From Clostridiaceae bacterium (GTDB taxonomy: Bacteria > Bacillota > Clostridia > Lachnospirales > Lachnospiraceae), in contig CAJSZV010000011.1 in assembly GCA_910574345.1 (NCBI GenBank), positions 124,001 to 188,000 of the forward strand: a stretch of 64,000 nucleotides of DNA, read 5' to 3'. A program made the position numbers and the translations under genes. The notes under the pieces are model-generated. The model saw nothing but the letters and a program-made list of their open reading frames with translations, was not told where the DNA came from and did not search any database. Below, one piece after another: positions 1 to 64,000 of this stretch (positions are counted from its first letter, which is position 1; each line of letters starts with the position of its first letter).

Positions 1-975
1 ACCCGCAATGGTACGGGCCAATGCCTTCATGCCGCCTGCATTGTGGGCTCCGTCCAGGTAAACGTCGGGAAGCACTTCCTCCATTCTCCCCGGCCAGAAG
101 CACTTCTCCACTCCCTGTTTCATATGGCGGACAGAAATATCCGCTCCTTTCAGCTTCTTTAAGACGCCGGCAGCGCGGACTGCCACAGCCGCGTTGATCA
201 TCTGATAATCCGCCCTGGAAGAAATCCTGATCTCTGCAGGTCCCTCTTCCGTGTTCACCAGAATTCTCACGCCGTCCTTTTCCCGCTTCACCAATTCATA
301 GTCCTTTTCTGACACGGGAAACACAGGGCAGCCAAGAACCTTTGCCCGCTCCTCAATTACCCGGCGGCTTTCCGGGCAGCAGCCATCATACACTGCCGGC
401 ACTCCGGCTTTAAGAATCCCTGCTTTCTGTGCAGCAATCTCTCTTATAGTTGTCCCCAGATACTGCATATGATCCATACTGACTGAGGTAATAACCGTCA
501 GCAGAGGATGACTCACCGCATTGGTAATGTCCAAAAGTCCTCCAAGGCCTGTTTCCAATATGACAAAATCCGGTTTTTCCCTGTCGCATATGTCCATAAA
601 CATGTAAAAAAGAAATTCAAAATACGTAGGCGGCCCATAGCCTCTCTCTGTCATAAGGCCGGCCAGTTCCTTTACCCGGTAAAAAGCATCCAGAAACATC
701 CTGTCATCCGCAGGCGTCTGATTCAGAAGAAACCGCTCTCTTACATGGATCAGATGAGGAGAGATAAAGGTTCCCACTGAATAGCCGGCTTCCCTTAATA
801 TGGAAGTCAAATAGGCGCACACAGATCCCTTCCCGTTGGTTCCCGCTACATGGACGATCCTCATGCCCTCATACGCACTGCCCATTTCCTCAAGAAAATC
901 CCTGACCTGGTCAAGGCTGTTCTTTCTTAAGGCCCACATAGGGATCCGGTCCAGATAACGCTCTGCCTCTGTCAT
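1..975 (-). CDS. folC: Folylpolyglutamate synthase / dihydrofolate synthase, partial (C-terminus beyond window)
   Basis: ATP-dependent ligase that adds glutamate to folates (and may form dihydrofolate from dihydropteroate); cytoplasmic. The reading frame is open from the ATG at 975 to the window edge (325 codons), so roughly the last quarter of the ~430-residue family is missing. Visible marks are the Mur-ligase/FolC P-loop GTNGKGS at residues 45-51, the TGLGG-DITN stretch, the SMDH motif and the DGAHN motif near residue 315. It is the last gene of the minus-strand run below the histidine kinase, 253 bp downstream of that gene's stop. Its leader holds a long hairpin (1007-1057). Identity is secure; dual versus single activity cannot be judged. 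Confidence 0.95.
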   Translation of the reverse strand, partial: MTEAERYLDRIPMWALRKNSLDQVRDFLEEMGSAYEGMRIVHVAGTNGKGSVCAYLTSILREAGYSVGTFISPHLIHVRERFLLNQTPADDRMFLDAFYRVKELAGLMTERGYGPPTYFEFLFYMFMDICDREKPDFVILETGLGGLLDITNAVSHPLLTVITSVSMDHMQYLGTTIREIAAQKAGILKAGVPAVYDGCCPESRRVIEERAKVLGCPVFPVSEKDYELVKREKDGVRILVNTEEGPAEIRISSRADYQMINAAVAVRAAGVLKKLKGADISVRHMKQGVEKCFWPGRMEEVLPDVYLDGAHNAGGMKALARTIAG

Positions 976-1006
976 GGCTGTCACGCTCCCATCTTATGTC
1001 ATACAG

Positions 1007-1057
1007 GTCCCAAAGGTCATGTATGGGCATATCCATGCCATACACGACCTTTGGGAC
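1007..1057 (-). repeat. 20-bp inverted repeat hairpin in folC leader
   Basis: Arms 1007-1026 and 1038-1057 pair over 20 bp around an 11-nt loop, with a single G-U pair when read as RNA. A third partial copy of the arm motif (CATACATGACCTTT) sits at 1088-1101. The structure lies 30-80 nt ahead of the folC start codon on its transcribed strand. There is no U-tract, so it is not a standard terminator. It could be a REP-like intergenic repeat or a leader structure. Confidence 0.6.
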
Positions 1058-1094
1058 TCCCTGATGCCTACGGATTGCTCCGCATGTCATACAT

Positions 1095-1130
1095 GACCTT
1101 TTAACCCTGGCATCATCATATTATATTATA
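1095..1130 (-). promoter_or_regulatory. Putative -10 box plus shared leader motif ahead of folC
   Basis: On the minus strand a TATAAT-like element (1120-1125, overlapping a second at 1125-1130) is followed about 11 nt later by the 14-mer AGGGTTAAAAGGTC (1095-1108). The identical 14-mer occurs at 19372-19385, 8 nt after another TATAAT ahead of the large LRR gene. In both places it would lie at the very start of the transcript. The promoter role is inferred; no good -35 hexamer was found. Confidence 0.4.
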
Positions 1131-1228
1131 ATATATGTAAACCAATATGCAACCAGTTTTTTTCGGGAGAATGCGACAAAATAAGGTTACTCTCCGCATG
1201 CGTTCACGGCAACTGGCGAAATCCACAT

Positions 1229-4200
1229 TCAGTTTAACAGTTTCTCCAGATTTTCCAGCAAAATATTAATTTCAATGGGCTTGGCGATATGGCCGTTCAT
1301 TCCGCACCGCAGAGCCTCCTTTTTATCTTCCTCAAAGGCATTGGCTGTCATGGCCAGAATCGGCAGGGAGGCCAGCTCCTTATTGTCCAGACTGCGGATC
1401 CGTTTCACTGCCTCATACCCGTTCATCACCGGCATCTGAACATCCATAAGCACCAGCTGATAATATCCCGGCTGAGACTGCTCTACCATATCCACAGCAA
1501 TCTGTCCGTTCTCCGCCACCTCGATGGTGAACCCGGCGTCATTTAAGATTGCCACGGCAATCTCCTGATTCAGAGCATTGTCTTCCGCCAGAAGAATCCG
1601 TCCCGTATGCACCTTGGGCCTCTCGTCCGCTTTAGCCTTGTTCTTCTCCCTTCCCTCGTCCGTATTGACAATGGAGTTCAGGCAGCTTCTCAGTTCTGAC
1701 ATAAACAGCGGCTTGCTGCAGAATGCGGTGACGCCGGCTTCCCTTGCTTCCTCCTCGATATCAGACCAGTCGTAAGCAGTCAGTATGATGACCGGTACAT
1801 CATCACCCATCTCTTTTCTGATTCGCCGGGTAACCTCCACGCCGTTCATATCAGGAAGCAGCCAGTCAATGACATACACGCTGTATTCGTCGCCTCTCAT
1901 GGCTGCCTGACGTGTACGCAGCACAGCTTCCTTTCCTGACAAGGTCCATTCTGCACGCATCCCCATCTGCTGAAGCATATAGGAAGTGCTGTCACAGGTG
2001 TTGAAATCGTCATCCACAACCAGGACCCTGCAGTTTTTCAGCTGAGGAATATCCATAGGTTCTCTCACATCCGAATTGATGCGGAAGGTAAAGGTGACGA
2101 TAAATTCCGTTCCCACGCCTTCCTCACTCTTCACATCAATGGAACCGTTCATCATGTTGACAATGTTCTTGGTAATGGCCATGCCCAGACCAGTTCCCTG
2201 AATTCCGCTTATGGTACTGTTCTTCTCCCTCTCAAAAGGCTCAAAAATATGGGACAGGAACTCTTCGCTCATGCCTATGCCTGTGTCTCTGATGGAGAAT
2301 TCATAATTGGCATAGCCTGCGGGAGCACCAGCCTTCTCTGTGATCCTTATGCTGATCATGCCGCCGGGGCCTGTATATTTCACGGAATTGCTTAACAGAT
2401 TAAGAAGCACCTGATTCAGCCGCAGCTTGTCGCAGTAGATATCCTCGTCTATGACATCCACCGTGTCAACATACAGTTCCAGCTGCTTTGCATGAATATC
2501 CGCCTGAACAATATTGCGCAGTCCGTGGAGAATCTCCGGCAGCTGGCAGGGTTTCTCGTCCAGATGCATCTTTCCGCTTTCGATACGGCTCATGTCCAGA
2601 ATATCGTTGATAAGGCTGAGCAGATGATTGCCTGACGTCATAATCTTGCCCAGATATTCTTTCACCTGCTCCTGGCGCTCAATATGGGTGATGGCAAGGG
2701 CCGTAAAACCAACTATGGCATTCATGGGCGTCCTGATATCATGGGACATATTGGACAGGAACACACTTTTGGCTTTATTGGCCCTGTTGGCCTGCATCAG
2801 TGCATCCTCCAGCAGGCTCTTCTGTTCCATCTCACTGCGAATCTCCTCATCCACACTGCGGAATCCCAGAACCATGCCGTGATTCCTCTCCCAGGAACCT
2901 GCACGCACTGCCTTCATCTGGAAATATTTCATCTCCCCGTCTTCACTGGCACGGAAATTGACATAATGCTGCTTTTTCTCTGTCAGCTCTTCTTTGAGCC
3001 GTTCCGGAGACGATATCTGCAGCATCATCTCCTTGTCCTCTTCATAGACAAACTTTTCTATGTAGCTCTCCATGCTCTCTTCCAGAGAGAGAGCCCCTTC
3101 AAATACGGAACCGAACATGGACTGGCCGGCTTCATTGATACGGATAGGACGGCCTGCGCCTGAATTGAGATCAAAAAAGCATACCAGATTGTAGTCAATG
3201 CACAGAGCATGAACCAGTTCCATCTGCTGCCGTTCATTTTCCTTTTCCTGAAGCTTCCGGGCAGTGCAGTCAAGGAGGAATCGCTGATAAAGGGGCTTCC
3301 CGTTCTCGCTCATCAGCTTTACATTGCCCATAACATGGCGCAGTTCCCCGCTTTTATGGAGAACGCGATACTCCACATTGATCGTATCTCCTTCTCTCGT
3401 CAGACTTTTGATACACTGGCGGAGTTTTTCTTTATCCTCATCCAAAACAGAGGCTGCCACCATGTCAAACCCATTGGCTTCCAATTCTTCCTCGGATTCA
3501 TATCCCAGAATATTCAGTGCAGCCCTGTTTACGCTTAAGATGCGGCTTCCGTCCACAGTATGGCACATGATACCGCAGTCCATGGTGGTAAATATGGTCT
3601 CCAAGGTCCGGTTTTTTTCTACGATCTCCTTCTCGTAAGCCCTTTCCTGGGTCACATCAATGGCCACACCCACAGTTCCCATGACGCTTCCGTCAAGGTC
3701 ATATAAGGGGGACTTATAGGTTGTAAGCAGCCTGGTACCATCTCCCGTCTTAACGGTCTCCTCCGAGATACATGTCTCCCGTCTGGTCATAACCTCCCGC
3801 TCGGATTCAATACAGGCCGGGTCATCTGTCTCCACATCCCAGATATAAGCGTGGCCCCGGCCCTGTACCTGTTCTTTTGTCTTGTTCACTGTCCGGCAGA
3901 AGCTGTCGTTAACTTTTTCATGGATGCCGTCCTTGTCCTTATACCACACAAGATTCGGCACATGATTTATGGTAGCCTCCAGATACTGGCTGGTCTGCCA
4001 ATAATCCCTGCTGGTCTTGTTGGCCTGCTGCCACCGCAAAATCCGAAATTCAATCTCTTCCTCTGACATGGGACAGATCCATATGTCTTTTATCTCTCCC
4101 AAGTTATCCGACAGAAGAGGAACCTGGTTTGAAACCGCAAGAACGATAAGTTCCGCTTCTTTTTTCTTTTTCGCTGCCAGGTCCCTGACAATCCTTTGTC

Positions 4201-4378
4201 CGTCTCTGCCCTGTAAATCCGCCACAATGACATCAGCCGCGGCAGTCAGCTCGTCTTCCGGCTCCCTGCTCTCCAGAAATTCATGGGTAAAGTGCTCGAA
4301 AGGTACAGTCTCCCGTATCTTTTCGAACACCTTATTCTGACCGCCTATTAAATAAAATCGGGTATGACAATGGTACAT
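1229..4378 (-). CDS. Cytoplasmic hybrid sensor histidine kinase (pseudo-receiver, three PAS, HisKA, HATPase, two receivers)
   Basis: Phosphorelay sensor kinase of about 1049 aa without membrane segments. Order, numbered from the chosen start: a receiver-like N-terminal domain (about 7-112) with a VADLQG stretch but no lysine at the usual conserved place (WICPMS); PAS-like domains at about 130-245, 255-375 and 385-510; the HisKA box MSHDIRTPMN with H546; HATPase N, G1 and G2 boxes (NLLSNSVKYT, DTGIGM, GTGLGM); and two receivers with phospho-acceptors D838 and D979. An in-frame ATG at 4396 was rejected because the next codons spell AGGAGG (4388-4393), which sits 9 nt before the ATG at 4378 and is therefore the ribosome binding site. 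No DNA-binding output domain is present, so it probably passes phosphate to another protein. Confidence 0.9.
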   Translation of the reverse strand: MYHCHTRFYLIGGQNKVFEKIRETVPFEHFTHEFLESREPEDELTAAADVIVADLQGRDGQRIVRDLAAKKKKEAELIVLAVSNQVPLLSDNLGEIKDIWICPMSEEEIEFRILRWQQANKTSRDYWQTSQYLEATINHVPNLVWYKDKDGIHEKVNDSFCRTVNKTKEQVQGRGHAYIWDVETDDPACIESEREVMTRRETCISEETVKTGDGTRLLTTYKSPLYDLDGSVMGTVGVAIDVTQERAYEKEIVEKNRTLETIFTTMDCGIMCHTVDGSRILSVNRAALNILGYESEEELEANGFDMVAASVLDEDKEKLRQCIKSLTREGDTINVEYRVLHKSGELRHVMGNVKLMSENGKPLYQRFLLDCTARKLQEKENERQQMELVHALCIDYNLVCFFDLNSGAGRPIRINEAGQSMFGSVFEGALSLEESMESYIEKFVYEEDKEMMLQISSPERLKEELTEKKQHYVNFRASEDGEMKYFQMKAVRAGSWERNHGMVLGFRSVDEEIRSEMEQKSLLEDALMQANRANKAKSVFLSNMSHDIRTPMNAIVGFTALAITHIERQEQVKEYLGKIMTSGNHLLSLINDILDMSRIESGKMHLDEKPCQLPEILHGLRNIVQADIHAKQLELYVDTVDVIDEDIYCDKLRLNQVLLNLLSNSVKYTGPGGMISIRITEKAGAPAGYANYEFSIRDTGIGMSEEFLSHIFEPFEREKNSTISGIQGTGLGMAITKNIVNMMNGSIDVKSEEGVGTEFIVTFTFRINSDVREPMDIPQLKNCRVLVVDDDFNTCDSTSYMLQQMGMRAEWTLSGKEAVLRTRQAAMRGDEYSVYVIDWLLPDMNGVEVTRRIRKEMGDDVPVIILTAYDWSDIEEEAREAGVTAFCSKPLFMSELRSCLNSIVNTDEGREKNKAKADERPKVHTGRILLAEDNALNQEIAVAILNDAGFTIEVAENGQIAVDMVEQSQPGYYQLVLMDVQMPVMNGYEAVKRIRSLDNKELASLPILAMTANAFEEDKKEALRCGMNGHIAKPIEINILLENLEKLLN

Positions 4379-4471
4379 CCCTCTTTTCCTCCTCATGCTC
4401 TACAACTGCAATTCTTCTCCTCAGTAATATTATTTTAGCAAGGGTAGGAAATTATGTCAAACATTTTGGGC

Positions 4472-5773
4472 TTAATTCTCCGTTTCCTCCCCATTTTCCA
4501 TCTTCACCATGGTCTTTTCATACATTTTGAAGAACGGAAAATAGATAAGTCCATCCATAATCACAAGAAGGACGATGAGAACAGGCGCTTTCCAGTCCAT
4601 GGTGGAGAAGAATGCTCCGATAATGGAAGGCATCTGCCAGGACAGCATGGCATAAGTTTTTCCCACAATTCCAAGGCTCATAGCCAAAAACGCAATGGCG
4701 CCGTTTAATACGGAAGTGGTCATAAAAGGTACGAAGAATACCGGGTTTAACATGAGAGGCAGACCAAAGATCACCGGCTCCGAAATTCCGAAAAATGCAG
4801 GCACTGCTCCCAGCCTTCCGATGGCCTTTAACTGTTTTGATTTGGACATGGACAGGAGGATAGTCAATGCCAGAACCGATCCGCAGCCTCCGATGACTAC
4901 AAAATAGACCCAGAAAGGTGTGGTGAAGATTGTAGGCAGGCTTTCTCCTGCTGCGTGCGCCACTGCATTTAAGGACAGATTGCCGTCCCGGATGGGACCC
5001 AGCACACCGGACAATGCCGCATCATGGATTCCGAAGAACCAGAATACATGGACTAACAGTGTGATGATCATGGTAAATCCAAGGTTGTCCATGGCGGACA
5101 GAGAGGGAGAGAGAATTCCGTAAATCAGTTTCGGGAACGTGGTCCCCATCTTATTCATGATGGTATACACCGCAATATAGAGAATCATCAATACCGCCCC
5201 CGGCACGATGGAGGCAAACACATCCGACAGGGATGGGGGAACTGTGTCGGGAAGGGATATTTTTCCAAATTCCCTCTTTCTCATAAAACAGTAGAGATCG
5301 GCTGTGATAATGGAGATCACCATAGCGGGTATCAGTCCCTTGCCGTCCATATAAGACATTTCCACTACTTTTCCGTCCCAGCCCAGAGACTGAGGTTCCA
5401 CCACCAGCATCCAGAAACCGCATACTCCCAAAAGGATGGGAAGGAAGGATTCCATATTCTCATTCCTGCACAGAAAATGGATGATTCCGATGCAGATATA
5501 TAAGGACATGGCCCCCAGAGTCAGGGCATTGACCCAGGAAAAGATCGCGGAATTATCGGCCGCAAACCTGGCCCACGCCATGGTAAGGCTGCTTCCTGCC
5601 GTCTCCACCGAGGGAGCGGAATTTAAGACTGCCGCAATGCCTCCTGTAAATGTTATGGGAAGCAGGGACATGAATGCGTCCCTGATAGCCTGAAGATGTC
5701 TCTCGTTTCCGAATTTTTCTGCAATGGGCATTACGTATTTTTCCATTGACTGACTCATTTTATCAATATTCAT
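4472..5773 (-). CDS. PTS sugar transporter subunit IIC, lactose/cellobiose family
   Basis: Membrane permease of the phosphotransferase system, 433 aa, for uptake and phosphorylation of a beta-glucoside-type disaccharide. It is strongly hydrophobic, with about ten membrane segments, and carries the family motifs FGIHDA (near 245) and GISEPVIFG with PLMLNP (near 335-350). Its ATG overlaps the stop codon of the upstream 6-phospho-beta-glucosidase by one base (TAATG), so the two are translationally coupled. No IIA or IIB gene lies beside it, so it must borrow those from elsewhere, possibly from the set at 36.7-38.7 kb. Confidence 0.92.
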   Translation of the reverse strand: MNIDKMSQSMEKYVMPIAEKFGNERHLQAIRDAFMSLLPITFTGGIAAVLNSAPSVETAGSSLTMAWARFAADNSAIFSWVNALTLGAMSLYICIGIIHFLCRNENMESFLPILLGVCGFWMLVVEPQSLGWDGKVVEMSYMDGKGLIPAMVISIITADLYCFMRKREFGKISLPDTVPPSLSDVFASIVPGAVLMILYIAVYTIMNKMGTTFPKLIYGILSPSLSAMDNLGFTMIITLLVHVFWFFGIHDAALSGVLGPIRDGNLSLNAVAHAAGESLPTIFTTPFWVYFVVIGGCGSVLALTILLSMSKSKQLKAIGRLGAVPAFFGISEPVIFGLPLMLNPVFFVPFMTTSVLNGAIAFLAMSLGIVGKTYAMLSWQMPSIIGAFFSTMDWKAPVLIVLLVIMDGLIYFPFFKMYEKTMVKMENGEETEN

Positions 5774-7179
5774 TACAGTACCTCCTCATACTTTTTCCGG
5801 TTAATGGTCTTTCCCTGAGACTGGATTACATCCCTGAACCAGTAGTAGCTTTCCTTTGGTTTTCTTGCAAGGCCGTTTTCATAATCTATGGCTACCAGTC
5901 CGTATCTCTTTTCCGTTCCGTTTTTCCAGGAATACAAATCAAAGGGCGACCATGCATAGTATCCTCTCACATCGCAGCCCTCTTCCCTGGCATTGAGAAC
6001 GGCATTGATGTGCATATCCATAAAGTTGATTCTCTCCTGGTCCTTTATCTGCTCTTCTGAAGCATCCTCATAGAGACCGATTCCGTTTTCCGTTATGTAG
6101 ACAGGCAGATGATACTTTTTCCACACGCTGCGTATTCCCTCATAAAGGCCTTCCGGAAATATCTCCGTGTCCCATTCCGTGTATCTGCTGCTTTCCGGTC
6201 TGACCTGTTCAAACCAGCCCTTGATGATGGTCTGCGAAGTGCCCTTTGCCTTGCTTCCTGCGTTGTTGACAATCAAGGTGGTCTCCCCTGTCTCATAGGG
6301 CTTGATCATGACTCTGGCATAATAGTTAAGTCCAAGGAAATCCACCGTATACTTTCTGATAATTTCCAAGTCCTCAGGAAGCATTATGGATAAATCACAC
6401 ACTTTGGAAAGCTCTCCCAAAAGATCTCCCGGTATCTCCCCAAAAGCCGCTGTATCCAGAATCCAGTTGTTGAAGAAATTATCTGCATACCTCATGGCAA
6501 TCTTGGTTCTTACCGTGTTATCTACCCCATATACGGGAGCAAAGCTGTGAACGATTCCGATCTGGCCTTTGTATTTCCCCTGACGAAATTCCCGCACCGC
6601 CATGGCAGATGCCAGCATCATATAGTAGGCGGATGTGACTGTCTCCGAAAGGTTCTGATGGCCCGGCGGATAATTGCCGATAAGGTAGCCGCTGAAGGTA
6701 TAATACCTTGGTTCATTAAATGTGGTCCAGTGCTTTACTCTGTCGGAAAAAGCATCAAAACATATCTTTGCGAAATGGGTATAGGCTTCACATGTCCGGC
6801 GGTTTAACCATCCTCCTATTTCCTCCAGATACTGAGGCAGGTCCCAGTGAAAGATGGTAACAAATGGCGTAATGCCGTATTCCAGACAAGTATCGATGAT
6901 CTGATTATAAAATGCGATTCCTTCCGGGTTAATATCCCCTTCCAGATTTTTAATGATTCTCGGCCAGGCAATGGAGAAACGGTAGCTGTTGTGGCCTCCC
7001 TCCTTCATCATGCGGATATCCTCCTGATACCGGTGAAAATGGTCGCTGGCCACATCACCGTTCTCAAGTCCGTGGTCATGAAGGTATCTGTCCCACATGG
7101 ACTCTGCCCGTCCCCCTTCTTTCCATCCGCCTTCGCACTGGTAGGATGCCGTTGCGCCTCCCCATAAAAATTCTGTCAT
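5773..7179 (-). CDS. 6-phospho-beta-glucosidase, GH1
   Basis: Hydrolyses phosphorylated beta-glucosides delivered by the PTS into glucose 6-phosphate and aglycone or glucose; cytoplasmic, 468 aa, full family length. The general acid/base is E156 in TFNEP and the nucleophile is E364 in ITENG. At the position where ordinary beta-glucosidases have Glu (NFEW) this protein has Ser (LYSW, S417), followed by K424 and Y426 in EKRYG, the pattern that binds the 6-phosphate. It is the first gene of a two-gene transport/hydrolysis operon and lies downstream of a LicR-type regulator. Identity is strong; the exact sugar is unknown. Confidence 0.95.
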   Translation of the reverse strand: MTEFLWGGATASYQCEGGWKEGGRAESMWDRYLHDHGLENGDVASDHFHRYQEDIRMMKEGGHNSYRFSIAWPRIIKNLEGDINPEGIAFYNQIIDTCLEYGITPFVTIFHWDLPQYLEEIGGWLNRRTCEAYTHFAKICFDAFSDRVKHWTTFNEPRYYTFSGYLIGNYPPGHQNLSETVTSAYYMMLASAMAVREFRQGKYKGQIGIVHSFAPVYGVDNTVRTKIAMRYADNFFNNWILDTAAFGEIPGDLLGELSKVCDLSIMLPEDLEIIRKYTVDFLGLNYYARVMIKPYETGETTLIVNNAGSKAKGTSQTIIKGWFEQVRPESSRYTEWDTEIFPEGLYEGIRSVWKKYHLPVYITENGIGLYEDASEEQIKDQERINFMDMHINAVLNAREEGCDVRGYYAWSPFDLYSWKNGTEKRYGLVAIDYENGLARKPKESYYWFRDVIQSQGKTINRKKYEEVL

Positions 7180-7235
7180 GTCTCTTTCCTCCTCTGTTTT
7201 TCTTTACTGGCTTTATCCTACCAGAATCTCCAGGC

Positions 7236-7287
7236 AAAATAAAACCTGCTTTTTCCGCTGCATAACGGAAAAAACAGGTTTTATTTT
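7236..7287 (-). terminator. Long hairpin between regulator and bgl operon
   Basis: Arms 7236-7257 and 7266-7287 form a 22-bp nearly perfect stem with an 8-nt loop. The arms are A-rich on one side and T-rich on the other, so transcription from either side ends in a U-rich tail. It begins 4 bases after the stop codon of the LicR-type regulator. Most likely it terminates that transcript; a regulated antitermination role is possible because a PRD regulator is adjacent. Confidence 0.65.
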
Positions 7288-7291
7288 GGTT

Positions 7292-9151
7292 TTAAGACTG
7301 AGGCGCCAAAAGGCTGTCCACAAAGGTCTTACAATCCTTGGCTTTTGACAGCTGACGCATAGTGCCCGCCTTCATGAGATTGCCTATCATCACATTGTAC
7401 ACCGGCACCATATTGTGATTCCAGCTGGGCGCCAGCGCCAGAAGGAACACCATCTTTACACTGCTGTCTCCCCAGGCAATCCTCTCCTTCAGAGTACAGA
7501 CAGACACAGCCGTCTGTATGGCCGTGTTCTCCATGGCATGGGCTATGGCAAAACCGGTCTCAAACACGGTAGACGCCACATTCTCCCTTCCCATGACACT
7601 TTCCAAAAATGTATCTCCCACATAGCCCTGATCTCTCAGCTGACCGCACATGAATTCCAGCACCGACCGGGGAGAGTCGTACTCCATCTCCGTAAAAAAC
7701 AGAGAAGGCTTAAACAGTCTTTTAAAATAGTTTCCCACACTGCTGACCTCCTGGTCTCTCACCACGGTGAGAAGTTTCTCCTTCTCATGGTAATCCAGGA
7801 AATTCCGGCATAAGATCACCGGCACATCTGCGGGAGCGGCCTGCAAGGGCACTGTGGTAAGGACAGCCAGAATGTCCTTGGGAAAACAGGCGGGCATATC
7901 AAAGACAGAATAATTCTCTCCTATCTCCAGCTGGCACTCCCCCATATCCTCCAGCCTTTTTCTTATAAGCTCCTTCACCGGCTTGCCAAAGGGATTGACC
8001 AAAGCCACTTTCCTCTTGGTCCGCATCATCTTTGTCTCCATGGCACGGATAATATGGACGGCAAAAAATCCCACTTCATCCTGGCCCACAACACAGCCTG
8101 TCAGACGGTTAAACCGGTCGGCAAAGAAAATAGCTATGTCATACTCCAGGGGATACTGGGCTTTAATTCTGTGGAGGATGGGGTTGATCTTCAACTGTTT
8201 GTTCTGGTTTCTCCGAAGAGTACCTATAATCTGAGCCATCATCTCCTGACAGAATTCCTCGTCGCCGGAGAAATCATATCCGTACTCCACGGATACCCCT
8301 GTCAGGATCTCCTCCAATATCCCCCTGGCCAGACCGTTATCCGCTCCCTCCATATAGTAGAAATCGTTGCGGAACATCTGCTGAAAATACGAATATTCTC
8401 CCCTGGGCGCCTGAAGCTTCATGGTATCTTCTATGGCTTTCATCATATTGCCCACGGCTGCCTCAGCCTGTACGTCTTCTCCTTCCGGAACAAAATGTCC
8501 TGCTGCCATCCGCTCGGCCATAACTCCGATTCCTATGATCAGTCTCATGATGGTGGCATCAAAAAGCTGATTTTTCTGGCTCCCAAGCTCTTGAAACACC
8601 AGCTCCTTAATCCAAAGAATATCCGCCCGCTCAAAATAGGGGCTGAAACTCTCCACCTCAAAAAACTGGTTCAGATTCTTGGTCGTTATGTAGATGCTGT
8701 AGTAGTCCCTCTTCTCTTCCTCCGTCAGTTCCATCACCAGGGAACCACTCTGCTTGCGGATACTGCCCTTCCCATATCTGCTTATCATCCTCCGGTTAAT
8801 TCGGCTTACAATCTTTGAGAGCAGCGTATCGCTGATATACAGCTCGTCGGCCATCTCCAGATAGGGAACGTTGTCGTCAAAGAGGACTCTGCGGACCACC
8901 TCCCACTCCAGATTTTCCTCATTTTCCAGTGCTCCCGCTGCCCTCATGTCCCAAAACGATTCCGGCTCCTCAATATAGTATCCCTGCCCCTTTTTAGACA
9001 GGATCACCTCTTTTCCTCTCTCCACATTGATTTCTTTAATGTCGCTTCTCACTGTCCTGTCGCTGATGTGGAGATGATGGCCGATATCCTTTGCCGTAAG
9101 GAAGCTTTCTCCCATCAGAAGATCCCAGATTCGTTTTTGCCTTACTGTCAT
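7292..9151 (-). CDS. LicR/MtlR-type PTS-regulated transcriptional activator (HTH, two PRD, EIIB-like, EIIA)
   Basis: DNA-binding activator whose activity is set by PTS phosphorylation, 619 aa. An N-terminal HTH_11 domain (1-60) is followed by a second helix-turn-helix-like segment (about 85-140), PRD1 (about 190-290) and PRD2 (about 310-370, with H366 in FAVHII). Next comes an EIIB-like domain (about 378-465) whose start, ALVNPFG, lacks the usual phosphorylatable Cys. A type-2 EIIA domain (about 470-615) keeps its phospho-histidine, H538, in FAIAH. It lies just upstream of the 6-phospho-beta-glucosidase/IIC pair and is the obvious candidate to control them. Confidence 0.88.
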   Translation of the reverse strand: MTVRQKRIWDLLMGESFLTAKDIGHHLHISDRTVRSDIKEINVERGKEVILSKKGQGYYIEEPESFWDMRAAGALENEENLEWEVVRRVLFDDNVPYLEMADELYISDTLLSKIVSRINRRMISRYGKGSIRKQSGSLVMELTEEEKRDYYSIYITTKNLNQFFEVESFSPYFERADILWIKELVFQELGSQKNQLFDATIMRLIIGIGVMAERMAAGHFVPEGEDVQAEAAVGNMMKAIEDTMKLQAPRGEYSYFQQMFRNDFYYMEGADNGLARGILEEILTGVSVEYGYDFSGDEEFCQEMMAQIIGTLRRNQNKQLKINPILHRIKAQYPLEYDIAIFFADRFNRLTGCVVGQDEVGFFAVHIIRAMETKMMRTKRKVALVNPFGKPVKELIRKRLEDMGECQLEIGENYSVFDMPACFPKDILAVLTTVPLQAAPADVPVILCRNFLDYHEKEKLLTVVRDQEVSSVGNYFKRLFKPSLFFTEMEYDSPRSVLEFMCGQLRDQGYVGDTFLESVMGRENVASTVFETGFAIAHAMENTAIQTAVSVCTLKERIAWGDSSVKMVFLLALAPSWNHNMVPVYNVMIGNLMKAGTMRQLSKAKDCKTFVDSLLAPQS

Positions 9152-9199
9152 AGTTTCCTGTCTCCAGCCATATATGTCATTTCCCTGGTGTTTTTCTCT

Positions 9200-9820
9200 T
9201 TACTTAATCGTTCCCACGATCTTCACATCTCCGCCGTCTTTGAACATACCGGAGCAATTATACTGCCAGGTTCCTTTTGACAGAGGAATCTCTTTTGACA
9301 AATCCCCGGCGCCGATTGTAATGCGCTGTTCCTTTCCCGCAGGGTCAAACAAAAACAAATCCACCGTCCCGCCTTTGATGTCCGAGGCAACGGTTAAAAC
9401 CAATGTCTGGTTCTCCCCCGCCACAAAAGAGCCGGACTCTGCAATATTCCTCTGATCCGGGCGGTTGGCCAGATTCAATATGGTATTACCCGAAACAGAA
9501 AGATCCGTCCCTGTTTCTCCGGGTCCCTTAGGTCCCTCATTGCCGGGGACCAAATCAAGAGTATTCTTCACACTGTCATGGTAAACTCCGTAGCCCAGTT
9601 TTCCAAGCGCCTCCTCTGCCGGCACATACAGTTCCACATCCCCGGAGTCCATGGTGACCGAAACCAAAGGCCTGTTAAGAGCCAGAGAGGCCCCTTTAAG
9701 CGTAAGGACCGTGTCGCTTGCAACAGCAGATTTGATACCGGTAGCCGCAAATGCAGTTGAAATCCCCAGAGTCCCAACTATAACCCCCGCCGCAAAACTT
9801 TTTACATCAAACTTTTTCAT
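9200..9820 (-). CDS. Secreted protein with stalk-like (copper amine oxidase N-like) domain
   Basis: Probable exported protein of 206 aa. A signal peptide is clear: KK near the start, a hydrophobic run, and an AFAA cleavage region near residue 26. Residues about 40-95 (LNRPLVSVTMDSGDVELYVPAEEALGKLG, split here by meaning: strand, YVPAEEAL helix, then NTLDLVPG) resemble the copper-amine-oxidase N-terminal or stalk fold common in Clostridia. The C-terminal half is a beta-rich domain without recognised catalytic residues. The ATG at 9820 follows AAGGAGGG. It lies 48 bp downstream-facing from the LicR-type regulator start, on the same strand, with no obvious link. Function unknown. Confidence 0.7.
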   Translation of the reverse strand: MKKFDVKSFAAGVIVGTLGISTAFAATGIKSAVASDTVLTLKGASLALNRPLVSVTMDSGDVELYVPAEEALGKLGYGVYHDSVKNTLDLVPGNEGPKGPGETGTDLSVSGNTILNLANRPDQRNIAESGSFVAGENQTLVLTVASDIKGGTVDLFLFDPAGKEQRITIGAGDLSKEIPLSKGTWQYNCSGMFKDGGDVKIVGTIK

Positions 9821-9931
9821 GGAAATCCCTCCTTAATTGTGTATGGCATCCGCCTCCCTCCGGGCTGCAGCCTGCCATAAGACATGCTATCATGCATGCC
9901 AGCAGCTTTCTTCTCATACTTCTCTTGGTTT

Positions 9932-10405
9932 TTAATGAGTGTTATTCCGTCTCTTTCCCGTCATATCAAGAACTGTCATTTTTAAAACCGTGGTAGCCTT
10001 CATCATATTCGTGTTAAACTTAAAATCCTCTGCGTGGTACTGTCTCATGAGAATCTTCAATGCCTGGAATTTTTCTTCATCAGGCACATGCTCTATAGTC
10101 CCATGGCCCATGACGCTCTCATATGCCATAGTACAGTTCATCTCTTCTTCAAAAAGAAGCAGATTATGACCACAGTCCATCTCAAAGGCAGCACGGTTGT
10201 CTTTTGCAATCAAATCCAGTTTTTTCCCTTTCACAGCGGCATGAAAATAAAAGTAAACCTGGTCCCCCCGAACATCCAGTCCGAAATTTAAGGGGACAAT
10301 ATAGGGATATCCCTCGTCATTTAATGCAAGTCTGCACACATCACATTTCCTGATAATCTCAATGATTTCATGAAAATCCGTGATTTCTCTGTCTTTTCTT
10401 CTCAT
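9932..10405 (-). CDS. Pyridoxamine 5'-phosphate oxidase family protein (NimA-like flavoprotein)
   Basis: Split-barrel FMN-binding protein, 157 aa, of the group that includes 5-nitroimidazole reductase NimA. Typical features are CDVCRLALNDEGYPYIVPLNF near residues 20-40 (the substrate/flavin pocket strand), YFHAAVKGKK near 53-62 (flavin phosphate contact) and SVMGHGTIE near 97-105. Length is normal. It stands alone among small unrelated genes. The family assignment is good; a role in nitro-compound reduction is only possible, not shown. Confidence 0.82.
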   Translation of the reverse strand: MRRKDREITDFHEIIEIIRKCDVCRLALNDEGYPYIVPLNFGLDVRGDQVYFYFHAAVKGKKLDLIAKDNRAAFEMDCGHNLLLFEEEMNCTMAYESVMGHGTIEHVPDEEKFQALKILMRQYHAEDFKFNTNMMKATTVLKMTVLDMTGKRRNNTH

Positions 10406-10490
10406 GGTTCTCTCCTCATAGCTGAATTACAGCTCTGCTTCCTGAAAAAACGGGCAGCTTCAAAGAACAGCCGCCCCATACCCCTTCCGT

Positions 10491-10721
10491 CTACCTCTCC
10501 CTGCATCTTATTCCGTAGTTTCCCCGGCCTGCAGGGTCATATCCCCGATATATTTCGTATGCTTTTCCGTCTATAGTTACTTCATCTTCCCCGGTAAACT
10601 CATAGGTAAATCCATTTTCCCCGCAGTACTTAGCGATTGCCTGCCGGGCTATGGCCACGGTTGGATAGGTGTCACTCTCTTTATAAGGCACCCAAAATGC
10701 TTTTTTAAACATAGTCAACAT
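10491..10721 (-). CDS. Small conserved-looking hypothetical protein
   Basis: 76-residue protein with a strong ribosome binding site (AGGAGG, 7 nt before ATG 10721). It has a soluble alpha/beta look: AIARQAIAKYCGENGF helix, then a YEFTGEDEVTIDGKAYEIYRG strand pair. No signal peptide, membrane segment or known motif is visible. I do not recognise a named family. The clean start region supports a real gene. Confidence 0.6.
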   Translation of the reverse strand: MLTMFKKAFWVPYKESDTYPTVAIARQAIAKYCGENGFTYEFTGEDEVTIDGKAYEIYRGYDPAGRGNYGIRCRER

Positions 10722-10770
10722 ATTTATTCCTCCTGCTACAAGACATCGAAGCGTGAACCGCTCCCTTTTA

Positions 10771-11122
10771 AAGCTTCTCCCTTTTCGGAAAAGTATTCCT
10801 ACTGTCTCTGCTCTAATTCTTTATGGCAAGTAATTATTGTGTAACTGCCTGCATTAACAGTAATCACACATCCATCTATATGCACATACCAGTTTTTACC
10901 TTTTCTTTCTTTTATTGATTTTTCGTCAAGTATTCTTTCCTTGCACCACGCTACAACATCAATATCACTAAGCCCAAGATTTCTTCTGATTCTATCAATT
11001 CCCATTTCTGTCGTATGAACTTTATCTATATTTTCAATTAGTATCTCTTTCATACCCCCTGCACCTGCAAATCATTATATCTATACTCATAATTCCACAA
11101 TTCCGAAAAGGGAGTAAAGCTT
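10771..11122. repeat. Inverted repeats flanking the DUF3781 gene
   Basis: The left arm 10771-10790 and right arm 11101-11122 are inverted copies: CTCCCTTTTCGGAA on one side, TTCCGAAAAGGGAG on the other, plus a shared AAGCTT. They bracket only the 84-aa DUF3781 gene. This could be a small mobile cassette or a chance pairing of regulatory sequences. No target duplication was identified. Confidence 0.4.
10799..11053 (-). CDS. DUF3781 family protein
   Basis: 84-aa cytoplasmic protein with the DUF3781 signature: RIRRNLGL near 22-29, DVVAWCKERIL near 32-42, and ERKGKNWYVHIDGCVITVNAYS-like core near 49-70 (here GSYTIITCHK). The family is small, widespread in Firmicutes, and of unknown role. The gene is bracketed by inverted repeats and is AT-richer than its neighbours, which hints at transfer. 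Confidence 0.75.
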   Translation of the reverse strand: MKEILIENIDKVHTTEMGIDRIRRNLGLSDIDVVAWCKERILDEKSIKERKGKNWYVHIDGCVITVNAGSYTIITCHKELEQRQ

Positions 11123-11188
11123 CAATCCGTCACTTCCTGGCTGCTGCTTTTATTTTATCACAGGTACGGGCTTCATACAAGCGACACT

Positions 11189-11905
11189 TCACGAATCCAA
11201 TATCGGCAAATGGTTCAGGCAGGGCGGCAGATGCATGAGATGATGACCGGTCATAGGAGTCAATATCATGCCGCCTCTGGTCAGTCTCCCCCAGTACACC
11301 AGAAGCCACACAGAACGAAAATCCGGAGTCACACCGCCTTCTTCCAAGATTCTCATGACCCATGTCTCAGGCACCATGGACTGAATCTGCTCCAGAGTTA
11401 AGCCTTCCAGTATACGGCGGGTGTTTTTTCCCACGGCGATCATATAGTCCCGAAGGGCCGGGACGCGGAGCTCTCTTCCGAAGGATACTGCTTCGTCAAA
11501 TTCCAGGGCATTGCCTGTATCTGTTATGGAAGCACCGATTTTTTGCTGCCATTCCTTATTAAAAATCTGATTTTCATTCACCATCAACAGGTTGCTTACC
11601 AAATCTTCAATCCGATAAGTATGCCAAAACTGCCAGCACAGGGGCACCTCCCTGGTTCCTGCGTAATGCAGGTCTACTTCCCGGTCCTCCCTGGGCACAA
11701 TCATATTTTGGTTACCTGCCATCATATAGTCCAGCACATAGTCTGCAATGGTTTTTTCCGTTCTTCCCCATATTTCCGCAGGATGCACCATGCCGTGAAC
11801 CTCCAGCGCAAGCGCCCTTATCTCCCCTAAATCCGTTCCTTTCAGGGCTTCCTTTAACTGGCTGTATTTTTCTCTGATCGGGGACAATAATTCTTCTTTT
11901 TTCAT
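11189..11905 (-). CDS. DinB-like superfamily protein
   Basis: 238-aa four-helix-bundle protein. The metal-type histidines expected for DinB/YfiT proteins are visible in FWHTYRIEDL (near residue 93) and GHHLMHLPPC near the C-terminus (about 222-228). An earlier TTG at 11914 is in frame, but AAGGAG directly abuts it and lies 9 nt before the ATG at 11905, so 11905 is chosen. Such proteins are often metal-dependent thiol transferases; activity here is unknown. Confidence 0.7.
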   Translation of the reverse strand: MKKEELLSPIREKYSQLKEALKGTDLGEIRALALEVHGMVHPAEIWGRTEKTIADYVLDYMMAGNQNMIVPREDREVDLHYAGTREVPLCWQFWHTYRIEDLVSNLLMVNENQIFNKEWQQKIGASITDTGNALEFDEAVSFGRELRVPALRDYMIAVGKNTRRILEGLTLEQIQSMVPETWVMRILEEGGVTPDFRSVWLLVYWGRLTRGGMILTPMTGHHLMHLPPCLNHLPILDS

Positions 11906-11939
11906 TGATCCCAACTCCTTTCTTAGATGACTTTCCCGG

Positions 11940-12146
11940 TCATCCTATCCTGCTAAACATTACGGTCTGTCCTTTCATGGATATTTTCCCTACCTCATAT
12001 CCATATTCCGTCAGTTCTTTTTTATATGTCAGAAACGAATGGTCTATAGGCACCCCGGCAATATTCTGTATCTCCTCAAAGGTAAGCTTAAAAGACTGCT
12101 GCCCGCTTTTTAGCACATACTCCCATAGGGCATTGTATTTGCTCAT
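11940..12146 (-). CDS. Small hypothetical protein, wHTH-like
   Basis: 68-aa protein starting after AGGAGG with 6-nt spacing. The sequence YNALWEYVLKSG followed by LTFEEIQNIAGVPIDHSFL looks like a compact helical, possibly DNA-binding, domain. Proteins of this appearance are common in Clostridia, but I cannot name the family with confidence. It lies 34 bp upstream of the DinB-like gene on the same strand and may be cotranscribed. Confidence 0.6.
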   Translation of the reverse strand: MSKYNALWEYVLKSGQQSFKLTFEEIQNIAGVPIDHSFLTYKKELTEYGYEVGKISMKGQTVMFSRIG

Positions 12147-12197
12147 TGTTTTCCTCCTGTCTCTTTCACATATCCAATCCTTTTTTCTGCCACATAA

Positions 12198-12662
12198 TTA
12201 CAACATCATTATCTGTTCATCCAAATACTTATAAAGCAATTCCCATAGATCAAAATCGGTCTCCAGATATAACTGACTGTTAAGCTCTTCGATCTTTTTG
12301 ACTGTCTCTTCATTTAATTCATGGTCCGAATCAAAGCAGGTAATCTCATATTCTTCATAATTTCCATCTAAAAACTCACCTCTCATAAGATCCGGCGGGG
12401 CATATTTGCATATTTCTTCAAGTATGTCAGCATCATGGCCATCACCAATAGCTCTAAATGCCTGAATGATATTGGGAGAATAATGGCCAATGGAATTTTC
12501 CAGATATGTGAAAATTCCTTCCATAGTCAATTCCGTATCAAACGCAATCAGAAAGCTGGCAGTTTGAATGAAAGCAGGCCAATTTAACCACTGCTCCATT
12601 GGATAATGCCATATTTCCATTGCCAGTTTCTCACAAAGCATTTCTCCCGTATATTGCTTCAT
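12198..12662 (-). CDS. DUF4375 (DMP19-like) protein
   Basis: 154-aa acidic protein. The core FLIAFDTELTMEGIFTYLENS, then IGHYSPNIIQAFRAIGDGHDADILEEIC (about 37-88), follows the DUF4375 pattern of an N-S-G-like turn and an A-I-G helix pair. The family is of unknown function and is often found near toxin/immunity genes. The ribosome binding site is weak. The gene is AT-rich like the next remnant upstream. Confidence 0.6.
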   Translation of the reverse strand: MKQYTGEMLCEKLAMEIWHYPMEQWLNWPAFIQTASFLIAFDTELTMEGIFTYLENSIGHYSPNIIQAFRAIGDGHDADILEEICKYAPPDLMRGEFLDGNYEEYEITCFDSDHELNEETVKKIEELNSQLYLETDFDLWELLYKYLDEQIMML

Positions 12663-12729
12663 GTGTATCTCATTACCGTCTATCCACTCCGTAGCCTTCC
12701 CCTCCCGATTCTGGTTTTCCCTTCACTTT

Positions 12730-13255
12730 TCATAGGTTTTGGTCTTTCAGTTCACTTTGGTAGATAAACCTGTATTTTCCCTTTCCTTTTCCCTTCACTT
12801 CCACTACCATACCCATGTCTCTAAACCTTTTAAGGATTTCTTTTGAGACAGTAACAGTACAACCAAGGATTTCTTTAACTTCCGGTGCACCAAATATCTG
12901 ATTAGTATCAATGGAACTATAAACTTTTAATAAATTATCTCTTGTGTTGGCAATATATTTTTGTCTGTCAATTAATACACTGAATGTATCATTGTCCAAT
13001 TTTTCTACGCCCAAATTCCACATTTTATTTCTTATCAGGGCTCGACTATGAATAGCCGGGGTTTCATCCTGAATAGCCGGGTTTTCATTATTGTAAATAA
13101 CTGTTTTCAACATAAATGCATTTGTGTAATACTCTGGAAGTCTTTGTCCCACAACTTCCAATTCCTTACACATACGGTCCACGCCTTCACCGTACTCTTT
13201 AACAAAATTATATGCCTTTAAAAATTCAGCGATCTTAGGATTTCTATTATCATCC
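12730..13255 (-). pseudogene. 5'-truncated AlbA-2/RecG-like ATP-binding transcriptional regulator remnant
   Basis: The last ~175 codons look like the C-terminus of the Schlafen/AlbA_2-RecG-like family: RNPKIAEFLKAYNFVKEYGEGVDRM, then RLPEYYTNAFMLKTVIYN, then a C-terminal winged helix (about 150-195) with a GKGKGKYRF wing. The N-terminal AlbA_2 domain is absent. The reading frame continues upstream only as an out-of-frame passage through the neighbouring gene, whose stop codon (13250-13252) overlaps the break. This is the mark of a deletion that fused two genes' ends. Confidence 0.75.
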
Positions 13256-13588
13256 CTCCCCAGCAAACACCAGCCTGCACTCCTCCATCTCCGCCGTATC
13301 CCTCTCTGAAATATAGATCTGGGCCGACTGAGACAAATCATTACCTTTAAACACTTCCTCCCGAAGCAGCCTTACCACTGCAGGCCAGTTATCATTTGCC
13401 GATTCCGTCCTCAGCCAAATGCCCAGAAGAGGCCCCGGCTCTCCGGCCTCTGCGTCCACATAATCATACCCATTATCCCGAATCAGTCCCTCGGTCACTT
13501 CCTCAATCCGATCCGGAATCTCGTAGCGCAGATCCAAATCCGGATTCTCCATCTTCCCTGGGTTTAACAGCACAATGATTGTCTCCAT
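13250..13588 (-). CDS. Hypothetical acidic protein
   Basis: 112-aa soluble protein (PDRIEEVTEGLIRDNGYDYVDAE near the start, LLGIWLRTESANDNWPAVVRLL in the middle). It starts at 13588 after AAGGGGAT. No signal peptide, membrane segment or recognised motif. The stop codon lies exactly at the junction with the RecG-like remnant, so the natural C-terminus might have been altered by the deletion there. Confidence 0.6.
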   Translation of the reverse strand: METIIVLLNPGKMENPDLDLRYEIPDRIEEVTEGLIRDNGYDYVDAEAGEPGPLLGIWLRTESANDNWPAVVRLLREEVFKGNDLSQSAQIYISERDTAEMEECRLVFAGEG

Positions 13589-13648
13589 AATCCGATCCCC
13601 TTCCTGTATTCTTGATATTCTTGAATTTGACGGGTCAGCACAGTATGT

Positions 13649-14005
13649 TTAAATCCTGTTTTCCTCTCCCCACAGACACAGCTGGTCCAAAACCTTCATA
13701 AGAGATCTCCCCCTTTTTGACAGCGAATATTCCACCTTAGGCGGTATCTGAAGATACTCTTTTCTCACAATCAGCTGATCAGACTCCAGCTCCTTCAAAT
13801 TGCTGCTGAGGGTCTTGTCCGTAATATTCCCCAGATATCTTCGCATCTCATTAAACCTCACCGGCTCAAACTCCATGAGGCAATACAAAATAACCATTTT
13901 ATGCTTGCCGCTGATCAACGACATGGTATAGCTGAACCCCGTATCCTCAAAGCTTGCATTTTCTATGTGAGCCTCCATGCACTTTCTTGTCACAGTCCCC
14001 GCCAC
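13649..14005 (-). CDS. HxlR-family transcriptional regulator
   Basis: Winged-helix repressor/activator of about 118 aa. The family core is clear: LISGKHKMVILYCL (about 30-43), RFNEMRRYLGNITDKTLSSNLKEL recognition region (about 50-73) and VEYSLSKRGRSL wing (about 90-101). The longest frame starts at a GTG (14005); an ATG at 13978 is an alternative, and ribosome-binding evidence does not settle it. It is transcribed away from a flavin reductase gene, and a palindrome lies between them (14020-14046), so it probably controls that gene and itself. Confidence 0.88.
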   Translation of the reverse strand: MAGTVTRKCMEAHIENASFEDTGFSYTMSLISGKHKMVILYCLMEFEPVRFNEMRRYLGNITDKTLSSNLKELESDQLIVRKEYLQIPPKVEYSLSKRGRSLMKVLDQLCLWGEENRI

Positions 14006-14019
14006 CCTTTCTTTTAGGA

Positions 14020-14046
14020 AAGTACCTGTCTTTCATAACAGTACTT
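14020..14046. promoter_or_regulatory. Candidate HxlR operator
   Basis: Near-perfect inverted repeat AAGTACCTGT (14020-14029) and ACAGTACTT (14038-14046), with one base missing on one side, centred between the divergent HxlR and flavin reductase genes. The size and position fit HxlR-type operators; binding is inferred. Confidence 0.6.
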
Positions 14047-14126
14047 GCCTAAATTCCTCCATTTGCTATAATCATAGTGAAACTACATAAAGAAGTCAAT
14101 ATAATTTTTTAAAGGAGACTGCTGAT

Positions 14127-14699
14127 ATGAAAAAAGATTTAGGCGTTAAACCCTACCTATTCCCCATGCCTGTGCTTATGATCGCTACATACGGAGACAA
14201 CAACACAGTAGACGTAATGAATATGGCCTGGGGCGGAATCTGCGCAGAAAACATGGTTTCCCTCAATATTAGTGAAGGCCATAAAACATCCGAAAATATC
14301 AAAAAACGCGGTGCATTTACACTCAGTATCGCAGACATTCCCCACATAGAAGCCGCTGATTTCTTCGGAATTGCCACCGGCCGCAAAATGCCTGACAAAT
14401 TTGAGCGCACCGGCTTAACCGCAGTAAAAAGCCAGAAGGTAGACGCCCCCATTGTAGAAGAATTCCCCCTTACCCTTGAATGCAAAGTAGTAGAAGACAG
14501 AATGGAGGTTTACGGCCACCATGTGATCGGTGAAATCATAGGCATTCTCGCTGACGAGTCCGTTCTTGACCACAGCGGCAAAGTCGACCCCAAAAAACTG
14601 AACGCCTTTGTCTTTGACCAGTTCCAAAACGGTTACTATGCCATCGGCGAAAAAATAGGGCAGGCCTGGCACACAGGCGCGCCTCTCATGAAAAAATAA
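14127..14699 (+). CDS. Flavin reductase family protein
   Basis: FMN-binding split-barrel protein of 190 aa, related to flavin reductase-like/DIM6 proteins. Visible features: VLMIATYGDNNTVDVMNMAWGG near 17-38 (flavin-contact strand), NISEGHKTSENIKKRGAFTLSI near 47-68, and the C-terminal YYAIGEKIGQAWHTG. It is one of the few plus-strand genes and has an AAAGGAG site before ATG 14127. Divergence from an HxlR regulator suggests redox or electrophile-induced expression. Confidence 0.88.
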   Translation: MKKDLGVKPYLFPMPVLMIATYGDNNTVDVMNMAWGGICAENMVSLNISEGHKTSENIKKRGAFTLSIADIPHIEAADFFGIATGRKMPDKFERTGLTAVKSQKVDAPIVEEFPLTLECKVVEDRMEVYGHHVIGEIIGILADESVLDHSGKVDPKKLNAFVFDQFQNGYYAIGEKIGQAWHTGAPLMKK

Positions 14700-14823
14700 C
14701 ACGCCGCCGGAAAACGCTGCCAGGATACAGCCATTTGGCATCCTGGCAGCAGACACGGTAGGGCTGGGCCTCCTCACTCATTTTCACGCCGAAGTCAATC
14801 CATTTCATTGTCATAGATCCCAT
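14700..14823. other. Intergenic segment with 11-bp-stem hairpin
   Basis: Arms 14716-14726 and 14740-14750 form a perfect 11-bp stem. Towards the minus strand it is followed by GTTTTCC, so it may be a weak terminator for the minus-strand gene at 14824-15774. A short minus-strand frame of about 40 codons (ATG near 14811-14820) also crosses here, ending in FRRRVIFS; I cannot decide whether it is expressed. Confidence 0.4.
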
Positions 14824-15774
14824 TCATGTTCCCTCCTCCAATTCAATAGGCCCAAAGAAATTTTCATGGAGCCTGATCTCATACTCATACTCCCCGTCCC
14901 CCTCATTCTCAAAATACTCCCCCTTTAATACAGAAAACCCAAACCCGTCTGCAAACCCATCCTCATCCATCATGGTCACACTCACCGCCGCATTCAACGT
15001 TCCCCCCGTATACGCAATCATCCCGTCAACCATTTGCCTTAACCTCTCCTCCGTCTCCTTCCTCTGTCTCTCCCTCTCCCCCTCATCCCCGCTCTCATAG
15101 GTCACATACAGATACAAGTCCATGATATAAGGAAATTTCTCAAAAACCTCCTGAAACCTAAGCTCCGGAAAATAAATATGCTCCGCCAGACAATACTGAA
15201 CCCTCTCGTCAAACATAACCGAAGTCTCCGGAACCCTCGGCGAAGAAAACAGATGATAGGCCTGAACATACATGACGCTGTCCTCCCGAAGCCCCCCTAT
15301 CCCCGCCGCAGCCTCGTCCCAAAACCTCCCCCTGTAGAACTCCTCTGTCAGATCACGAAAATACTCCTTTATGGAACTCTCCATTTTCCCCTCATCCGAT
15401 CCCGCTCCCCGGTTGTCAAAAACAAACACCCGCTCCTCACCCCAAATATCCCGGTAAGACAACGTCCACTCCCTGTAGCGCACCCGCACATACACCTGGT
15501 CATGGTAATCATAATACTCATACTCCTTCTCCTCACCCTCCCCCAACTCATAATCATCCCCAAAACACCGCCTCAGCATCCCCTCCCCCGCTGCCGGAAG
15601 ATCCCCCTCATAACAAATCTCCTCTCTCCCCGGCACCATAGCCCACCAAAACATAGGACCAGGAACGAAAAAAGGAATCAGACGCCCCCCTGCCGCCAGA
15701 CATCCCGCCGCAAGAACGATCAAAATCACAAGCTTTTTAAAGCTCCCCCACCAGATAAGTCCCATTCCCCTCAT
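14824..15774 (-). CDS. Hypothetical membrane-anchored protein
   Basis: 316-aa protein with one N-terminal hydrophobic segment (about 12-45, containing LAAGC, a weak lipobox) and a large acidic, aromatic-rich exterior domain (many E, Y and D, for example EEKEYEYYDYHDQVYVRVRY). The start at ATG 15774 is preferred because GGAG lies 10 nt upstream; an upstream frame adds 19 residues without a ribosome site. No known domain recognised. It is very G-rich on the coding strand, like the genes from here to 26 kb. Confidence 0.6.
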   Translation of the reverse strand: MRGMGLIWWGSFKKLVILIVLAAGCLAAGGRLIPFFVPGPMFWWAMVPGREEICYEGDLPAAGEGMLRRCFGDDYELGEGEEKEYEYYDYHDQVYVRVRYREWTLSYRDIWGEERVFVFDNRGAGSDEGKMESSIKEYFRDLTEEFYRGRFWDEAAAGIGGLREDSVMYVQAYHLFSSPRVPETSVMFDERVQYCLAEHIYFPELRFQEVFEKFPYIMDLYLYVTYESGDEGERERQRKETEERLRQMVDGMIAYTGGTLNAAVSVTMMDEDGFADGFGFSVLKGEYFENEGDGEYEYEIRLHENFFGPIELEEGT

Positions 15775-15914
15775 AGCAACTGCGCTCCATTCCCTTTCTG
15801 TAAATTCACCTGCCCGTGGCCCCGGCCCCAAAAGGCCGAACCCAAAAAGAGGCCCCCCACCAATTACTTAGCGAGGAAGCCTCCTTTCTCAATCTTCCGC
15901 CATACTGTGCGGAA

Positions 15915-18900
15915 TCAATGAACAGCAGTCTTTTTAGCAAAATTCATAACGATCTGTGCAGCCTGGGCACGGTTGACCTGACTTTTCGCATCCAGTGTCC
16001 CATTGTCAAAACCATTGACTATACCATGTTTCACCGCCCAGCCCATGGCCTTCTCTGCATCATTTAACTGGCTCATATCCCCATAATCAGACAAAGCCGT
16101 CACAGGCGAACCCTGATATTTCCAGAGCATGGTCACCAACTGCTCACAAGTAATCCTGCTGTCTGGGGCAGCCCCGTCTCTCATGCCATGCACAGCAGCC
16201 CACTCCATACTTTTCTCATACCAGACTGCGCCGCCCTCAGTCTGCGCTCCGTCAAAACGGGCCAGAGCCGTCACCGCCGCAGCATAGGTCATAGGCACCT
16301 CAGGCCCAAAGACAGTGTCCGTTGTCCCATAGAACAAATCCCTGGCAGACACAAAAGACACGGCATCCCCAAACCAGACCCCGGCAGGAACATCCGAAAA
16401 GCTCTTGCTGTTATCCACGATTTTAACCGTAGCCCCATTAGGCAGAAATGCCACAAGACAATTGTCCGTTGGAACAGAGCCTTGAATTACCCTCTCAGGT
16501 CCATCCTCATTGACCATCACCGCCACAGTACCAGGAGTAGGCCAAACCACAGGAATCCCAACCCTTACCGGCTCATCCCTTTGGGTATAGACCTTAATCG
16601 CCGGCGCTGCAGAGATATCCCCCGCCGCCCGAACCGCCGAAACAGGCAGCATAACAGCCCTGCCACTCTGTTGAGCAGTATTCACCGCTGCCACCGATAA
16701 TTTGGCCTCAATCCTTGTCTTGTCAGCAGCATCCGTTGTAGTGGTAACCACCGTTCCGTCCTTCTGTGTCTTGGTGATGATGCGGGAACCGTCCGACTCC
16801 CATCTGACAGAAGTGAAAACCGTAGAATTATCAACCCCATCCCCTCTGCCAAATCCAACCGATTCATCCGCCCCGTCCCCGGAGTTATCCCAGTAGTCGT
16901 CAGAAGAACTGTCCGTTGATGAGTCGTCACTGCCGCCGGAGCCGTCCGGCTCCTTTCCGTCATCAGGGTCATTCTTATCATCTCCGCTCCCGTCACCAGG
17001 CTCCGGGTTGTCAGTCCCCATAACCGCCCCGCAAATATCACACCTGCCGTCCTTGTCCTCATCCACATGGTTCGTGCAGGGTTCATTCTCTCCAGGCTGA
17101 AAATCCCCCGGATCATCCGGATCCGCGGCAAAGGGATCATCAAAAACAGCATCATACTCAATCTTCGTATTTTTCAGCGTAGCCGTCAAAGTCGGCGACA
17201 CCATGCTCTTCCACTCCGCCTCACTGCCCCCATAATAGATCACTCTTAAGCCGTTACAGGATGTAAAGGCGAAATCATCTATATCCCGGACACTTGACGG
17301 AATATACAGTGACGGAAGACTCCCGCAGGATTGGAACATACCGCCGGTAATGCGGTCCGCCGTCTGAGGCAGTATGACATGCGTCAAGCTCCAACACTGT
17401 GAAAATAAATTGTCGCCCATAGCCACTGTTCCCTCACCCGGCTTAAACCTCACACTGACCATATCCATACAGCTCATAAAAGCCGCCGTACCCACGGACC
17501 GGATACTTGACGGAAAATCAATATGAGTCAACGAGGTGCACCCTTGGAACGCATTTTCCCCAATGACAGTCACCCCTTCTGAAACCGTAACAGAAGTCAA
17601 GCTTCCACACTTAAAGAACGCACTGTCCCCAATGGTCCCGACAGTGCCAGGAATAGTCACTGACACCAGCCCGGATTCACTGAAAGCATTCTGTCCTATA
17701 GACTTCACGCTGTCAGAGATATACACACTGAGAGCCTTACTGCCATGAAAAGCATAGCTCCCTATGCCGGTAACCCCATCCTCAATGACAACCGTATAAA
17801 AATCATAGGCACTCCAGGGCGAATTACCCGATGAGTAGTCAGGAATCACGCCGTTTCCGGAGATCGTCAGCACCCCTCCATTGGTCAGAGACCATTCCAA
17901 GTCCCCTGCCTCTCCCCCGTCAACCACAACATCCGCCTCAGAATCATCAACCGGAACATAATCTTTGGGATAACGCGTAATAATAAAATCCGCATTCTCA
18001 ACTGCCGATGCGCTCATTGCACGCCCCCAATGGACAGTCTTTTTATAATTCGCCTCAGCCACGATCACACCCCCCGCACTCTTTTGGAGCACGATCACGC
18101 TGTGACTATTGCTCTGCACCCGCAGTATATCACCTACTTTTACATCCTCAAATGTAAACCTTCCCCGTTCAATGGGCCTTGCAGGCAGATTGCCAAAGAC
18201 ATGGTCACTGAGGATAAACGCAAAGGCCATACAGCCCACGGCACTCTTTGCCCCGTAGACAGCCCCGCCATTCCAGGTATAAGCACTGCCAAGACTGCCA
18301 TTGCTTCCATAGGGCTCAAAATTCGTCCATGGCATGCCCTCCGGATACTCATCCTGTAAAGCAGTCATGATCTCATAAGCTTCCTGATAAGTCGGAATAT
18401 CCCCTTGCGCCACTACGGCAATACGGTTCTTTTCCCTGTAACCGCAGTCAGTACATACGCCCCCATCATCATAGCTATGCTCTCCATATCCATCCTTCTC
18501 GCTGTCAGCAGACACAGGGCATTCCTCAGCGCCGCACTCGTGCCAGTGATAAGTCTCGTCATAGACCCAATCCCCAGACCAGTCATGCTCGTGAACGCCA
18601 GGTATGGGTTCTACAGGAGGTTTCACCGCCGGAAGGCCAGGAACCACAGACGATTCATTCTTTGAAGCTTCGGGCAAATCATTGTCCTTCCTTCCCTCTT
18701 CAGTCTCCTCTTTCGATTCCTCTACGGTCTCCTCATCAGCTCCCTCTTCCGATTCTTCCCTGGTCTCCTCCTCAGCTCCCTCTTCCGATTCTTCCCTGGT
18801 CTCTTCCTCAGTTCCCTCTTCTGATTCCTCCCTGGTCTCCTCCTCAGTTCTTTCTTCCGATTCCTCCCTGGTCTCCTCCTCAGTTCCTTCTTCCGATTCC

Positions 18901-19229
18901 TTCCTGGTCTCTTCCTCAGACTCCTCTTTGGTCTCCCCCTTGGTTCCTTCGCCGGTTTCTTTCTTGTCTTCCTCTTCCGTTCCCTCTTCGGCTTCCCCCT
19001 CGGTTTTCCCTTGGACCTTCGATTCAGTCACTGTTTGCGTTCCCTTCTCAGATTCCTCCTCGCTCTTCTCCATAGTCATAACGAGCATTGGCTCCGATTC
19101 GGCGTCCACCATTACAGTGGGCTTGGCAGCTCCCTCCGCTGGTTCGGCCCCCTCTGCCATTCCCACAGCAGAAAACAACATGGCCAAAGTCACCACCATT
19201 GAAAGTGCCTGTTTTGGTTTCCGTTTCAA
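15915..19229 (-). CDS. Giant surface protein: Glu-rich repeats, cysteine-peptidase-like domain, BspA leucine-rich repeats, SLH domains
   Basis: 1104-aa exported protein. Order: signal peptide (1-27); low-complexity Glu/Thr/Ser repeats (about 55-180); a Cys/His cluster (about 212-265, HWHECG and VCTDCGY); a domain at about 278-425 with a possible catalytic Cys333 (SAVGCMAFAF) and His376 (SNSHSVIV), resembling CHAP/NlpC-type peptidases; BspA-type leucine-rich repeats (about 448-695); a CTNH-CDICG motif (718-733); an Asp/Ser linker; and SLH-type repeats (about 941-1100: FSDVPAGVWFGDAV, MEWAAVHGM, MGWAVKHGIVNGF). It starts at TTG 19229, with AGGAGG 10 nt before. The SLH part should attach it to the cell wall; the middle domains may act in adhesion and peptidoglycan or peptide cleavage. 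The peptidase call is an inference. Confidence 0.82.
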   Translation of the reverse strand: MKRKPKQALSMVVTLAMLFSAVGMAEGAEPAEGAAKPTVMVDAESEPMLVMTMEKSEEESEKGTQTVTESKVQGKTEGEAEEGTEEEDKKETGEGTKGETKEESEEETRKESEEGTEEETREESEERTEEETREESEEGTEEETREESEEGAEEETREESEEGADEETVEESKEETEEGRKDNDLPEASKNESSVVPGLPAVKPPVEPIPGVHEHDWSGDWVYDETYHWHECGAEECPVSADSEKDGYGEHSYDDGGVCTDCGYREKNRIAVVAQGDIPTYQEAYEIMTALQDEYPEGMPWTNFEPYGSNGSLGSAYTWNGGAVYGAKSAVGCMAFAFILSDHVFGNLPARPIERGRFTFEDVKVGDILRVQSNSHSVIVLQKSAGGVIVAEANYKKTVHWGRAMSASAVENADFIITRYPKDYVPVDDSEADVVVDGGEAGDLEWSLTNGGVLTISGNGVIPDYSSGNSPWSAYDFYTVVIEDGVTGIGSYAFHGSKALSVYISDSVKSIGQNAFSESGLVSVTIPGTVGTIGDSAFFKCGSLTSVTVSEGVTVIGENAFQGCTSLTHIDFPSSIRSVGTAAFMSCMDMVSVRFKPGEGTVAMGDNLFSQCWSLTHVILPQTADRITGGMFQSCGSLPSLYIPSSVRDIDDFAFTSCNGLRVIYYGGSEAEWKSMVSPTLTATLKNTKIEYDAVFDDPFAADPDDPGDFQPGENEPCTNHVDEDKDGRCDICGAVMGTDNPEPGDGSGDDKNDPDDGKEPDGSGGSDDSSTDSSSDDYWDNSGDGADESVGFGRGDGVDNSTVFTSVRWESDGSRIITKTQKDGTVVTTTTDAADKTRIEAKLSVAAVNTAQQSGRAVMLPVSAVRAAGDISAAPAIKVYTQRDEPVRVGIPVVWPTPGTVAVMVNEDGPERVIQGSVPTDNCLVAFLPNGATVKIVDNSKSFSDVPAGVWFGDAVSFVSARDLFYGTTDTVFGPEVPMTYAAAVTALARFDGAQTEGGAVWYEKSMEWAAVHGMRDGAAPDSRITCEQLVTMLWKYQGSPVTALSDYGDMSQLNDAEKAMGWAVKHGIVNGFDNGTLDAKSQVNRAQAAQIVMNFAKKTAVH
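18726..18905 (-). repeat. 36-bp coding tandem repeat (12-residue Glu-rich unit)
   Basis: About five in-frame copies of a 36-bp unit encode REESEEGTEEET with small changes (residues about 109-168 of the surface protein). Because 36 is a multiple of three, gain or loss of units would change the stalk length without breaking the frame. Confidence 0.85.
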
Positions 19230-19399
19230 GTCCGCTTAACCTCCTTCTTTTTATTCATACCGGCCTGCCCGATTACAGAACCCTATGGGTTATGCCTCTT
19301 GCCAGGGCATATGATGTACCCAAGCCCAAAAATCAAAAATCCTCCTGCAATCCAGCTTGCACCAGATTTTTGACCTTTTAACCCTAATAACATATTATA
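19230..19399 (-). promoter_or_regulatory. Promoter and structured leader of the giant surface protein gene
   Basis: On the minus strand TATAAT (19394-19399) is followed 8 nt later by AGGGTTAAAAGGTC (19372-19385), the same 14-mer as ahead of folC. The ~150-nt leader then holds a nested inverted repeat (GGGT...ATGCC loop GGCAT...ACCC, about 19285-19321) before AAGGAGG at the TTG start. I do not recognise a known riboswitch. The rest of the gap to 19512 shows nothing further. Confidence 0.45.
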
Positions 19400-19512
19400 C
19401 ATGAATCATCCAATTTTTAACAGCCCCATCTTTCTAAATGCAGGACAAAGAGTCCGGCTCGTTACTGTTCATAGCCATCCATGCTGCACCTTTGTTGAAA
19501 TTCCCCACATAT

Positions 19513-19887
19513 TCAGGTAGGAATCAGTTCCGCCTCAAGACCCCTCACTTTCAATCCGTCCTTCCCTCCCTCCAGAATAATCCCTCCGACCAGGTGATCC
19601 TCTCCAAAAGAGGCCGAACCCTCCACAATCCCCCAGACCGCACGCTCCACAAGCTCCGGTGACGGCCGGTCAATCCGTTCCCCCAGGAAAACCCACACAT
19701 GAAAATAACACATCAGCTTCAAAACAACCGCCCCAAACCGCCTCCTTATCCCCCTGTATCCCTCACTCCCAAGGAGGTACTCCTCCACCTCAAAAAACTG
19801 TCCCTTCCCCTCCCGCTCCACAGTCATAGGCAAATAATCAATAATATAACATTCCTTCCCAAGAAGCCTCTCCACCCTATCCATCAT
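19513..19887 (-). CDS. Hypothetical protein
   Basis: About 124-aa soluble protein (ERLLGKECYIIDYLPMTV near the start; LKLMCYFHVWVFLGERIDRPSPE in the middle). GGAG lies 6 nt before the paired ATG codons at 19887/19884. No membrane segment or signal. I have seen this general layout in Lachnospiraceae, but it has no function I can name. Coding strand is very G-rich. Confidence 0.55.
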   Translation of the reverse strand: MMDRVERLLGKECYIIDYLPMTVEREGKGQFFEVEEYLLGSEGYRGIRRRFGAVVLKLMCYFHVWVFLGERIDRPSPELVERAVWGIVEGSASFGEDHLVGGIILEGGKDGLKVRGLEAELIPT

Positions 19888-19914
19888 CACTCACTCCGCC
19901 ACCTTTCAATCAGC

Positions 19915-20250
19915 CTACCTGCGCCGATACTTCCTCTCAATCACCAGACAATATACCACCATAGCCCCGATGCTCTCCCCCATAAGCCCTGCCACCGACA
20001 CAAGAATCCAGGCCGAATTCTCCCCCCCAAGGAGAGGAATCCCCAGCCCTATCATCACCACCCCAAAGGCCCAAAAAAGCCTGGCCATGGCCCGGTTATA
20101 CTTTTTCACATCCGTAACCTCAAACATCTCTGCATTCGCCCAGAATCCCAGAGCCCTGGCCTTCTTAGAAAACCATGCATACAGCCCCAGCCCCAAAAAC
20201 AGACAACCCACAACACACCAGATCACAAATCCCAAGATCCTTCCTTCCAT
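19915..20250 (-). CDS. Small membrane protein, three hydrophobic segments
   Basis: 111 aa with membrane segments at about 6-26, 57-76 and 80-103. Between the first two is a cytoplasmic-looking stretch, GFWANAEMFEVTDVKKYNRAM. The C-terminus is basic (ERKYRRR). The family is not recognised with certainty. It lies in the G-rich small-gene cluster; its function is unknown. Confidence 0.55.
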   Translation of the reverse strand: MEGRILGFVIWCVVGCLFLGLGLYAWFSKKARALGFWANAEMFEVTDVKKYNRAMARLFWAFGVVMIGLGIPLLGGENSAWILVSVAGLMGESIGAMVVYCLVIERKYRRR

Positions 20251-20352
20251 AATCGCACCTCACTTTCCCTGCATCTGTCAATTCCCCAGTCTCATACTCC
20301 CGCCCCACATCAGATTTATTATCAGCCAATTCCATAAGCCCTCCAGCATACC

Positions 20353-20601
20353 TTACACCGCCACAACTTCCAACACATTCCCATGCTCCCGAATCACCTC
20401 AACCAAATCCCCTACCCCAAGCCACACCGTAGCCCTGTTGTCATTCGGATGCACCCCAATAAGACCCGGAGCCTCAAAAAAATCCCTGTCAACAAACACC
20501 TTCCCCCTCCGCTCCTCATCATTCAACACCCCAAAAGGCGTCACCGCCCCCGCCCTGTGCTCCCTAACCTCAAACCAGATCCCCCGGTCAGCCAAAAACA
20601 C
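20353..20601 (-). pseudogene. N-terminally truncated YbaK/ProX-like prolyl-tRNA editing protein
   Basis: The 82 codons match the C-terminal half of Cys/Pro-tRNA deacylases of the YbaK/ProX group: GAVTPFGVLNDEE, then VFVDRDFF, then GVHPNDNRATVWL and a VIREHGN end. The ~80-residue N-terminal half that carries the editing pocket start is missing; an in-frame TAA lies just upstream. A GTG (20601) behind AGAGGAG could still start a short product. Best seen as a decayed gene. Confidence 0.75.
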
Positions 20602-20624
20602 AAAATCTCCTCTCTCCCCATTCC

Positions 20625-21026
20625 CTACCCCTCCTTATCCCCCAGGACCTTCCTCAAAAACAACTCCATAGGCTGATCAAACGGCGTATCATGAAACACT
20701 AACCCACCGCAATCCACATACCCCAATTTTCGATACAAATGCTGCGCTCCCTCATTGACCTGAGTCGAAACCAAAACCATCCTGTACCCCTGATCCCTCA
20801 TTTCCTTCTCCCAGCAGAGAACCGCCTCCCTTCCAAATCCCCTCCCACGATACCTCTCCCTGATATACAATAAATTCATAAACGGAATCGTCCCCCACAA
20901 AATACAATGAACCATAATTCCAATACGTTGATTCCCCTCCCATATCACATACCCCCCATCATCCACATGATGCTCCAAACCCATGACAAATTCCCTGTCC
21001 TCATCCGTAACAGCCCTTATTTCCAT
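20625..21026 (-). CDS. GNAT family N-acetyltransferase
   Basis: 133-aa acetyl-CoA-dependent transferase. The CoA pyrophosphate loop RERYRGRGFGREAV (about 57-70, R/Q-x-x-G-x-G/A type) and the C-terminal QHLYRKLGYVDCG motif are present. Start ATG 21026 follows GGAGGGG. The substrate is unknown. It sits between a VOC protein and the ProX remnant on the same strand. Confidence 0.85.
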   Translation of the reverse strand: MEIRAVTDEDREFVMGLEHHVDDGGYVIWEGNQRIGIMVHCILWGTIPFMNLLYIRERYRGRGFGREAVLCWEKEMRDQGYRMVLVSTQVNEGAQHLYRKLGYVDCGGLVFHDTPFDQPMELFLRKVLGDKEG

Positions 21027-21075
21027 AGCTTCCCCTCCATCAAATAAAGCCTCTCACGGCTCCGATGCCCCCTCT

Positions 21076-21444
21076 TCACTCCTCCCCGCCGCCCTCCCTA
21101 ATCGGCGCCGTCACCTCCACATGATTCCCCTCCGAATCAACAAACTCCGCCACCCAGTTCTCCTTAATCCTGGTCAAAGGAAAACACAGCCTAAGTCCCT
21201 TAACCTTTCTCCTCAACGTCTCCACACTGTCCACACTGACACTGGGCAGACAATTACTGCCAAAGCTGTGCTCCTCCCCCACCCTCTCAAAAGCAAACAG
21301 CCCCAGCCGAAATCCCCCGATCACAAAGATGCTGTAGATCTCATCCCGCTCCGTCACCCTTCTCTCAAAAAAATCCTCATAAAACCTCACAGCCCTGTCC
21401 ATATCCCTGACACACAAATACAACGACCCAAGCTCACAATTCAT
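21076..21444 (-). CDS. VOC superfamily (glyoxalase/bleomycin-resistance-like) protein
   Basis: 122-aa protein with one pair of VOC betaalphabeta-beta-beta modules: GSLYLCVRDMDRAVRFYEDFF at the start and EFVDSEGNHVEVTAP at the end, with E108-like metal-ligand position. A longer frame exists upstream, but the ATG at 21444 has GGAGG 9 nt before it and overlaps the end of the upstream GNAT gene by 11 nt, indicating coupling. The substrate is unknown. Confidence 0.8.
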   Translation of the reverse strand: MNCELGSLYLCVRDMDRAVRFYEDFFERRVTERDEIYSIFVIGGFRLGLFAFERVGEEHSFGSNCLPSVSVDSVETLRRKVKGLRLCFPLTRIKENWVAEFVDSEGNHVEVTAPIREGGGEE

Positions 21445-22045
21445 CCACAAGTTCCTCCACAAAACGCACCGCCGACCTCTCCCAGTACTTCCCATACACC
21501 CGCTCCCCATTCCCGTCAAGATTCAGCTGATACAGCCGAAACGTAACCAATAGATCCTTAGGCTGCCACTGCTCCTCATAAGAATAACAATACCTCATTC
21601 CAAGCCTTCTCATCACCCTCCCGCTCCCAGGATTCCTCACATCATGAGTAGCCGTCACATAAGGAATCCCACACCTGCCAAGCTGCCCAATCACCGCCTT
21701 GGCCGCCTCCGTGGCAATGCCCCTGCCCCAAAACTCCCTGCAAAGCCCATACCCCAGATCATAACTGTCATCCAACCCCACATTCACATAGCCAACAGGC
21801 CCCCTCCCCCCTTTCAGACAGATCCCATAATAAAAATCACCATTCCCACCCCCATGATTACTCAGCCTCCTCACGTAAAAATCCCTCGCCTCCCCCAAGG
21901 ATCCTACCGGAAACCAAGGAAGAAACCGGTTCACCTCCACATCCCCGAAAATCCGGTAAACCGCCTCCAGATCCCCCTCCCCAAAAGGCCTCAGCACCAG
22001 CCGTTTTGTCCGAAGCTCAACCATATCCATTCCCAATCTGTCCAT
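21434..22045 (-). CDS. GNAT family N-acetyltransferase (RimJ/Acetyltransf_3 type)
   Basis: About 203 aa. Typical RimJ-type start VELRTKRLVLRPFGEGDLEAVY, middle GYGLCREFWGRGIATEAAKAV (CoA loop) and NPGSGRVMRRLGM motif. Several ATG codons lie near the start; the one at 22045 is best spaced from AGGAGG. It overlaps the VOC gene downstream. The acceptor could be a protein N-terminus or a small amine; not determined. Confidence 0.85.
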   Translation of the reverse strand: MDRLGMDMVELRTKRLVLRPFGEGDLEAVYRIFGDVEVNRFLPWFPVGSLGEARDFYVRRLSNHGGGNGDFYYGICLKGGRGPVGYVNVGLDDSYDLGYGLCREFWGRGIATEAAKAVIGQLGRCGIPYVTATHDVRNPGSGRVMRRLGMRYCYSYEEQWQPKDLLVTFRLYQLNLDGNGERVYGKYWERSAVRFVEELVDEL

Positions 22046-22143
22046 AAATCCCATTCCCTCCTAATCATCCCAAAGCCAAACCCTTATCCGTAAACTCCCC
22101 TTATCCCCCTCCCCAAAGACATCCTCCCAAGACAAGAAGCCCC

Positions 22144-22407
22144 TCACCTGTTCTTCCTCATGACCCGGCATAGATTCCCCCAAGCCACAGAATTGCTGGG
22201 AATGTCCCTTGTCACCACACTCCCCGCATCGATCACCACATTATCCCCAATGGTCACCCCCGGCAAAATAATCACCCCGCCCCTGATCCACACATAATCA
22301 CCAATCACAATCCGGTTATCATCCAAAAACGTACAATTCATATTCACTTCACAATGATTCCCAAAATAAATATTATTCCCATAATCCACAAAAAAGGCGG
22401 CGTAATC
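22144..22407 (-). pseudogene. Maltose/galactoside O-acetyltransferase remnant (hexapeptide repeat protein)
   Basis: The left-handed beta-helix core is recognisable: [20 protein letters not shown], then [33 protein letters not shown], then [10 protein letters not shown]. Two defects are visible. The first ~80 residues are replaced by the end of an IS66-derived element at 22408. About 40-45 residues are missing in frame between VIGD and VWIRGG, the section that normally holds the catalytic His (a THP-x-D motif). The product should be inactive. Confidence 0.82.
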
Positions 22408-22682
22408 GTAAGCGTCAAATAAAAACGTGCAGTGAAATATATGACGTACTCCTGTAAAATCTGGGTTAGAGTTTTTAGTGTTCACTCCAAAAACTCTAAA
22501 TCCAGATAAAGGAGAATACCTATGGACATTTCCGCTTTAACTCCGGATAAACAGGTAAAACTTCAGTACTGGCTGGATGCGGTCCGGCAATGCAGAGCCT
22601 CCGGCCTGACGAATCAGGTATGGTGCGAACAGATAGAGGGTCGGTGGTTATTTTTCTATCCACTATCTTATTTGACGCTTAT
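22408..22682 (+). mobile_element. Internally deleted IS66-family element (MITE-like)
   Basis: About 275 bp bounded by inverted ends: GTAAGCGTCAAATAA on the left (22408-22422) and its complement ATAAGCGTCAAATAA read from the right end (22682). Inside is the typical leader hairpin (TAGAGTTTTT/AAAAACTCTA, about 22467-22498) and the first 37 codons of tnpA, after which the sequence jumps to the right end. No 8-bp target duplication is seen (GCGTAATC against CCCCCTCC), so an adjacent deletion probably followed insertion. It interrupts the acetyltransferase remnant. Confidence 0.75.
22522..22632 (+). pseudogene. IS66 tnpA accessory gene fragment
   Basis: The 37 codons from ATG 22522 (behind AAAGGAGAA) read like the start of IS66 Tnp[17 protein letters not shown], then CRASGLTNQVWCEQ. 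The reading then changes to unrelated residues at about 22633, the internal deletion junction. Confidence 0.8.
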
Positions 22683-22759
22683 CCCCCTCCTCCTTTGCAA
22701 AACCATTTTCCCCACATAAATCCCATAAAAAATCACAAATATCACAAATCCCAGCACTC

Positions 22760-23143
22760 TCATGCCCCTCTCCTCCTTCCGTCCTCAAAAAACTCCCTTT
22801 TAAGAGCCCCCTCTACAGGAAAAATCGATCCCACCAACACCACACACTGCACCATGCAGATCACCCCTCCCACCACACTGACCACACTCTCACCACTATA
22901 AAAAAACGGAACCTGCACTGCCCCAGACACCAAAAGCATCCGCCACCCCAGTCTCCACCAAAGCCGGCCGCAGTAATCATGAGCGAACCGCCAGGTATCC
23001 ATATTTCTCATAGACCGCCTTGTCCTGTATCCCAATATCCCGTTTATCTCCTTAGGACAATGCTTCCACATCATCCGCCCCGATACCATCATCAGACCGG
23101 GAATCAACAAATTACACAAAAACAAAAACCACCAGAACCACAT
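22760..23143 (-). CDS. SdpI-like membrane protein
   Basis: 127-aa membrane protein with segments at about 3-24, 68-85 and 88-110. Between them lies the SdpI family C-terminal signature ING-ILGYRTRRSMRNMDTWRFAH and YCGRLWWRLG. The ATG at 23143 follows AAAAGGAG with 10-nt spacing; an earlier start lies before that site and is rejected. SdpI proteins include an immunity factor against the SDP toxin, but most homologues are uncharacterised. Confidence 0.75.
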   Translation of the reverse strand: MWFWWFLFLCNLLIPGLMMVSGRMMWKHCPKEINGILGYRTRRSMRNMDTWRFAHDYCGRLWWRLGWRMLLVSGAVQVPFFYSGESVVSVVGGVICMVQCVVLVGSIFPVEGALKREFFEDGRRRGA

Positions 23144-23163
23144 ACAATTACCACTCCTTTTCC

Positions 23164-23331
23164 TCACATCCTATGCACATACACCCCCGACAGATTCTCC
23201 TCCCCATCCATAGCCAGATACCACTGAGGAACCGGCCCGTTTCCCGCCAGACACTCATCCATACTCTTACGGTACGCCTCCAGAGGAATCCCCCATTTTT
23301 TATGAAACCACTGAGCCGCCAGCTCCCTCAT
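23164..23331 (-). pseudogene. N-terminal fragment of a GNAT acetyltransferase
   Basis: About 55 codons (MRELAAQWFHKKWGIP, then LEAYRKSMDECLAG, then VPQWYLAMDGE) match the first third of a GNAT protein. It then stops after eight unrelated residues without the CoA-binding loop. A TTG at 23349 is an alternative start. Part of the cluster of broken genes here. Confidence 0.65.
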
Positions 23332-23411
23332 CCCAGGCCTTTCGGCCAAACAAACCTTCCCTCATATCATTACCGGTTTCCCCTTCACCAGCCAGCTCTC
23401 CAGGCCAGACT

Positions 23412-23858
23412 TTATCTCTCTAGCTTAACAAGATACTCTGTAGTACCCTCTTCAAGCTTTTTCTCACCCGTCAGATAAAAGCCATGCCTTTGATAAAAAG
23501 AAATCGCTCTCACATTTTTTTCCAACGCCCATAAACTACGGGCGTGGAATTCCGTAATCCCAAAGTCAATCAGCTCACTGCCAATTCCCTGACCTTGAAA
23601 AAATGTATCCACATACAATTTACAAATCTCCGTTTCATTCATCTGAATAAAACCCTTTATCAATCCATTATCAAACACATATATGTTTTTTAATATTTCA
23701 TCCCTCTTAAAGTAACGGTCCGCCACCGAAACCACCTGCAGCTCACCAAAAGAAAACATTTCATCCCTGAATATAGGAAAATAATTTATTCTGTTATTGA
23801 ATACATATATTTCAGCTACTCTCGACAAATCATCTATTCCAGCTTCCCTGACATTCAT
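23412..23858 (-). CDS. GNAT family N-acetyltransferase
   Basis: 148-aa protein: MNVREAGIDDLSRVAEIYV start, CKLYVDTFFQGQGIGSELIDFG with the Q-G-Q-G-I-G CoA loop (about 83-96), and ISFYQRHGFYLTGEKK end. Its codon use is more AT-rich than the G-rich neighbours. The ATG lies one base after the stop of the deaminase-like gene, with GGGGAG 8 nt before, so the two are cotranscribed. Confidence 0.87.
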   Translation of the reverse strand: MNVREAGIDDLSRVAEIYVFNNRINYFPIFRDEMFSFGELQVVSVADRYFKRDEILKNIYVFDNGLIKGFIQMNETEICKLYVDTFFQGQGIGSELIDFGITEFHARSLWALEKNVRAISFYQRHGFYLTGEKKLEEGTTEYLVKLER

Positions 23859-23859
23859 C

Positions 23860-24201
23860 TTATATCTCCCCTAAAAATGTCCATTTAAATAATTGGTTAT
23901 AAAATATCCATTTCACACCTGCGATGCATACCTTCTCCCGCAGGGTATGCACGCCCGAAAGACATACCGGCATCAATTCCCCCAGGGTAACCGTCTCTCG
24001 CCTCCCATAATCCGTCATAATCTCAAGGTTCCGGTTCTCCCAGGAAAACTGTAAAAGAAACTCCCGGCAGGCGTCGCAGGGCATTCCGCTGCCGCCCTCA
24101 TAAGGCGGCCTGTCCCGAAATGTGATCATTCTTTTAATCACCCGCTGTCCGCTGTTCACATACATGTTAAGAGCCGCCATCCGCTCCGCACACAGATCCA
24201 T
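23860..24201 (-). CDS. Cytidine/blasticidin-deaminase-like protein, N-terminally truncated
   Basis: 113 codons from ATG 24201; the homologous frame extends upstream (GFCIES) to about 24241, where it meets the stop of the TSUP gene. The zinc motif is intact: CAE at residues 4-6 with E6 as proton shuttle, and PCDAC at 41-45. The normal ~45 residues before the CAE motif, which complete the core sheet and substrate pocket, are absent. It looks like a fusion deletion of the gene start; the product is probably inactive. Confidence 0.65.
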   Translation of the reverse strand: MDLCAERMAALNMYVNSGQRVIKRMITFRDRPPYEGGSGMPCDACREFLLQFSWENRNLEIMTDYGRRETVTLGELMPVCLSGVHTLREKVCIAGVKWIFYNQLFKWTFLGEI

Positions 24202-24243
24202 GACCCCGCAGCAGCTCTCAATACAAAATCCCGTAAAGCTCCG

Positions 24244-24960
24244 TCACACATTGCTCCCGATCATCACGCACCCCGAAATAATCAGCAGCACAATCACCAG
24301 CTTCCTCACCACACGCTCATTCAGAACCTGGCTGCTCTTCATCCCCCCTATAAGTCCAATCAGCATAAAAGGCATCAGCCTGGCCGACTGCCTCAACGTA
24401 TCCCCCGTAATAATTCCCAAAGCCCCATAAAGCCCCATTCGGAACACATTCTCCCCGATAAACACCGCACTGAAATTCGCCTTAAACTCCCGGCTGTTGT
24501 CCGTCACCCGGCTCACATAAGCCGCCAGAAGAGCCCCCACGCCAAAAAGCCCGGACAGCACCCCCGCCGCCAGGCCGATGACCCCAAGGACAACCTTGGA
24601 CTCCCTCATTTTCCCCTTCCCATACTCCCTCGACAACATTTCAAGCCCCATAAAAACCACCAGAAACCCAAAACCCGCCTTCAATATCTGGGCATTCACA
24701 TGTTTCAAAAAGAACGCCCCCGGAATACTGCCCCCAAGAACCAGAACCATGAGAGGAACAAAAACTCTTGGCTGCAGATTCCTTCTCTCCCTCCATGCCA
24801 AAATCAAATTTGTAGGCAGTCCCAGCACCAGCTCCACCGGTGATATGCTCACATTGTCACTGCCAAAACCCATAACCGAAGTAAACACCAAAGTATTGGC
24901 AAACCCACACAGCCCCTTCACAAAAAACGCCGCCACTGCAGCTATGATCCATAATCCCAT
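24244..24960 (-). CDS. TSUP (TauE/SafE) family membrane transporter
   Basis: 238-aa membrane protein with about eight helices. Repeated TSUP motifs: FFVKGLCGFANTLVF (about 12-26) and the second-half counterpart LAAGVLSGLFGVGALLAAYVSR (about 130-151). The family exports sulfite, sulfoacetate or related sulfur/organic anions. There are no sulfur genes nearby to refine the substrate. Confidence 0.87.
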   Translation of the reverse strand: MGLWIIAAVAAFFVKGLCGFANTLVFTSVMGFGSDNVSISPVELVLGLPTNLILAWRERRNLQPRVFVPLMVLVLGGSIPGAFFLKHVNAQILKAGFGFLVVFMGLEMLSREYGKGKMRESKVVLGVIGLAAGVLSGLFGVGALLAAYVSRVTDNSREFKANFSAVFIGENVFRMGLYGALGIITGDTLRQSARLMPFMLIGLIGGMKSSQVLNERVVRKLVIVLLIISGCVMIGSNV

Positions 24961-25019
24961 TTCCTTTGCCTTCCTCCCTGTCCTGCCTCAGCTTTGTCCA
25001 TAGTACCCCCAAAAACACC

Positions 25020-25952
25020 TCATTTCCCCCCAAGATAAATCCCCTCCAAAAGCTCCTTCCCCGTCCTGGTCCGAAACGCCTTAGAAAGCATTCCCCGAAT
25101 ATTTTCCTCCGAATAATGCCCCTCGCCTGCATTCACCAGATAATCCGCCTCAACCAAAATCTGATAATCCATCCCCTGGATATCCGTCAAGGTGTGATGA
25201 TGCCCCACCAGGAACACCACCCGTTCCAGAATATCCCTCTCCAAATTCTCCCCCTCAAAAAACCTCCTCACCAGAGTCATTCCCTCCTCCTCCTGCCTCC
25301 TGCCGTTGGTATTCCCATACTTTTCCCGGCACAAAGGACAGGCGATGTCATGGACAATGGCCCCTATCTCCAGGGTCCGCAGCTCCCTTGCACACAGCCC
25401 CTCACACTCCCCTATAAGCTTTGCATAAGAATGCACCTTCAAAAAATGATTGATATCCTGGATATTTCCCTCTGTCCCCAGAATCATTTTCTTCATAATC
25501 CCGGAAACACTCATCATCCTTCTGCCGAACCTTCGCTCCAGCTCCCCCTTAAGAAACTGATACCTCTGCCGCTTCTCCTCCTTGGCAAAATGCACCTCCC
25601 GAAACTGCTCCGGATTCCCCTCATAATCCAGCACCTCATCACCAAACTGCTCGCTGGTCAAGTCAAACACACAGTCCCCCACCACATTATAGCAGTGATA
25701 ATTCCCGCCGGGACGCAGGATCCCATAGACCCTGCCTCCAAATATATCCTGAGCCAGAAACGCCGTAATGGAACACTGCCCCACAGTCCGGTTCTCCCTG
25801 CTCCACTGCCCCCGCAGCCTGGGCGCACAGGTATACTCACACCAGATATCCATAAGGGCATCATAGAGCTCACAAGGCGTCCAGCCCCTCCTGTACTCGT
25901 CCGTAACCTCCCTGACATCCCCATGATCCCAGCCATAAAAACCATATCCCAT
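25020..25952 (-). CDS. YunG-like domain fused to HD-domain hydrolase
   Basis: About 310 aa. Residues about 25-145 are YunG-like (LYDALMDIWC, GQCSITAFLAQDIFGG, HCYNVVGDCVFDLTSEQF). Residues about 155-310 form a complete HD protein: NHFLKVHSYAKLIGE, then GAIVHDIACP with the HD pair, then FLVGHHHTLTDIQGMDYQILVEADYLVN. HD proteins of this type are metal-dependent phosphohydrolases. Both halves are usually separate proteins. The joint (RFGRRMMSVSGIMKKMI) still looks like the start of a free HD protein, so a recent fusion is likely. The ATG at 25964 abuts AAAGG; 25952 is better spaced. Confidence 0.78.
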   Translation of the reverse strand: MGYGFYGWDHGDVREVTDEYRRGWTPCELYDALMDIWCEYTCAPRLRGQWSRENRTVGQCSITAFLAQDIFGGRVYGILRPGGNYHCYNVVGDCVFDLTSEQFGDEVLDYEGNPEQFREVHFAKEEKRQRYQFLKGELERRFGRRMMSVSGIMKKMILGTEGNIQDINHFLKVHSYAKLIGECEGLCARELRTLEIGAIVHDIACPLCREKYGNTNGRRQEEEGMTLVRRFFEGENLERDILERVVFLVGHHHTLTDIQGMDYQILVEADYLVNAGEGHYSEENIRGMLSKAFRTRTGKELLEGIYLGGK

Positions 25953-25990
25953 ATAAATTCCCATCCTTTCCTATGTCCAATCCCAGTCTC

Positions 25991-26353
25991 TCACCCCGGC
26001 GCCCTCACCTCAATCAGATTCCCGTCAGGATCGAAAAATCGGATCATGTTCCCATCCCCCAAGTCTTCCGAAAGTCCCTTCACCATCTCCACAGGCTCCC
26101 CATACTCCTCAAGCCTTCTCACAAACCCCTCCAGCTGCGGCTCCTCAAAATACAGCTCGCTCCCAAGGCTCTTCTCAATAACCCTTCCCCCAACAGCCTT
26201 CTCCCACACACTCTTCTCCTGAAGCACCAGCCCTTCAGTGAGAATCACATTTTCCTCCCCGTCCAAAACCACCGAAAGCCCAAACATATCTCTGTAAAAA
26301 GCCTTGGCTCTCTCTAAGTCACTGACCACAATCAGCACATTTTTTAACTTCAT
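25991..26353 (-). CDS. VOC superfamily (glyoxalase-like) protein
   Basis: 120 aa: KNVLIVVSDLERAKAFYRDMFGLSVV first module and NMIRFFDPDGNLIEVRAPG second module with its Glu ligand. GGAGGG lies 7 nt before ATG 26353. Normal length. The substrate is unknown; the fold occurs in fosfomycin/bleomycin resistance proteins and many dioxygenases or isomerases. Confidence 0.85.
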   Translation of the reverse strand: MKLKNVLIVVSDLERAKAFYRDMFGLSVVLDGEENVILTEGLVLQEKSVWEKAVGGRVIEKSLGSELYFEEPQLEGFVRRLEEYGEPVEMVKGLSEDLGDGNMIRFFDPDGNLIEVRAPG

Positions 26354-26383
26354 CCGCTGCCCTCCTTCTTCCCATGACCCCTC

Positions 26384-27049
26384 TCATCCAAAATCCCGGA
26401 TCACCGAATGACTGTATATATAAAACTCCTCCTGGCTCGGCTCCACTCTGCGCTCCTTCGGCTCAAACCCCTCATCATACTTCCTTGCCTCTTTCTCACT
26501 TACATTGTAAACCAGGCTTTCGTGATAAAACCATCTTCTCCCGTCAAAGACCCCCTCTTTCAGTTCCTTCACCAGCATGGCACAGGGAAAAACCCCGTTT
26601 CCCAGGCACACATTGAACCGCTTGCAGCTCTTAAATCCCCTGGACACATAGTTGCCCGGACTGCCGAAGATGACAATGGCGTCATACCCCAGTTCCACAG
26701 CCTTCCCAAAAGAATACTCCAAAAGCGCTCTTCCGATTCCCTGACGCTGAAATTGAGGCAGGACACTGACAGGGCCAAAGGTAAGAATCGCTTTTTCTCT
26801 CCCCGACTCATCCATGAGCCGGGACTTTGTGTACATCACATTTCCCACGATCCGCCCTTCTGCCTCCGCAACCAGATCCAGTTCCTTCACGAAATCCCTA
26901 TGTCCCCTCATTACATGAGCCAGATAATGCTCGCTGCACCCCGGAACATATACATTCCAGAAAGCATTCCGAATCACGGTCTCCACATCCCGGTATTCAT
27001 CTGCGCGCTCATTTCTTATGATTATGTCTGATTTTATGTCTGTCTTCAT
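26384..27049 (-). CDS. GNAT family N-acetyltransferase
   Basis: 221 aa: IIIRNERADEYRDVETVIRNAF start, FGPVSVLPQFQRQGIGRALLEY with the CoA loop Q-R-Q-G-I-G (about 92-112), and VIFGSPGNYVSRGFKSC motif. This layout (GPVSVLPxxQxxGIG with GxPxYYxRFGF) is typical of the YhbS-like group. AGGGGG precedes ATG 27049. Substrate unknown. Confidence 0.88.
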   Translation of the reverse strand: MKTDIKSDIIIRNERADEYRDVETVIRNAFWNVYVPGCSEHYLAHVMRGHRDFVKELDLVAEAEGRIVGNVMYTKSRLMDESGREKAILTFGPVSVLPQFQRQGIGRALLEYSFGKAVELGYDAIVIFGSPGNYVSRGFKSCKRFNVCLGNGVFPCAMLVKELKEGVFDGRRWFYHESLVYNVSEKEARKYDEGFEPKERRVEPSQEEFYIYSHSVIRDFG

Positions 27050-27179
27050 GTCAAAACCCCCTGATTTTCATGTTCCTTTACTCCACTGTACAACCGCCAA
27101 ACGGACAGCCTCCCTCAGCTTCTTCCTGCTCATACCCGGATTCCCTTAAGTCTTTTTCACTTTCCTTCCTCTTTTCGTA

Positions 27180-28547
27180 TCAGTGATGTATCTTTCTAAA
27201 TAAAACCCTGAGCGGAATCTCTATCTCCTTTCCCGGATAGATCAGGTCCGGCTGATTTATATGATTCCATTTATAAGCCGCGATCTCATAAGCCAGATCC
27301 GGATCCTCACCATAGTACTTCGCAATCATGGACAGGTTCTCTCCCTTCTTTACCCGGTGGCGGTAAGGGAGAACCACAAAGGTACTCATAATCCGTTCTC
27401 TCACCTGGGCATTGGATACTCCTTCCCGCTCCTTAGAACCTGGAAATGACTCGAAAGCCACGATCCAGTTATCCTGATAAGATCTTGTCACAGGAATATA
27501 CACAGATGCCTGACGCAAAAGCCGCTCCGGCTGATCCTGGTCAAGGATTCCTATCTCAGCGCGAACAAATTCATGATAAGGCGTTGTATACACTTCCTTG
27601 TCAATGCGGATAATCTCATCTCTCACATTTTGCTCCAAGGCAGTCCCCAAAAGGCTGTAAAGAAAATCACTTGTATACATGTACTCTTTAATGGCCTCTG
27701 CAGACGAAAAATCATGAGTTTTCCACTCCTGAAATACAAGGATGCGCCCGTAATCCTCTTCCGGATTCACACTCAGCTCCACATCCCAGTTTCTCACATT
27801 CATCTTTCCCAAATTGCACCAGATAATGATCTCCGCCGCTTCCCTTTCCCCTTTTTTCAAATCATAGATCAGAAGCCAGTCAGAATCACTTTCCCGCAGC
27901 ACATACTCATACTCGTCCGTCACCTGTTTTCCCATAGCCTTTTCCAGATAATTGTTGATTCCGCCCTTTGAAACATAGTCCTGTACCTCATGGATATTTC
28001 CCTCCAGATGTTCATCAAAGTACTCTCTCCAGTCCCGGATAAACTGGCCCGATGCCTCTTCCTCCCATTCCGGCACAAAGGTGAGAGGGCTGGCATCTGT
28101 AGATCCCACATACCAGTTCCAGGGATATTCCATATAAAACCTGTCGCTACAAAAGGCCTTATGATTATAATACTCCGGCTGCTCTCCCTTTCCCTCCCTT
28201 ACATAATCCGTAAGGTCAAGTCCCATATATCCGAAATGCATCTTTGGAAATCTGTCCTTTGGTGTATCCGTATCCCGTTCATCTTCCGATGATACGAGAT
28301 TTGTCTCAAATTCCCCATAATCATCATAGCTTCCGTCGTCCATACAGTCCAGACCGTCAACAATGTAAGCAGAAAATACACTTCGTGATCCGGCGGCAGA
28401 TGGGGATTCCCTCTCCTCTGCCGCTTCCTGCACCTGCGCCGTCCTTTGCATCTGATCATATTCTCTGCCATCCGTATTTCCAAAGGACGTCCACCATGAC
28501 CAGCCAAACCATGCCGCCAAAATCATCTCCGCTACAATCTTTCCCAT
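27180..28547 (-). CDS. Exported LysM-domain protein
   Basis: 455 aa. A short hydrophobic start (MILAAWFGWSWW) suggests export. The large middle part is acidic and unrecognised. Residues about 398-447 form a LysM domain (HRVKKGENLSMIAKYYG start, LIYPGKEIEIP end) that binds peptidoglycan or chitin-type glycans. ATG 28547 follows AGGAGG by 6 nt. It lies 54 bp downstream of the serpin gene on the same strand, so the two wall/surface proteins are likely cotranscribed. Confidence 0.8.
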   Translation of the reverse strand: MGKIVAEMILAAWFGWSWWTSFGNTDGREYDQMQRTAQVQEAAEERESPSAAGSRSVFSAYIVDGLDCMDDGSYDDYGEFETNLVSSEDERDTDTPKDRFPKMHFGYMGLDLTDYVREGKGEQPEYYNHKAFCSDRFYMEYPWNWYVGSTDASPLTFVPEWEEEASGQFIRDWREYFDEHLEGNIHEVQDYVSKGGINNYLEKAMGKQVTDEYEYVLRESDSDWLLIYDLKKGEREAAEIIIWCNLGKMNVRNWDVELSVNPEEDYGRILVFQEWKTHDFSSAEAIKEYMYTSDFLYSLLGTALEQNVRDEIIRIDKEVYTTPYHEFVRAEIGILDQDQPERLLRQASVYIPVTRSYQDNWIVAFESFPGSKEREGVSNAQVRERIMSTFVVLPYRHRVKKGENLSMIAKYYGEDPDLAYEIAAYKWNHINQPDLIYPGKEIEIPLRVLFRKIHH

Positions 28548-28601
28548 ATTCAGCCTCCTCCCAGGTACAGCCCCCTGCAGCCAGTCTTCCCCTGATCCTC
28601 T

Positions 28602-30005
28602 TTAGGGCTGGTTCACAATTCCCGCAAACAAAGGCATACCCGAATCACTGGTAATCACAAAAATAAAGGGCCGGTCCAGCACAAAATCCATCTCTTCCTC
28701 CGGCGGCATGGCTGCACCTGCAGCTGCCATTACCGTATAGGCTGCCGCTATGCACCCCTCCTCATCCACCATAACCCGGGCGGCATGGCTGGCCTGAGAG
28801 ACGAAAATCCCGTCTTCCTGTTCCGTCAATGGGGTAAAATCCGACTTGTCCGGGTCAAATACATCGGTGATCCCCAATTTCTTTAAGCCGTTTATTAAAT
28901 TGAGATTGGATACCACATCAAACTTAGGCATTGCCAGATTCACAACCAGGCGTTTCTGATTCTCCCACTTATCCCCGGTCAAGTAACCGGACAAAATCAA
29001 TTCCATAACCTGGTCTTCCAAAAGCACTTCCTCAGGCGCTACTCCCGGATCCGGCAGAATCAGCCACATGCCCCCGCTTTCCTCAAAACCTTTATGGACA
29101 GCCCCGAATTTTTCACCCCAATAGTAAGTGCTGGTTCCGCCCTGGTGCATGAAATCCCAGGCGATATCGCCATGACTGCCATGGAATGTCTCTTCCCTTG
29201 TATTGGCCTCCATGAATTCGCCTGACCACTTGGCCCGGTAATAAATGGTGGAAGCCAGCGCCATCAACGTATTGTCATCCATGTGGATTCCCGAAGCCTG
29301 TTCTTTTAAAAGCCCGTCGGTCTGCTCGTTAAGCCACCCCTTAAGCCTCTCGTCCAACTCCTGCGACCCCATTTTCCCCCAATAGGAAGAAGCATAATGG
29401 TGCTGCGCCAAAGCATCCAAAGTCTCCTTTTTAAATTCAATCCCTTCATCCAGCCACAGAGAATTGGCCAATATGCTGGTCACCGCCCCGTCACTGCTGT
29501 AATTGGCATTCCACACTTGTTCTGCCTGGGTACGCAGGCTCTCCAAAGATTCCGATCCCAAAAGGGTGAGTATCTGCTGCCTGCTGTCTCCTTCCACAGT
29601 CTCGGCCAGCATGGTGAGAGCCATATACACATTGACCGGTGAATAGATTCTGTTCTCCCCTTCCTGCCCCGGTACTTCCTCTGTCAAAAACTGACGGATG
29701 GATGAAGCAAAAAATGGCTCTAAGCTCTCCATACATCCCTCCGGCAGACTTCTCCTGCTCCTTTTTTCCTCCCACCAGACATCAAATACTTCGGAGAATC
29801 CGTCACTGTCAAACTCTCCCGTCTTTTTATCGATATAGTCCTCCTCATTGGGATAGGGCGGCATGTCGGGATAGACCGCTTTTACCACTCCCGCCTTTGT
29901 CCCGGAATTGTCTGCTGGGGATACACTGCCCTTTTCCTCCGTTTTACAGCCAGATGCAGCGACAGCCAACAGAAGCACCACACTTAATCTTATTATTTTT
30001 TTCAT
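28602..30005 (-). CDS. Serpin-family protease inhibitor lipoprotein
   Basis: 467 aa. Lipoprotein signal with lipobox AASGC (Cys near residue 20). The serpin fold covers about residues 95-467: RIYSPVNVYMALTMLAETVEGDS, NSLWLDEGIEFKK, LVVNLAMPKFDV, then VSQASHAARVMVDEEGCIAAAYTVMAAAG (breach, hinge and reactive-centre loop) and the FVLDRPFIFVI end. The Ala-rich hinge indicates an inhibitory serpin; the loop PEEEM follows AAMP. The start at 30005 is 6 nt after AAGGAGG; an upstream in-frame ATG lies before that site. It should sit on the outer face of the membrane and inactivate serine or cysteine proteases, of host or self. Confidence 0.92.
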   Translation of the reverse strand: MKKIIRLSVVLLLAVAASGCKTEEKGSVSPADNSGTKAGVVKAVYPDMPPYPNEEDYIDKKTGEFDSDGFSEVFDVWWEEKRSRRSLPEGCMESLEPFFASSIRQFLTEEVPGQEGENRIYSPVNVYMALTMLAETVEGDSRQQILTLLGSESLESLRTQAEQVWNANYSSDGAVTSILANSLWLDEGIEFKKETLDALAQHHYASSYWGKMGSQELDERLKGWLNEQTDGLLKEQASGIHMDDNTLMALASTIYYRAKWSGEFMEANTREETFHGSHGDIAWDFMHQGGTSTYYWGEKFGAVHKGFEESGGMWLILPDPGVAPEEVLLEDQVMELILSGYLTGDKWENQKRLVVNLAMPKFDVVSNLNLINGLKKLGITDVFDPDKSDFTPLTEQEDGIFVSQASHAARVMVDEEGCIAAAYTVMAAAGAAMPPEEEMDFVLDRPFIFVITSDSGMPLFAGIVNQP

Positions 30006-30118
30006 AGATAGCCTCCTTCTTATATCTCTCATATCATCATATCATATCTGTACAGAGGAGTCTTTTAAACTTACATTACAATAACCAAAACTTTCGTAAA
30101 GTCATTCCGCAGTGCACA

Positions 30119-30161
30119 AAAACCGGAAATTTCCTGTGTAAAATCAGAAATTTCCGGTTTT
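30119..30161 (-). terminator. Intrinsic terminator after the sce7726-like gene
   Basis: Perfect 15-bp stem, arms 30119-30133 and 30147-30161, with a 13-nt loop. On the minus strand it ends in GGTTTTTG. The stem touches the stop codon (30161-30163) of the gene it follows. Confidence 0.8.
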
Positions 30162-30748
30162 CAAATGGCTATGGTGGTGTAATCCCTCTCGAACAGCTCC
30201 TGGCTGATCTGCTCGTGAAGAAGACTTTCAGGAACCTTCAAAAGGATCTTGTCTATGACAAAAAGCTTGCTCATCTTTCTGTATCCAGGCATTTGATTCA
30301 GCTTCTGGATATGTGCCAGCTCCCGTCTCCACAAAAGACTTAACTTGGCCCTGAGATGCCTGTTAGGATTGGGAGCAGCCTCCCGAAGTACATAGAAATC
30401 CACTCTGCTGCCGTCCTCCTCCACAGTGATAATTCCCCACCATTCTGGTACATGTTCCCAGATGTGCGCCCCATGGCTTGACCCTGCCACTACATAATTA
30501 TAATCAAAGTACCGGTCGTAATCCTTTGTCTGTCTCTTCAGTCTGGCATAGGTATCCGCATCGCTTTTGATCTCAATTCCCCATATGCTAAAAGGGCGAA
30601 CCATCATCACGTCCGCCCTGGATCTGCCCACTCGTTTTTCTTCTATAATGCGTATCTTTCCATAGCGCTCTTCCAAAAAGTCAAACAGGGGCTCCCTGAT
30701 GTCTTTATCATACAGCATCTTTTTGTCTCTGTCTCCTGTCTCAAACAT
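30161..30748 (-). CDS. sce7726-family / PD-(D/E)XK nuclease-like protein
   Basis: 195 aa. The restriction-type core is visible: RSRADVMMV with D46, then WGIEIKSDADTYARLKRQ with E59 and K61, a D-ExK arrangement, followed by YDRYFDYNYVV as in sce7726 proteins. The C-terminal half is helical. ATG 30748 lies 3 nt after the stop of the zinc-ribbon gene, so they form a tight pair. The family is linked to mobile or defence contexts but is not characterised. Confidence 0.75.
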   Translation of the reverse strand: MFETGDRDKKMLYDKDIREPLFDFLEERYGKIRIIEEKRVGRSRADVMMVRPFSIWGIEIKSDADTYARLKRQTKDYDRYFDYNYVVAGSSHGAHIWEHVPEWWGIITVEEDGSRVDFYVLREAAPNPNRHLRAKLSLLWRRELAHIQKLNQMPGYRKMSKLFVIDKILLKVPESLLHEQISQELFERDYTTIAI

Positions 30749-30751
30749 ATA

Positions 30752-31129
30752 TCAATCCCAATGACCTGTCTCCTGTTCATTCAGCTCGTCTCTTTCACAG
30801 GCCGGACAGACAATCCGGGAATCCTCATCCAAAAGTTCCACCTCACCGCCGCACACAGGACAGGCACCTATGTAAGACCTCCCGCTTTCCATGAGATGAA
30901 GCACAGGCACAGCCTCCACACTCCGGCACTTCCTGCACAGGGCAGTTCTGTAGTTAAAATGAAACAGGGACAACTGCTCCGTATTCACATCTGCCGCGAT
31001 TTCCCTTTGAATGTCCTCGGAAAACACTTCCATAACCCGTCCCAGGACACCATGCCTCATGCCATGGCCCAGACGGAGCTGCCATTCTTTCTGACAGGAA
31101 GGACATGTCAGCCGCCGAATCACTCCCAT
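30752..31129 (-). CDS. CpXC/zinc-ribbon protein
   Basis: 125 aa with four CxxC pairs: LTCPSC (about 8-12), LCRKC (about 65-69), ACPVCGG (about 89-95) and VCPAC (about 108-112), enough for two zinc ribbons. The first half resembles the CpXC domain. The start at 31129 has AAGGAG 7 nt before; a longer frame upstream is rejected. It is tightly followed by the sce7726-like gene and may be its partner. Function unknown. Confidence 0.75.
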   Translation of the reverse strand: MGVIRRLTCPSCQKEWQLRLGHGMRHGVLGRVMEVFSEDIQREIAADVNTEQLSLFHFNYRTALCRKCRSVEAVPVLHLMESGRSYIGACPVCGGEVELLDEDSRIVCPACERDELNEQETGHWD

Positions 31130-31283
31130 ATCCGCTCTCCTTCTTTCTTCGCTGCTGTTCACAGGGCATCTTCTTATCCGGCTCCGCCGGCCAAAAACCA
31201 TCCTGCCTCCGCCCTATATGGAAAAATGGATAAAATCAGTCTTATGAACAAGCCTGACGCGCCCCATGACAGTAACCATTTTT

Positions 31284-33125
31284 CTATGATCCAAGGAGAC
31301 TGAGTATGTTCTCAGGCACATGATTGGCCTGAGCCAGCATAGACTGCCCGCTTTGGAACAAAATCTGATTGCGCACATGCTCCGTAACGGCAAAAGCCAT
31401 ATCCGTATCCCGGATACGGGATTCCGAAGCCGTCAGGTTCTCCACCGTGTTGCTCAGATTCGCATAAGTATGCTCCAGACGGTTCTGAATAGCTCCATAG
31501 TGGCTGCGCATACTGCTGACCCGGTTAATGGCGCTGTCTATCTTATCCACACCGCTGTTGGCATCATCCAAAGTGAGAATATTGGTGCTGCCAAGCCCCA
31601 GACCGACATCGTCAAGACGGAACAGATTCACGTCAATGAATTGGTCGTGGCCTCCGGCCGATATGGAGATCTTACCGGTGGCTCCCACTCTCCAGCTTTT
31701 TATAGAAAAGGGAGCACTGGAAGCTGAATTCCCAATAATGGAACTTCCGCCTTTGTTCAGGCCTCCGGCAACAATGGAGCCGGCTCCGCCTTTGGACTCA
31801 ACGGAAAGCTGACGGACAAAACCAGTCAAAGCCCCATCCGGATGATCAAACATGGCCTCTATGTCCGCCATACTGGTGACCTTTCCTCCAGTATGTCTAC
31901 TCAAGACCGAATATAACGACTTGTCGGTTTGAAGATCATTAAAAATCTTATTCATACCATCGGCAATTCTCTCACCCAAGTCTGTTTTGGTCGAATCACC
32001 CGCTAAGTATCCCACATAAGCCGCTGCCAGATAACCATGCCCGTAAGGACGGTCTTTCACGTTATAAGCTTTCAAATAATTTTCAATAGCGCCGTCCTTA
32101 GAGCCGTCGTTAACATCAGTCAGCTGATTGGCGATTTGCTGCAGTCCCGAATTCCACCCTGTGGGAAATCCTCCTCCGGCAAGCTGCGCCGTGCCCTCAA
32201 CAAACCACTCAGGATATTTCTCAAAACCGTTTCTTCCGAACATCCCGTCTGTCAGAGTATACTGCATGACGGAATGCATCAGCTCATGAGCGATAGTAGA
32301 CTGCAAAGCCGCCTGATCCGGATGTCCGTCCTTGATGGATTCATCTGAAAAATCAGCGGCATCCACCGTAATCTGCATATTAAAGGGCCTGCCGTTGGAA
32401 CGGAAAGAAGCCTTTGCATAGGCCATCATGCCATATGGTCCGTCGACATACTCAATGCAGAGCTCCATGTCAACCTTTTCCGAACCCAAATTAGTTTTCA
32501 ATGCAGGAAATGCATCCAGGATCTGCGTTGCCGCATTGGGAATATATTCTGTAGCAATCTTTTCCGCCAGAAGATCATATCCTGTGCTTTCCGTGACTCC
32601 TTGGGCCGCCCGCCCCACGCTTCCTGAATAATTCACGCTTACATTCCCATTAGCCAGATCCAGGGTACAGCCGTAAAATGATGTCAGAGTTACATTCTTC
32701 TTGGTTCCGCCATTGCTGAAAAGAGGCACGCCGCTGAAAGTGGTAGATTCGCCGATACGGGTGATCTCCGCCTTCAATTCCTCCATCTCCGAATTCATCA
32801 TGGACCGCTGCAGTTCCGTGTACGTCCCATTGGAGGCCTGGACCGCCATTCCCTTCATGCGGTTAAGCATAGAATGCACCTCTGTCAAGGCTCCCTCCAC
32901 GGTCTGCACCAGACAGATCCCGTCCTGTGTATTCCTCTTTCCCTGATTCATGGAGGTAATCTGGGCACGCATCCCCTCCGATATAGCAAGTCCCGCCGCA
33001 TCGTCGCCGGCGCGGTTAATCCGGTAACCGGAACTGAGCTTTTCCAGATTCTTGGCCGTGGCCTGATCTGTGATAGAAATATTTCTCTGGGAATTGATGG
33101 CAGAAATATTATGCTGAATTCTCAT
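31284..33125 (-). CDS. Flagellinolysin: flagellin with inserted HExxH metallopeptidase domain
   Basis: 613 aa. The ends are normal flagellin: MRIQHNISAINSQRNIS with LSSGYRINRAGDDAAGLAISE (1-50) and NRLEHTYANLSNTVENLTASESRIRDTDMA with a C-terminal NILSLLGS (about 548-613). In place of the hypervariable surface domain is a gluzincin-type peptidase: H280-E-L-M-H284 in TIAHELMHSVMQ and probable third ligand E310 in WFVEGTAQ. This matches the known flagellinolysin family, in which the protease is displayed along the filament. The start at 33125 is set by GAGGTGAAG and the conserved MRIQHN; upstream codons are rejected. No other flagellar gene is in the window, and a sigma-28 promoter precedes it. 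Confidence 0.93.
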   Translation of the reverse strand: MRIQHNISAINSQRNISITDQATAKNLEKLSSGYRINRAGDDAAGLAISEGMRAQITSMNQGKRNTQDGICLVQTVEGALTEVHSMLNRMKGMAVQASNGTYTELQRSMMNSEMEELKAEITRIGESTTFSGVPLFSNGGTKKNVTLTSFYGCTLDLANGNVSVNYSGSVGRAAQGVTESTGYDLLAEKIATEYIPNAATQILDAFPALKTNLGSEKVDMELCIEYVDGPYGMMAYAKASFRSNGRPFNMQITVDAADFSDESIKDGHPDQAALQSTIAHELMHSVMQYTLTDGMFGRNGFEKYPEWFVEGTAQLAGGGFPTGWNSGLQQIANQLTDVNDGSKDGAIENYLKAYNVKDRPYGHGYLAAAYVGYLAGDSTKTDLGERIADGMNKIFNDLQTDKSLYSVLSRHTGGKVTSMADIEAMFDHPDGALTGFVRQLSVESKGGAGSIVAGGLNKGGSSIIGNSASSAPFSIKSWRVGATGKISISAGGHDQFIDVNLFRLDDVGLGLGSTNILTLDDANSGVDKIDSAINRVSSMRSHYGAIQNRLEHTYANLSNTVENLTASESRIRDTDMAFAVTEHVRNQILFQSGQSMLAQANHVPENILSLLGS

Positions 33126-33217
33126 ATCTTCACCTCTGATAACAGTCAAACTTTCTCTCTTATGGGTATCTGACAAAATAAATACTGGAAAATCATGGCA
33201 CACTAGTATTATTAGAA

Positions 33218-33244
33218 ATATCGGCAGTTTCTTACGATTCTTAA
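33218..33244 (-). promoter_or_regulatory. Sigma-28 (SigD)-type promoter of the flagellinolysin gene
   Basis: On the minus strand GCCGATAT (33218-33225) matches the SigD -10 consensus exactly. It is preceded, at 15-bp spacing, by TTAA (33241-33244), one mismatch from TAAA. Transcription would start near 33211, giving an ~85-nt leader. Confidence 0.75.
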
Positions 33245-33271
33245 GGTATTATTAAGAGGAAGCATCTATAA

Positions 33272-33314
33272 AAATCCCCGGCTCTGCGGGCCAAATCTGC
33301 AGAACCAGGGATTT
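33272..33314 (-). terminator. Terminator between DUF554 gene and flagellinolysin promoter
   Basis: 16-bp stem with two G-U pairs, arms 33272-33287 and 33299-33314, followed on the minus strand by ATTTTTATAG. It closes the catabolic operon at its DUF554 end and isolates the flagellin gene. Confidence 0.8.
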
Positions 33315-33349
33315 CTCTTCTATTTCTCAAATACCCTTCCCCCCATATC

Positions 33350-34042
33350 CTAAAATACCATCCCCCACCCCCTGCTGAAAAACATAACCAGTACCAAAGC
33401 CGGAAGCATATTGATCAAGGGTATATCCTTAATCTTTGCCACCCTAAGGCCCGCCGCTATGGTCATGATTCCGCCGCAGGCCATAAAATCATTCAAAAGT
33501 TCCGGTGTAGTCAAAGGGACAATCATCTTAGCCAGGAAGAAAAGGGCCATAAAAACAACAAACTGAGGAAGGGCTATAAAGCTTACTGCCGCCCCCATAG
33601 TTCCGGCAAAAAGCACTGCGGTAAAGAGATCCATAATGGACTTTGACAGAAGAATCGAAGAGTCCCCCGACATTCCCTCCATCAGCGCCCCGTAGATGCC
33701 AAATCCGCTGGCACAGAAGATGGCCACAATGGTCACATACTCGTTCATATCAATTTTGCCTGCAGACACAGGCAGTTTGTCCAGCACAAATTTCAGCCCG
33801 CTTTTTATCCGCCTTTCCAGCCTAAGTCCCTGTCCCACAAGGGTGCCGACAATCAACGCCAATATTACCGGCGGCATGGTGCTGCCTTTTATGAGGGACA
33901 TGATTCCGTTTCCTATTGCCGCCAACCCGAATACGGTTGTAAGTACGTCTTTTGTCTCATCATCAAAATATTTTCCCATCACCGTTCCCACAAGGCCCCC
34001 TGCAAACACAGCCCCGCATCCGCATAATATTCCTATTGGCAT
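33350..34042 (-). CDS. DUF554 family membrane protein
   Basis: 230-aa membrane protein with six to seven helices. The start MPIGILCGCGAVFAGGLVG and the middle TVFGLAAIGNGIMSLI, then ALIVGTLVGQ and FCASGFGIYGALMEGMSGD, are typical of DUF554 (YqgA-like). The ATG at 34042 lies 9 nt after TGGAGG; three upstream codons are rejected. It is the last gene of the catabolic locus, 34 bp after the GH78-like gene. It may be a transporter or channel; no function is proven for the family. Confidence 0.88.
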   Translation of the reverse strand: MPIGILCGCGAVFAGGLVGTVMGKYFDDETKDVLTTVFGLAAIGNGIMSLIKGSTMPPVILALIVGTLVGQGLRLERRIKSGLKFVLDKLPVSAGKIDMNEYVTIVAIFCASGFGIYGALMEGMSGDSSILLSKSIMDLFTAVLFAGTMGAAVSFIALPQFVVFMALFFLAKMIVPLTTPELLNDFMACGGIMTIAAGLRVAKIKDIPLINMLPALVLVMFFSRGWGMVF

Positions 34043-34076
34043 TGATCTCATCCTCCATCTTTTCCTTGCTATGACT

Positions 34077-36413
34077 CTACTCCTCTATATAATAATGGAA
34101 TCCTTCTTCCCTGACAATCCTTTTCATGACTTCTTTTCCCGCCTTCACGGTGACGGAAACCGCCCTTTCTCCATCTTTCCTCCACTCCACGGCAATCTTA
34201 CCCTTAGGCGTCAGTCCTTCTCCCTTTGCCCATTCCAGATATCCTGGTACAGGGCATACCTTGATCTTTCCGAATCCCGGCGCCGCCGGGCGGATTCCCA
34301 ATGCTGCCGCCGGAAGTTCGTAGAGGGCCAGAGCTCCCCAGGCATGGCACTCGCTTCTGGGCTCATCATCAGACTCCGCCACTGTGGTCATATGGTTGTT
34401 CACCATCTGCCGCCAGATATTCCAGCATTCCCTTGTCTTTTCATACATTCCTGTCATCTCCAAAGCCCGGAAGAGATACAGCGCCATAGACACAGTGCAC
34501 TGGGCATACTGCTCTCTGTGCTGCAGGGTTTCCAAAAGATTCCTTCGTCCCGTCTCCCTGTCAAGAACACCGGAAAGCACTCCGAACACCTGGCAGTGCT
34601 GGCTGTACTCTGCATATCCCGGTCCATCCATGACCCAGCCGTTATCGTCTACGCAGAACTTTCTCACACTCTTCCTAAGTCCCTCTGCAAGCTGCCGGTA
34701 TTCCCCGGCCTGTTCCTCTCTCCCAAGGAAAGAAGCAAGTTTGGCCCCCTTCTCAAGCCCTATGAGATACAGAAGGCTTTCCATGGTAATGGCTCCTTTT
34801 CTTGCGGCATTGGGAACTCCCACCTTCCACTGAGGCGCCCAGTCAATAAAGGACCAGAACTTAGCCTGGCGGTAGAACCCTCCAGTTCTCCCCACATATC
34901 CCTCCTCTGTGCGGCTCCTCTCAAAGAAGGACAAGACCTGTTCTACTCCGGGCATATGGAACCGAATCAGCTCCTTATCCCCAAAATACATCATATGGTC
35001 ATAAACCATCCACACATAGAAAATGGCAAAACCAGGGATCACGTTGGGCCGTGTGTTGGGATAAGCGCTGCACAAAAGACCGTCGTACCTCTGGGCCCGT
35101 TTAAAATCATCCATACACTTCCTTGCCAGACGATCATCCATAGAAGCCCCGTATGTATAAAGAATCTGGGCCCTGGAATCCATGACATACTGCAGCTGTT
35201 CATAAAAAGGACAGTCCATATAGGTCTCATGCATACACCGTCTTAACGTCCTGGCGCTGATATCCCACACGGCTTTTAAAGACTCATCCGACGTCTCCAC
35301 ATGGGCCTTAATCTCAAGGGGATATCCGGTTTCCTCATAATAGAAATCCCTGATGGTCAGGCCTTCCTCCCCTGTGGTAATCCGAAGCTGGATAAACCGG
35401 AACGTCCTAAACCAGAAAGGCTCATATTCCTCCGGGTGATCCGCTCTTCCATCTCCTGCCGGGCAGTATACGTCCTCATATCCCATGAGCACTCCGGACT
35501 CTGCGTCCATTCTGTCCGTCTTTACAGGCTTCCCGCTCTTTTCGGACATCTCCTTGTGAACATATGATTCTGACTGCAGGATCTGAATCCTGGCGCCTGT
35601 TCCATGGTCCAGAAGCAGATGGAGATACCCTGTCATTTCCTCCCCCGCGTGAATCTCCACAATCTCTTCTTTTCCCGGCCCGATCTCCACCGCGCCGGCG
35701 CCCTCAAGCATCTGCTGCCACTGCTCTTTGGAAGTCTCTGACTTTCTCACGGCCATGACCTCAGTAAATCTCCCTCTCTTTCTTCTCATATAGGGAATGG
35801 GCCTTGGGTTTAAATTGCCCGGACTCACTGCATCCCTGATCATCCCCCGCTCATAGGGACAGACCCTCTCCCATGCTTCGTCATGATATTCCGGTTTTTT
35901 CCATGCCCTGACTTCCCGGTTCTCTGTCACATTTTCATAAAAATGAAGAGGCGCAAATCCGGCAGCTTCCCGGATAAAAGAAGTTCTCTTGTCAATGATG
36001 CATTTCCACTCCTGATCTGCCGATATCTCAATGCATCTCCCTCCTTTCTCCACAATGCTTCCTTCAAAGAACAGGCCGGGAATATGGGTCCCCACCATAC
36101 TTTGATTCCCCTTAGACGGATGCATGGGAAAACGAAGGACTGCCGCTGCCAGCACATTTTCCCCTTCTCTCAGATAAGGCTTTAGAGATACCTGGTCATA
36201 AAACCAGACCTGTCCGTCCCCCTTACATGGACCTGCCTCCACAAATACGCCGTTGACATACAGTTTATACCTGGAATCCGCCGATATCTTCACATCCGCC
36301 GTCTCCACATCCCCATGAATATCTACTTTTCTTCGAAACAGCACCTGGGTCGGAGTCTCATCTTCCCTGGCTCCCCAGTCCCCGCTCCAAATCCATTTTG
36401 AATACTGTGCCAT
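34077..36413 (-). CDS. GH78-like alpha-L-rhamnosidase family glycosidase
   Basis: 778 aa without signal peptide, so cytoplasmic. N-terminal beta-sandwich with SADSRYKLYVNG (about 44-55), a second sandwich, then an (alpha/alpha)6 barrel. The barrel start CMHETYMDCPFYEQLQYVMDSR (about 393-414) carries the GH78 acid region with D400 and E405. The C-terminal RSECHAWGALALYELP holds the candidate base. AGGAGGAGG lies before ATG 36413. It follows a complete PTS, so its substrate may be an imported phosphorylated rhamnoside or a related sugar; this is inferred. A triplicated upstream region precedes it. Confidence 0.82.
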   Translation of the reverse strand: MAQYSKWIWSGDWGAREDETPTQVLFRRKVDIHGDVETADVKISADSRYKLYVNGVFVEAGPCKGDGQVWFYDQVSLKPYLREGENVLAAAVLRFPMHPSKGNQSMVGTHIPGLFFEGSIVEKGGRCIEISADQEWKCIIDKRTSFIREAAGFAPLHFYENVTENREVRAWKKPEYHDEAWERVCPYERGMIRDAVSPGNLNPRPIPYMRRKRGRFTEVMAVRKSETSKEQWQQMLEGAGAVEIGPGKEEIVEIHAGEEMTGYLHLLLDHGTGARIQILQSESYVHKEMSEKSGKPVKTDRMDAESGVLMGYEDVYCPAGDGRADHPEEYEPFWFRTFRFIQLRITTGEEGLTIRDFYYEETGYPLEIKAHVETSDESLKAVWDISARTLRRCMHETYMDCPFYEQLQYVMDSRAQILYTYGASMDDRLARKCMDDFKRAQRYDGLLCSAYPNTRPNVIPGFAIFYVWMVYDHMMYFGDKELIRFHMPGVEQVLSFFERSRTEEGYVGRTGGFYRQAKFWSFIDWAPQWKVGVPNAARKGAITMESLLYLIGLEKGAKLASFLGREEQAGEYRQLAEGLRKSVRKFCVDDNGWVMDGPGYAEYSQHCQVFGVLSGVLDRETGRRNLLETLQHREQYAQCTVSMALYLFRALEMTGMYEKTRECWNIWRQMVNNHMTTVAESDDEPRSECHAWGALALYELPAAALGIRPAAPGFGKIKVCPVPGYLEWAKGEGLTPKGKIAVEWRKDGERAVSVTVKAGKEVMKRIVREEGFHYYIEE

Positions 36414-36423
36414 ATTTTGTCCT

Positions 36424-36652
36424 CCTCCTTTTCTAAGGTAGTGCCCCCTCACCTGCGGTTCGGCGGCTTGTCGTCGGAAGGCATCCTAATAAATGCTTCG
36501 CATTTGCCTTCCTCCTTTTCTAAGGCAGTGCCCCCTCACCTGCGGTTCGGCGGCTTGTCGTCGGAAGGCATCCTAATAAATGCTTCGCATTTGCCTTCCT
36601 CCTTTTCTAAGGCAGTGCCCCCTCACCTGCGGTTCGGCGGCTTGTCGTCGGA
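36424..36652 (-). repeat. 87-bp tandem repeat (2.6 copies) carrying the ribosome binding site
   Basis: Copies start at 36424, 36511 and 36598 (the last is partial, to 36652) and differ by about one base. On the minus strand each unit contains AAAAGGAGG followed by a mini-frame ATGCGAAGCATTTATTAG (MRSIY, itself a small hairpin) and a second, ATG-CCT start, MPSDDKPPNRR. The copy nearest the GH78 gene supplies that gene's own AAAAGGAGG. The array therefore looks like repeated duplication of the gene's 5' untranslated region. No other gene lies in the 36414-36721 gap. Confidence 0.88.
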
Positions 36653-36679
36653 ACCCATTCCAATTACTCCTATAACACT

Positions 36680-36716
36680 CGTGGCAACCGTACTTTTTTG
36701 AGATACGATTGCCACG
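36680..36716 (-). other. Hairpin just after the PTS IIA gene
   Basis: 13-bp stem with one G-U pair, arms 36680-36692 and 36704-36716, starting 6 nt after the IIA stop. On the minus strand no U-tract follows, so it is more likely an mRNA 3'-end stabiliser or processing site than a strong terminator. On the plus strand T6 lies in the loop. Confidence 0.5.
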
Positions 36717-36721
36717 ATTCT

Positions 36722-37054
36722 TCATTGCCTGAAAACACAAGTCTTATATAATTCCACCAGTTCCGCCCCCAGCACCCGGAAGGTCTCCGCACACATCATC
36801 TGATCCTCCGCATGGACCAAAATCAGATTCAGTTCTCCGCCTCCCCCATCCAGCATGCTCTCGCATCCCGATGCCAGAAAGTCCGAATGGAGCTCATGAG
36901 CCTTTCCAAAACACTGATCCCCTTCCTCCATGAGCACCTGGGCCTTCTCAAAATCCCGGTGTTTTGCCGCTTTCACTGCTTCCAAATATCTGGCCCTGGC
37001 AAGACCTGCCGTGCTGATCATCCCCATTACTCTGGTTATAGTTTCCTCAGCCAT
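36722..37054 (-). CDS. PTS lactose/cellobiose-specific subunit IIA
   Basis: 110-aa helical-bundle phosphocarrier. Family features: MGMISTAGLARARYLEAVKAAK (about 11-32) and the phospho-histidine in LILVHAEDQMM (H81). It transfers phosphate from HPr to the IIB protein encoded two genes upstream. The ATG is 5 nt after the IIC stop. Together with IIB and IIC it forms a complete lactose-type PTS. Confidence 0.92.
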   Translation of the reverse strand: MAEETITRVMGMISTAGLARARYLEAVKAAKHRDFEKAQVLMEEGDQCFGKAHELHSDFLASGCESMLDGGGGELNLILVHAEDQMMCAETFRVLGAELVELYKTCVFRQ

Positions 37055-37059
37055 ACTTC

Positions 37060-38352
37060 TTACTCCTGCTCACCCTGCTCCATAGCCGCCAGTTTCTTAT
37101 CGGCTTTTTTAATAAACGGCATCCAGATCAGCGTAGCCACCACAAGCTGCACCAGCTGGAGAACGGCTCCCCAAATGCTGTTGGTCACCAAGGCTCCGCT
37201 GACCAAAAGAGGCGTGGTCCAGGGAAGCTGCACCAGACCTGTTACCACAGGCACCAGTTTCAGCGAAAATGCCACATAAGCAATGATTGCCGAAACCGCG
37301 TTGGAAAACAGGAAGGGGATAATCAAATCAAAGTTCAGCATCATGGGGAAACCAAAGAGAGCCGGCTCTCCCACTCCAAAGATATAGGGAACTGCCGCAA
37401 TCCTGGATATCTCCTTGTACTGACGGCTTCTTGCCACGATGAGAGCCGCAATCACGCCTCCCACAACACCTACTGAGGCAAAATGAGAATAAAAGCTGCT
37501 GCTGATAATATTGGTGGGCAGTTCTCCAAGCATGGACAGGTTTCTGTTCTGATCTTCCAGCACCTGGAATACAGGAGTCATAACACCGGAAACAATGGAA
37601 CCGCCGTGAAGTCCGAAGAACCACAAAAGCTGTTCAAATATCTTGGCCCCGGCCACGCCGAAGATGGAGCCGCCGATCAAAAACAGAGGCATGCCAAGAG
37701 TCTTGTTGATCAGCTGCACTGCGCTCATTCCCAGGGCATCCATAATAAGACGCACAACCCAGAACACGAAGATGGCGCAAAAAGAAGGAATCAGGGACTC
37801 AAAGGGCGCTGATACCGCCGGCGGAACCGCCTCCGGCATCTTGATCTTAATGCCCTTGCTGTCAATAAACTGATAGATTTTGGCTGTAAAAAGTCCGGTT
37901 AAAATGGCACAGAACATGGCCTCGGCACTTACGGTATTGAGGGCAATGGCCTTGCCGGAATCCGTCATCAGCATAGGCGTCAGAATCAGGTAGTTGACAA
38001 GGGAGGTAACCGTCACCTGAATCTCGTTGATCTTCATTTTCTCCGCCATGGAATGAGCCATGGTCAAAACCACCAAAAGGCCTCCGATTGCAAGGCTTGA
38101 TGCATGGACATACATAAGCTTTCCCTGCCATACCGCCGCCTCACAGTGCAGAATCGAAGAGATCAGATTGTTGAATCCCTCAATGGGAAAACAGGCCAAA
38201 ATCAAAAAGATGGACGCAATAAATGTAAAAGGCACATAGGCCAGCATAGCATCGCGGATGGCAGTCACATAGATGTTGGCGCTCATAGCCGACGCAAACT
38301 GCCCTAATTTCATCTGAAACGTTTGTGTAAATGTATTTTTATTATCCGACAT
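37060..38352 (-). CDS. PTS lactose/cellobiose-specific subunit IIC
   Basis: 430-aa membrane permease. Motifs include LWFFGLHGGSIVSGVM (about 243-258) and PYIFGVGEPALFGFPMML (about 328-345). The membrane-helix pattern is as expected. It is part of a IIB-IIC-IIA run (13-nt and 5-nt gaps). The sugar is unknown; the downstream GH78-like enzyme is the best clue. Confidence 0.93.
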   Translation of the reverse strand: MSDNKNTFTQTFQMKLGQFASAMSANIYVTAIRDAMLAYVPFTFIASIFLILACFPIEGFNNLISSILHCEAAVWQGKLMYVHASSLAIGGLLVVLTMAHSMAEKMKINEIQVTVTSLVNYLILTPMLMTDSGKAIALNTVSAEAMFCAILTGLFTAKIYQFIDSKGIKIKMPEAVPPAVSAPFESLIPSFCAIFVFWVVRLIMDALGMSAVQLINKTLGMPLFLIGGSIFGVAGAKIFEQLLWFFGLHGGSIVSGVMTPVFQVLEDQNRNLSMLGELPTNIISSSFYSHFASVGVVGGVIAALIVARSRQYKEISRIAAVPYIFGVGEPALFGFPMMLNFDLIIPFLFSNAVSAIIAYVAFSLKLVPVVTGLVQLPWTTPLLVSGALVTNSIWGAVLQLVQLVVATLIWMPFIKKADKKLAAMEQGEQE

Positions 38353-38365
38353 TTTTTCCTCCTAT

Positions 38366-38668
38366 TTAATCTCCAAGAACCTTTTTTACATGTTTTAGAA
38401 CTTTCTTTCCGTTCATCCTGCCGTAATCAGCCATATCTATGGGCTCAAACAGCTTCTCTGGGTACTCTTTTCGAAGCCTTGGCAGTTCATATTCGATCTG
38501 GGGTCCTATCAGCAGAATATCTGCTGTTTCCATAATCTTTTCCAGTTTCTGCAGCGCATAGGCTTTGATCTCGCACGCATATCCCTCTTCCCTGGCCGCT
38601 GCCTTCATTCGGTTAACCATCAGACTGGTGGACATTCCCATATTGCAGAGCAATACAATGTTCCTCAT
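38366..38668 (-). CDS. PTS lactose/cellobiose-specific subunit IIB
   Basis: 100-aa cytoplasmic phosphocarrier with the active Cys8 in LLCNMGMSTSLMV, followed by the P-loop-like turn, and DILLIGPQIEYELP in the middle. It accepts phosphate from IIA and passes it to the sugar carried by IIC. First gene of the PTS run, 79 bp after the regulator gene. Confidence 0.93.
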   Translation of the reverse strand: MRNIVLLCNMGMSTSLMVNRMKAAAREEGYACEIKAYALQKLEKIMETADILLIGPQIEYELPRLRKEYPEKLFEPIDMADYGRMNGKKVLKHVKKVLGD

Positions 38669-38747
38669 AGCCTCCCTCCCTTTCCTTGGATTTCAGTCCT
38701 TATGCTGTGATTATAAAGAAAATGCCGGATAACTTCCACAACCCTTC

Positions 38748-40688
38748 TTACCGTTTTAATGCGGTAATTCTTTTCTCAAAATTTTCAAACACCGGCTCTT
38801 TAATGAGAGCCTCCACCGCCTCCTTATCTGACAAAAATGCCGCCGTAATCTCATAGAACTCCTGGGTCTCCTCATCGTCCTCCTCCTCATTTAGAGACGT
38901 GAGAACCACAAGCTGCACCATATTGGACGACCAGAGAATAGGTTTTTCAAGAACCGCCACCGCTGCCACCGTCTCCCTGGTCATCATATATCTTGGGTGA
39001 GGGATGGCAGTCATGTTGCCGAAGTCCGTGGAGCCATACTGCTCCCGTTCAATTACAGACTCCTCAAAGCCTTTTGGAAGCCACACCACCTTTCCGGTTT
39101 TTTCACAGATTTCATGAATCACCTGCTCCCGGCTTTCCCCTTTGATATGAGAAAAAAACAGCTCCCTGCGATAATATTTGTTCAAAAACTGCATGCCTCC
39201 TGCCTGCAAAAAATGCCGGATGGACATGATCTCTCCGCTTTCCAAAAAATCGTGGATCTCCATAATGGGCACAGACACCTTTCTGTAAATAGGCACTGTG
39301 GTAAAGACAAAATCCACCTGTTTAAAATCCACCTGCTCCAGTTCATGGACACTGCAGATCTCTAAAGAATCAATATACTCCCCAAATTCCCTCTGAAACC
39401 GGTACTGCAAAAGTCTGGAACTGGCTTTCCCGCTGACACAGACCAGAAGAATCCTGTTTTTCTTCTTTCTCATGGTCTTTTTCTCTTCCAGGGCCATGGC
39501 AAAATAGAGGGCCATGCACAAAACCTCGTCCTCCGGCATCTCCCTCTTATAGTGCTCCGTCATCTGCGCCGCCGCCATCTGAGCCATGGAGTAGGCCAGC
39601 ATATATTTCTCTTTGATCTGGCGGTCAGGCACATTTTCCACGGGAATGTTGTACCTGACACGAATCTCCATGGGAATCAGGTGCTGAATCAGCATGATCC
39701 TTAAGTTTAAATCCTCCCGCAGTTCCACTCCGTAACCGATATAGATCTCCTCCAGAATCCGGGATACCAGACTGTCAATCTGCGCCGTGGCCACCAGATT
39801 GTTCTCCCCACTGTCTCTGTCCAGATTGAGAATCCGGCGCCCCGCTATGTACACTCCTGTAAGATAGATCTCCTCCCAGGGCATATGGATCTTGTGGACC
39901 GCCTCCACATCCAGTCTCTCATAGAGTTTCGCTGCCAGCTCCGCCTCCCGCCTGATACGCCTGTCAGGTATGGGGGACATGGTTCTGCCGATAAAAAATC
40001 CTTTTTTCATTCTCGATATGCTGAGGCTGATATAGAGCACCGTATTCTGAAAGGCGATCTCCGTAAACCGTATGTCATACTTCCTTGTCAGTTCCAGAAG
40101 AGCCCCTGCGATGACGTCCTGTTCCTGCTCATGCCTTTCTCCATGAATCCAGAACGACTTTTTCGGCAGATAAAAATTCTGCAGAATACAGCACCGCTTG
40201 TCAAACTCCAAACCCACTGCCCGTATCCCATAATAAGGTTTCCTCTCCAGACTTAAGGAAAAACATTCCAGAATATACTCCACCCGCTTCAGTTCATTGG
40301 TCAGAGTTTTGGAGGACACATACAAAAAATCACTTAGATCTTCCAGTTTCCTGTAATCAGGCCGGTTCAGAAACAGAGCCAGCATATAATCCACCCGCTC
40401 GCCGGAATCCAGGGGAATGCGGCTCTCGTCCTTATAGCGCTTCGCCTTGAAAGCTTCCCACCCGCCCGGCTCCTCCACCCGGATGCAATATCCGTACCTG
40501 GGCTTTGAGCAGATCAAAGCTCCGCAGCCCTCTATGGCCTCCTCCAGCTCCCGAATCCTTGTTCTTACCGTCTTTTCACTGACTCCTAACTCCTCTCCCA
40601 GCTGTTTAGAAGTCTTATACTCCTCAGACAGCACATCCAGAAGCACCCACAATCTGTTTTCCATGGTTCCCTGCCTGTTGTTATACAT
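38748..40688 (-). CDS. LicR/BglG-family PTS-regulated activator (HTH, PRDs, EIIB-like, EIIA)
   Basis: About 646 aa. N-terminal HTH (KTSKQLGEELGVSEKTVRTRI), a second HTH-like region (LEDLSDFLYVSSKTLTNEL), two PRDs, an EIIB-like domain whose P-loop start ILLVCVSGKASSRLL keeps its Cys, and a C-terminal EIIA with the phospho-histidine in MTAIPHPRY. The ATG at 40688 overlaps the end of the dehydrogenase gene (GAAAATGTATAA); an ATG at 40664 is an alternative. It lies between the two dehydrogenase genes and the PTS genes, and probably activates the whole locus when the sugar is present. Confidence 0.88.
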   Translation of the reverse strand: MYNNRQGTMENRLWVLLDVLSEEYKTSKQLGEELGVSEKTVRTRIRELEEAIEGCGALICSKPRYGYCIRVEEPGGWEAFKAKRYKDESRIPLDSGERVDYMLALFLNRPDYRKLEDLSDFLYVSSKTLTNELKRVEYILECFSLSLERKPYYGIRAVGLEFDKRCCILQNFYLPKKSFWIHGERHEQEQDVIAGALLELTRKYDIRFTEIAFQNTVLYISLSISRMKKGFFIGRTMSPIPDRRIRREAELAAKLYERLDVEAVHKIHMPWEEIYLTGVYIAGRRILNLDRDSGENNLVATAQIDSLVSRILEEIYIGYGVELREDLNLRIMLIQHLIPMEIRVRYNIPVENVPDRQIKEKYMLAYSMAQMAAAQMTEHYKREMPEDEVLCMALYFAMALEEKKTMRKKKNRILLVCVSGKASSRLLQYRFQREFGEYIDSLEICSVHELEQVDFKQVDFVFTTVPIYRKVSVPIMEIHDFLESGEIMSIRHFLQAGGMQFLNKYYRRELFFSHIKGESREQVIHEICEKTGKVVWLPKGFEESVIEREQYGSTDFGNMTAIPHPRYMMTRETVAAVAVLEKPILWSSNMVQLVVLTSLNEEEDDEETQEFYEITAAFLSDKEAVEALIKEPVFENFEKRITALKR

Positions 40689-41583
40689 TTTCTTCCAGAT
40701 ATTTCTGTATATTATCAAGTACCTTCCTGCTGAGCAGTTCAAAAGCCTGCTTTGTCCTCCCCACTGAAGTCTTCATACAGATCACATTATCCCGGTCAAT
40801 CAATTTCCCCGTCCCGTCTCCAATGGCCGCCTCCGTATCACAGCAGTACAGATTGTCCCTGCATTCCAGCCACTTGGCCAGGGCATCTGTGTCCGAGGCA
40901 GGCCCTATGGAAGTATTCATAAGAATCTTCTTATTTCCAAGACATCCGAACTGTTCCTCATGAAGCAGAATCACGTTTTTATTTAAACAGGTAATCACTG
41001 CCTGACTGCGGGCAAGGAGATCGTTCAGGGGCAGATATTCCATGCCTGCCGCTTCTTTTTGGGGTTTCCTTGTCCTGCTGTAGTAGGAGACTTTGGCCCC
41101 CATCATCTGCAGCGCGTCCGCCACCATTCCCCCTGATACGCCCAGTCCCACAATCCCCACGGGAAAATTCGTAAGCTCTAAAGGCTCATCCTGCCACATG
41201 GGGTAATCAAACCCGTGAAGAATCCGAATCAGCTGGTACAGCACATACTCCACCACGCCCCTGTCCCCATAGTCCCGGATTCCCAGCACCTGAATTCCAT
41301 GTTCCCTTGCATACGCAATATCCACATTGGCGCTGGCTTCCGAATACAGGCTGCAGCACATTCCCACATACCGCACATTGGGGCATCTCTCAAGCACACT
41401 CTTTGGAATCTGAGAGGTATAGCTGACTAAAACCCCGTCCGAATCCCCGATCCTCCTTACAATCTCATCCTCGCTTCCCGGTATGTCGTCATACAAAACC
41501 ACTTCTCCGGCATATTGTTTCAGTTCTTCCTGGGCTTCCGGGATCAGGCTTACGGGTTCTATGGCCGTTATTTTTTCAAACAT
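40681..41583 (-). CDS. D-2-hydroxyacid dehydrogenase-like protein with altered active site
   Basis: 300 aa, NAD-binding fold of the D-isomer-specific 2-hydroxyacid dehydrogenases: GIVGLGVSGG (about 143-152) with RTRKP after beta-2. The usual catalytic residues are not where expected. The N-x-x-R-G segment reads NTSIGP, with I226 in place of Arg. The T-P-H-I-x-G segment reads CMKTSVGRT, with T272 in place of His. So it may do a different reaction or be a non-catalytic NAD-binding protein. It is coupled to the AspDH-like gene (12-nt gap) and overlaps the regulator gene. Confidence 0.8.
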   Translation of the reverse strand: MFEKITAIEPVSLIPEAQEELKQYAGEVVLYDDIPGSEDEIVRRIGDSDGVLVSYTSQIPKSVLERCPNVRYVGMCCSLYSEASANVDIAYAREHGIQVLGIRDYGDRGVVEYVLYQLIRILHGFDYPMWQDEPLELTNFPVGIVGLGVSGGMVADALQMMGAKVSYYSRTRKPQKEAAGMEYLPLNDLLARSQAVITCLNKNVILLHEEQFGCLGNKKILMNTSIGPASDTDALAKWLECRDNLYCCDTEAAIGDGTGKLIDRDNVICMKTSVGRTKQAFELLSRKVLDNIQKYLEENV

Positions 41584-41595
41584 GACTTTTTCCTC

Positions 41596-42390
41596 CTAAA
41601 ACATAATGGGCGAAACCAGGTTTCTAAGGAGCGCCACCACACTCCATCCGGCAATATGGCTGGTCTGGGAATAGATGTCTACCACCGCTGTCACTCCCTC
41701 TGTCTTTGCTGTAATCTTATGGTCGTCCCCTTTCATTCCAGGCACGCTGATAATAGAAAACCGTGTTTTTTCTGTTCCTGCCGAAGCTAAGGACGCGGCC
41801 ACGGATACGTTGACCTTGGTGGGAAGAAGCCTGATAGCCTCCTTTGTGTTCCCTGCAAATACCTGGGATTCCTCCTTATCCTCCAGAAGCTCCTCCCTAA
41901 ATACAGGAGTGCTTTTAAGAGACTCCGGCCCCTTGCGGGTCACCATCTCCGTTTCCACCTGGCCCATAAGGGAAATTGTCCGGAGCACATCAAAGCCGCC
42001 GATGGCGCCGGAAGCAATGTGCACCCTGGTTTTGCTCTCCCTGGCTGCGCGCTGTATCCTCTCATAAAATTCTTCGTCGGCAAAAGCGCCCATGGAAAGC
42101 ACTACCAGGTTGGAGCCGGCCCTAAGAACCTTCTCCCCAATCTCTTTCACCAGCTGCACCGAGGCCAGCTCCGCCACATAATCCGGTTTCGCGGACAAAA
42201 GCTCTTCTACGGTTTTAAATACCGGACATCCGGCCTTGGCCGCCATAGTCCGGGCATGATCCGGATCCCTTCCCATCACGCCGCATATCTCATACTCTGC
42301 AAGGAGCCCTCCAGACCATGCATCCATTACAATATTTCCCAGTTTCCCGCAGCCTGCTATGGCAAGCCGTTTTTTTGCTGTTGTTTCCAT
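41596..42390 (-). CDS. L-aspartate dehydrogenase-like protein (NadX/DUF108 family)
   Basis: 264 aa. Rossmann start KRLAIAGCGKLGNIVMDAW (about 7-25). Family motifs are GAFADEEFYERI, HIASGAIGGFDVLRTISL (about 124-141) and TKVNVSVAASLASAGTEKT. The C-terminal HIAGWSVVALLRNLVSP matches the family end. These enzymes convert L-aspartate to iminoaspartate or oxaloacetate with NAD(P). Here the gene sits with a sugar PTS rather than NAD biosynthesis genes, so the true substrate may be another amino or keto acid. The start at 42390 follows GGAAGGAG; the longer upstream frame is rejected. Confidence 0.82.
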   Translation of the reverse strand: METTAKKRLAIAGCGKLGNIVMDAWSGGLLAEYEICGVMGRDPDHARTMAAKAGCPVFKTVEELLSAKPDYVAELASVQLVKEIGEKVLRAGSNLVVLSMGAFADEEFYERIQRAARESKTRVHIASGAIGGFDVLRTISLMGQVETEMVTRKGPESLKSTPVFREELLEDKEESQVFAGNTKEAIRLLPTKVNVSVAASLASAGTEKTRFSIISVPGMKGDDHKITAKTEGVTAVVDIYSQTSHIAGWSVVALLRNLVSPIMF

Positions 42391-42563
42391 AACTTTTCTC
42401 CTTCCAATCCCCTGTCCCCACAGTCTCCGGTGAAAATGGGCGCCGTCCCCCCGATGCCTGGGGGCGTTCTGCATTCCACGGTTTTCCATCTTCACTCTTC
42501 TGCCGTGGGCTCCGGGCATATGTCCATCGGACGTTTTGCTCCCCGGTATCACAATATGCCACA
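42391..42563 (-). other. Leader of the dehydrogenase/PTS locus
   Basis: About 165-nt untranslated leader between the promoter at 42564-42592 and the AspDH-like start. It holds a GC-rich stem (CCCCC and GGGGG around 42447-42464 on the plus strand). I do not recognise a known riboswitch. Confidence 0.4.
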
Positions 42564-42592
42564 AGTATAACAACGGAAAACCGCAAAGTCAA
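42564..42592 (-). promoter_or_regulatory. SigA-type promoter of the dehydrogenase/PTS locus
   Basis: Minus strand TTGACT (42587-42592), 17-bp spacer, TATACT (42564-42569). This is the best match in the gap and points at the AspDH-like gene. Confidence 0.7.
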
Positions 42593-42662
42593 CCTGCGGG
42601 GCGCTTTGTAATCTCCAGAGCGTCTTCGACTGATAAAAACCGGGATGTCCATCCGATATGAA

Positions 42663-42718
42663 ATCAGACATGAATTTTGGCTTACACGCAAGCTTGACGC
42701 GCAAAATTCACGTCTGAT
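42663..42718. repeat. 18-bp inverted repeat between divergent promoters
   Basis: Arms 42663-42681 (ATCAGACATGAATTTTGGC) and 42701-42718 (GCAAAATTCACGTCTGAT) are inverted copies with one mismatch and one extra base. They lie between the minus-strand promoter at 42564-42592 and the plus-strand promoter at 42765-42793. This could be an operator for the LicR-like regulator or another factor. Confidence 0.55.
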
Positions 42719-42764
42719 CCCCGCCGTCCGAACGGTTACATTTATATTTTGGGAAATGTTTGGA

Positions 42765-42793
42765 TTGAACCTGAATGCAGATTGTGTTAGTAT
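42765..42793 (+). promoter_or_regulatory. SigA-type promoter of the MATE gene
   Basis: TTGAAC (42765-42770), 17-bp spacer, TAGTAT (42788-42793), followed by a ~105-nt leader to the MATE start codon. Confidence 0.6.
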
Positions 42794-42903
42794 TACCTAT
42801 GATGTGAAATCTAAGATATATAATGTACTCTCTAAGTCTCCCCGCACCTGACTTTGCAGCTGAAATTCCGAGTGTACATTACAAAGGAAAGGTGGTATCT
42901 TTC

Positions 42904-44280
42904 ATGGCTTCTGCCTCGGACAAAAATCAAAAAAACGACTTCTCCCAGGGAAGTATTATTAAAAATATTCTCAGTCTGGCTCTGCCCATGACTCTGGCGC
43001 AGCTAATCAACGTGCTTTACAATATTGTAGACCGGATCTATATCGGACGGATTCCCCATGACGCCACCATGGCTCTCACCGGTTTAGGGCTCTGCCTTCC
43101 TATTATCTCCATGGTTATAGCCTTTGCCAACTTGTTCGGTATGGGAGGCGCACCTTTATGTTCCATCGAGAGAGGAAGAGGCAACGAGGAGGAAGCTGAG
43201 GCCATTATGGGCAATTCCTTTGTCATGATGGTCATAAGCGGACTGGTTCTGACGGTTGTCGGGCTGGCGCTTAAGCGTCCCATGCTCTATCTTTTCGGAG
43301 CTTCCGACGCTACCATCCCCTACGCCGATTCCTACATAACCATCTATCTCTTAGGCAGTATCTTTGTCATGATCGGCCTGGGCATGAACAGTTTTATCAA
43401 CTCCCAGGGCTTCGGAAAAATCGGAATGCTGACCGTCCTTTTAGGTGCTGTCACCAATATTATCCTGGACCCGGTTTTTATCTTTACCTTTCATCTGGGC
43501 GTTCAGGGGGCGGCCTGGGCCACCATTATCTCCCAGGGGCTTTCTGCCCTGTGGATCATGAGATTTTTAACCGGGGATCAGGCCATCTTAAAGCTGAGAA
43601 AAAAGGCATTCCGTCTGAAAGGCCGCAGAATCCTTCAAATTGTAGGCCTTGGACTGTCCGGTTTTACCATGTCCATCACCAACAGCTTAGTCCAGATCAT
43701 GTACAATGCCAGCCTGGCCCTTTTCGGCGGCGATATGTATGTGGGAATCATGACCGTGGTTAACTCTGTGCGGGAGGTAATCTCCCTGCCCATCAACGGC
43801 CTTACCAACAGCTCTCAGCCGGTTATGGGCTTTAACTATGGGGCCGGGGAATACAAGCGGGTCAAACAGGCTATCATCTTCATGTCCGTGGTGTCCGTGG
43901 CTTACACCACCATTATGTGGAGCCTGGTCCACGGTTTCCCGGAATTCTTTATCCGAATCTTCAACCATGAGGGAGACCTGGTGGCGCCGGGAATCCCTGC
44001 CATGCAGATTTACTATTTCGGCTTTTTTATGATGTCTTTGCAGTTTGCCGGGCAGGCCGTGTTTGTCGCTTTAGGGAAATCAAAAAACGCCGTGTTTTTC
44101 TCCATTTTCCGGAAAGTGATCATCGTCATTCCTCTGATTCTCATCCTCCCCAAACTCTTTGGTCTTGGGGTTAAGGGAATCTTTATGGCGGAACCCGTCT
44201 CCAATTTTGCAGGCGGACTGGCCTGCTACATAACTATGCTTGTGACGGTCTGGCCGGAACTTTCCGGGAAAAAGAAGTAA
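42904..44280 (+). CDS. MATE family multidrug/organic cation efflux transporter
   Basis: 458-aa membrane protein with 12 helices. MATE features are LPMTLAQLINVLYNIVDRIYIG (about 26-47), GMGGAPLCSIERGRGNEEEAE (about 81-101) and NGLTNSSQPVMGFNYGAGEYKRV (about 298-320). It should exchange Na+ or H+ for drugs or metabolites. An upstream in-frame ATG (42823) is rejected because AAGGTGG lies 8 nt before the ATG at 42904. It converges directly on tatC with no gap. Confidence 0.93.
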   Translation: MASASDKNQKNDFSQGSIIKNILSLALPMTLAQLINVLYNIVDRIYIGRIPHDATMALTGLGLCLPIISMVIAFANLFGMGGAPLCSIERGRGNEEEAEAIMGNSFVMMVISGLVLTVVGLALKRPMLYLFGASDATIPYADSYITIYLLGSIFVMIGLGMNSFINSQGFGKIGMLTVLLGAVTNIILDPVFIFTFHLGVQGAAWATIISQGLSALWIMRFLTGDQAILKLRKKAFRLKGRRILQIVGLGLSGFTMSITNSLVQIMYNASLALFGGDMYVGIMTVVNSVREVISLPINGLTNSSQPVMGFNYGAGEYKRVKQAIIFMSVVSVAYTTIMWSLVHGFPEFFIRIFNHEGDLVAPGIPAMQIYYFGFFMMSLQFAGQAVFVALGKSKNAVFFSIFRKVIIVIPLILILPKLFGLGVKGIFMAEPVSNFAGGLACYITMLVTVWPELSGKKK

Positions 44281-45063
44281 TCAGACATCTGTGTCCGTCT
44301 CCGTCTCTTTTTTCCTGAACTTCATCAGGATGGAACAGATGATAATGCTCAGCTCATAAAGGCCTACCATGGGAATCGCCACCATAATCTGGGATACGAT
44401 ATCAGGAGGCGTGATCAGGGCTGCCACAACGAAAATGATGATAATGATCACCCTTCTGCCTTTTTTCATCCATTCTACTTTCAAAAGCCTCAGCTGAGTC
44501 AGAAGAACAGATATAACCGGAAGCTCAAACACAATGCCGAATATCATAAAAATCGTCATTAAAAACGTAATATAATTCTGTACGCTGATGGATGCCCTGA
44601 TCTCGCTTCCCGCACTGATGCCGATGAGAAAGTGAAGCATAAAGGGCAGCATAATCTTGTATGCGAAGACAATCCCGGCAGCAAAACAGAGCAGTCCGAA
44701 AAATATGGCTGACAGGAAAAGAAAGTTTTCATTTTTCTGTAGCCCCGGCTGCACAAATGCCCAGATGTGATAGAGTATGACAGGAAAGGTAATGCATACG
44801 CCGGCCAGAAGAGCGATGGAAAAATACTGCATAAGCAGTTCCTGGGGAGCAATGTACACATAACTGTATCCGTAGACTTTCCCCATATCCGTCAGCAGCT
44901 CCACCAGCCTGGGCGCATAATTAAGCCCTGCCAAAGAAGAAACCACAAGGCAGATCATGCAAATCACCAGCCTGTTGCGCAGTTCCCGAAGATGGCCTGC
45001 AAGGGTCATGCTCTGTTCCTGGTGCTTTTTCTTCTTTTTTCCTTTGGTTTTCTGCTCCTTCAT
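44281..45063 (-). CDS. tatC: Sec-independent protein translocase TatC
   Basis: 260-aa membrane protein with six helices. It is the receptor for twin-arginine signal peptides. Typical features: HLRELRNRL at the N-terminal amphipathic region (about 21-29), FVQPGLQKNE (periplasmic-side P-G-L motif, about 103-112) and the E in FGIVFELPV (about 175-183). A basic poly-Lys stretch precedes the first helix. The ATG at 45063 overlaps the stop of tatA (TGATG). Last gene of the LysR-TatB-TatA-TatC run. Confidence 0.95.
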   Translation of the reverse strand: MKEQKTKGKKKKKHQEQSMTLAGHLRELRNRLVICMICLVVSSLAGLNYAPRLVELLTDMGKVYGYSYVYIAPQELLMQYFSIALLAGVCITFPVILYHIWAFVQPGLQKNENFLFLSAIFFGLLCFAAGIVFAYKIMLPFMLHFLIGISAGSEIRASISVQNYITFLMTIFMIFGIVFELPVISVLLTQLRLLKVEWMKKGRRVIIIIIFVVAALITPPDIVSQIMVAIPMVGLYELSIIICSILMKFRKKETETDTDV

Positions 45064-45227
45064 CACTGTTTTTCTGTGTCTTTGTCTTCTTCCGGAGCAG
45101 CCATGCCTGAACGAAAGTTTTTAATGCTCTTGCCTAAGATCTTACTTAACTTAGGGATCTGGGTCGGCCCAAAGATAAGGATTGCAATAGCTAAGACAAT
45201 GAGTAATTCCTGTGTTCCGATCTTCAT
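45063..45227 (-). CDS. tatA: Small TatA-family translocase subunit
   Basis: 54 residues: a membrane helix (about 6-20), the FGPTQIPKL hinge and an amphipathic helix (SKILGKSIKNFRSGM). This is short even for TatA (usually 55-90), but all parts are present. ATG 45227 follows AGGAGG. It overlaps tatC by one base. It should oligomerise to open the path for folded substrates recognised by TatC. Confidence 0.9.
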   Translation of the reverse strand: MKIGTQELLIVLAIAILIFGPTQIPKLSKILGKSIKNFRSGMAAPEEDKDTEKQ

Positions 45228-45242
45228 AATAAATCCTCCTGC

Positions 45243-45752
45243 TTAAATAAAAAGAATGCTTTCCGGTTCCTGTCCGGATTCACAAAGTTCTGAGGCTTCC
45301 CCGCAGGAATCCGCGGCTTCCGTTCCGTCTTCTCCTAGTTCTGCGATTTTTGTCTCGTCCTCTCCTGATTCTGCGGTTTTTGTCTCGTCTTTTCCTGATT
45401 CTGCTGCCTGCTTTACAGCTTCTTTCGCCGAATTATTTTCTTCCTCTGAACTTCCCTCTTCCTTCCGGGGCTTTCCGATATCCGAGAAGGATTTCTGAAT
45501 ATCCTCCACATCGCCGCGGATTTCTTCCCCAAACTCCGTAATCGGTTCCAATGCCTCTCTTAAAGGGCGCTGAGCCTCTTCCAAAGGCTCCACAATACTT
45601 TCCCTGATATCCTTTGTGGCATCAGATGAAAACTTGCGAAACTCCCTCATGGCTTCTCCGAACTTTCTCGCGTAGAGAGGGAGCTTGTCCGGCCCTAAAA
45701 CGAGCAGGGCAACAATAAAAATAATCAGAAGTTCCTGCATACCGATCTTCAT
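45243..45752 (-). CDS. TatA/TatB-family translocase subunit (TatB-like)
   Basis: 169 aa. The N-terminal helix and LGPDKLPLYARKFGEAMREFRKF resemble TatB more than TatA because of the LGPxxLP motif. A long charged coiled region (about 40-95) follows. The C-terminal tail has three imprecise copies of an AESGEDETK-like unit (about 115-150). Fifteen nt ahead of tatA. Having both TatA-like and TatB-like subunits fits a complete Tat system, which is less common in Firmicutes than TatAC alone. Confidence 0.88.
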   Translation of the reverse strand: MKIGMQELLIIFIVALLVLGPDKLPLYARKFGEAMREFRKFSSDATKDIRESIVEPLEEAQRPLREALEPITEFGEEIRGDVEDIQKSFSDIGKPRKEEGSSEEENNSAKEAVKQAAESGKDETKTAESGEDETKIAELGEDGTEAADSCGEASELCESGQEPESILFI

Positions 45753-45796
45753 AGACCCAAACCTCCTCCTAAATCTGTCTGCTGGCTGAACTTTTT

Positions 45797-46810
45797 TCAG
45801 GATAACATACTTTTAGATTCCTTACAAGCCGTTTTTGTGCTGTCCCGGATGATGGCGGATATGGAGGGAGGCTGGGGCATGGGTTCATTCATATACTCAT
45901 GATTGGCTAATGAGACGGACTTTAAAGGTATTCCATGGCACTGGGCCGCCGTATCCACAAACTGTCTGATGACCGTTCCTTCCTGGGCCTCGGCGCAAAC
46001 CCATGCCAATCCCTGTTCTATGAGCGGAACATTTTTTAACGGTATCTTTATAAGCCCTGAGAATCTTTTTGCCTTGCCGCAGGGAAGCACTGTAAACCCG
46101 ATTCCCGCCTCCACAGCCAGAAGCATACTGTCAAAAGACGAATATTGATGGCAGACTGTTATTTTCATCTGTTCCAGTTCTTTTAGGGATATCAGCCCTT
46201 TATTTTTCTGAAGCTCCGTATCGGCTATAATCAATTTTTCCCCTGACAGATCCTCAAATGTCAGATATTTGTATGCACAAAGGCGGTGTTCCTTGTTGAC
46301 CAGCACATAATAACTGGCCCGGTCAAGGGGGAGAAATCCCAGCCTGGGGTTCTGGCTCACCTCATAGCGGTAACCAAAAGCCAGCTGTATCTCATTGGCC
46401 GCCAGAAGATCACGGGTGCGGTGTTCTGTGTGAGCCAAGATATCAACCTGAACCAGAGGATAATGATCAGAGAATACTTTCATCGTCCTGGTAAGGCAGG
46501 AATAATCCACCAGACGCTGCACCAAAATACGAATCGCCGGCTGCTCTTCTCTCTGAATAGCCCTGGCAACACCGATCACTTCATCCATCTTCTTGCTGAT
46601 GGATTCCAGATGGACATACAAAAATTCTCCTGCCGCTGTCAGCGCTACATTTCTGTTGTCTCTGGTAAAAAGCAGGACTTTCAGCTCAGATTCCAGAGAT
46701 TTTATCTGGTAACTGATAACTGGCTGTGTGGTATACAAAGCCTTGGCTGCCCGGACAAAACTAAGACTCTTGGCCACCTCCAAAAAACAGGTGATCTGTG
46801 TGGAATTCAA
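45797..46810 (-). CDS. LysR-family transcriptional regulator
   Basis: 337 aa. The N-terminal HTH is typical: ITCFLEVAKSLSFVRAAKALYTTQPVISYQIKSLESELKVLLFTRD (about 6-51, given here in two parts by role). The effector-binding domain is at about 90-300. It is transcribed away from the Tat flavoprotein gene, with 209 bp between them, and is followed 44 bp later by tatB. This is the classical LysR arrangement, so it should sense the substrate and activate the divergent reductase gene and perhaps the tat genes. Confidence 0.92.
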   Translation of the reverse strand: MNSTQITCFLEVAKSLSFVRAAKALYTTQPVISYQIKSLESELKVLLFTRDNRNVALTAAGEFLYVHLESISKKMDEVIGVARAIQREEQPAIRILVQRLVDYSCLTRTMKVFSDHYPLVQVDILAHTEHRTRDLLAANEIQLAFGYRYEVSQNPRLGFLPLDRASYYVLVNKEHRLCAYKYLTFEDLSGEKLIIADTELQKNKGLISLKELEQMKITVCHQYSSFDSMLLAVEAGIGFTVLPCGKAKRFSGLIKIPLKNVPLIEQGLAWVCAEAQEGTVIRQFVDTAAQCHGIPLKSVSLANHEYMNEPMPQPPSISAIIRDSTKTACKESKSMLS

Positions 46811-47019
46811 AATTCAGCTCCTCCCCAACAACTTACTTCCATGGTAACTGTCTTTTTTATTATACCACAACTAATCCTAAAATTCATCAAAGAAAATCTT
46901 TTTCGCCAATAATAGAAAAATCTTTTTAATCAATCAAATTATTAAATTATTCATCCCAATACTTTCCTGCTATAATAAAATTAACTTTTTTAACCCACCA
47001 AATGAAGGGAGGAACCTTT
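46811..47019. promoter_or_regulatory. Divergent promoter region, LysR / Tat flavoprotein
   Basis: AT-rich 209-bp gap. A TATAAT at 46971-46976 faces the flavoprotein gene with a poor -35 (TTATTC, 46948-46953, 17-bp spacer), as expected for an activator-dependent promoter. The LysR site itself was not resolved. Confidence 0.5.
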
Positions 47020-49032
47020 ATGTCCAAACAAATTTCCCGCCGGAGTTTTCTCAAGGGAAGCGTAGCCGGCGTGGCTGGTCTGGCTTCTGCCGGGATTCTC
47101 AATGCCTGTGCATCCAATACGGATACTTCCGCCACTACCGCCGCCACGACTGCTGCCGCCTCTGCTCCTGAAACCACAGCGGCCCCAAAAAATCCGCCGG
47201 AAAATCAGAATCCGGAACCGTCTTATGATAAGGAAGTGGATTTTCTTATTGTCGGATACGGACTGGCCGGAGAAGCAGCTGCTCTGGAAGCCAATGACAT
47301 TGATCCCAATGCCAAAATATGCGTTCTGGAAAAAATGTCCGAGGCCAATGCAGGAGGCAACTCTATCGCGTCCGGCCAGACGCTCATCGTCCCTGCTCCC
47401 GACGATCTGGATACATTCCGGCGCTATCTGGTTGCCTGCAGCAGCCCCAACCCCATTAAAGACGAATACATGGACTTTCTGGTCAATGAATTTGCAGGGC
47501 AGGCTGGCTGGATCCAGGCCACTGTGGCTGCTGTGGACTATGAACTGGGATATGTAGGCGGTGGTCCTTTAAGCTGGGGATCTCTGGTTACGGAATTCCC
47601 TGATCTGGACGGGGCCAGCTTTAGGGGCTGTTCCGGCCACGTGAGAAAGGTCGGAACCACCTTCGAATACGGCGGCGTATGGCGAGGCTTTGATCTGGCT
47701 GTAAGGGCAAGGGAGAATGTGGAACTCTGCTTTAACACTTCCTTCAAGTCCTTGATATTGGATGAAACCGGAGCTGTCACAGGCGCCGTCGCCGCAGATG
47801 AAGGCGGAAAAGAGATTCGCATCAAAGCCGCAAGGGGCGTGCTTTTGGCCTGCGGAGGCTTTGAGAACAATCTGGAGATGCAGCGGGACTTCCACGGCAT
47901 GGACATGGTCTATACGGGAGGAACTCCAGGCAATACAGGAGACGCCATTCAAGTTCTCATGGCCTGCGGCGCCAAGATGTGGCATATGAATAACCAGACC
48001 CAGTCCGGAGGATTCTGGCTTGGAATCAAAGTTCCCGATTATGAAGCCGTATTTATGCGCAATTTCTCCATGGCCGGAACCTCCTGGCTGGAGGTGGCTG
48101 CAGACGGCCAGCGCTTCTACAATGAATCCGGCGCATATCACCGTCAGCACATGAAATACAAAGAATACGGCCATTATGTGGATCTTCCCCACGACCGGGC
48201 GCTGCCAGTACATATGATCTTCGACGAAAAGACAAGAACCGCCGGGGCCATCGTCACCAAATGGCTCAGCTGGCCCATTACCACGGAAGGCTATGTCTGG
48301 TCCGATGACAACAGCGCGGAGATTGAAAAAGGCTGGATCATAAAAGCGGATACCATTGATGAACTTGCTGAAAAACTTGGCCGCGATCCCGAAGTGTTAA
48401 AGGCCACAGTGGACCGTTACAATCAGATGGCCGCCTCCGGAAACGACAGCGATTTCCAGCGGAATCCGGAAACCATGAGTCCCATTGATACGGCTCCTTT
48501 CTATGCCGTAGGCATTACTCCCGCCCTGGTTGCCACCACAGGCGGAGCGGAGCGCAACACCAAAGCCCAGGTATTAAAATGGGACGGCACGCCCATTCCT
48601 AATCTGTATGAAGCCGGCGAGCTGGGTTCCTATGTATCGAACCTGTACCAGAACGGCGTATTCCTGGCCGAAGCCGTTGCCACAGGCCGTGCCGCCGCTG
48701 ACACCGCCTTTAACGGCCGCTCCCAGGTTACTGCCGAACTTATGATGCAGAAGGAAGAGTATGATATCGAAGGCAAGCCCGACGGAAGCTATGAACAGCT
48801 GATCAAGGGCAACCATGGAGAGTATACGCTGAAAGTAGATGTGGCCGGAGGCCAGATCACGAATATGGAGATCGTCAGCGGACGGGATAACATGTTCATG
48901 GAAGATGCCCAGCTGGAAACCTTCTTCCATGAAGTGATGGACAATCAGACCGTGGAAGTGGATGCCATCTCCGGCGCAACCCTGGACAGCAACAACCTGA
49001 TTGACGCTTTAAAATCCATGTTTAAGAAATAA
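47020..49032 (+). CDS. Tat-exported lipoprotein flavoprotein reductase (FAD_binding_2 plus FMN-binding domain)
   Basis: 670 aa. Twin-arginine signal SRRSFLKG (6-13), then a hydrophobic run and lipobox LNAC with C30. FAD dinucleotide motif VGYGLAGEAA (about 78-87); the middle follows fumarate/urocanate-reductase-like proteins (GGNSIASGQT, TGGTPGNTGDAI, ARGVLLACGGFENN). The C-terminal FMN-bind domain has DAISGATLDS, with T654 as the likely covalent FMN site placed by ApbE. It would sit outside the membrane and reduce an organic electron acceptor. The start at 47020 follows GGGAGG. The divergent lysR-tat operon makes it the probable reason for the nearby Tat system. The acceptor is unknown. Confidence 0.92.
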   Translation: MSKQISRRSFLKGSVAGVAGLASAGILNACASNTDTSATTAATTAAASAPETTAAPKNPPENQNPEPSYDKEVDFLIVGYGLAGEAAALEANDIDPNAKICVLEKMSEANAGGNSIASGQTLIVPAPDDLDTFRRYLVACSSPNPIKDEYMDFLVNEFAGQAGWIQATVAAVDYELGYVGGGPLSWGSLVTEFPDLDGASFRGCSGHVRKVGTTFEYGGVWRGFDLAVRARENVELCFNTSFKSLILDETGAVTGAVAADEGGKEIRIKAARGVLLACGGFENNLEMQRDFHGMDMVYTGGTPGNTGDAIQVLMACGAKMWHMNNQTQSGGFWLGIKVPDYEAVFMRNFSMAGTSWLEVAADGQRFYNESGAYHRQHMKYKEYGHYVDLPHDRALPVHMIFDEKTRTAGAIVTKWLSWPITTEGYVWSDDNSAEIEKGWIIKADTIDELAEKLGRDPEVLKATVDRYNQMAASGNDSDFQRNPETMSPIDTAPFYAVGITPALVATTGGAERNTKAQVLKWDGTPIPNLYEAGELGSYVSNLYQNGVFLAEAVATGRAAADTAFNGRSQVTAELMMQKEEYDIEGKPDGSYEQLIKGNHGEYTLKVDVAGGQITNMEIVSGRDNMFMEDAQLETFFHEVMDNQTVEVDAISGATLDSNNLIDALKSMFKK

Positions 49033-49067
49033 ATGCTATTCCGTCCCATAACCTATGGTGACAATCG

Positions 49068-49093
49068 GAGCCAGGGCTTTAAAGCCCTGGCTC
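49068..49093 (+). terminator. Terminator after the Tat flavoprotein gene
   Basis: Perfect 26-bp palindrome 49068-49093 (GAGCCAGGGCTTT and its complement) followed by TTTAT, 35 nt past the stop codon. It may also serve the converging PIN gene. Confidence 0.85.
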
Positions 49094-49107
49094 TTTATGA
49101 TCCTTTA

Positions 49108-49752
49108 TCATGCCAGCTCTTTCATCTTACGGTATATCTCCAGTCCGTCTCTCCGTCCAAAGGTTTTCACAGAATCCAGATACAAAATCTTTTTTCCTGA
49201 CCTTTTCTCAAACAGTTCCTGGATTGTTCCCAGTTCTTTCCCATAGGACGTCTCTGCAAAGGTTTTTTCCAGAACTTTCCGTATCTTTATCCTCTCCTCA
49301 TATCTGGCAAATTCCGTCTCTAACTTGACGGGCTTTCGCTTCTCCCTGATCCTGGCCGTCCTCATCCGATTCTCATTAGCCGACAGAATACACTGCTCCA
49401 GGTCAGGTCCCAATACCACTTCCCTGAAAACCCTTCCTCTGCACCTCCAATAATCCCTCACAGCCATAAATCCCTGATCTCTGCTGACGATCGCCGCCTT
49501 TCCGGAATATCCGCTTCCAAAAATCTCTCCGATCTTTGTAGCGATATAAAAATCCAAAGCATTCTTTCCTGACTTTTTCAGTTTACATATATCCAGACAG
49601 CAAAAAGACTCCATAATCTGGGAAAGATATCCCTGTTCGATCCGCTCACATGTGTGGCTGTAAAAGATAACCACTGTGTCTTCTCCCAAAAGATATTCGC
49701 TCCCTTTCAGGCCCTCATTGCTCACGTTCTCAAAGTCGATCAAAAAATACAT
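49108..49752 (-). CDS. PIN/NYN-type ribonuclease-like protein
   Basis: 214 aa. N-terminal nuclease fold (about 1-130): YFLIDFENV with D6, SGKNALDFYIATKIGEI with D67, and AAIVSRDQGFMAVRDYW with D92 and D100, matching the acidic quartet of PIN/NYN RNases. The C-terminal part is basic and helical. ATG 49752 follows CAGGAG. It is the third gene in a row after the AbiEi-like and small membrane proteins (34-nt gap), so cotranscription is likely. RNA cleavage is predicted from the fold. Confidence 0.78.
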   Translation of the reverse strand: MYFLIDFENVSNEGLKGSEYLLGEDTVVIFYSHTCERIEQGYLSQIMESFCCLDICKLKKSGKNALDFYIATKIGEIFGSGYSGKAAIVSRDQGFMAVRDYWRCRGRVFREVVLGPDLEQCILSANENRMRTARIREKRKPVKLETEFARYEERIKIRKVLEKTFAETSYGKELGTIQELFEKRSGKKILYLDSVKTFGRRDGLEIYRKMKELA

Positions 49753-49786
49753 ATGAAAACTCCTGTTTTAGAAATAACTATACCAA

Positions 49787-50104
49787 TTAATACATTGCTT
49801 CCAAAATAATCCCGGTTATCAGACTAATCAAAATCCCGCCTAATATTGTACCCATTAAAATTCCTAAAATCGGATGCCGGCTCTCCCATTCTTTCAATTT
49901 CGAAAAAATCTTTATTTCAAGCCTGCTTTCCCTGTCCCAAAATGCCGCTGGGTGGATTACTTTACTTTCTAATAATGTATAGTACATAATAAGCCTTTTT
50001 AATGATTGTTCTGCAAAAGGATCCTGAGCGTTCTTCGGTTCAAAATGTATCTCCGCATATGCGGATTTAGCTAAATCTATAGTCATAAGTTCCTTTCTTC
50101 CCAT
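49787..50104 (-). CDS. Small C-terminally membrane-anchored protein
   Basis: About 105 aa. A soluble alpha-helical part (LAKSAYAEIHFEP, DPFAEQSLKRLIMYYTLLESK) is followed by a single strong membrane segment (HPILGILMGTILGGILISLITGIIL, about 77-101 when read in two halves). The start may be ATG 50104 or 50086. It lies 16 nt after the AbiEi-like stop codon. I do not recognise the family. In type IV systems a nucleotidyltransferase would be expected here; its replacement by a membrane protein is unusual. Confidence 0.65.
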   Translation of the reverse strand: MGRKELMTIDLAKSAYAEIHFEPKNAQDPFAEQSLKRLIMYYTLLESKVIHPAAFWDRESRLEIKIFSKLKEWESRHPILGILMGTILGGILISLITGIILEAMY

Positions 50105-50120
50105 GTTTTGCAGAACCCCC

Positions 50121-50747
50121 TTACTCATCCTGTGCAGATAATTTATCAAAAACTTCAGTGGTAAGAAATCTTTTTTTATGAAACAGCTCTGCATATTTCA
50201 AAAGCCGTTCATATTGGCTCTTTTTCAGCTTTCGAAAATCAATCATCTCAATCAGTAAGTTATCATTCGTATCCCTGTCGTCCAAACGCAGGATATCACA
50301 AATACTGCGCTCAACATCATATATATTATAACAGCCAAATTCTGTCTTTCTATTCTTAAGGCCCAGCCGAAAATTATTTTGGGAAAAAAAATGTCTTTCT
50401 ATGGGAAAATTAGTCTTCATGGCGCTGCGGTCGGTTCGTTCTGTGGAGACAACTAAAACTTCAGGTTCCGTCTCTAACATTCCCTGGTAGAAACATGCGC
50501 TCTTCATGGATATAACCGCTTTTGGATTACTCAGGCATGCCTCAATGCATTTATAATCATATGGCTTCTCATAACCACACCGGAGCATCCAGTAGTGACC
50601 ATAACATACCCTTTCCAGATATCCTTCCTCTGTCAAAACAGCGATCTGCCGATTTGTCAGCCCTTCATCTGCCAATCCTCTGGTGCTGATATATCCTCTA
50701 TGGCTTTTATATAAATTATGTAGTTTACCGTAGGTATTGGTACGCAT
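50121..50747 (-). CDS. AbiEi-like antitoxin/transcriptional regulator
   Basis: 208 aa. The N-terminal winged helix is of AbiEi_4 type (YISTRGLADEGLTNRQI, then ERVCYGHYWML). The C-terminal region has the AbiEi core: AVISMKSACFYQGM, then EVLVVSTERTDRS, then VERSICDILRL. In type IV toxin-antitoxin systems AbiEi represses its own promoter and counters the AbiEii nucleotidyltransferase. No AbiEii gene is next to it; a small membrane protein and a PIN RNase follow instead. Its promoter holds two direct repeats, as expected for self-repression. Confidence 0.85.
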   Translation of the reverse strand: MRTNTYGKLHNLYKSHRGYISTRGLADEGLTNRQIAVLTEEGYLERVCYGHYWMLRCGYEKPYDYKCIEACLSNPKAVISMKSACFYQGMLETEPEVLVVSTERTDRSAMKTNFPIERHFFSQNNFRLGLKNRKTEFGCYNIYDVERSICDILRLDDRDTNDNLLIEMIDFRKLKKSQYERLLKYAELFHKKRFLTTEVFDKLSAQDE

Positions 50748-50782
50748 GATTTCCCTTCTGCCTTCTTAATTCTGGCTGATTT

Positions 50783-50829
50783 GCATTTTTTGTTACACAT
50801 ATTATAGCATTTTTTGTTACACATGTCAA
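50783..50829 (-). promoter_or_regulatory. Consensus promoter with two 18-bp direct-repeat operators, AbiEi-like operon
   Basis: Minus strand TTGACA (50824-50829), 17-bp spacer, TATAAT (50801-50806): a full consensus SigA promoter. The 18-mer ATGTGTAACAAAAAATGC occurs twice, at 50807-50824 (filling the spacer) and 50783-50800 (just past the -10), exactly 24 bp apart. A protein bound to both would block RNA polymerase. Confidence 0.88.
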
Positions 50830-50865
50830 TAGTTCAAAAAGTCATGAGGAGTTGCTGACAAAATC

Positions 50866-50905
50866 AAAAGTGTGCCAAGAAAAACATTTCCTTTGGCGCA
50901 CTTTT
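50866..50905 (+). terminator. Terminator of a lost plus-strand gene
   Basis: 13-bp stem with one G-U pair, arms 50866-50878 and 50893-50905, followed by CTTTTTAAC. No intact plus-strand gene now ends before it, so it is probably left over from a deleted gene. Confidence 0.65.
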
Positions 50906-50921
50906 TAACATCAGGAAGAAA

Positions 50922-51149
50922 ATGAAGATATTTTACAAGCCGACAGAAGAGCTTTTGTCCCTGGATATCCTGAAACCGGAGAATAGCCGGAATACCCTTC
51001 ATGCCTATCAGATGGTAAAACGCTGCAATGAAAAGCGTCCTTCCGTTTTAGTCATATCAATTTCCATGCCACGAATAATCATTGTTGTTATATACCAATG
51101 CCGCTTGATTGTAATATATGCACCCTTCTGCGCTCTCATTATTTTTTAA
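50922..51149 (+). pseudogene. Remnant frame joined to AT-rich DNA
   Basis: The first ~45 codons from ATG 50922 (KIFYKPTEELLSLDIL and onward) have normal composition and a GGAAG site. After about 51055 the base composition turns abruptly AT-rich and the residues become a hydrophobic, gene-like-free run. Probably the start of a gene cut off by an insertion or deletion. The original function is unknown. Confidence 0.4.
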
Positions 51150-51612
51150 ATTCCTCCTTTAATATTTCTTTTAAAGATTTTCCATGTAAATATAACCATT
51201 TTGAAATTTTATATCGTTTTTGCAAAAACAAAATATTATTTTCTTTTTCATTTCCTGATAAATAGTATAAATCATTAAGCAATATATAGTCATAAAAATC
51301 TATCAAATCACAAAAATTACATTGCAAATACTTATATTTCATGTATCCTCTTATAAAATTAATCTAATAGGTGATGATATCTTTTGTATCTATTTCATCA
51401 AATTGAAAATTACTTATCATAACTGCTACACGCAATAATTCGTATTCTTGATAAAAATACGAAGTCTTTTCGAAGTCAATAAGAAATATGTTTTCTCTAC
51501 ATTTAATAAGATTATTTAAATAAAAATCACCATGTACTATTTCAGTATTTTTTAACAATAAAATACTTATAATTTTAAAAAAATAAAAATCTCTATATAA
51601 CTCAGAATCTAT
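51139..51612 (-). pseudogene. AT-rich aminoglycoside/choline-kinase-like gene remnant
   Basis: In one frame: IVHGDFYLNNLI (the HGDxxxxN catalytic loop) and IFLIDFEKTSYF (the DFE/DFG metal motif), then an amber codon at 51364-51366, then about 75 more codons in the same frame to 51139. The N-lobe that binds ATP is missing, with TAA just upstream at 51613-51615. Composition is far more AT-rich than the flanks (island about 51055-51690), pointing to transfer from a low-GC host. Confidence 0.72.
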
Positions 51613-51699
51613 TTAACAGCTCTAAATGCAAATAAATTTTTCTTTCCAAGCAAGCTCAGTTCTCCCCCTCCATATACATAAAACAAGCAGACTGGCTAC

Positions 51700-53418
51700 T
51701 TAAACCGGCAGACTGTCCCGCAGGCACAGCAGTCCCCACCCCAGCTGCGGATTCGGCCATACCTCATACCCCGGTATCTGTCTTGCCCCCCGCATCAGAT
51801 ACGCCTTCAGTTTCTCCCCATACAAAAACTCATCTCTCCCCTCTACGATCCCCCACTGCATCAAAAGGGCCCCGCTTCCCGTCACAAAGGGGGCGGCAAA
51901 GGAAGTCCCGGTCACCGCCTCATATCCGCCGCCGCTTTTGGGGGCCATGATCCCCACTCCCGGCGCCGCAATGTCCGGCTTCACCTGATTGGTCACCCTG
52001 GTAAAGCCCCGGCCGGAAAAATCCGCATAGGTCTGGTAATTGCTGTTGTAGGCCCCCACGGTAATGGCCATGGACGCGGCGGAGGGAATAGTCAGAGTCG
52101 TATCCGGCGTGGACCCCAGAATATAAGTGGACTGGTTGAGAACGGCAGAAGAAGGCAGCCAGAAGTCATAGCTTCCCTGAACAATCCTTTTGGGTACCAG
52201 ATAAAACACCCAGATACCGCTTTGGAGATAATCCTGGTGCAGAGGAATAAAGTCAAAATAGATCTCCTGAGCCTTGCTGTAGGGACTGGGCTCCCCATAG
52301 TACAAAAGAATCCGGGTACTCTCATAGTCGTATGTCTGCGGCCCAATGACAGCCGGAAGGGGACCCAGGAGACGTCCGGAAGGGGTTACCAGAGTAATGG
52401 TAAACTCATCCACAAAATGTTTCCACAGCTGAACCGTAATTCCCGTCTCATAGGGGGAGATGGACAGCTGCACATTCACATTTTCCCCCTCACTCAAAAC
52501 TCCCGAAATATGCCCTCCGGCTCTGGCCTCATTGCCGGAACCGATGACAATTACATTTCTTCCGTAATTAGATACCCCGTCTATGTAAGTCTCCAAAAGA
52601 CTGGTTCCGTCATGAGAACCGTAAGTGTTGCCAATGCTGATATTTACAGCCACAGGCTTTCCAAGTTCCGCCGCCCTGCGCACCACATAGTCAATGGCTG
52701 TCATCAGTTCCGTGGTCCTCGGAAATCCCAAAGGATCCGCCACGCCCAGCTTCACTACAAGAAGCTCGCTCTCAAAGGCCACTCCCCGGTAGAGTCCGCC
52801 GCTCTCCCTGCCGTTTCCCGCTGCGATCCCCGCCACTGCCGTCCCGTGGCCGCTTAAGTCCACAGAGGGCACCAGGGATCTGGCTCCCTGTCTGCTCCCC
52901 TGATTTAGGGCTTCATCAATCTCTTCTTTCGTGAATATTTTTTCCAGCGTCTGATCCCATAGCTCCAGGATTCTGGTGGTTCCGTCCTCATTTCGGAAAT
53001 CGTCATGAAAATAATCAATCCCTGAATCAATTATCGCCGCCAGACACCCTCTCCCTGTCAGATAAGGGGCATAACTGCTTCCCTCCACCTGGACATAAGT
53101 AATACAAGAGGCTGCCTTTGCCTGATTCACGGCAAAGTACAGCCTCTTTGGTTTCTCTATATATTCTACCTGGGGAAGATCACTGACTGCATCAAGCATT
53201 GACTCAGGAACCGTCAGAATAGAATACTGATTCAGGAGTTCTGTCTGTGTCACTCCCATCTCCGAAAGTCCCTCAAGGGGTCTGGAATGCTTCACAATCA
53301 CCTCCCAGGTTCTTTCCTCCGCATCATACCCGACAGCCAGTGTCTCCGAGCGCTCCAGCTCCTGCCTGTCGGCTCCTAAAGCCAGATTCAGCACATTTTC
53401 CATTTTCTGATTCTGCAT
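51700..53418 (-). CDS. Subtilisin-like serine protease, Csp (germination protease) type
   Basis: 572 aa, S8 family, catalytic triad intact: Asp in AIIDSGIDY, His in SGHGTAVAGIAAG, Ser in GTSFAAPFVTG. Between His and Ser is the large insertion with the jellyroll-like segment typical of Csp proteases. The N-terminal ~95 residues form a prodomain (ILTVPESMLDAVSDLPQVEYIEKP). No signal peptide. Csp proteins process the cortex hydrolase SleC in spores of Clostridia, though many Lachnospiraceae copies have no proven role. The ATG at 53418 is favoured; upstream in-frame codons lack a good site. Confidence 0.87.
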   Translation of the reverse strand: MQNQKMENVLNLALGADRQELERSETLAVGYDAEERTWEVIVKHSRPLEGLSEMGVTQTELLNQYSILTVPESMLDAVSDLPQVEYIEKPKRLYFAVNQAKAASCITYVQVEGSSYAPYLTGRGCLAAIIDSGIDYFHDDFRNEDGTTRILELWDQTLEKIFTKEEIDEALNQGSRQGARSLVPSVDLSGHGTAVAGIAAGNGRESGGLYRGVAFESELLVVKLGVADPLGFPRTTELMTAIDYVVRRAAELGKPVAVNISIGNTYGSHDGTSLLETYIDGVSNYGRNVIVIGSGNEARAGGHISGVLSEGENVNVQLSISPYETGITVQLWKHFVDEFTITLVTPSGRLLGPLPAVIGPQTYDYESTRILLYYGEPSPYSKAQEIYFDFIPLHQDYLQSGIWVFYLVPKRIVQGSYDFWLPSSAVLNQSTYILGSTPDTTLTIPSAASMAITVGAYNSNYQTYADFSGRGFTRVTNQVKPDIAAPGVGIMAPKSGGGYEAVTGTSFAAPFVTGSGALLMQWGIVEGRDEFLYGEKLKAYLMRGARQIPGYEVWPNPQLGWGLLCLRDSLPV

Positions 53419-53466
53419 CACCTTGTCTCTCCCGCATTCTCTTTCCTTTAAGAGTATGTGGCCGGA

Positions 53467-53499
53467 CATTAAGGTATACCCCAGGGGCATTCCTTAATG
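53467..53499. promoter_or_regulatory. 33-bp dyad upstream of the Csp-type protease
   Basis: CATTAAGG (53467-53474) and CCTTAATG (53492-53499) flank a central CCCCAGGGG. The whole 33 bp is a near palindrome, 49 bp ahead of the protease start and beyond the sufB end. It could be an operator or a small hairpin in the leader. Confidence 0.5.
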
Positions 53500-53549
53500 C
53501 ATGTCCTTCGGGCCGGCGCGCTGTGCGCGAAAAGCATATCTTTGTCTCC

Positions 53550-54485
53550 TTATTTCAAAAAACCGTTGACAATCTGGGCTTCCGCTTCCTCCTCTGTAAG
53601 GCCCAGGGTCATAAGCTTTATGATCTGCTCCCCGGCGATTTTCCCGATAGCCGCCTCGTGAATCAGGGCAGCATCCGTATTGTTGGCCGTGATCTTGGGG
53701 ACAGCGCTGATTTTGGCATTGTCCATGATAATGGCATCGCACTCGGAATGGCCTGCGCACTTGGCATTGCCGTTGATCTCAGCTATAAATACCTGGGTAG
53801 ACTCCTCTTTTGCCACGGAACGTGAGATGACGTTGGCGCTGGAGTTCTCCCCATTTAAATTCACTACAAAACCGCTTTCCGCAAACTGGCTTCCATGGGT
53901 TAAAAGGCGCTCTCTGATAATTAATTTGGCGCCCTCTGCAAGATCCGCTTTCGTCGTCCTCCTTGTAGAGTCCACGCCCTTAATCTGCACCATCTCCATC
54001 TCCATATAGCTGTTCTCTTCCATGGTCACTTCGGTTTGAGGATTCATAATCCGCCTGCCTCTTCCGTCTCCGGAACCGTAGTGCTTCTCCACATATTTCA
54101 CCTTTGCGTTCTTTCCCACAAAGAAACGATGGAGCCCGTCATGCTTGGAATCCTTGTCGCCTCCGTTATGAATACCGCAGCCTGCCACGATGACTACATC
54201 CGCATCATCACCGATATAAAAATCATTATATACCATCTCTGTCAGTCCGCTCTGGCTCAGAACCACGGGAATATGAACGCTCTCATTTCTGGTTCCCGCT
54301 TTAATACGGATATCGATTCCCTCTCCCTCCTCCTTGGAGACGATCTCAATATTGGCGGAATTCACCCGCTCCGCTAACTTTCCGTTGACTCTGATATTGT
54401 AGGCGCCGGCAGGTACTTCATGGAGGTTGGCCACTTCCTCCAAAAGCCGCATTTGAATGGAATCTACATTTCCGATATCTGCCAT
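53550..54485 (-). CDS. sufB: SufB/SufD-like Fe-S cluster scaffold protein (SmsB-type)
   Basis: 311 aa, shorter than classical SufB (~470). Beta-helix core with YNDFYIGDDADVVIVAGCGIHN, GLHRFFVGKNAKVKYVEKHYG and the C-terminal CAGHSECDAIIMDNAKI, then AALIHEAAIGKIAGEQIIKLMTLGLTEEEAE, which are family-typical. The ATG at 54485 follows AAAGGAGGG, which lies in the last codons of sufC; an upstream ATG is rejected. Only sufC accompanies it, so it fits the minimal two-gene SmsCB-type system thought to be ancestral to SUF. Confidence 0.9.
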   Translation of the reverse strand: MADIGNVDSIQMRLLEEVANLHEVPAGAYNIRVNGKLAERVNSANIEIVSKEEGEGIDIRIKAGTRNESVHIPVVLSQSGLTEMVYNDFYIGDDADVVIVAGCGIHNGGDKDSKHDGLHRFFVGKNAKVKYVEKHYGSGDGRGRRIMNPQTEVTMEENSYMEMEMVQIKGVDSTRRTTKADLAEGAKLIIRERLLTHGSQFAESGFVVNLNGENSSANVISRSVAKEESTQVFIAEINGNAKCAGHSECDAIIMDNAKISAVPKITANNTDAALIHEAAIGKIAGEQIIKLMTLGLTEEEAEAQIVNGFLK

Positions 54486-54486
54486 G

Positions 54487-55224
54487 TTATTTCCCTCCTT
54501 TATAAAATCTGCTGCAGGCATCCACTGCCGAGGCGGTTCCCAAAAGCCCTGGCAGTATCTCTTCCTTTGGCCCATGATTTGTGATCCGCCCATCCGCTAT
54601 GACTACAATCTCGTCTGCAATATTCAGAATCCTTTCCTGATGGGAAATGATCAGAATGGAGCCCTGGACCGTTTCCCGCATCCGCTCAAACACGGAGATT
54701 AAGTTCTGGAAACTCCACAGATCAATCCCCGCCTCAGGCTCATCAAAGACGGAAAGCCTGGTTTTCCTGGCCAAAACTGTGGCAATCTCAATCCTTTTTA
54801 ACTCTCCTCCCGACAGGCTGGCATTCACCTCCCTGTTAATATAATCCTTGGCGCACAGGCCTACCTCTGACAGATACACACAGGCATCTGCCGCAGTCAG
54901 TTTCTTCTTCGCCGCCAGCCGTATGAGATCCAGTACCTGGACTCCCTTAAAACGGACTGGCTGCTGAAACGCATAGCTGATGCCCAGATTGGCCCGCTCT
55001 GTAATGTTCATTTCCGTAATATCATGGTCCCCGAATACGATGCGCCCCTGAGTGGGCTTCTCAATTCCCGCTATGAGTTTGGCCAAGGTGGACTTTCCGC
55101 CGCCGTTAGGTCCTGTAATTACCACAAATTTATTGTCACCGACTGTCAGGTTCAAGTCGTGGATAATCTCTTTTTCTTTCCGCTCTTCCTGTACGCCGAA
55201 TGATAAATTCTCTAATGTAAGCAT
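54487..55224 (-). CDS. sufC: SufC-like Fe-S assembly ATPase (SmsC-type)
   Basis: 245-aa ABC-type ATPase without membrane domain. Walker A GPNGGGKST, Q-loop AFQQPVRFKG, signature LSGGELKRIEIA, Walker B SVFDEPEAGID and H-loop IISHQ are all present. It drives cluster assembly on the SufB-like partner. The ATG at 55224 is 6 nt after AAGGAG (an ATG two codons earlier abuts that site). No SufS, SufU or SufD gene is nearby. Confidence 0.93.
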   Translation of the reverse strand: MLTLENLSFGVQEERKEKEIIHDLNLTVGDNKFVVITGPNGGGKSTLAKLIAGIEKPTQGRIVFGDHDITEMNITERANLGISYAFQQPVRFKGVQVLDLIRLAAKKKLTAADACVYLSEVGLCAKDYINREVNASLSGGELKRIEIATVLARKTRLSVFDEPEAGIDLWSFQNLISVFERMRETVQGSILIISHQERILNIADEIVVIADGRITNHGPKEEILPGLLGTASAVDACSRFYKGGK

Positions 55225-55255
55225 AGGCATCTCCTTATTTCTTTTCTGGTTTTAA

Positions 55256-55274
55256 ACCTGTATCAGGTATTATA
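55256..55274 (-). promoter_or_regulatory. sufCB -10 box with overlapping palindrome
   Basis: On the minus strand TATAAT (55269-55274) is followed immediately by the perfect 13-bp palindrome ACCTGTATCAGGT (55256-55268), which would cover the transcription start. No good -35 is visible. This is a natural place for a repressor of the Rrf2/IscR type or similar. The other ~200 bp to the divergent DUF4349 gene shows no further feature beyond AT-rich sequence. Confidence 0.5.
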
Positions 55275-55474
55275 TAACAGTTTCCCCATCTTTACCAGTA
55301 CTAACATTTTTCTTATCTTAATTTTCTGTGTATATTATGAAGCTTTTTTTACTTTCCTTGTACTCCCTGATCTTTTATGGTAGTCTGTAATTACCAAGTT
55401 AATTTCCTGCAGGCAGTGTCCGCTTTGACTCTGCAAAGCCCGCCGTCTCAGCAGGAAACATTTAGGAGAGGAGA

Positions 55475-56485
55475 ATGTTTATGAAAAAATCTGTAAGGAA
55501 ATGCTTAAGTCCGCCGGGGATGCCCCTTAAGAGAACCTTTGCCGCTTTTCTGTGCCTTGCCCTGCTTGCAGGCTGCGGCAGCGGATCAAAATCCCAGGAA
55601 ACGGCTGTTGCAGCGGAAACGACCGCTGCCGCCTATAATACCGCACAGGCCCCTGCCATGTATGACAGCGGTTATGAGGATTGGGAAGCATATGAAGAAG
55701 CAGGAGAAGATTATAACGGCGCCTCGGCTCTCACCAGTTCCGGTTCCATCACACCTGTGTCCTCCGCAAACCGGAAGCTGATCCGCAACGTATCCATGAA
55801 TGTGGAGACCGATGCTTTTGACGATCTTTTAAAGAAGATTCAGGAACAAGTAGTCCAGATGGCGGGATACATAGAACAGTCTGACATATCCGGCTCCAGC
55901 ATGAACAACCGTTACACGGAAGGCAGCCGCTATGCCTTTATGACAGCCCGCATCCCAAGCAATCAATTAGACCAGTTTATCGCGCTTGTGGAAAAGAACG
56001 GCAATGTGGTCTACCGCTCCGAATCCACTCAGGATGTTACCCTGCAGTACAGTGATTTGGAGAGCAGAAAAAAGACTCTGTCCGTAGAACAGGACCGTAT
56101 CTGGGCTCTTCTTGAAAAAGCCGATACTCTGGAAGCTGTCATCGCTTTGGAGGAGCGCTTGTCGGAGATCCGATACGAACTGGAATCCATGGAATCCACC
56201 TTAAAACTCTACGACAATCAGGTGGAATACAGTACTGTACAGCTCTCTGTCAATGAAGTTACCCCTATTGATTTCACTCCCACCGCCCCTGAGACTGTGG
56301 GACAGAGAATCCAAAAGGGATTTACAAAGAATGTAAAAGGTGTTGTGAATACTCTCACTGATCTGTTTATCTTCCTGATTGCCGCAAGCCCTGTGTGGAT
56401 ACCCATTGCTGCCATCGGCGGAGTGATTGCCTATATAAGCTGGAAGAAAGCAAGGAAAGCCGCAAAGTCCCAGGAGACGGAATAA
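55475..56485 (+). CDS. DUF4349 lipoprotein
   Basis: 336 aa. Lipoprotein signal with lipobox LLAGC (Cys at about 34). A disordered acidic stretch (about 40-95) is followed by the DUF4349 domain (about 97-270: LIRNVSMNVETDAFDDLL, AYMTARIPSNQLDQFI-like core, TLQYSDLESRKKTL), with a coiled coil at about 185-250. One C-terminal membrane helix (about 295-325) and a basic tail follow. Function unknown; homologues are thought to act in envelope stress or surface organisation, without proof. AGGAGAGGAG precedes the start. Confidence 0.88.
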   Translation: MFMKKSVRKCLSPPGMPLKRTFAAFLCLALLAGCGSGSKSQETAVAAETTAAAYNTAQAPAMYDSGYEDWEAYEEAGEDYNGASALTSSGSITPVSSANRKLIRNVSMNVETDAFDDLLKKIQEQVVQMAGYIEQSDISGSSMNNRYTEGSRYAFMTARIPSNQLDQFIALVEKNGNVVYRSESTQDVTLQYSDLESRKKTLSVEQDRIWALLEKADTLEAVIALEERLSEIRYELESMESTLKLYDNQVEYSTVQLSVNEVTPIDFTPTAPETVGQRIQKGFTKNVKGVVNTLTDLFIFLIAASPVWIPIAAIGGVIAYISWKKARKAAKSQETE

Positions 56486-56542
56486 TATTTCCATGGCTTT
56501 TACGGAGCCAACGTCAAAAGAGATTATCAGTCGCTAGAACAG

Positions 56543-56571
56543 ATAAGCCGGCGGAATATCCGCCGGCTTAT
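56543..56571. terminator. Bidirectional terminator between DUF4349 gene and codY
   Basis: Perfect 13-bp stem (56543-56555 and 56559-56571) with a 3-nt loop. It is followed by TTTTC on the plus strand and by ATCTG on the minus, preceded by AT pairs, so it should end transcripts of the two converging genes, at least the plus one. Confidence 0.85.
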
Positions 56572-56575
56572 TTTC

Positions 56576-57361
56576 TTATCTTATGGAATTGGAATTCTTG
56601 ATCTGTCTCAGTTCATCAAATACCACATCATTGAGAACCTTAATATAGGTTCCTTTCATCCCTGAGGACCGGGACTCGATGACTCCCGCACTTTCAAACT
56701 TGCGCAGAGCATTGACAATAACGGAACGGGTGATTCCCACTCTGTCCGCAATCTTGCTGGCGACCAATATTCCTTCGTTGCCGTCCAGTTCTTCAAAGAT
56801 ATGGGTGATAGCCTCCAGCTCTGAGAAGGACAGAGTGCTGATGGCGGACTTTACAATCTGAATCTTTCTGGTCTCCTCCGCGTTCTCCTCATTGACAGAA
56901 CGCATCATCTCCAGTCCCACTACCGTAGTCCCATACTCACTTAAAATAATATCGTCAATATCATACTGTGTATCCGTCTTGTAAATAAACAGGGTCCCCA
57001 GCCGCTCTCCTGCAATATCAATGGGGGTTATAATCGCCTGATATTTTTTAACATTCTCTTCTGCAAATCCTAAGGTAGCCAGATTCACATTCTCCTTGGT
57101 GGAAAGTATACTTAACAGACGCTCATTGAGCATCTTGTCCACAAAACCGCCCAGCTGGTCATCAATCAGTTCTTCGATCTCATCTACCCCGGGCCAGGTG
57201 CTGATACCAAGAACCTTTCCTTTCTTGCTGATAACCAGAATATTCGAATCCAATATCTCGCTTAAAACATGACAAATATCGTTAAATACTACTTTATTGG
57301 AGTTATTATTATGCAGTAATTTCCCAATCTTCCTTGTCTTATCCAGCAATTGAACGCTCAT
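56576..57361 (-). CDS. codY: GTP/branched-chain amino acid-sensing global repressor CodY
   Basis: 261 aa, normal length. The N-terminal GAF domain starts LLDKTRKIGKLLHNN, with DICHVLSEILDSNILVISKKGKVLG. The C-terminal winged helix ASKIADRVGITRSVIVNALRKFESAGVIESRSSGMKGTYIKV is nearly identical across Firmicutes. The ATG at 57361 follows AAGGAGG; an upstream start is rejected. Binds GTP and isoleucine and represses stationary-phase genes. It lies downstream of topA? No: it is transcribed ahead of nothing else here, ending at a terminator. Confidence 0.96.
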   Translation of the reverse strand: MSVQLLDKTRKIGKLLHNNNSNKVVFNDICHVLSEILDSNILVISKKGKVLGISTWPGVDEIEELIDDQLGGFVDKMLNERLLSILSTKENVNLATLGFAEENVKKYQAIITPIDIAGERLGTLFIYKTDTQYDIDDIILSEYGTTVVGLEMMRSVNEENAEETRKIQIVKSAISTLSFSELEAITHIFEELDGNEGILVASKIADRVGITRSVIVNALRKFESAGVIESRSSGMKGTYIKVLNDVVFDELRQIKNSNSIR

Positions 57362-57420
57362 TATTCGAAAACCTCCTTCTTGCCCGCAAAAAAGAGCCAT
57401 TAACTAATAGTAATACAAAA

Positions 57421-57474
57421 ATTGTATCATATCTCCCAAAAAATAACAACACTTATTGAAAGTTTTCGAATATT
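57421..57474 (-). promoter_or_regulatory. codY promoter with possible CodY box
   Basis: Minus strand TTGTTA (57444-57449), 17-bp spacer, TACAAT (57421-57426). Just upstream, AATATTCGAAAACTT (57460-57474) resembles the CodY consensus AATTTTCWGAAAATT with four mismatches, so self-regulation is only suggested. Confidence 0.6.
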
Positions 57475-57505
57475 TTAATAATTCGCTTTAAATGACAAAA
57501 TTGCT

Positions 57506-59656
57506 TTAATCCTTGCCTTCTTTTTGATTGTCGTGCAATTTTGTGGAATATCCGCACTGTCCATTGCTGCACAGCAATTTGCTTCCTTTCTCCACCATAT
57601 AGCTGCCGCACTCCGGACAGAGGGTGGCGGAGGGTTTCTGCCAGGACATAAAATCGCATTCCGGGTTATTCTCGCAGCCGAAGTATTTTCTGCCCTTTTT
57701 CGTCTTTTTGATGACCACCTCCCTGCCGCATTTGGGGCAGGGCACGCCTATTTTCTCAAAATAGGGCTTGGTATTCTTACAGTCCGGAAAGCCGGGACAG
57801 GCCAAAAATTTGCCGTGAGGACCATACTTGATCACCATGTTGCGGCCGCACTGATCACAGATCTCATCCGAAACCTCATCTGCTATGGTGACTGTCTCCA
57901 GCTCTGCCTCCGCCTTCTTAACCGCCTCGTCCAGATCCGGATAGAAGTTGCGGACTACGGTCTTCCACTCAACGGTTCCGTCTCCTACCCGGTCTAAAAG
58001 GTATTCCATATTGGCCGTAAACTGCAGATCCACAATGCTGGGAAACTTCTCCTTCATAATCCGGTTTACCACTTCTCCCAGTTCTGTCACATACAGGTTC
58101 TTATTCTCCTTTGCCACATATCTTCTGGCAATAATGGTGGTGATAGTCGGAGCATAGGTGCTGGGCCGGCCGATTCCCTGCTCTTCCAGCGCCTTGACTA
58201 AGGACGCCTCAGTGTAGTGCGCCGGAGGCTGGGTGAAATGCTGGGTGCTCAAAAGTTCCCCGAACTTGAGTTCCATTCCCTTCTCCAACTTTCCAAGAAG
58301 GGCGTTGGACTCTTCTTTTTCGTCCTCCTGTATATAGACGGACATAAAGCCGTCAAAGGCCAGTTTGGAAGCGGATAAGGTAAATTCATACTTTTTTCCC
58401 TGCCCTGCGCCGTCTCCGTCTGCACTCCCTGTCTCAGCCCCTGCCTGTACTTTCACGGAAACCGTGTGATACAGGGCGGACTGCATTCGGCTTGCGGTAA
58501 ACCGCTTCCAGATAAGCTGGTAGAGACGGAACAGATCTCTCTGAAGGGACTCCTTTACCTTGACCGGAGTCAGGGCAATATCCGTAGGACGAATCGCCTC
58601 ATGGGCATCCTGAATCTTACCTGCCGCTTTCTTTCCGCTTTCTTCCAGCGCTACATAGGCGTCTCCATAGGTCTTGGCAATATAAGTTCTGGCCGCCTGA
58701 TCCGCCTCCTCCGCCACTCTGGTGGAATCCGTACGCAGATAGGTGATCAGTCCGATGGTGCCGTGTCCCTTTACCTCCACGCCCTCGTAGAGCTGCTGGG
58801 CCAGGCGCATAGTCTTCTGAGTGGAAAAGTTCAGTGTCTTGGAAGCCTCCTGCTGCAGAGTACTGGTAGTAAAAGGCAGAGGCGCTTTCTTGCTCCTCTC
58901 GCCGTTCTTTACCTCGCTGACTCTGTAAACCCCATGTTCCAGGTCCTTTAATATCTGGTCCAGTTCTTCTTTTTTATGGATGGTGATTTTTCCATGACTG
59001 TCCCCGTGAAATTTGGCTGTCAGCGCCTTTTTGCTTCCCTCCTGAAAAAGTTTGGCTTCCAGATTCCAGTACTCTTCCGGAATAAAAGCATTGATCTCAT
59101 CCTCACGGTCACAGATCATACGCAGAGCCACGGACTGAACCCGTCCGGCGCTTAAGCCTCTCTTTACCTTGCCCCACAAAAGAGGACTGATGCTGTAACC
59201 CACCATGCGGTCTAAGATTCTCCTGGTCTGCTGGGCATCTACCAAATCCATATCCAGCTTCCGCGGCGCCTTTAAGGAAGACTTTACCGCATTCTTGGTA
59301 ATCTCATTGAAGCTGATCCGATAAACCTTCTTGCTTTTTTTCTCACTCTCTTCGTCAAGCTTCAAGGCCTTCATCAGGTGCCAGGAGATGGCCTCCCCCT
59401 CCCGGTCAGGGTCAGTGGCCAGATAGATCACATCTGCCTTCTTTACCTCTTTGCGGAGCTTTGCAAGGATATCCCCCTTCCCCCGGATGGTGATATACTT
59501 GGGCTCATAGTCATGCTCTGTGTCAATCCCCAGCTGGCTTTTGGGCAGGTCCCGCACATGGCCGTTAGATGCGTCGACCTCATAGTTTGCCCCCAAAAAT
59601 TTCTTAATTGTCTTTACCTTTGCCGGCGACTCCACAATTACTAAACACTTTTCCAT
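57506..59656 (-). CDS. topA: DNA topoisomerase I
   Basis: 716 aa type IA topoisomerase that relaxes negative supercoils. TOPRIM domain at the start (LVIVESPAKVKTIKKFL, then ATDPDREGEAISWHL), catalytic Y306 in GLITYLRTDSTR, and three C-terminal Cys4 zinc ribbons (CDQCGRN, CPKCGRE, CPECGSY and partners). The ATG at 59656 lies 5 nt after GAAGGAG; ten upstream codons are rejected. It follows dprA after 13 bp, continuing the comM-dprA-topA operon. Confidence 0.97.
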   Translation of the reverse strand: MEKCLVIVESPAKVKTIKKFLGANYEVDASNGHVRDLPKSQLGIDTEHDYEPKYITIRGKGDILAKLRKEVKKADVIYLATDPDREGEAISWHLMKALKLDEESEKKSKKVYRISFNEITKNAVKSSLKAPRKLDMDLVDAQQTRRILDRMVGYSISPLLWGKVKRGLSAGRVQSVALRMICDREDEINAFIPEEYWNLEAKLFQEGSKKALTAKFHGDSHGKITIHKKEELDQILKDLEHGVYRVSEVKNGERSKKAPLPFTTSTLQQEASKTLNFSTQKTMRLAQQLYEGVEVKGHGTIGLITYLRTDSTRVAEEADQAARTYIAKTYGDAYVALEESGKKAAGKIQDAHEAIRPTDIALTPVKVKESLQRDLFRLYQLIWKRFTASRMQSALYHTVSVKVQAGAETGSADGDGAGQGKKYEFTLSASKLAFDGFMSVYIQEDEKEESNALLGKLEKGMELKFGELLSTQHFTQPPAHYTEASLVKALEEQGIGRPSTYAPTITTIIARRYVAKENKNLYVTELGEVVNRIMKEKFPSIVDLQFTANMEYLLDRVGDGTVEWKTVVRNFYPDLDEAVKKAEAELETVTIADEVSDEICDQCGRNMVIKYGPHGKFLACPGFPDCKNTKPYFEKIGVPCPKCGREVVIKKTKKGRKYFGCENNPECDFMSWQKPSATLCPECGSYMVEKGSKLLCSNGQCGYSTKLHDNQKEGKD

Positions 59657-59669
59657 GTCGACTCCTTCT

Positions 59670-60833
59670 TTACAACTTTTTCGCATAATAATGGCTTGCT
59701 GTCTGGATAATTCTCCCCTTAAGTTCCAGCTCCAGGAGCAGAGTCAGGCACTCCCCCAAAGACAAGCCGCTTTCTTCTACAATCCGGTCTATAAATTTCG
59801 GTTGTAAATCCAGGCAACTATACACCATTTTCTCCTTCTTTGCAAGTCCATTCTCGTTTTTTTCATGAAGTCTTAACCTTTTTCCCATATGAATCTGGAA
59901 AAATTCCAGAATATCTTCCGGAGATGTGACCATACCCGCGCCCTGCCGAATCAGTTCATTACACCCCTGGCTTAAGGAATCCGTAATCCGTCCCGGCACG
60001 GCAAAAATCTCTTTTCCCTGTTCCAGACCGCAGTCCACTGTAATCAGGGAACCGCTTTTTTCTCTGGCCTCCACCACAATAATCACATCCGACAAACCGC
60101 TGATAATCCGGTTGCGCATGGGAAAATTCCTGGCTGCCGGGGCTTCTCCCGGTCTGTACTCGGAGATCACACCGCCTTTTTCCATGATCTTAAAGTACAT
60201 GGAATAATGGCTTTTGGGGTAACAGATATCCACACCGCAGCCAAGGACCGCGTAAGTATTCCCTCCAGCCAAAAGAGCGCCTTTATGACCTGCCCCGTCG
60301 ATGCCCAAAGCCATGCCGCTGACGATCTGGACTCCTGATTCGGACAAGCTCCGCCCTAAATACTCCGCCATCTGACTTCCATACTGGCTGCATGTCCTTG
60401 CTCCTACAATGGCGGCGGAGGGACAATCTTCACGGGGCAGACTTCCCCTTACATACACACATGCCGGTCTTCCATAAATGGGAAGGAGACGCTTTGGAAA
60501 CTCTTCCTCCCAAAATGCAAGAAATCTGACGCCTGCCTCTCTCATCCTCTCATATTCTTCCATGGCTTCCTTAAAACATCCCTTATGGCTGTCAAACTCT
60601 TTCCCAGTCTTTTCCCTTAAAAGTCCCTGGGACTTTAACTGCTTTCCTTCCATATTATATATGGTTTCAAAGGAATGATGCCTGTCCCAAAGGCGGCCTA
60701 TGGTAATTGCACCCATAGACGGAATTCCAGACAGCCAGTACAGATATCGTTTCTCCCGCTCTTCATCCTGTCCCTTTAGCGCAAATCGATTCTCCGGCTC
60801 CTTAAAGATATCTTCCAATGTCAGCTGTTCCAA
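59670..60833 (-). CDS. dprA: DNA-processing protein DprA
   Basis: 387 aa. Loads RecA on incoming single-stranded DNA. The Rossmann core reads AAIVGARTCSQYGSQMAEYL, then IVSGMALGIDGAGHKGAL and LGCGVDICYPKSH, then MRNRIISGLSDVIIVVEAREKSGSLITVD. A C-terminal winged helix follows. The start is taken as TTG 60833, 7 nt after GGAGG and overlapping comM by 13 nt; the upstream ATG at 60872 lies inside comM without a site. Confidence 0.95.
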   Translation of the reverse strand: MEQLTLEDIFKEPENRFALKGQDEEREKRYLYWLSGIPSMGAITIGRLWDRHHSFETIYNMEGKQLKSQGLLREKTGKEFDSHKGCFKEAMEEYERMREAGVRFLAFWEEEFPKRLLPIYGRPACVYVRGSLPREDCPSAAIVGARTCSQYGSQMAEYLGRSLSESGVQIVSGMALGIDGAGHKGALLAGGNTYAVLGCGVDICYPKSHYSMYFKIMEKGGVISEYRPGEAPAARNFPMRNRIISGLSDVIIVVEAREKSGSLITVDCGLEQGKEIFAVPGRITDSLSQGCNELIRQGAGMVTSPEDILEFFQIHMGKRLRLHEKNENGLAKKEKMVYSCLDLQPKFIDRIVEESGLSLGECLTLLLELELKGRIIQTASHYYAKKL

Positions 60834-62347
60834 TATTTTTCCTCCAGGCTCCGGTAACTGATGGCCTCGCACAGATGTTCATGACAGATATTCTCCTCCT
60901 CTGCCAGATCCGCAATGGTTCTGGCCACTTTGAGAATCCGCCCATATGCCCTGGCACTTAAATTCATATTCCGATATATCTTCTCAAAGAACCGTTCATC
61001 CTCCTTTTTTAACCGGCAAAATCTCCCAATATCTTCCCTTGTCATCTCGCTGTTAAACCGCTTGCCAAAATTCATAAGTCTCGCAGTCTGAATCCTCCTG
61101 GCCTGCTCCACTCTTCTTCGAATCTGTGATGAGGATTCCTGGGGACTGGTATCCTTAAGCTCCTCAAAGCTTACAGGCGCCGCCTCCACACAGATGTCGA
61201 TCCGGTCCAGAATGGGCTTGGATATCCTTCCCAGATATCTCTTTACCTGCTGCTGGCTGCATCGGCATCTGTTCCGGTCAGGATAATAACCGCATTCACA
61301 GGGATTCATAGCGGCCACAAGCATAAAATTGGCGGGAAATTCATACCTGCCGCTGACTCTTGACAAAATTACCTTTCTGCTCTCCAAAGGCTGGCGCATC
61401 ATCTCAATGCTGTCCTTGGAAAATTCGGGAAATTCATCTAAAAACAGCACACCCCCTGATGCCAGGGAGATTTCGCCCGGCATAGGATTCCTTCCGCCTC
61501 CTGTCAGAGCTCTGCCGGTAACGGAATGATGGGGTCTGCGGAATGGCCTGTTCTTCAGAAGTCTTCCCTCCTTGGGAAGGAGCCCGCATATGCTGTATAC
61601 CTTGGATATCTCCAGCCGTTCTCCCCGGGTGCAGGACGGCATAATGGTGGGAATTCTCTCTGCAATCATAGTCTTTCCCGCTCCTGCAGGCCCGATATAC
61701 AGAAGATTATGGTAACCTGCCACTGCCACTTCCGTGGCGCGCTTCATGAGAAACTGCCCCTGAACCTCCTCATAATCCACAGAGTAGGCCTCTTCTTCCT
61801 CATCATCCTGCTCCTCCCTGATCTCTTGTGCCGGCCATGGATTTCCCATAAACTCCGCCATCTGTCTCAAACTTTCAATACCGATAACCCGTATCCCCTC
61901 AATGGCACGGCCCTCTCTCACATTATCTTTAGGCAGAAAGCAGTTCTTCCAACCTCTCTCTTTCGCCGCCGACACCATGGAGAGAATCCCTCTTACAGGT
62001 TTCAGCTCCCCATTGAGCCCCAGTTCTCCTATGAGTGCAGCATCCCTTAACATGCCGTCATCCAGAATCCCATAGGCGCACAGCATACTCACGGCAATGG
62101 GAAAGTCAAATCCCGTCCCCCCTTTTCTTATATCCGCCGGCGACAGATTGACCGTCACCTTCTGGGGCCTGAAATGATAACCGGAATTCTTAAGAGCCGT
62201 CCTCACCCGGTCCTGGGCCTCCCTCACCTCTGATGACAGCACGCCCACCATGGTAACTCCCGGAAGTCCCTCTCCCACATCAACCTCCACAGACACAAAA
62301 TATCCCTCCATGCCCCGAAGGCCCACACTATTCACTTTACTGAACAC
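60821..62347 (-). CDS. comM: ComM / YifB family Mg-chelatase-like AAA ATPase
   Basis: 508 aa. The N-terminal Lon-protease-like fold (VEVDVGEGLPGVTMVGVLSSEVREAQDRV) is followed by an AAA+ domain with Walker A GPAGAGKT and a Walker B FLDEFPEF, and a C-terminal Mg-chelatase-type domain. A CxxC/CxC cluster (CECGYYPDRNRCRCS) is present. In transformable bacteria ComM extends branch migration during recombination. The start is GTG 62347, with AGGAGG 7 nt before. First gene of the comM-dprA-topA run. Confidence 0.95.
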   Translation of the reverse strand: MFSKVNSVGLRGMEGYFVSVEVDVGEGLPGVTMVGVLSSEVREAQDRVRTALKNSGYHFRPQKVTVNLSPADIRKGGTGFDFPIAVSMLCAYGILDDGMLRDAALIGELGLNGELKPVRGILSMVSAAKERGWKNCFLPKDNVREGRAIEGIRVIGIESLRQMAEFMGNPWPAQEIREEQDDEEEEAYSVDYEEVQGQFLMKRATEVAVAGYHNLLYIGPAGAGKTMIAERIPTIMPSCTRGERLEISKVYSICGLLPKEGRLLKNRPFRRPHHSVTGRALTGGGRNPMPGEISLASGGVLFLDEFPEFSKDSIEMMRQPLESRKVILSRVSGRYEFPANFMLVAAMNPCECGYYPDRNRCRCSQQQVKRYLGRISKPILDRIDICVEAAPVSFEELKDTSPQESSSQIRRRVEQARRIQTARLMNFGKRFNSEMTREDIGRFCRLKKEDERFFEKIYRNMNLSARAYGRILKVARTIADLAEEENICHEHLCEAISYRSLEEKYWNS

Positions 62348-62587
62348 AAACTAACCTCCTTTTCTCTCAGATCGTCTTTACATAAGGAATTATGGTACGA
62401 AACATGTACCGGAAAGCACAGAACCTGTGCCAACGATAATAGATTCCTGATAAATCAACTATACTGTATCCTGAAAAAAAAGGCAAGCTAAATTTCCCAA
62501 ACTTTCCTCAAATCCAGCGCTGTCCGAAAGCAGTCCAAGGGTTATCTGAGCTGCTGCGCTGTCTAAAGAGAGATATCTTCCCTCTGT

Positions 62588-63352
62588 CTAAACGCTTCCT
62601 TGAAACTCCGTCATATAGGGACGGAAGCGAAGAGGAAGATGGCCCCGCTGGCAGACATAATTGGTCCGTTCCCCTATGGCGATGCTGCTGTGGAATGTCT
62701 TCCACAGCTTTTCAAATTCTTTCTGGTCCGTTCCTGCCCTCAGACGGCTCTTCCACTCCTCACTGTCTGTCTGCATCATCAGCCAGCCCAAGTCAGCCTT
62801 ATGGATCACGGACTTTCCTCTGCCTTCATCGTAGATGATCCAGTTCTCTCCACCAAGACGGTCTGCAAAGTGAGGCGCCATCAGAACGATGACATCATTC
62901 TTCGGCCCGACGGTACACAAAAGCACGCCCTCCTCCGTATTAGAAAAACGGGCAAACTCTATGAGAAGATGGGCTTCGTTTCCCACATTCCGGTTCATGG
63001 AAAATATCTCGTACACTGCCGGTATCTGCAGCATCCTGGTAATATCCCCTCTGTAATTGAGGGCATAGACCAGAAAGCGGTAGATCCGGTCCGCCTTCTC
63101 TTCCTCTCTGCTCAGGGAAGCACGAAATACCATCTCGTAGGCTTCCTGCCCCGCTCTTTTTCGTATGGAATCTATGACCTTCTCTGTCTTTTCCTCTGTC
63201 TCCTCCACCTGGCGGTATTCGCAGAACATGCGGATATTGCCCCGGTTCTCCAGCTCCAATCCCACATTGGCATGACCCAGCCGGCTCGTCCAGGCATCAT
63301 AAACCCCGCACAAAATTCCTTCCAGACTATCCCTGCACACAAATATGGTCAT
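62588..63352 (-). CDS. TIGR03915 family DNA metabolism protein (DUF4130)
   Basis: 254 aa. The start TIFVCRDSLEGILCGVYDAW and the C-terminal part HLLIEFARFSNTEEGVLLCTVGPKNDVI, with APHFADRLGGENWIIYDEGRGKSVIH, match the DUF4130/TIGR03915 family, which is almost always paired with a radical-SAM protein (TIGR03916). That partner lies just upstream. Together they are predicted to modify or repair DNA, but the reaction is not known. The ATG at 63352 follows AAGGGAG. The 240-bp gap downstream to comM has no clear terminator. Confidence 0.85.
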   Translation of the reverse strand: MTIFVCRDSLEGILCGVYDAWTSRLGHANVGLELENRGNIRMFCEYRQVEETEEKTEKVIDSIRKRAGQEAYEMVFRASLSREEEKADRIYRFLVYALNYRGDITRMLQIPAVYEIFSMNRNVGNEAHLLIEFARFSNTEEGVLLCTVGPKNDVIVLMAPHFADRLGGENWIIYDEGRGKSVIHKADLGWLMMQTDSEEWKSRLRAGTDQKEFEKLWKTFHSSIAIGERTNYVCQRGHLPLRFRPYMTEFQGSV

Positions 63353-63369
63353 CTGATCATCTCTCCCTT

Positions 63370-64000
63370 CTACAGCTGCCCGAACACTGCCGTATGCACA
63401 TCCTGCATTGTGGAAGGCTGGTTCAGCCACCCGTCGTCAAACATGGACAGCTGCCTGTAGCTGTCCGTGTTCCCGATGTCCCACACCTTCCTTTTTTCCA
63501 CACCGATAAGCTGGCTGGCAATAAAATTCTGGTCAACTTTCACCGGATACATCATCCTCCCTTTACAGGTAATGAAGTAAAGTGCACGCTTTAACACCAC
63601 TCCCAGTCTTTTCAGATCCTCAAAATCCAGAGCCGCACCCCTCCTGGCCGCCACAATCCTTTTAGCCGACTTTACTCCGATTCCCGGAACCCTTAAGATG
63701 GCGGCATAATCCGCCTTGTTCACCTCCACGGGAAACAGCTCCATATGAGCAAGGGCCCAGTCACACTTGGGATCCAGAAGCACATTAAAATGAGGCTTTG
63801 TCTCTGTCAGAAGTTCCTCCGCCCGAAAACCATAAAACCGCATAAGCCAGTCTGCCTGATACAGCCTGTGTTCACGCAGAAGCGGCGGGCCTCCCGGAAG
63901 CACAGGAAGCAGGCTGTCGTCATTGACTCTGACAAATGCAGAATAGAAAACTCTCTTTAAGTCATAGTTGTCATAGAGCGCCTGGGCAACCTGAATCATC
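63370..64000 (-). CDS. Putative DNA modification/repair radical-SAM protein (TIGR03916), partial (N-terminus beyond window)
   Basis: Only the last ~210 codons are inside the window, so the CxxxCxxC cluster is not seen. The C-terminal features fit the family: FYSAFVRVNDDSLLP, LYQADWLMRFYGF, and a helix-hairpin-helix DNA-binding motif RVPGIGVKSAKRIVAARR (about 103-120 of the visible part). The end is 17 bp ahead of the DUF4130 partner. An ATG at 63999 is internal and not the true start. Confidence 0.87.
   Translation of the reverse strand, partial: MIQVAQALYDNYDLKRVFYSAFVRVNDDSLLPVLPGGPPLLREHRLYQADWLMRFYGFRAEELLTETKPHFNVLLDPKCDWALAHMELFPVEVNKADYAAILRVPGIGVKSAKRIVAARRGAALDFEDLKRLGVVLKRALYFITCKGRMMYPVKVDQNFIASQLIGVEKRKVWDIGNTDSYRQLSMFDDGWLNQPSTMQDVHTAVFGQL

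Follow-up and report, generated by a model that had tools for sequence, protein, structure and literature searches.

A zinc-ribbon gene usually accompanies the predicted flagellin-borne metallopeptidase of Lachnospiraceae

The available text of PMC5595980 and PMC7643111 does not explain how a bacterium can produce a protease abundantly in its cytoplasm, as a subunit of the filament, and escape harm, and a gene in the window (the whole 64,000-nucleotide stretch of DNA that was analyzed) raises the same question. The flagellinolysin (M101) family has been known since 2017 (PMC5595980); what is new here is that the flagellinolysin of Lachnospiraceae is usually accompanied by a zinc-ribbon protein of about 125 amino acids, a conserved neighbor that was absent from an earlier, sequence-only reading of this DNA. 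With this locus, gut-type Lachnospiraceae join the bacteria for which proteolytic filaments are predicted. The nearest named relatives of the source genome carry the label Lachnospiraceae or Hungatella in most cases and Clostridiaceae in one.

The flagellinolysin gene lies on the minus strand at positions 31284..33125, with the stop codon inside these coordinates, and encodes 613 amino acids when read from an ATG; a longer GTG frame of the same open reading frame reaches 33203. Pfam models placed a flagellin N-terminal helical region (Flagellin_N, E 6e-38) at residues 3-139 (32709..33119, minus strand) and a flagellin C-terminal helical region (Flagellin_C, E 4e-27) at residues 526-611 (31293..31550, minus strand), with no Pfam match over the cut-off between them, so the sequence-only reading was right that normal flagellin ends flank a domain. 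By alignment, these ends are intact and much like those of the two ordinary flagellins of the same genome, which have almost nothing at the position of the insert. The inserted gluzincin-type (M101) peptidase domain spans approximately residues 185-463 (31737..32573, minus strand; limits set by us). Within it, the HELMH zinc-binding and catalytic motif at residues 280-284 (32274..32288, minus strand) and E310 in WFVEGTA, the likely third zinc ligand (32196..32198, minus strand), stand where that reading had put them, and A313 follows E310 three residues on.

H280, E281, H284, E310, and A313 were invariant across 14 aligned flagellinolysins, the more distant members of which share 34-38% identity, and the catalytic motif is therefore not a chance occurrence. 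The invariant residues match the HExxH motif, distal Glu, and basement Ala that are named in the 2017 paper (PMC5595980), with E310 as third ligand (and A313) assigned by sequence position rather than by geometry. Either D255 or D258 could match the calcium-site Asp206 of FliA(H), the flagellinolysin of Clostridium haemolyticum; the alignment is ambiguous there, and other Lachnospiraceae differ. One flagellin-borne copy outside Lachnospiraceae (L086 568-2469) keeps HExxH and has Ala at the expected third-ligand position (YITAGAAE).

Searched against known flagellinolysins, as the sequence-only reading had suggested, the window protein matched the profile NF033876 (NCBIfam flagella_HExxH, flagellinolysin) almost end to end, over 2-383 of 384 positions (E 1.4e-58). 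Its score of 199.2 bits is just below the NCBI naming cut-off of 205, an annotation rule that was not counted as a defining feature of flagellinolysin; two copies from the same genus scored 218 and 216 bits. We set aside a bacterial collagenase (M9), with no M9 family among six Pfam matches up to E 1, and the clostridial collagenase peptidase domain (M9B) gave no sequence match in the Pfam or PDB profile search. Architecture, motif, and full-length profile match, together with the predicted fold, which may be of the collagenase-like gluzincin type, as weaker support, support the prediction that the protein is a flagellinolysin (M101), the identity first proposed for it.

The gene stands apart from the flagellar genes. 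The two ordinary flagellins, FlgK, FlhA, and FliA were found on contig C2, whereas the window belongs to C11, and no flagellar protein was detected among the 20 other window proteins scanned with Pfam, in line with the earlier statement that the gene is outside any flagellar cluster. Elsewhere in the window, positions 15915-19229 encode a 1104-residue protein that combines an S-layer homology domain with leucine-rich repeats of the BspA type. Approximately 90 nt upstream of the ATG we identified an exact match to a sigma-28-type promoter, TAAG-N14-GCCGATAT (33218..33243, minus strand). This pattern, drawn up after the TAAG of the window had been seen, has one exact match in the window, and four with up to one mismatch, where 0.64 would be expected. 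For comparison, TAAA-N15-CCGATAT has been published as the general sigma-28 consensus (PMC3720852). The extended string TTAAGAA-N12-GCCGATAT, with up to two mismatches, occurred at 10 sites in 566,570 bases (18 stretches, both strands) against a resampling expectation of 0.35 (at most 2 in 20 runs). Nine of these sites fall within 300 nt upstream of a flagellinolysin, accounting for 9 of the 14 genus-type copies, a count that is partly circular because the same regions had served to derive the string; the remaining site lies upstream of a CheA-like gene and is independent of the derivation of the string. At this stringency no site was found for the other five genus-type copies, one of which has only 232 nt of upstream sequence. 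The predicted sigma-28-type promoter supports a tie of the isolated flagellinolysin gene to the flagellar regulon.

The zinc-ribbon gene (30752..31129, minus strand) begins 154 nt after the flagellinolysin stop on the same strand and encodes 125 amino acids from the start favored by the alignment; an alternative longer frame begins at 31201. Eight conserved cysteines are arranged in CxxC pairs in 11 genus-type sequences, and the C-terminal GHWD of the window protein corresponds to a GxWD end found in all 13 sequences of a wider set. The structure model is confident (pLDDT 89.2) and mainly beta, and no signal peptide is evident by eye. Among the matches listed, no Pfam or NCBIfam model scored over its cut-off, and those below it were mostly zinc ribbons. 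Directly after this gene lies one for an sce7726 family protein (30161-30748; NCBIfam NF033832, over cut-off), and 0.7 kb beyond the zinc-ribbon gene is a serpin gene (28602-30032; Pfam PF00079, E 5e-59). Of ten window neighbors compared, only the zinc-ribbon gene was found in the stretches available from relatives, the flanks of which vary and are in some cases short; the serpin and the other neighbors were set aside as functional partners.

Among Lachnospiraceae we counted 28 distinct flagellin-embedded copies, of which 27 were informative. In 24 of these 27 loci, the zinc-ribbon neighbor or a remnant of it adjoins the flagellinolysin gene in the same orientation, 17 times downstream and seven times upstream; relatives share history, and the loci are not independent. 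The 24 include two remnants, in L044 (a deletion joins both genes) and L035 (the partner frame is short). Left out of the count were L043, where the gene runs off the end of its contig; G755 together with L133 and L151, which represent the same contig as L035; and G001, G003, G008, G024, G132, and G307, whose contigs, matched by length, had already been counted. Intergenic gaps, measured in 21 of the 24 loci, ranged from 11 to 221 nt, and 13 of them were at most 31 nt. The last seven copies came from searches that used only the flagellinolysin model, once the partner profile already existed, and six of them also had the neighbor. It was missing at three flagellin-borne Lachnospiraceae copies (G300, G302, and G797) and in all seven sampled genomes outside the family that have a flagellinolysin-type match. 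In G300 the flagellinolysin gene, which has no partner, is directly followed by a 1255-residue flagellin-like frame (L095 1894-5661).

Genome-wide searches gave a similar association. Within the genus, nine of 26 genomes gave any match to the flagellinolysin model; in five of these the match covers the peptidase, and the same five have the neighbor (Fisher 1.5e-5 for the 26 genomes and 0.008 among the nine). Plain flagellinolysin and partner searches of 299 sampled genomes of the family identified 10 and 13 genomes, respectively, with seven in common (p 5e-9). In G122, which has a partner match with no listed peptidase, the partner adjoins a flagellinolysin that was missed by the first threshold; the ten other genomes of this kind that were examined showed flagellin ends only, or nothing. 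In G265, a partner-like gene lies at a contig edge and flagellins are present with no peptidase found, and we regarded this case as uninformative. Distances between partners correlate with distances between peptidases (Mantel r 0.94 for 13 loci, 0 of 5000 permutations; 0.84 for nine genus-type loci, 1 of 5000), as is expected of any two genes that are inherited together. The zinc-ribbon protein is not unique to flagellinolysins: it has relatives without a flagellinolysin, three of which, in L089, L090, and L092, end in GxWD and stand beside an apparent DAHP synthase (by eye), and they belong to a wider undescribed family.

In Lachnospiraceae we also encountered four M101-domain proteins that are not flagellins, one in G117, one in G719, and two in G217 (M101-type domains in L056 247-2409, L143 4320-6704, L149 4012-6147, and L150 3831-5981). 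All four start like Sec-secreted proteins, as judged by eye; that of G117 carries a type I dockerin, and that of G719 is interrupted by a stop. None had the zinc-ribbon neighbor in the available stretches (7-10 kb each, except for 3 kb at G117), compared to 24 of 27 flagellin-borne copies (Fisher 0.001, with four being a small number), so the neighbor goes with the flagellin-borne form and not with the M101 domain as such. In a tree of 32 domains, the Lachnospiraceae-type sequences fall on one side of a well-supported split (100/99), except for the long-branched G300, and the partner label needs four to five changes; the places of G300 and G122 are unsure because both are on long branches. Broken copies, L043, and G719 were left out of the trees, as were the near-duplicates L036, L037, and L039 from the 32-domain tree. 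The three non-flagellin forms that are included lie among Lachnospiraceae-type, partner-bearing domains. According to the 2017 paper, the protease from which the insert descends is undetermined (PMC5595980), and the four non-flagellin proteins, with their signal-peptide-like starts and from the same bacterial family, are candidates to root its origin. Secreted M101 peptidases, leaving by a signal peptide, may point to the source of the inserted domain or to its later destination; because the tree has no root, it does not separate donor from escapee.

Flagellins are synthesized inside the cell and exported through the flagellar channel. The window protein is probably a minor flagellin whose surface-exposed zinc-peptidase insert is built into a filament that cuts peptides. 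It would be transcribed with the flagellar regulon from the sigma-28 promoter, be exported through the flagellar channel, join a filament in which the two ordinary flagellins predominate, and cleave peptides at the filament surface by means of the insert. The zinc-ribbon protein probably has some dedicated function for the flagellin-borne form. Because this protein tracks the form that is made in the cytoplasm and exported by the flagellar channel, we favor a role as a cytoplasmic export chaperone or inhibitor that would keep the peptidase unfolded or inert before export, a proposal to which we give slightly less than an even chance. The three Lachnospiraceae copies and seven genomes outside the family that lack the neighbor, and the zinc-ribbon relatives without flagellinolysin, argue against such a role. 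We tentatively extend the proposal to a contrast between two routes, in which the dedicated zinc-ribbon protein holds the flagellin-borne protease unfolded or inert until export while the signal-peptide M101 forms do without it. If true, the zinc-ribbon protein solves the export of a protease as a filament subunit, and we know of no described case of a protein that does so. The conserved gene provides something to remove and test.

The zinc-ribbon gene might instead encode a regulator of transcription or translation of the flagellinolysin gene rather than a protein partner. Zinc ribbons are common in nucleic-acid-binding proteins, and zinc ribbons of RNA polymerase and of ribosomes are among the weak sequence resemblances of this protein (best E 0.007); however, the apparent promoter is of the ordinary sigma-28 kind, as at the CheA-like gene, and the finding that the gene was not seen beside the secreted M101 forms fits a role in flagellin export at least as well. 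We judge regulation unlikely. It is distinctly unlikely that the zinc-ribbon gene is a passenger, carried along with the flagellinolysin gene but functionally unconnected to it. Co-inheritance may simply account for the pairing, and relatives of the zinc-ribbon gene occur elsewhere without flagellinolysin, but the strand is the same in 24 of 24 adjacent loci with the gene on either side, the nine other window neighbors were not seen in the relatives' stretches (with their varied and sometimes short flanks), and the gene was not seen beside any of the four non-flagellin forms.

We consider it very improbable that the peptidase domain has lost catalysis and serves as a structural or adhesive surface domain. 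In the assemblies, five of the 28 embedded copies (L035, L042, L044, L046, and L052) are broken, with differing lesions that comprise in-frame stops, frameshifts, and a deletion. With L035, L044, and L046 recorded as metagenome assemblies, and L042 as a strain, assembly error is possible. L043 was seen only in part, and the odd C-terminus of G718 may be a further lesion. In L042, L046, and L052 the neighboring zinc-ribbon gene keeps an open frame while the flagellinolysin gene is broken. Outside the family, the flagellin-borne G351b reads A at the third-ligand position. Against these cases, the window copy is intact and holds all of the catalytic residues that are invariant in the 14-sequence alignment, and dN/dS values of 0.07, 0.08, and 0.10 in three close pairs of relatives show purifying selection on the peptidase domain. 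That the window gene is silent or its product absent from filaments, being far from flagellar genes, is likewise highly improbable, as its contig differs from that of the flagellar genes found and the shared sigma-28 string escaped detection in five genus-type copies, but an exact site lies upstream and the flagellin ends are intact.

In the literature searched, with supplements and most subscription journals outside its scope, we found no link of a zinc ribbon to a flagellin metallopeptidase, no related work on a proteolytic flagellin in Lachnospiraceae, and no dockerin with a flagellin metallopeptidase in that family; because of this scope, the zinc-ribbon neighbor may be noted elsewhere. 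FliA(H) was shown to be active and to be present in filaments beside ordinary flagellin (PMC5595980). It has in common with the window protein the flagellin ends, HExxH, the distal Glu ligand, an Ala three residues on, and an insert in the hypervariable region, with a spacing from H to E of 29 by the numbering of the paper compared to 30 in the window protein; the available main text, its supplementary gene-neighbor figure aside, mentions no zinc-ribbon neighbor (PMC5595980). HgrFlaMP of Hylemonella gracilis, M101 in MEROPS, belongs to the same family, and its gene is likewise near non-flagellar genes; the available text names a NUDIX hydrolase and a MarR-type regulator among its neighbors and mentions no zinc-ribbon partner (PMC7643111). 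The clostridial collagenase peptidase domain (M9B), unlike the window protein, is not part of a flagellin. For the zinc-ribbon partner, the would-be functional analogue is FliS, a small cytoplasmic protein that serves flagellin export. FliS is the general flagellin export chaperone and a helical bundle, whereas the partner has eight cysteines and is modeled as mainly beta.
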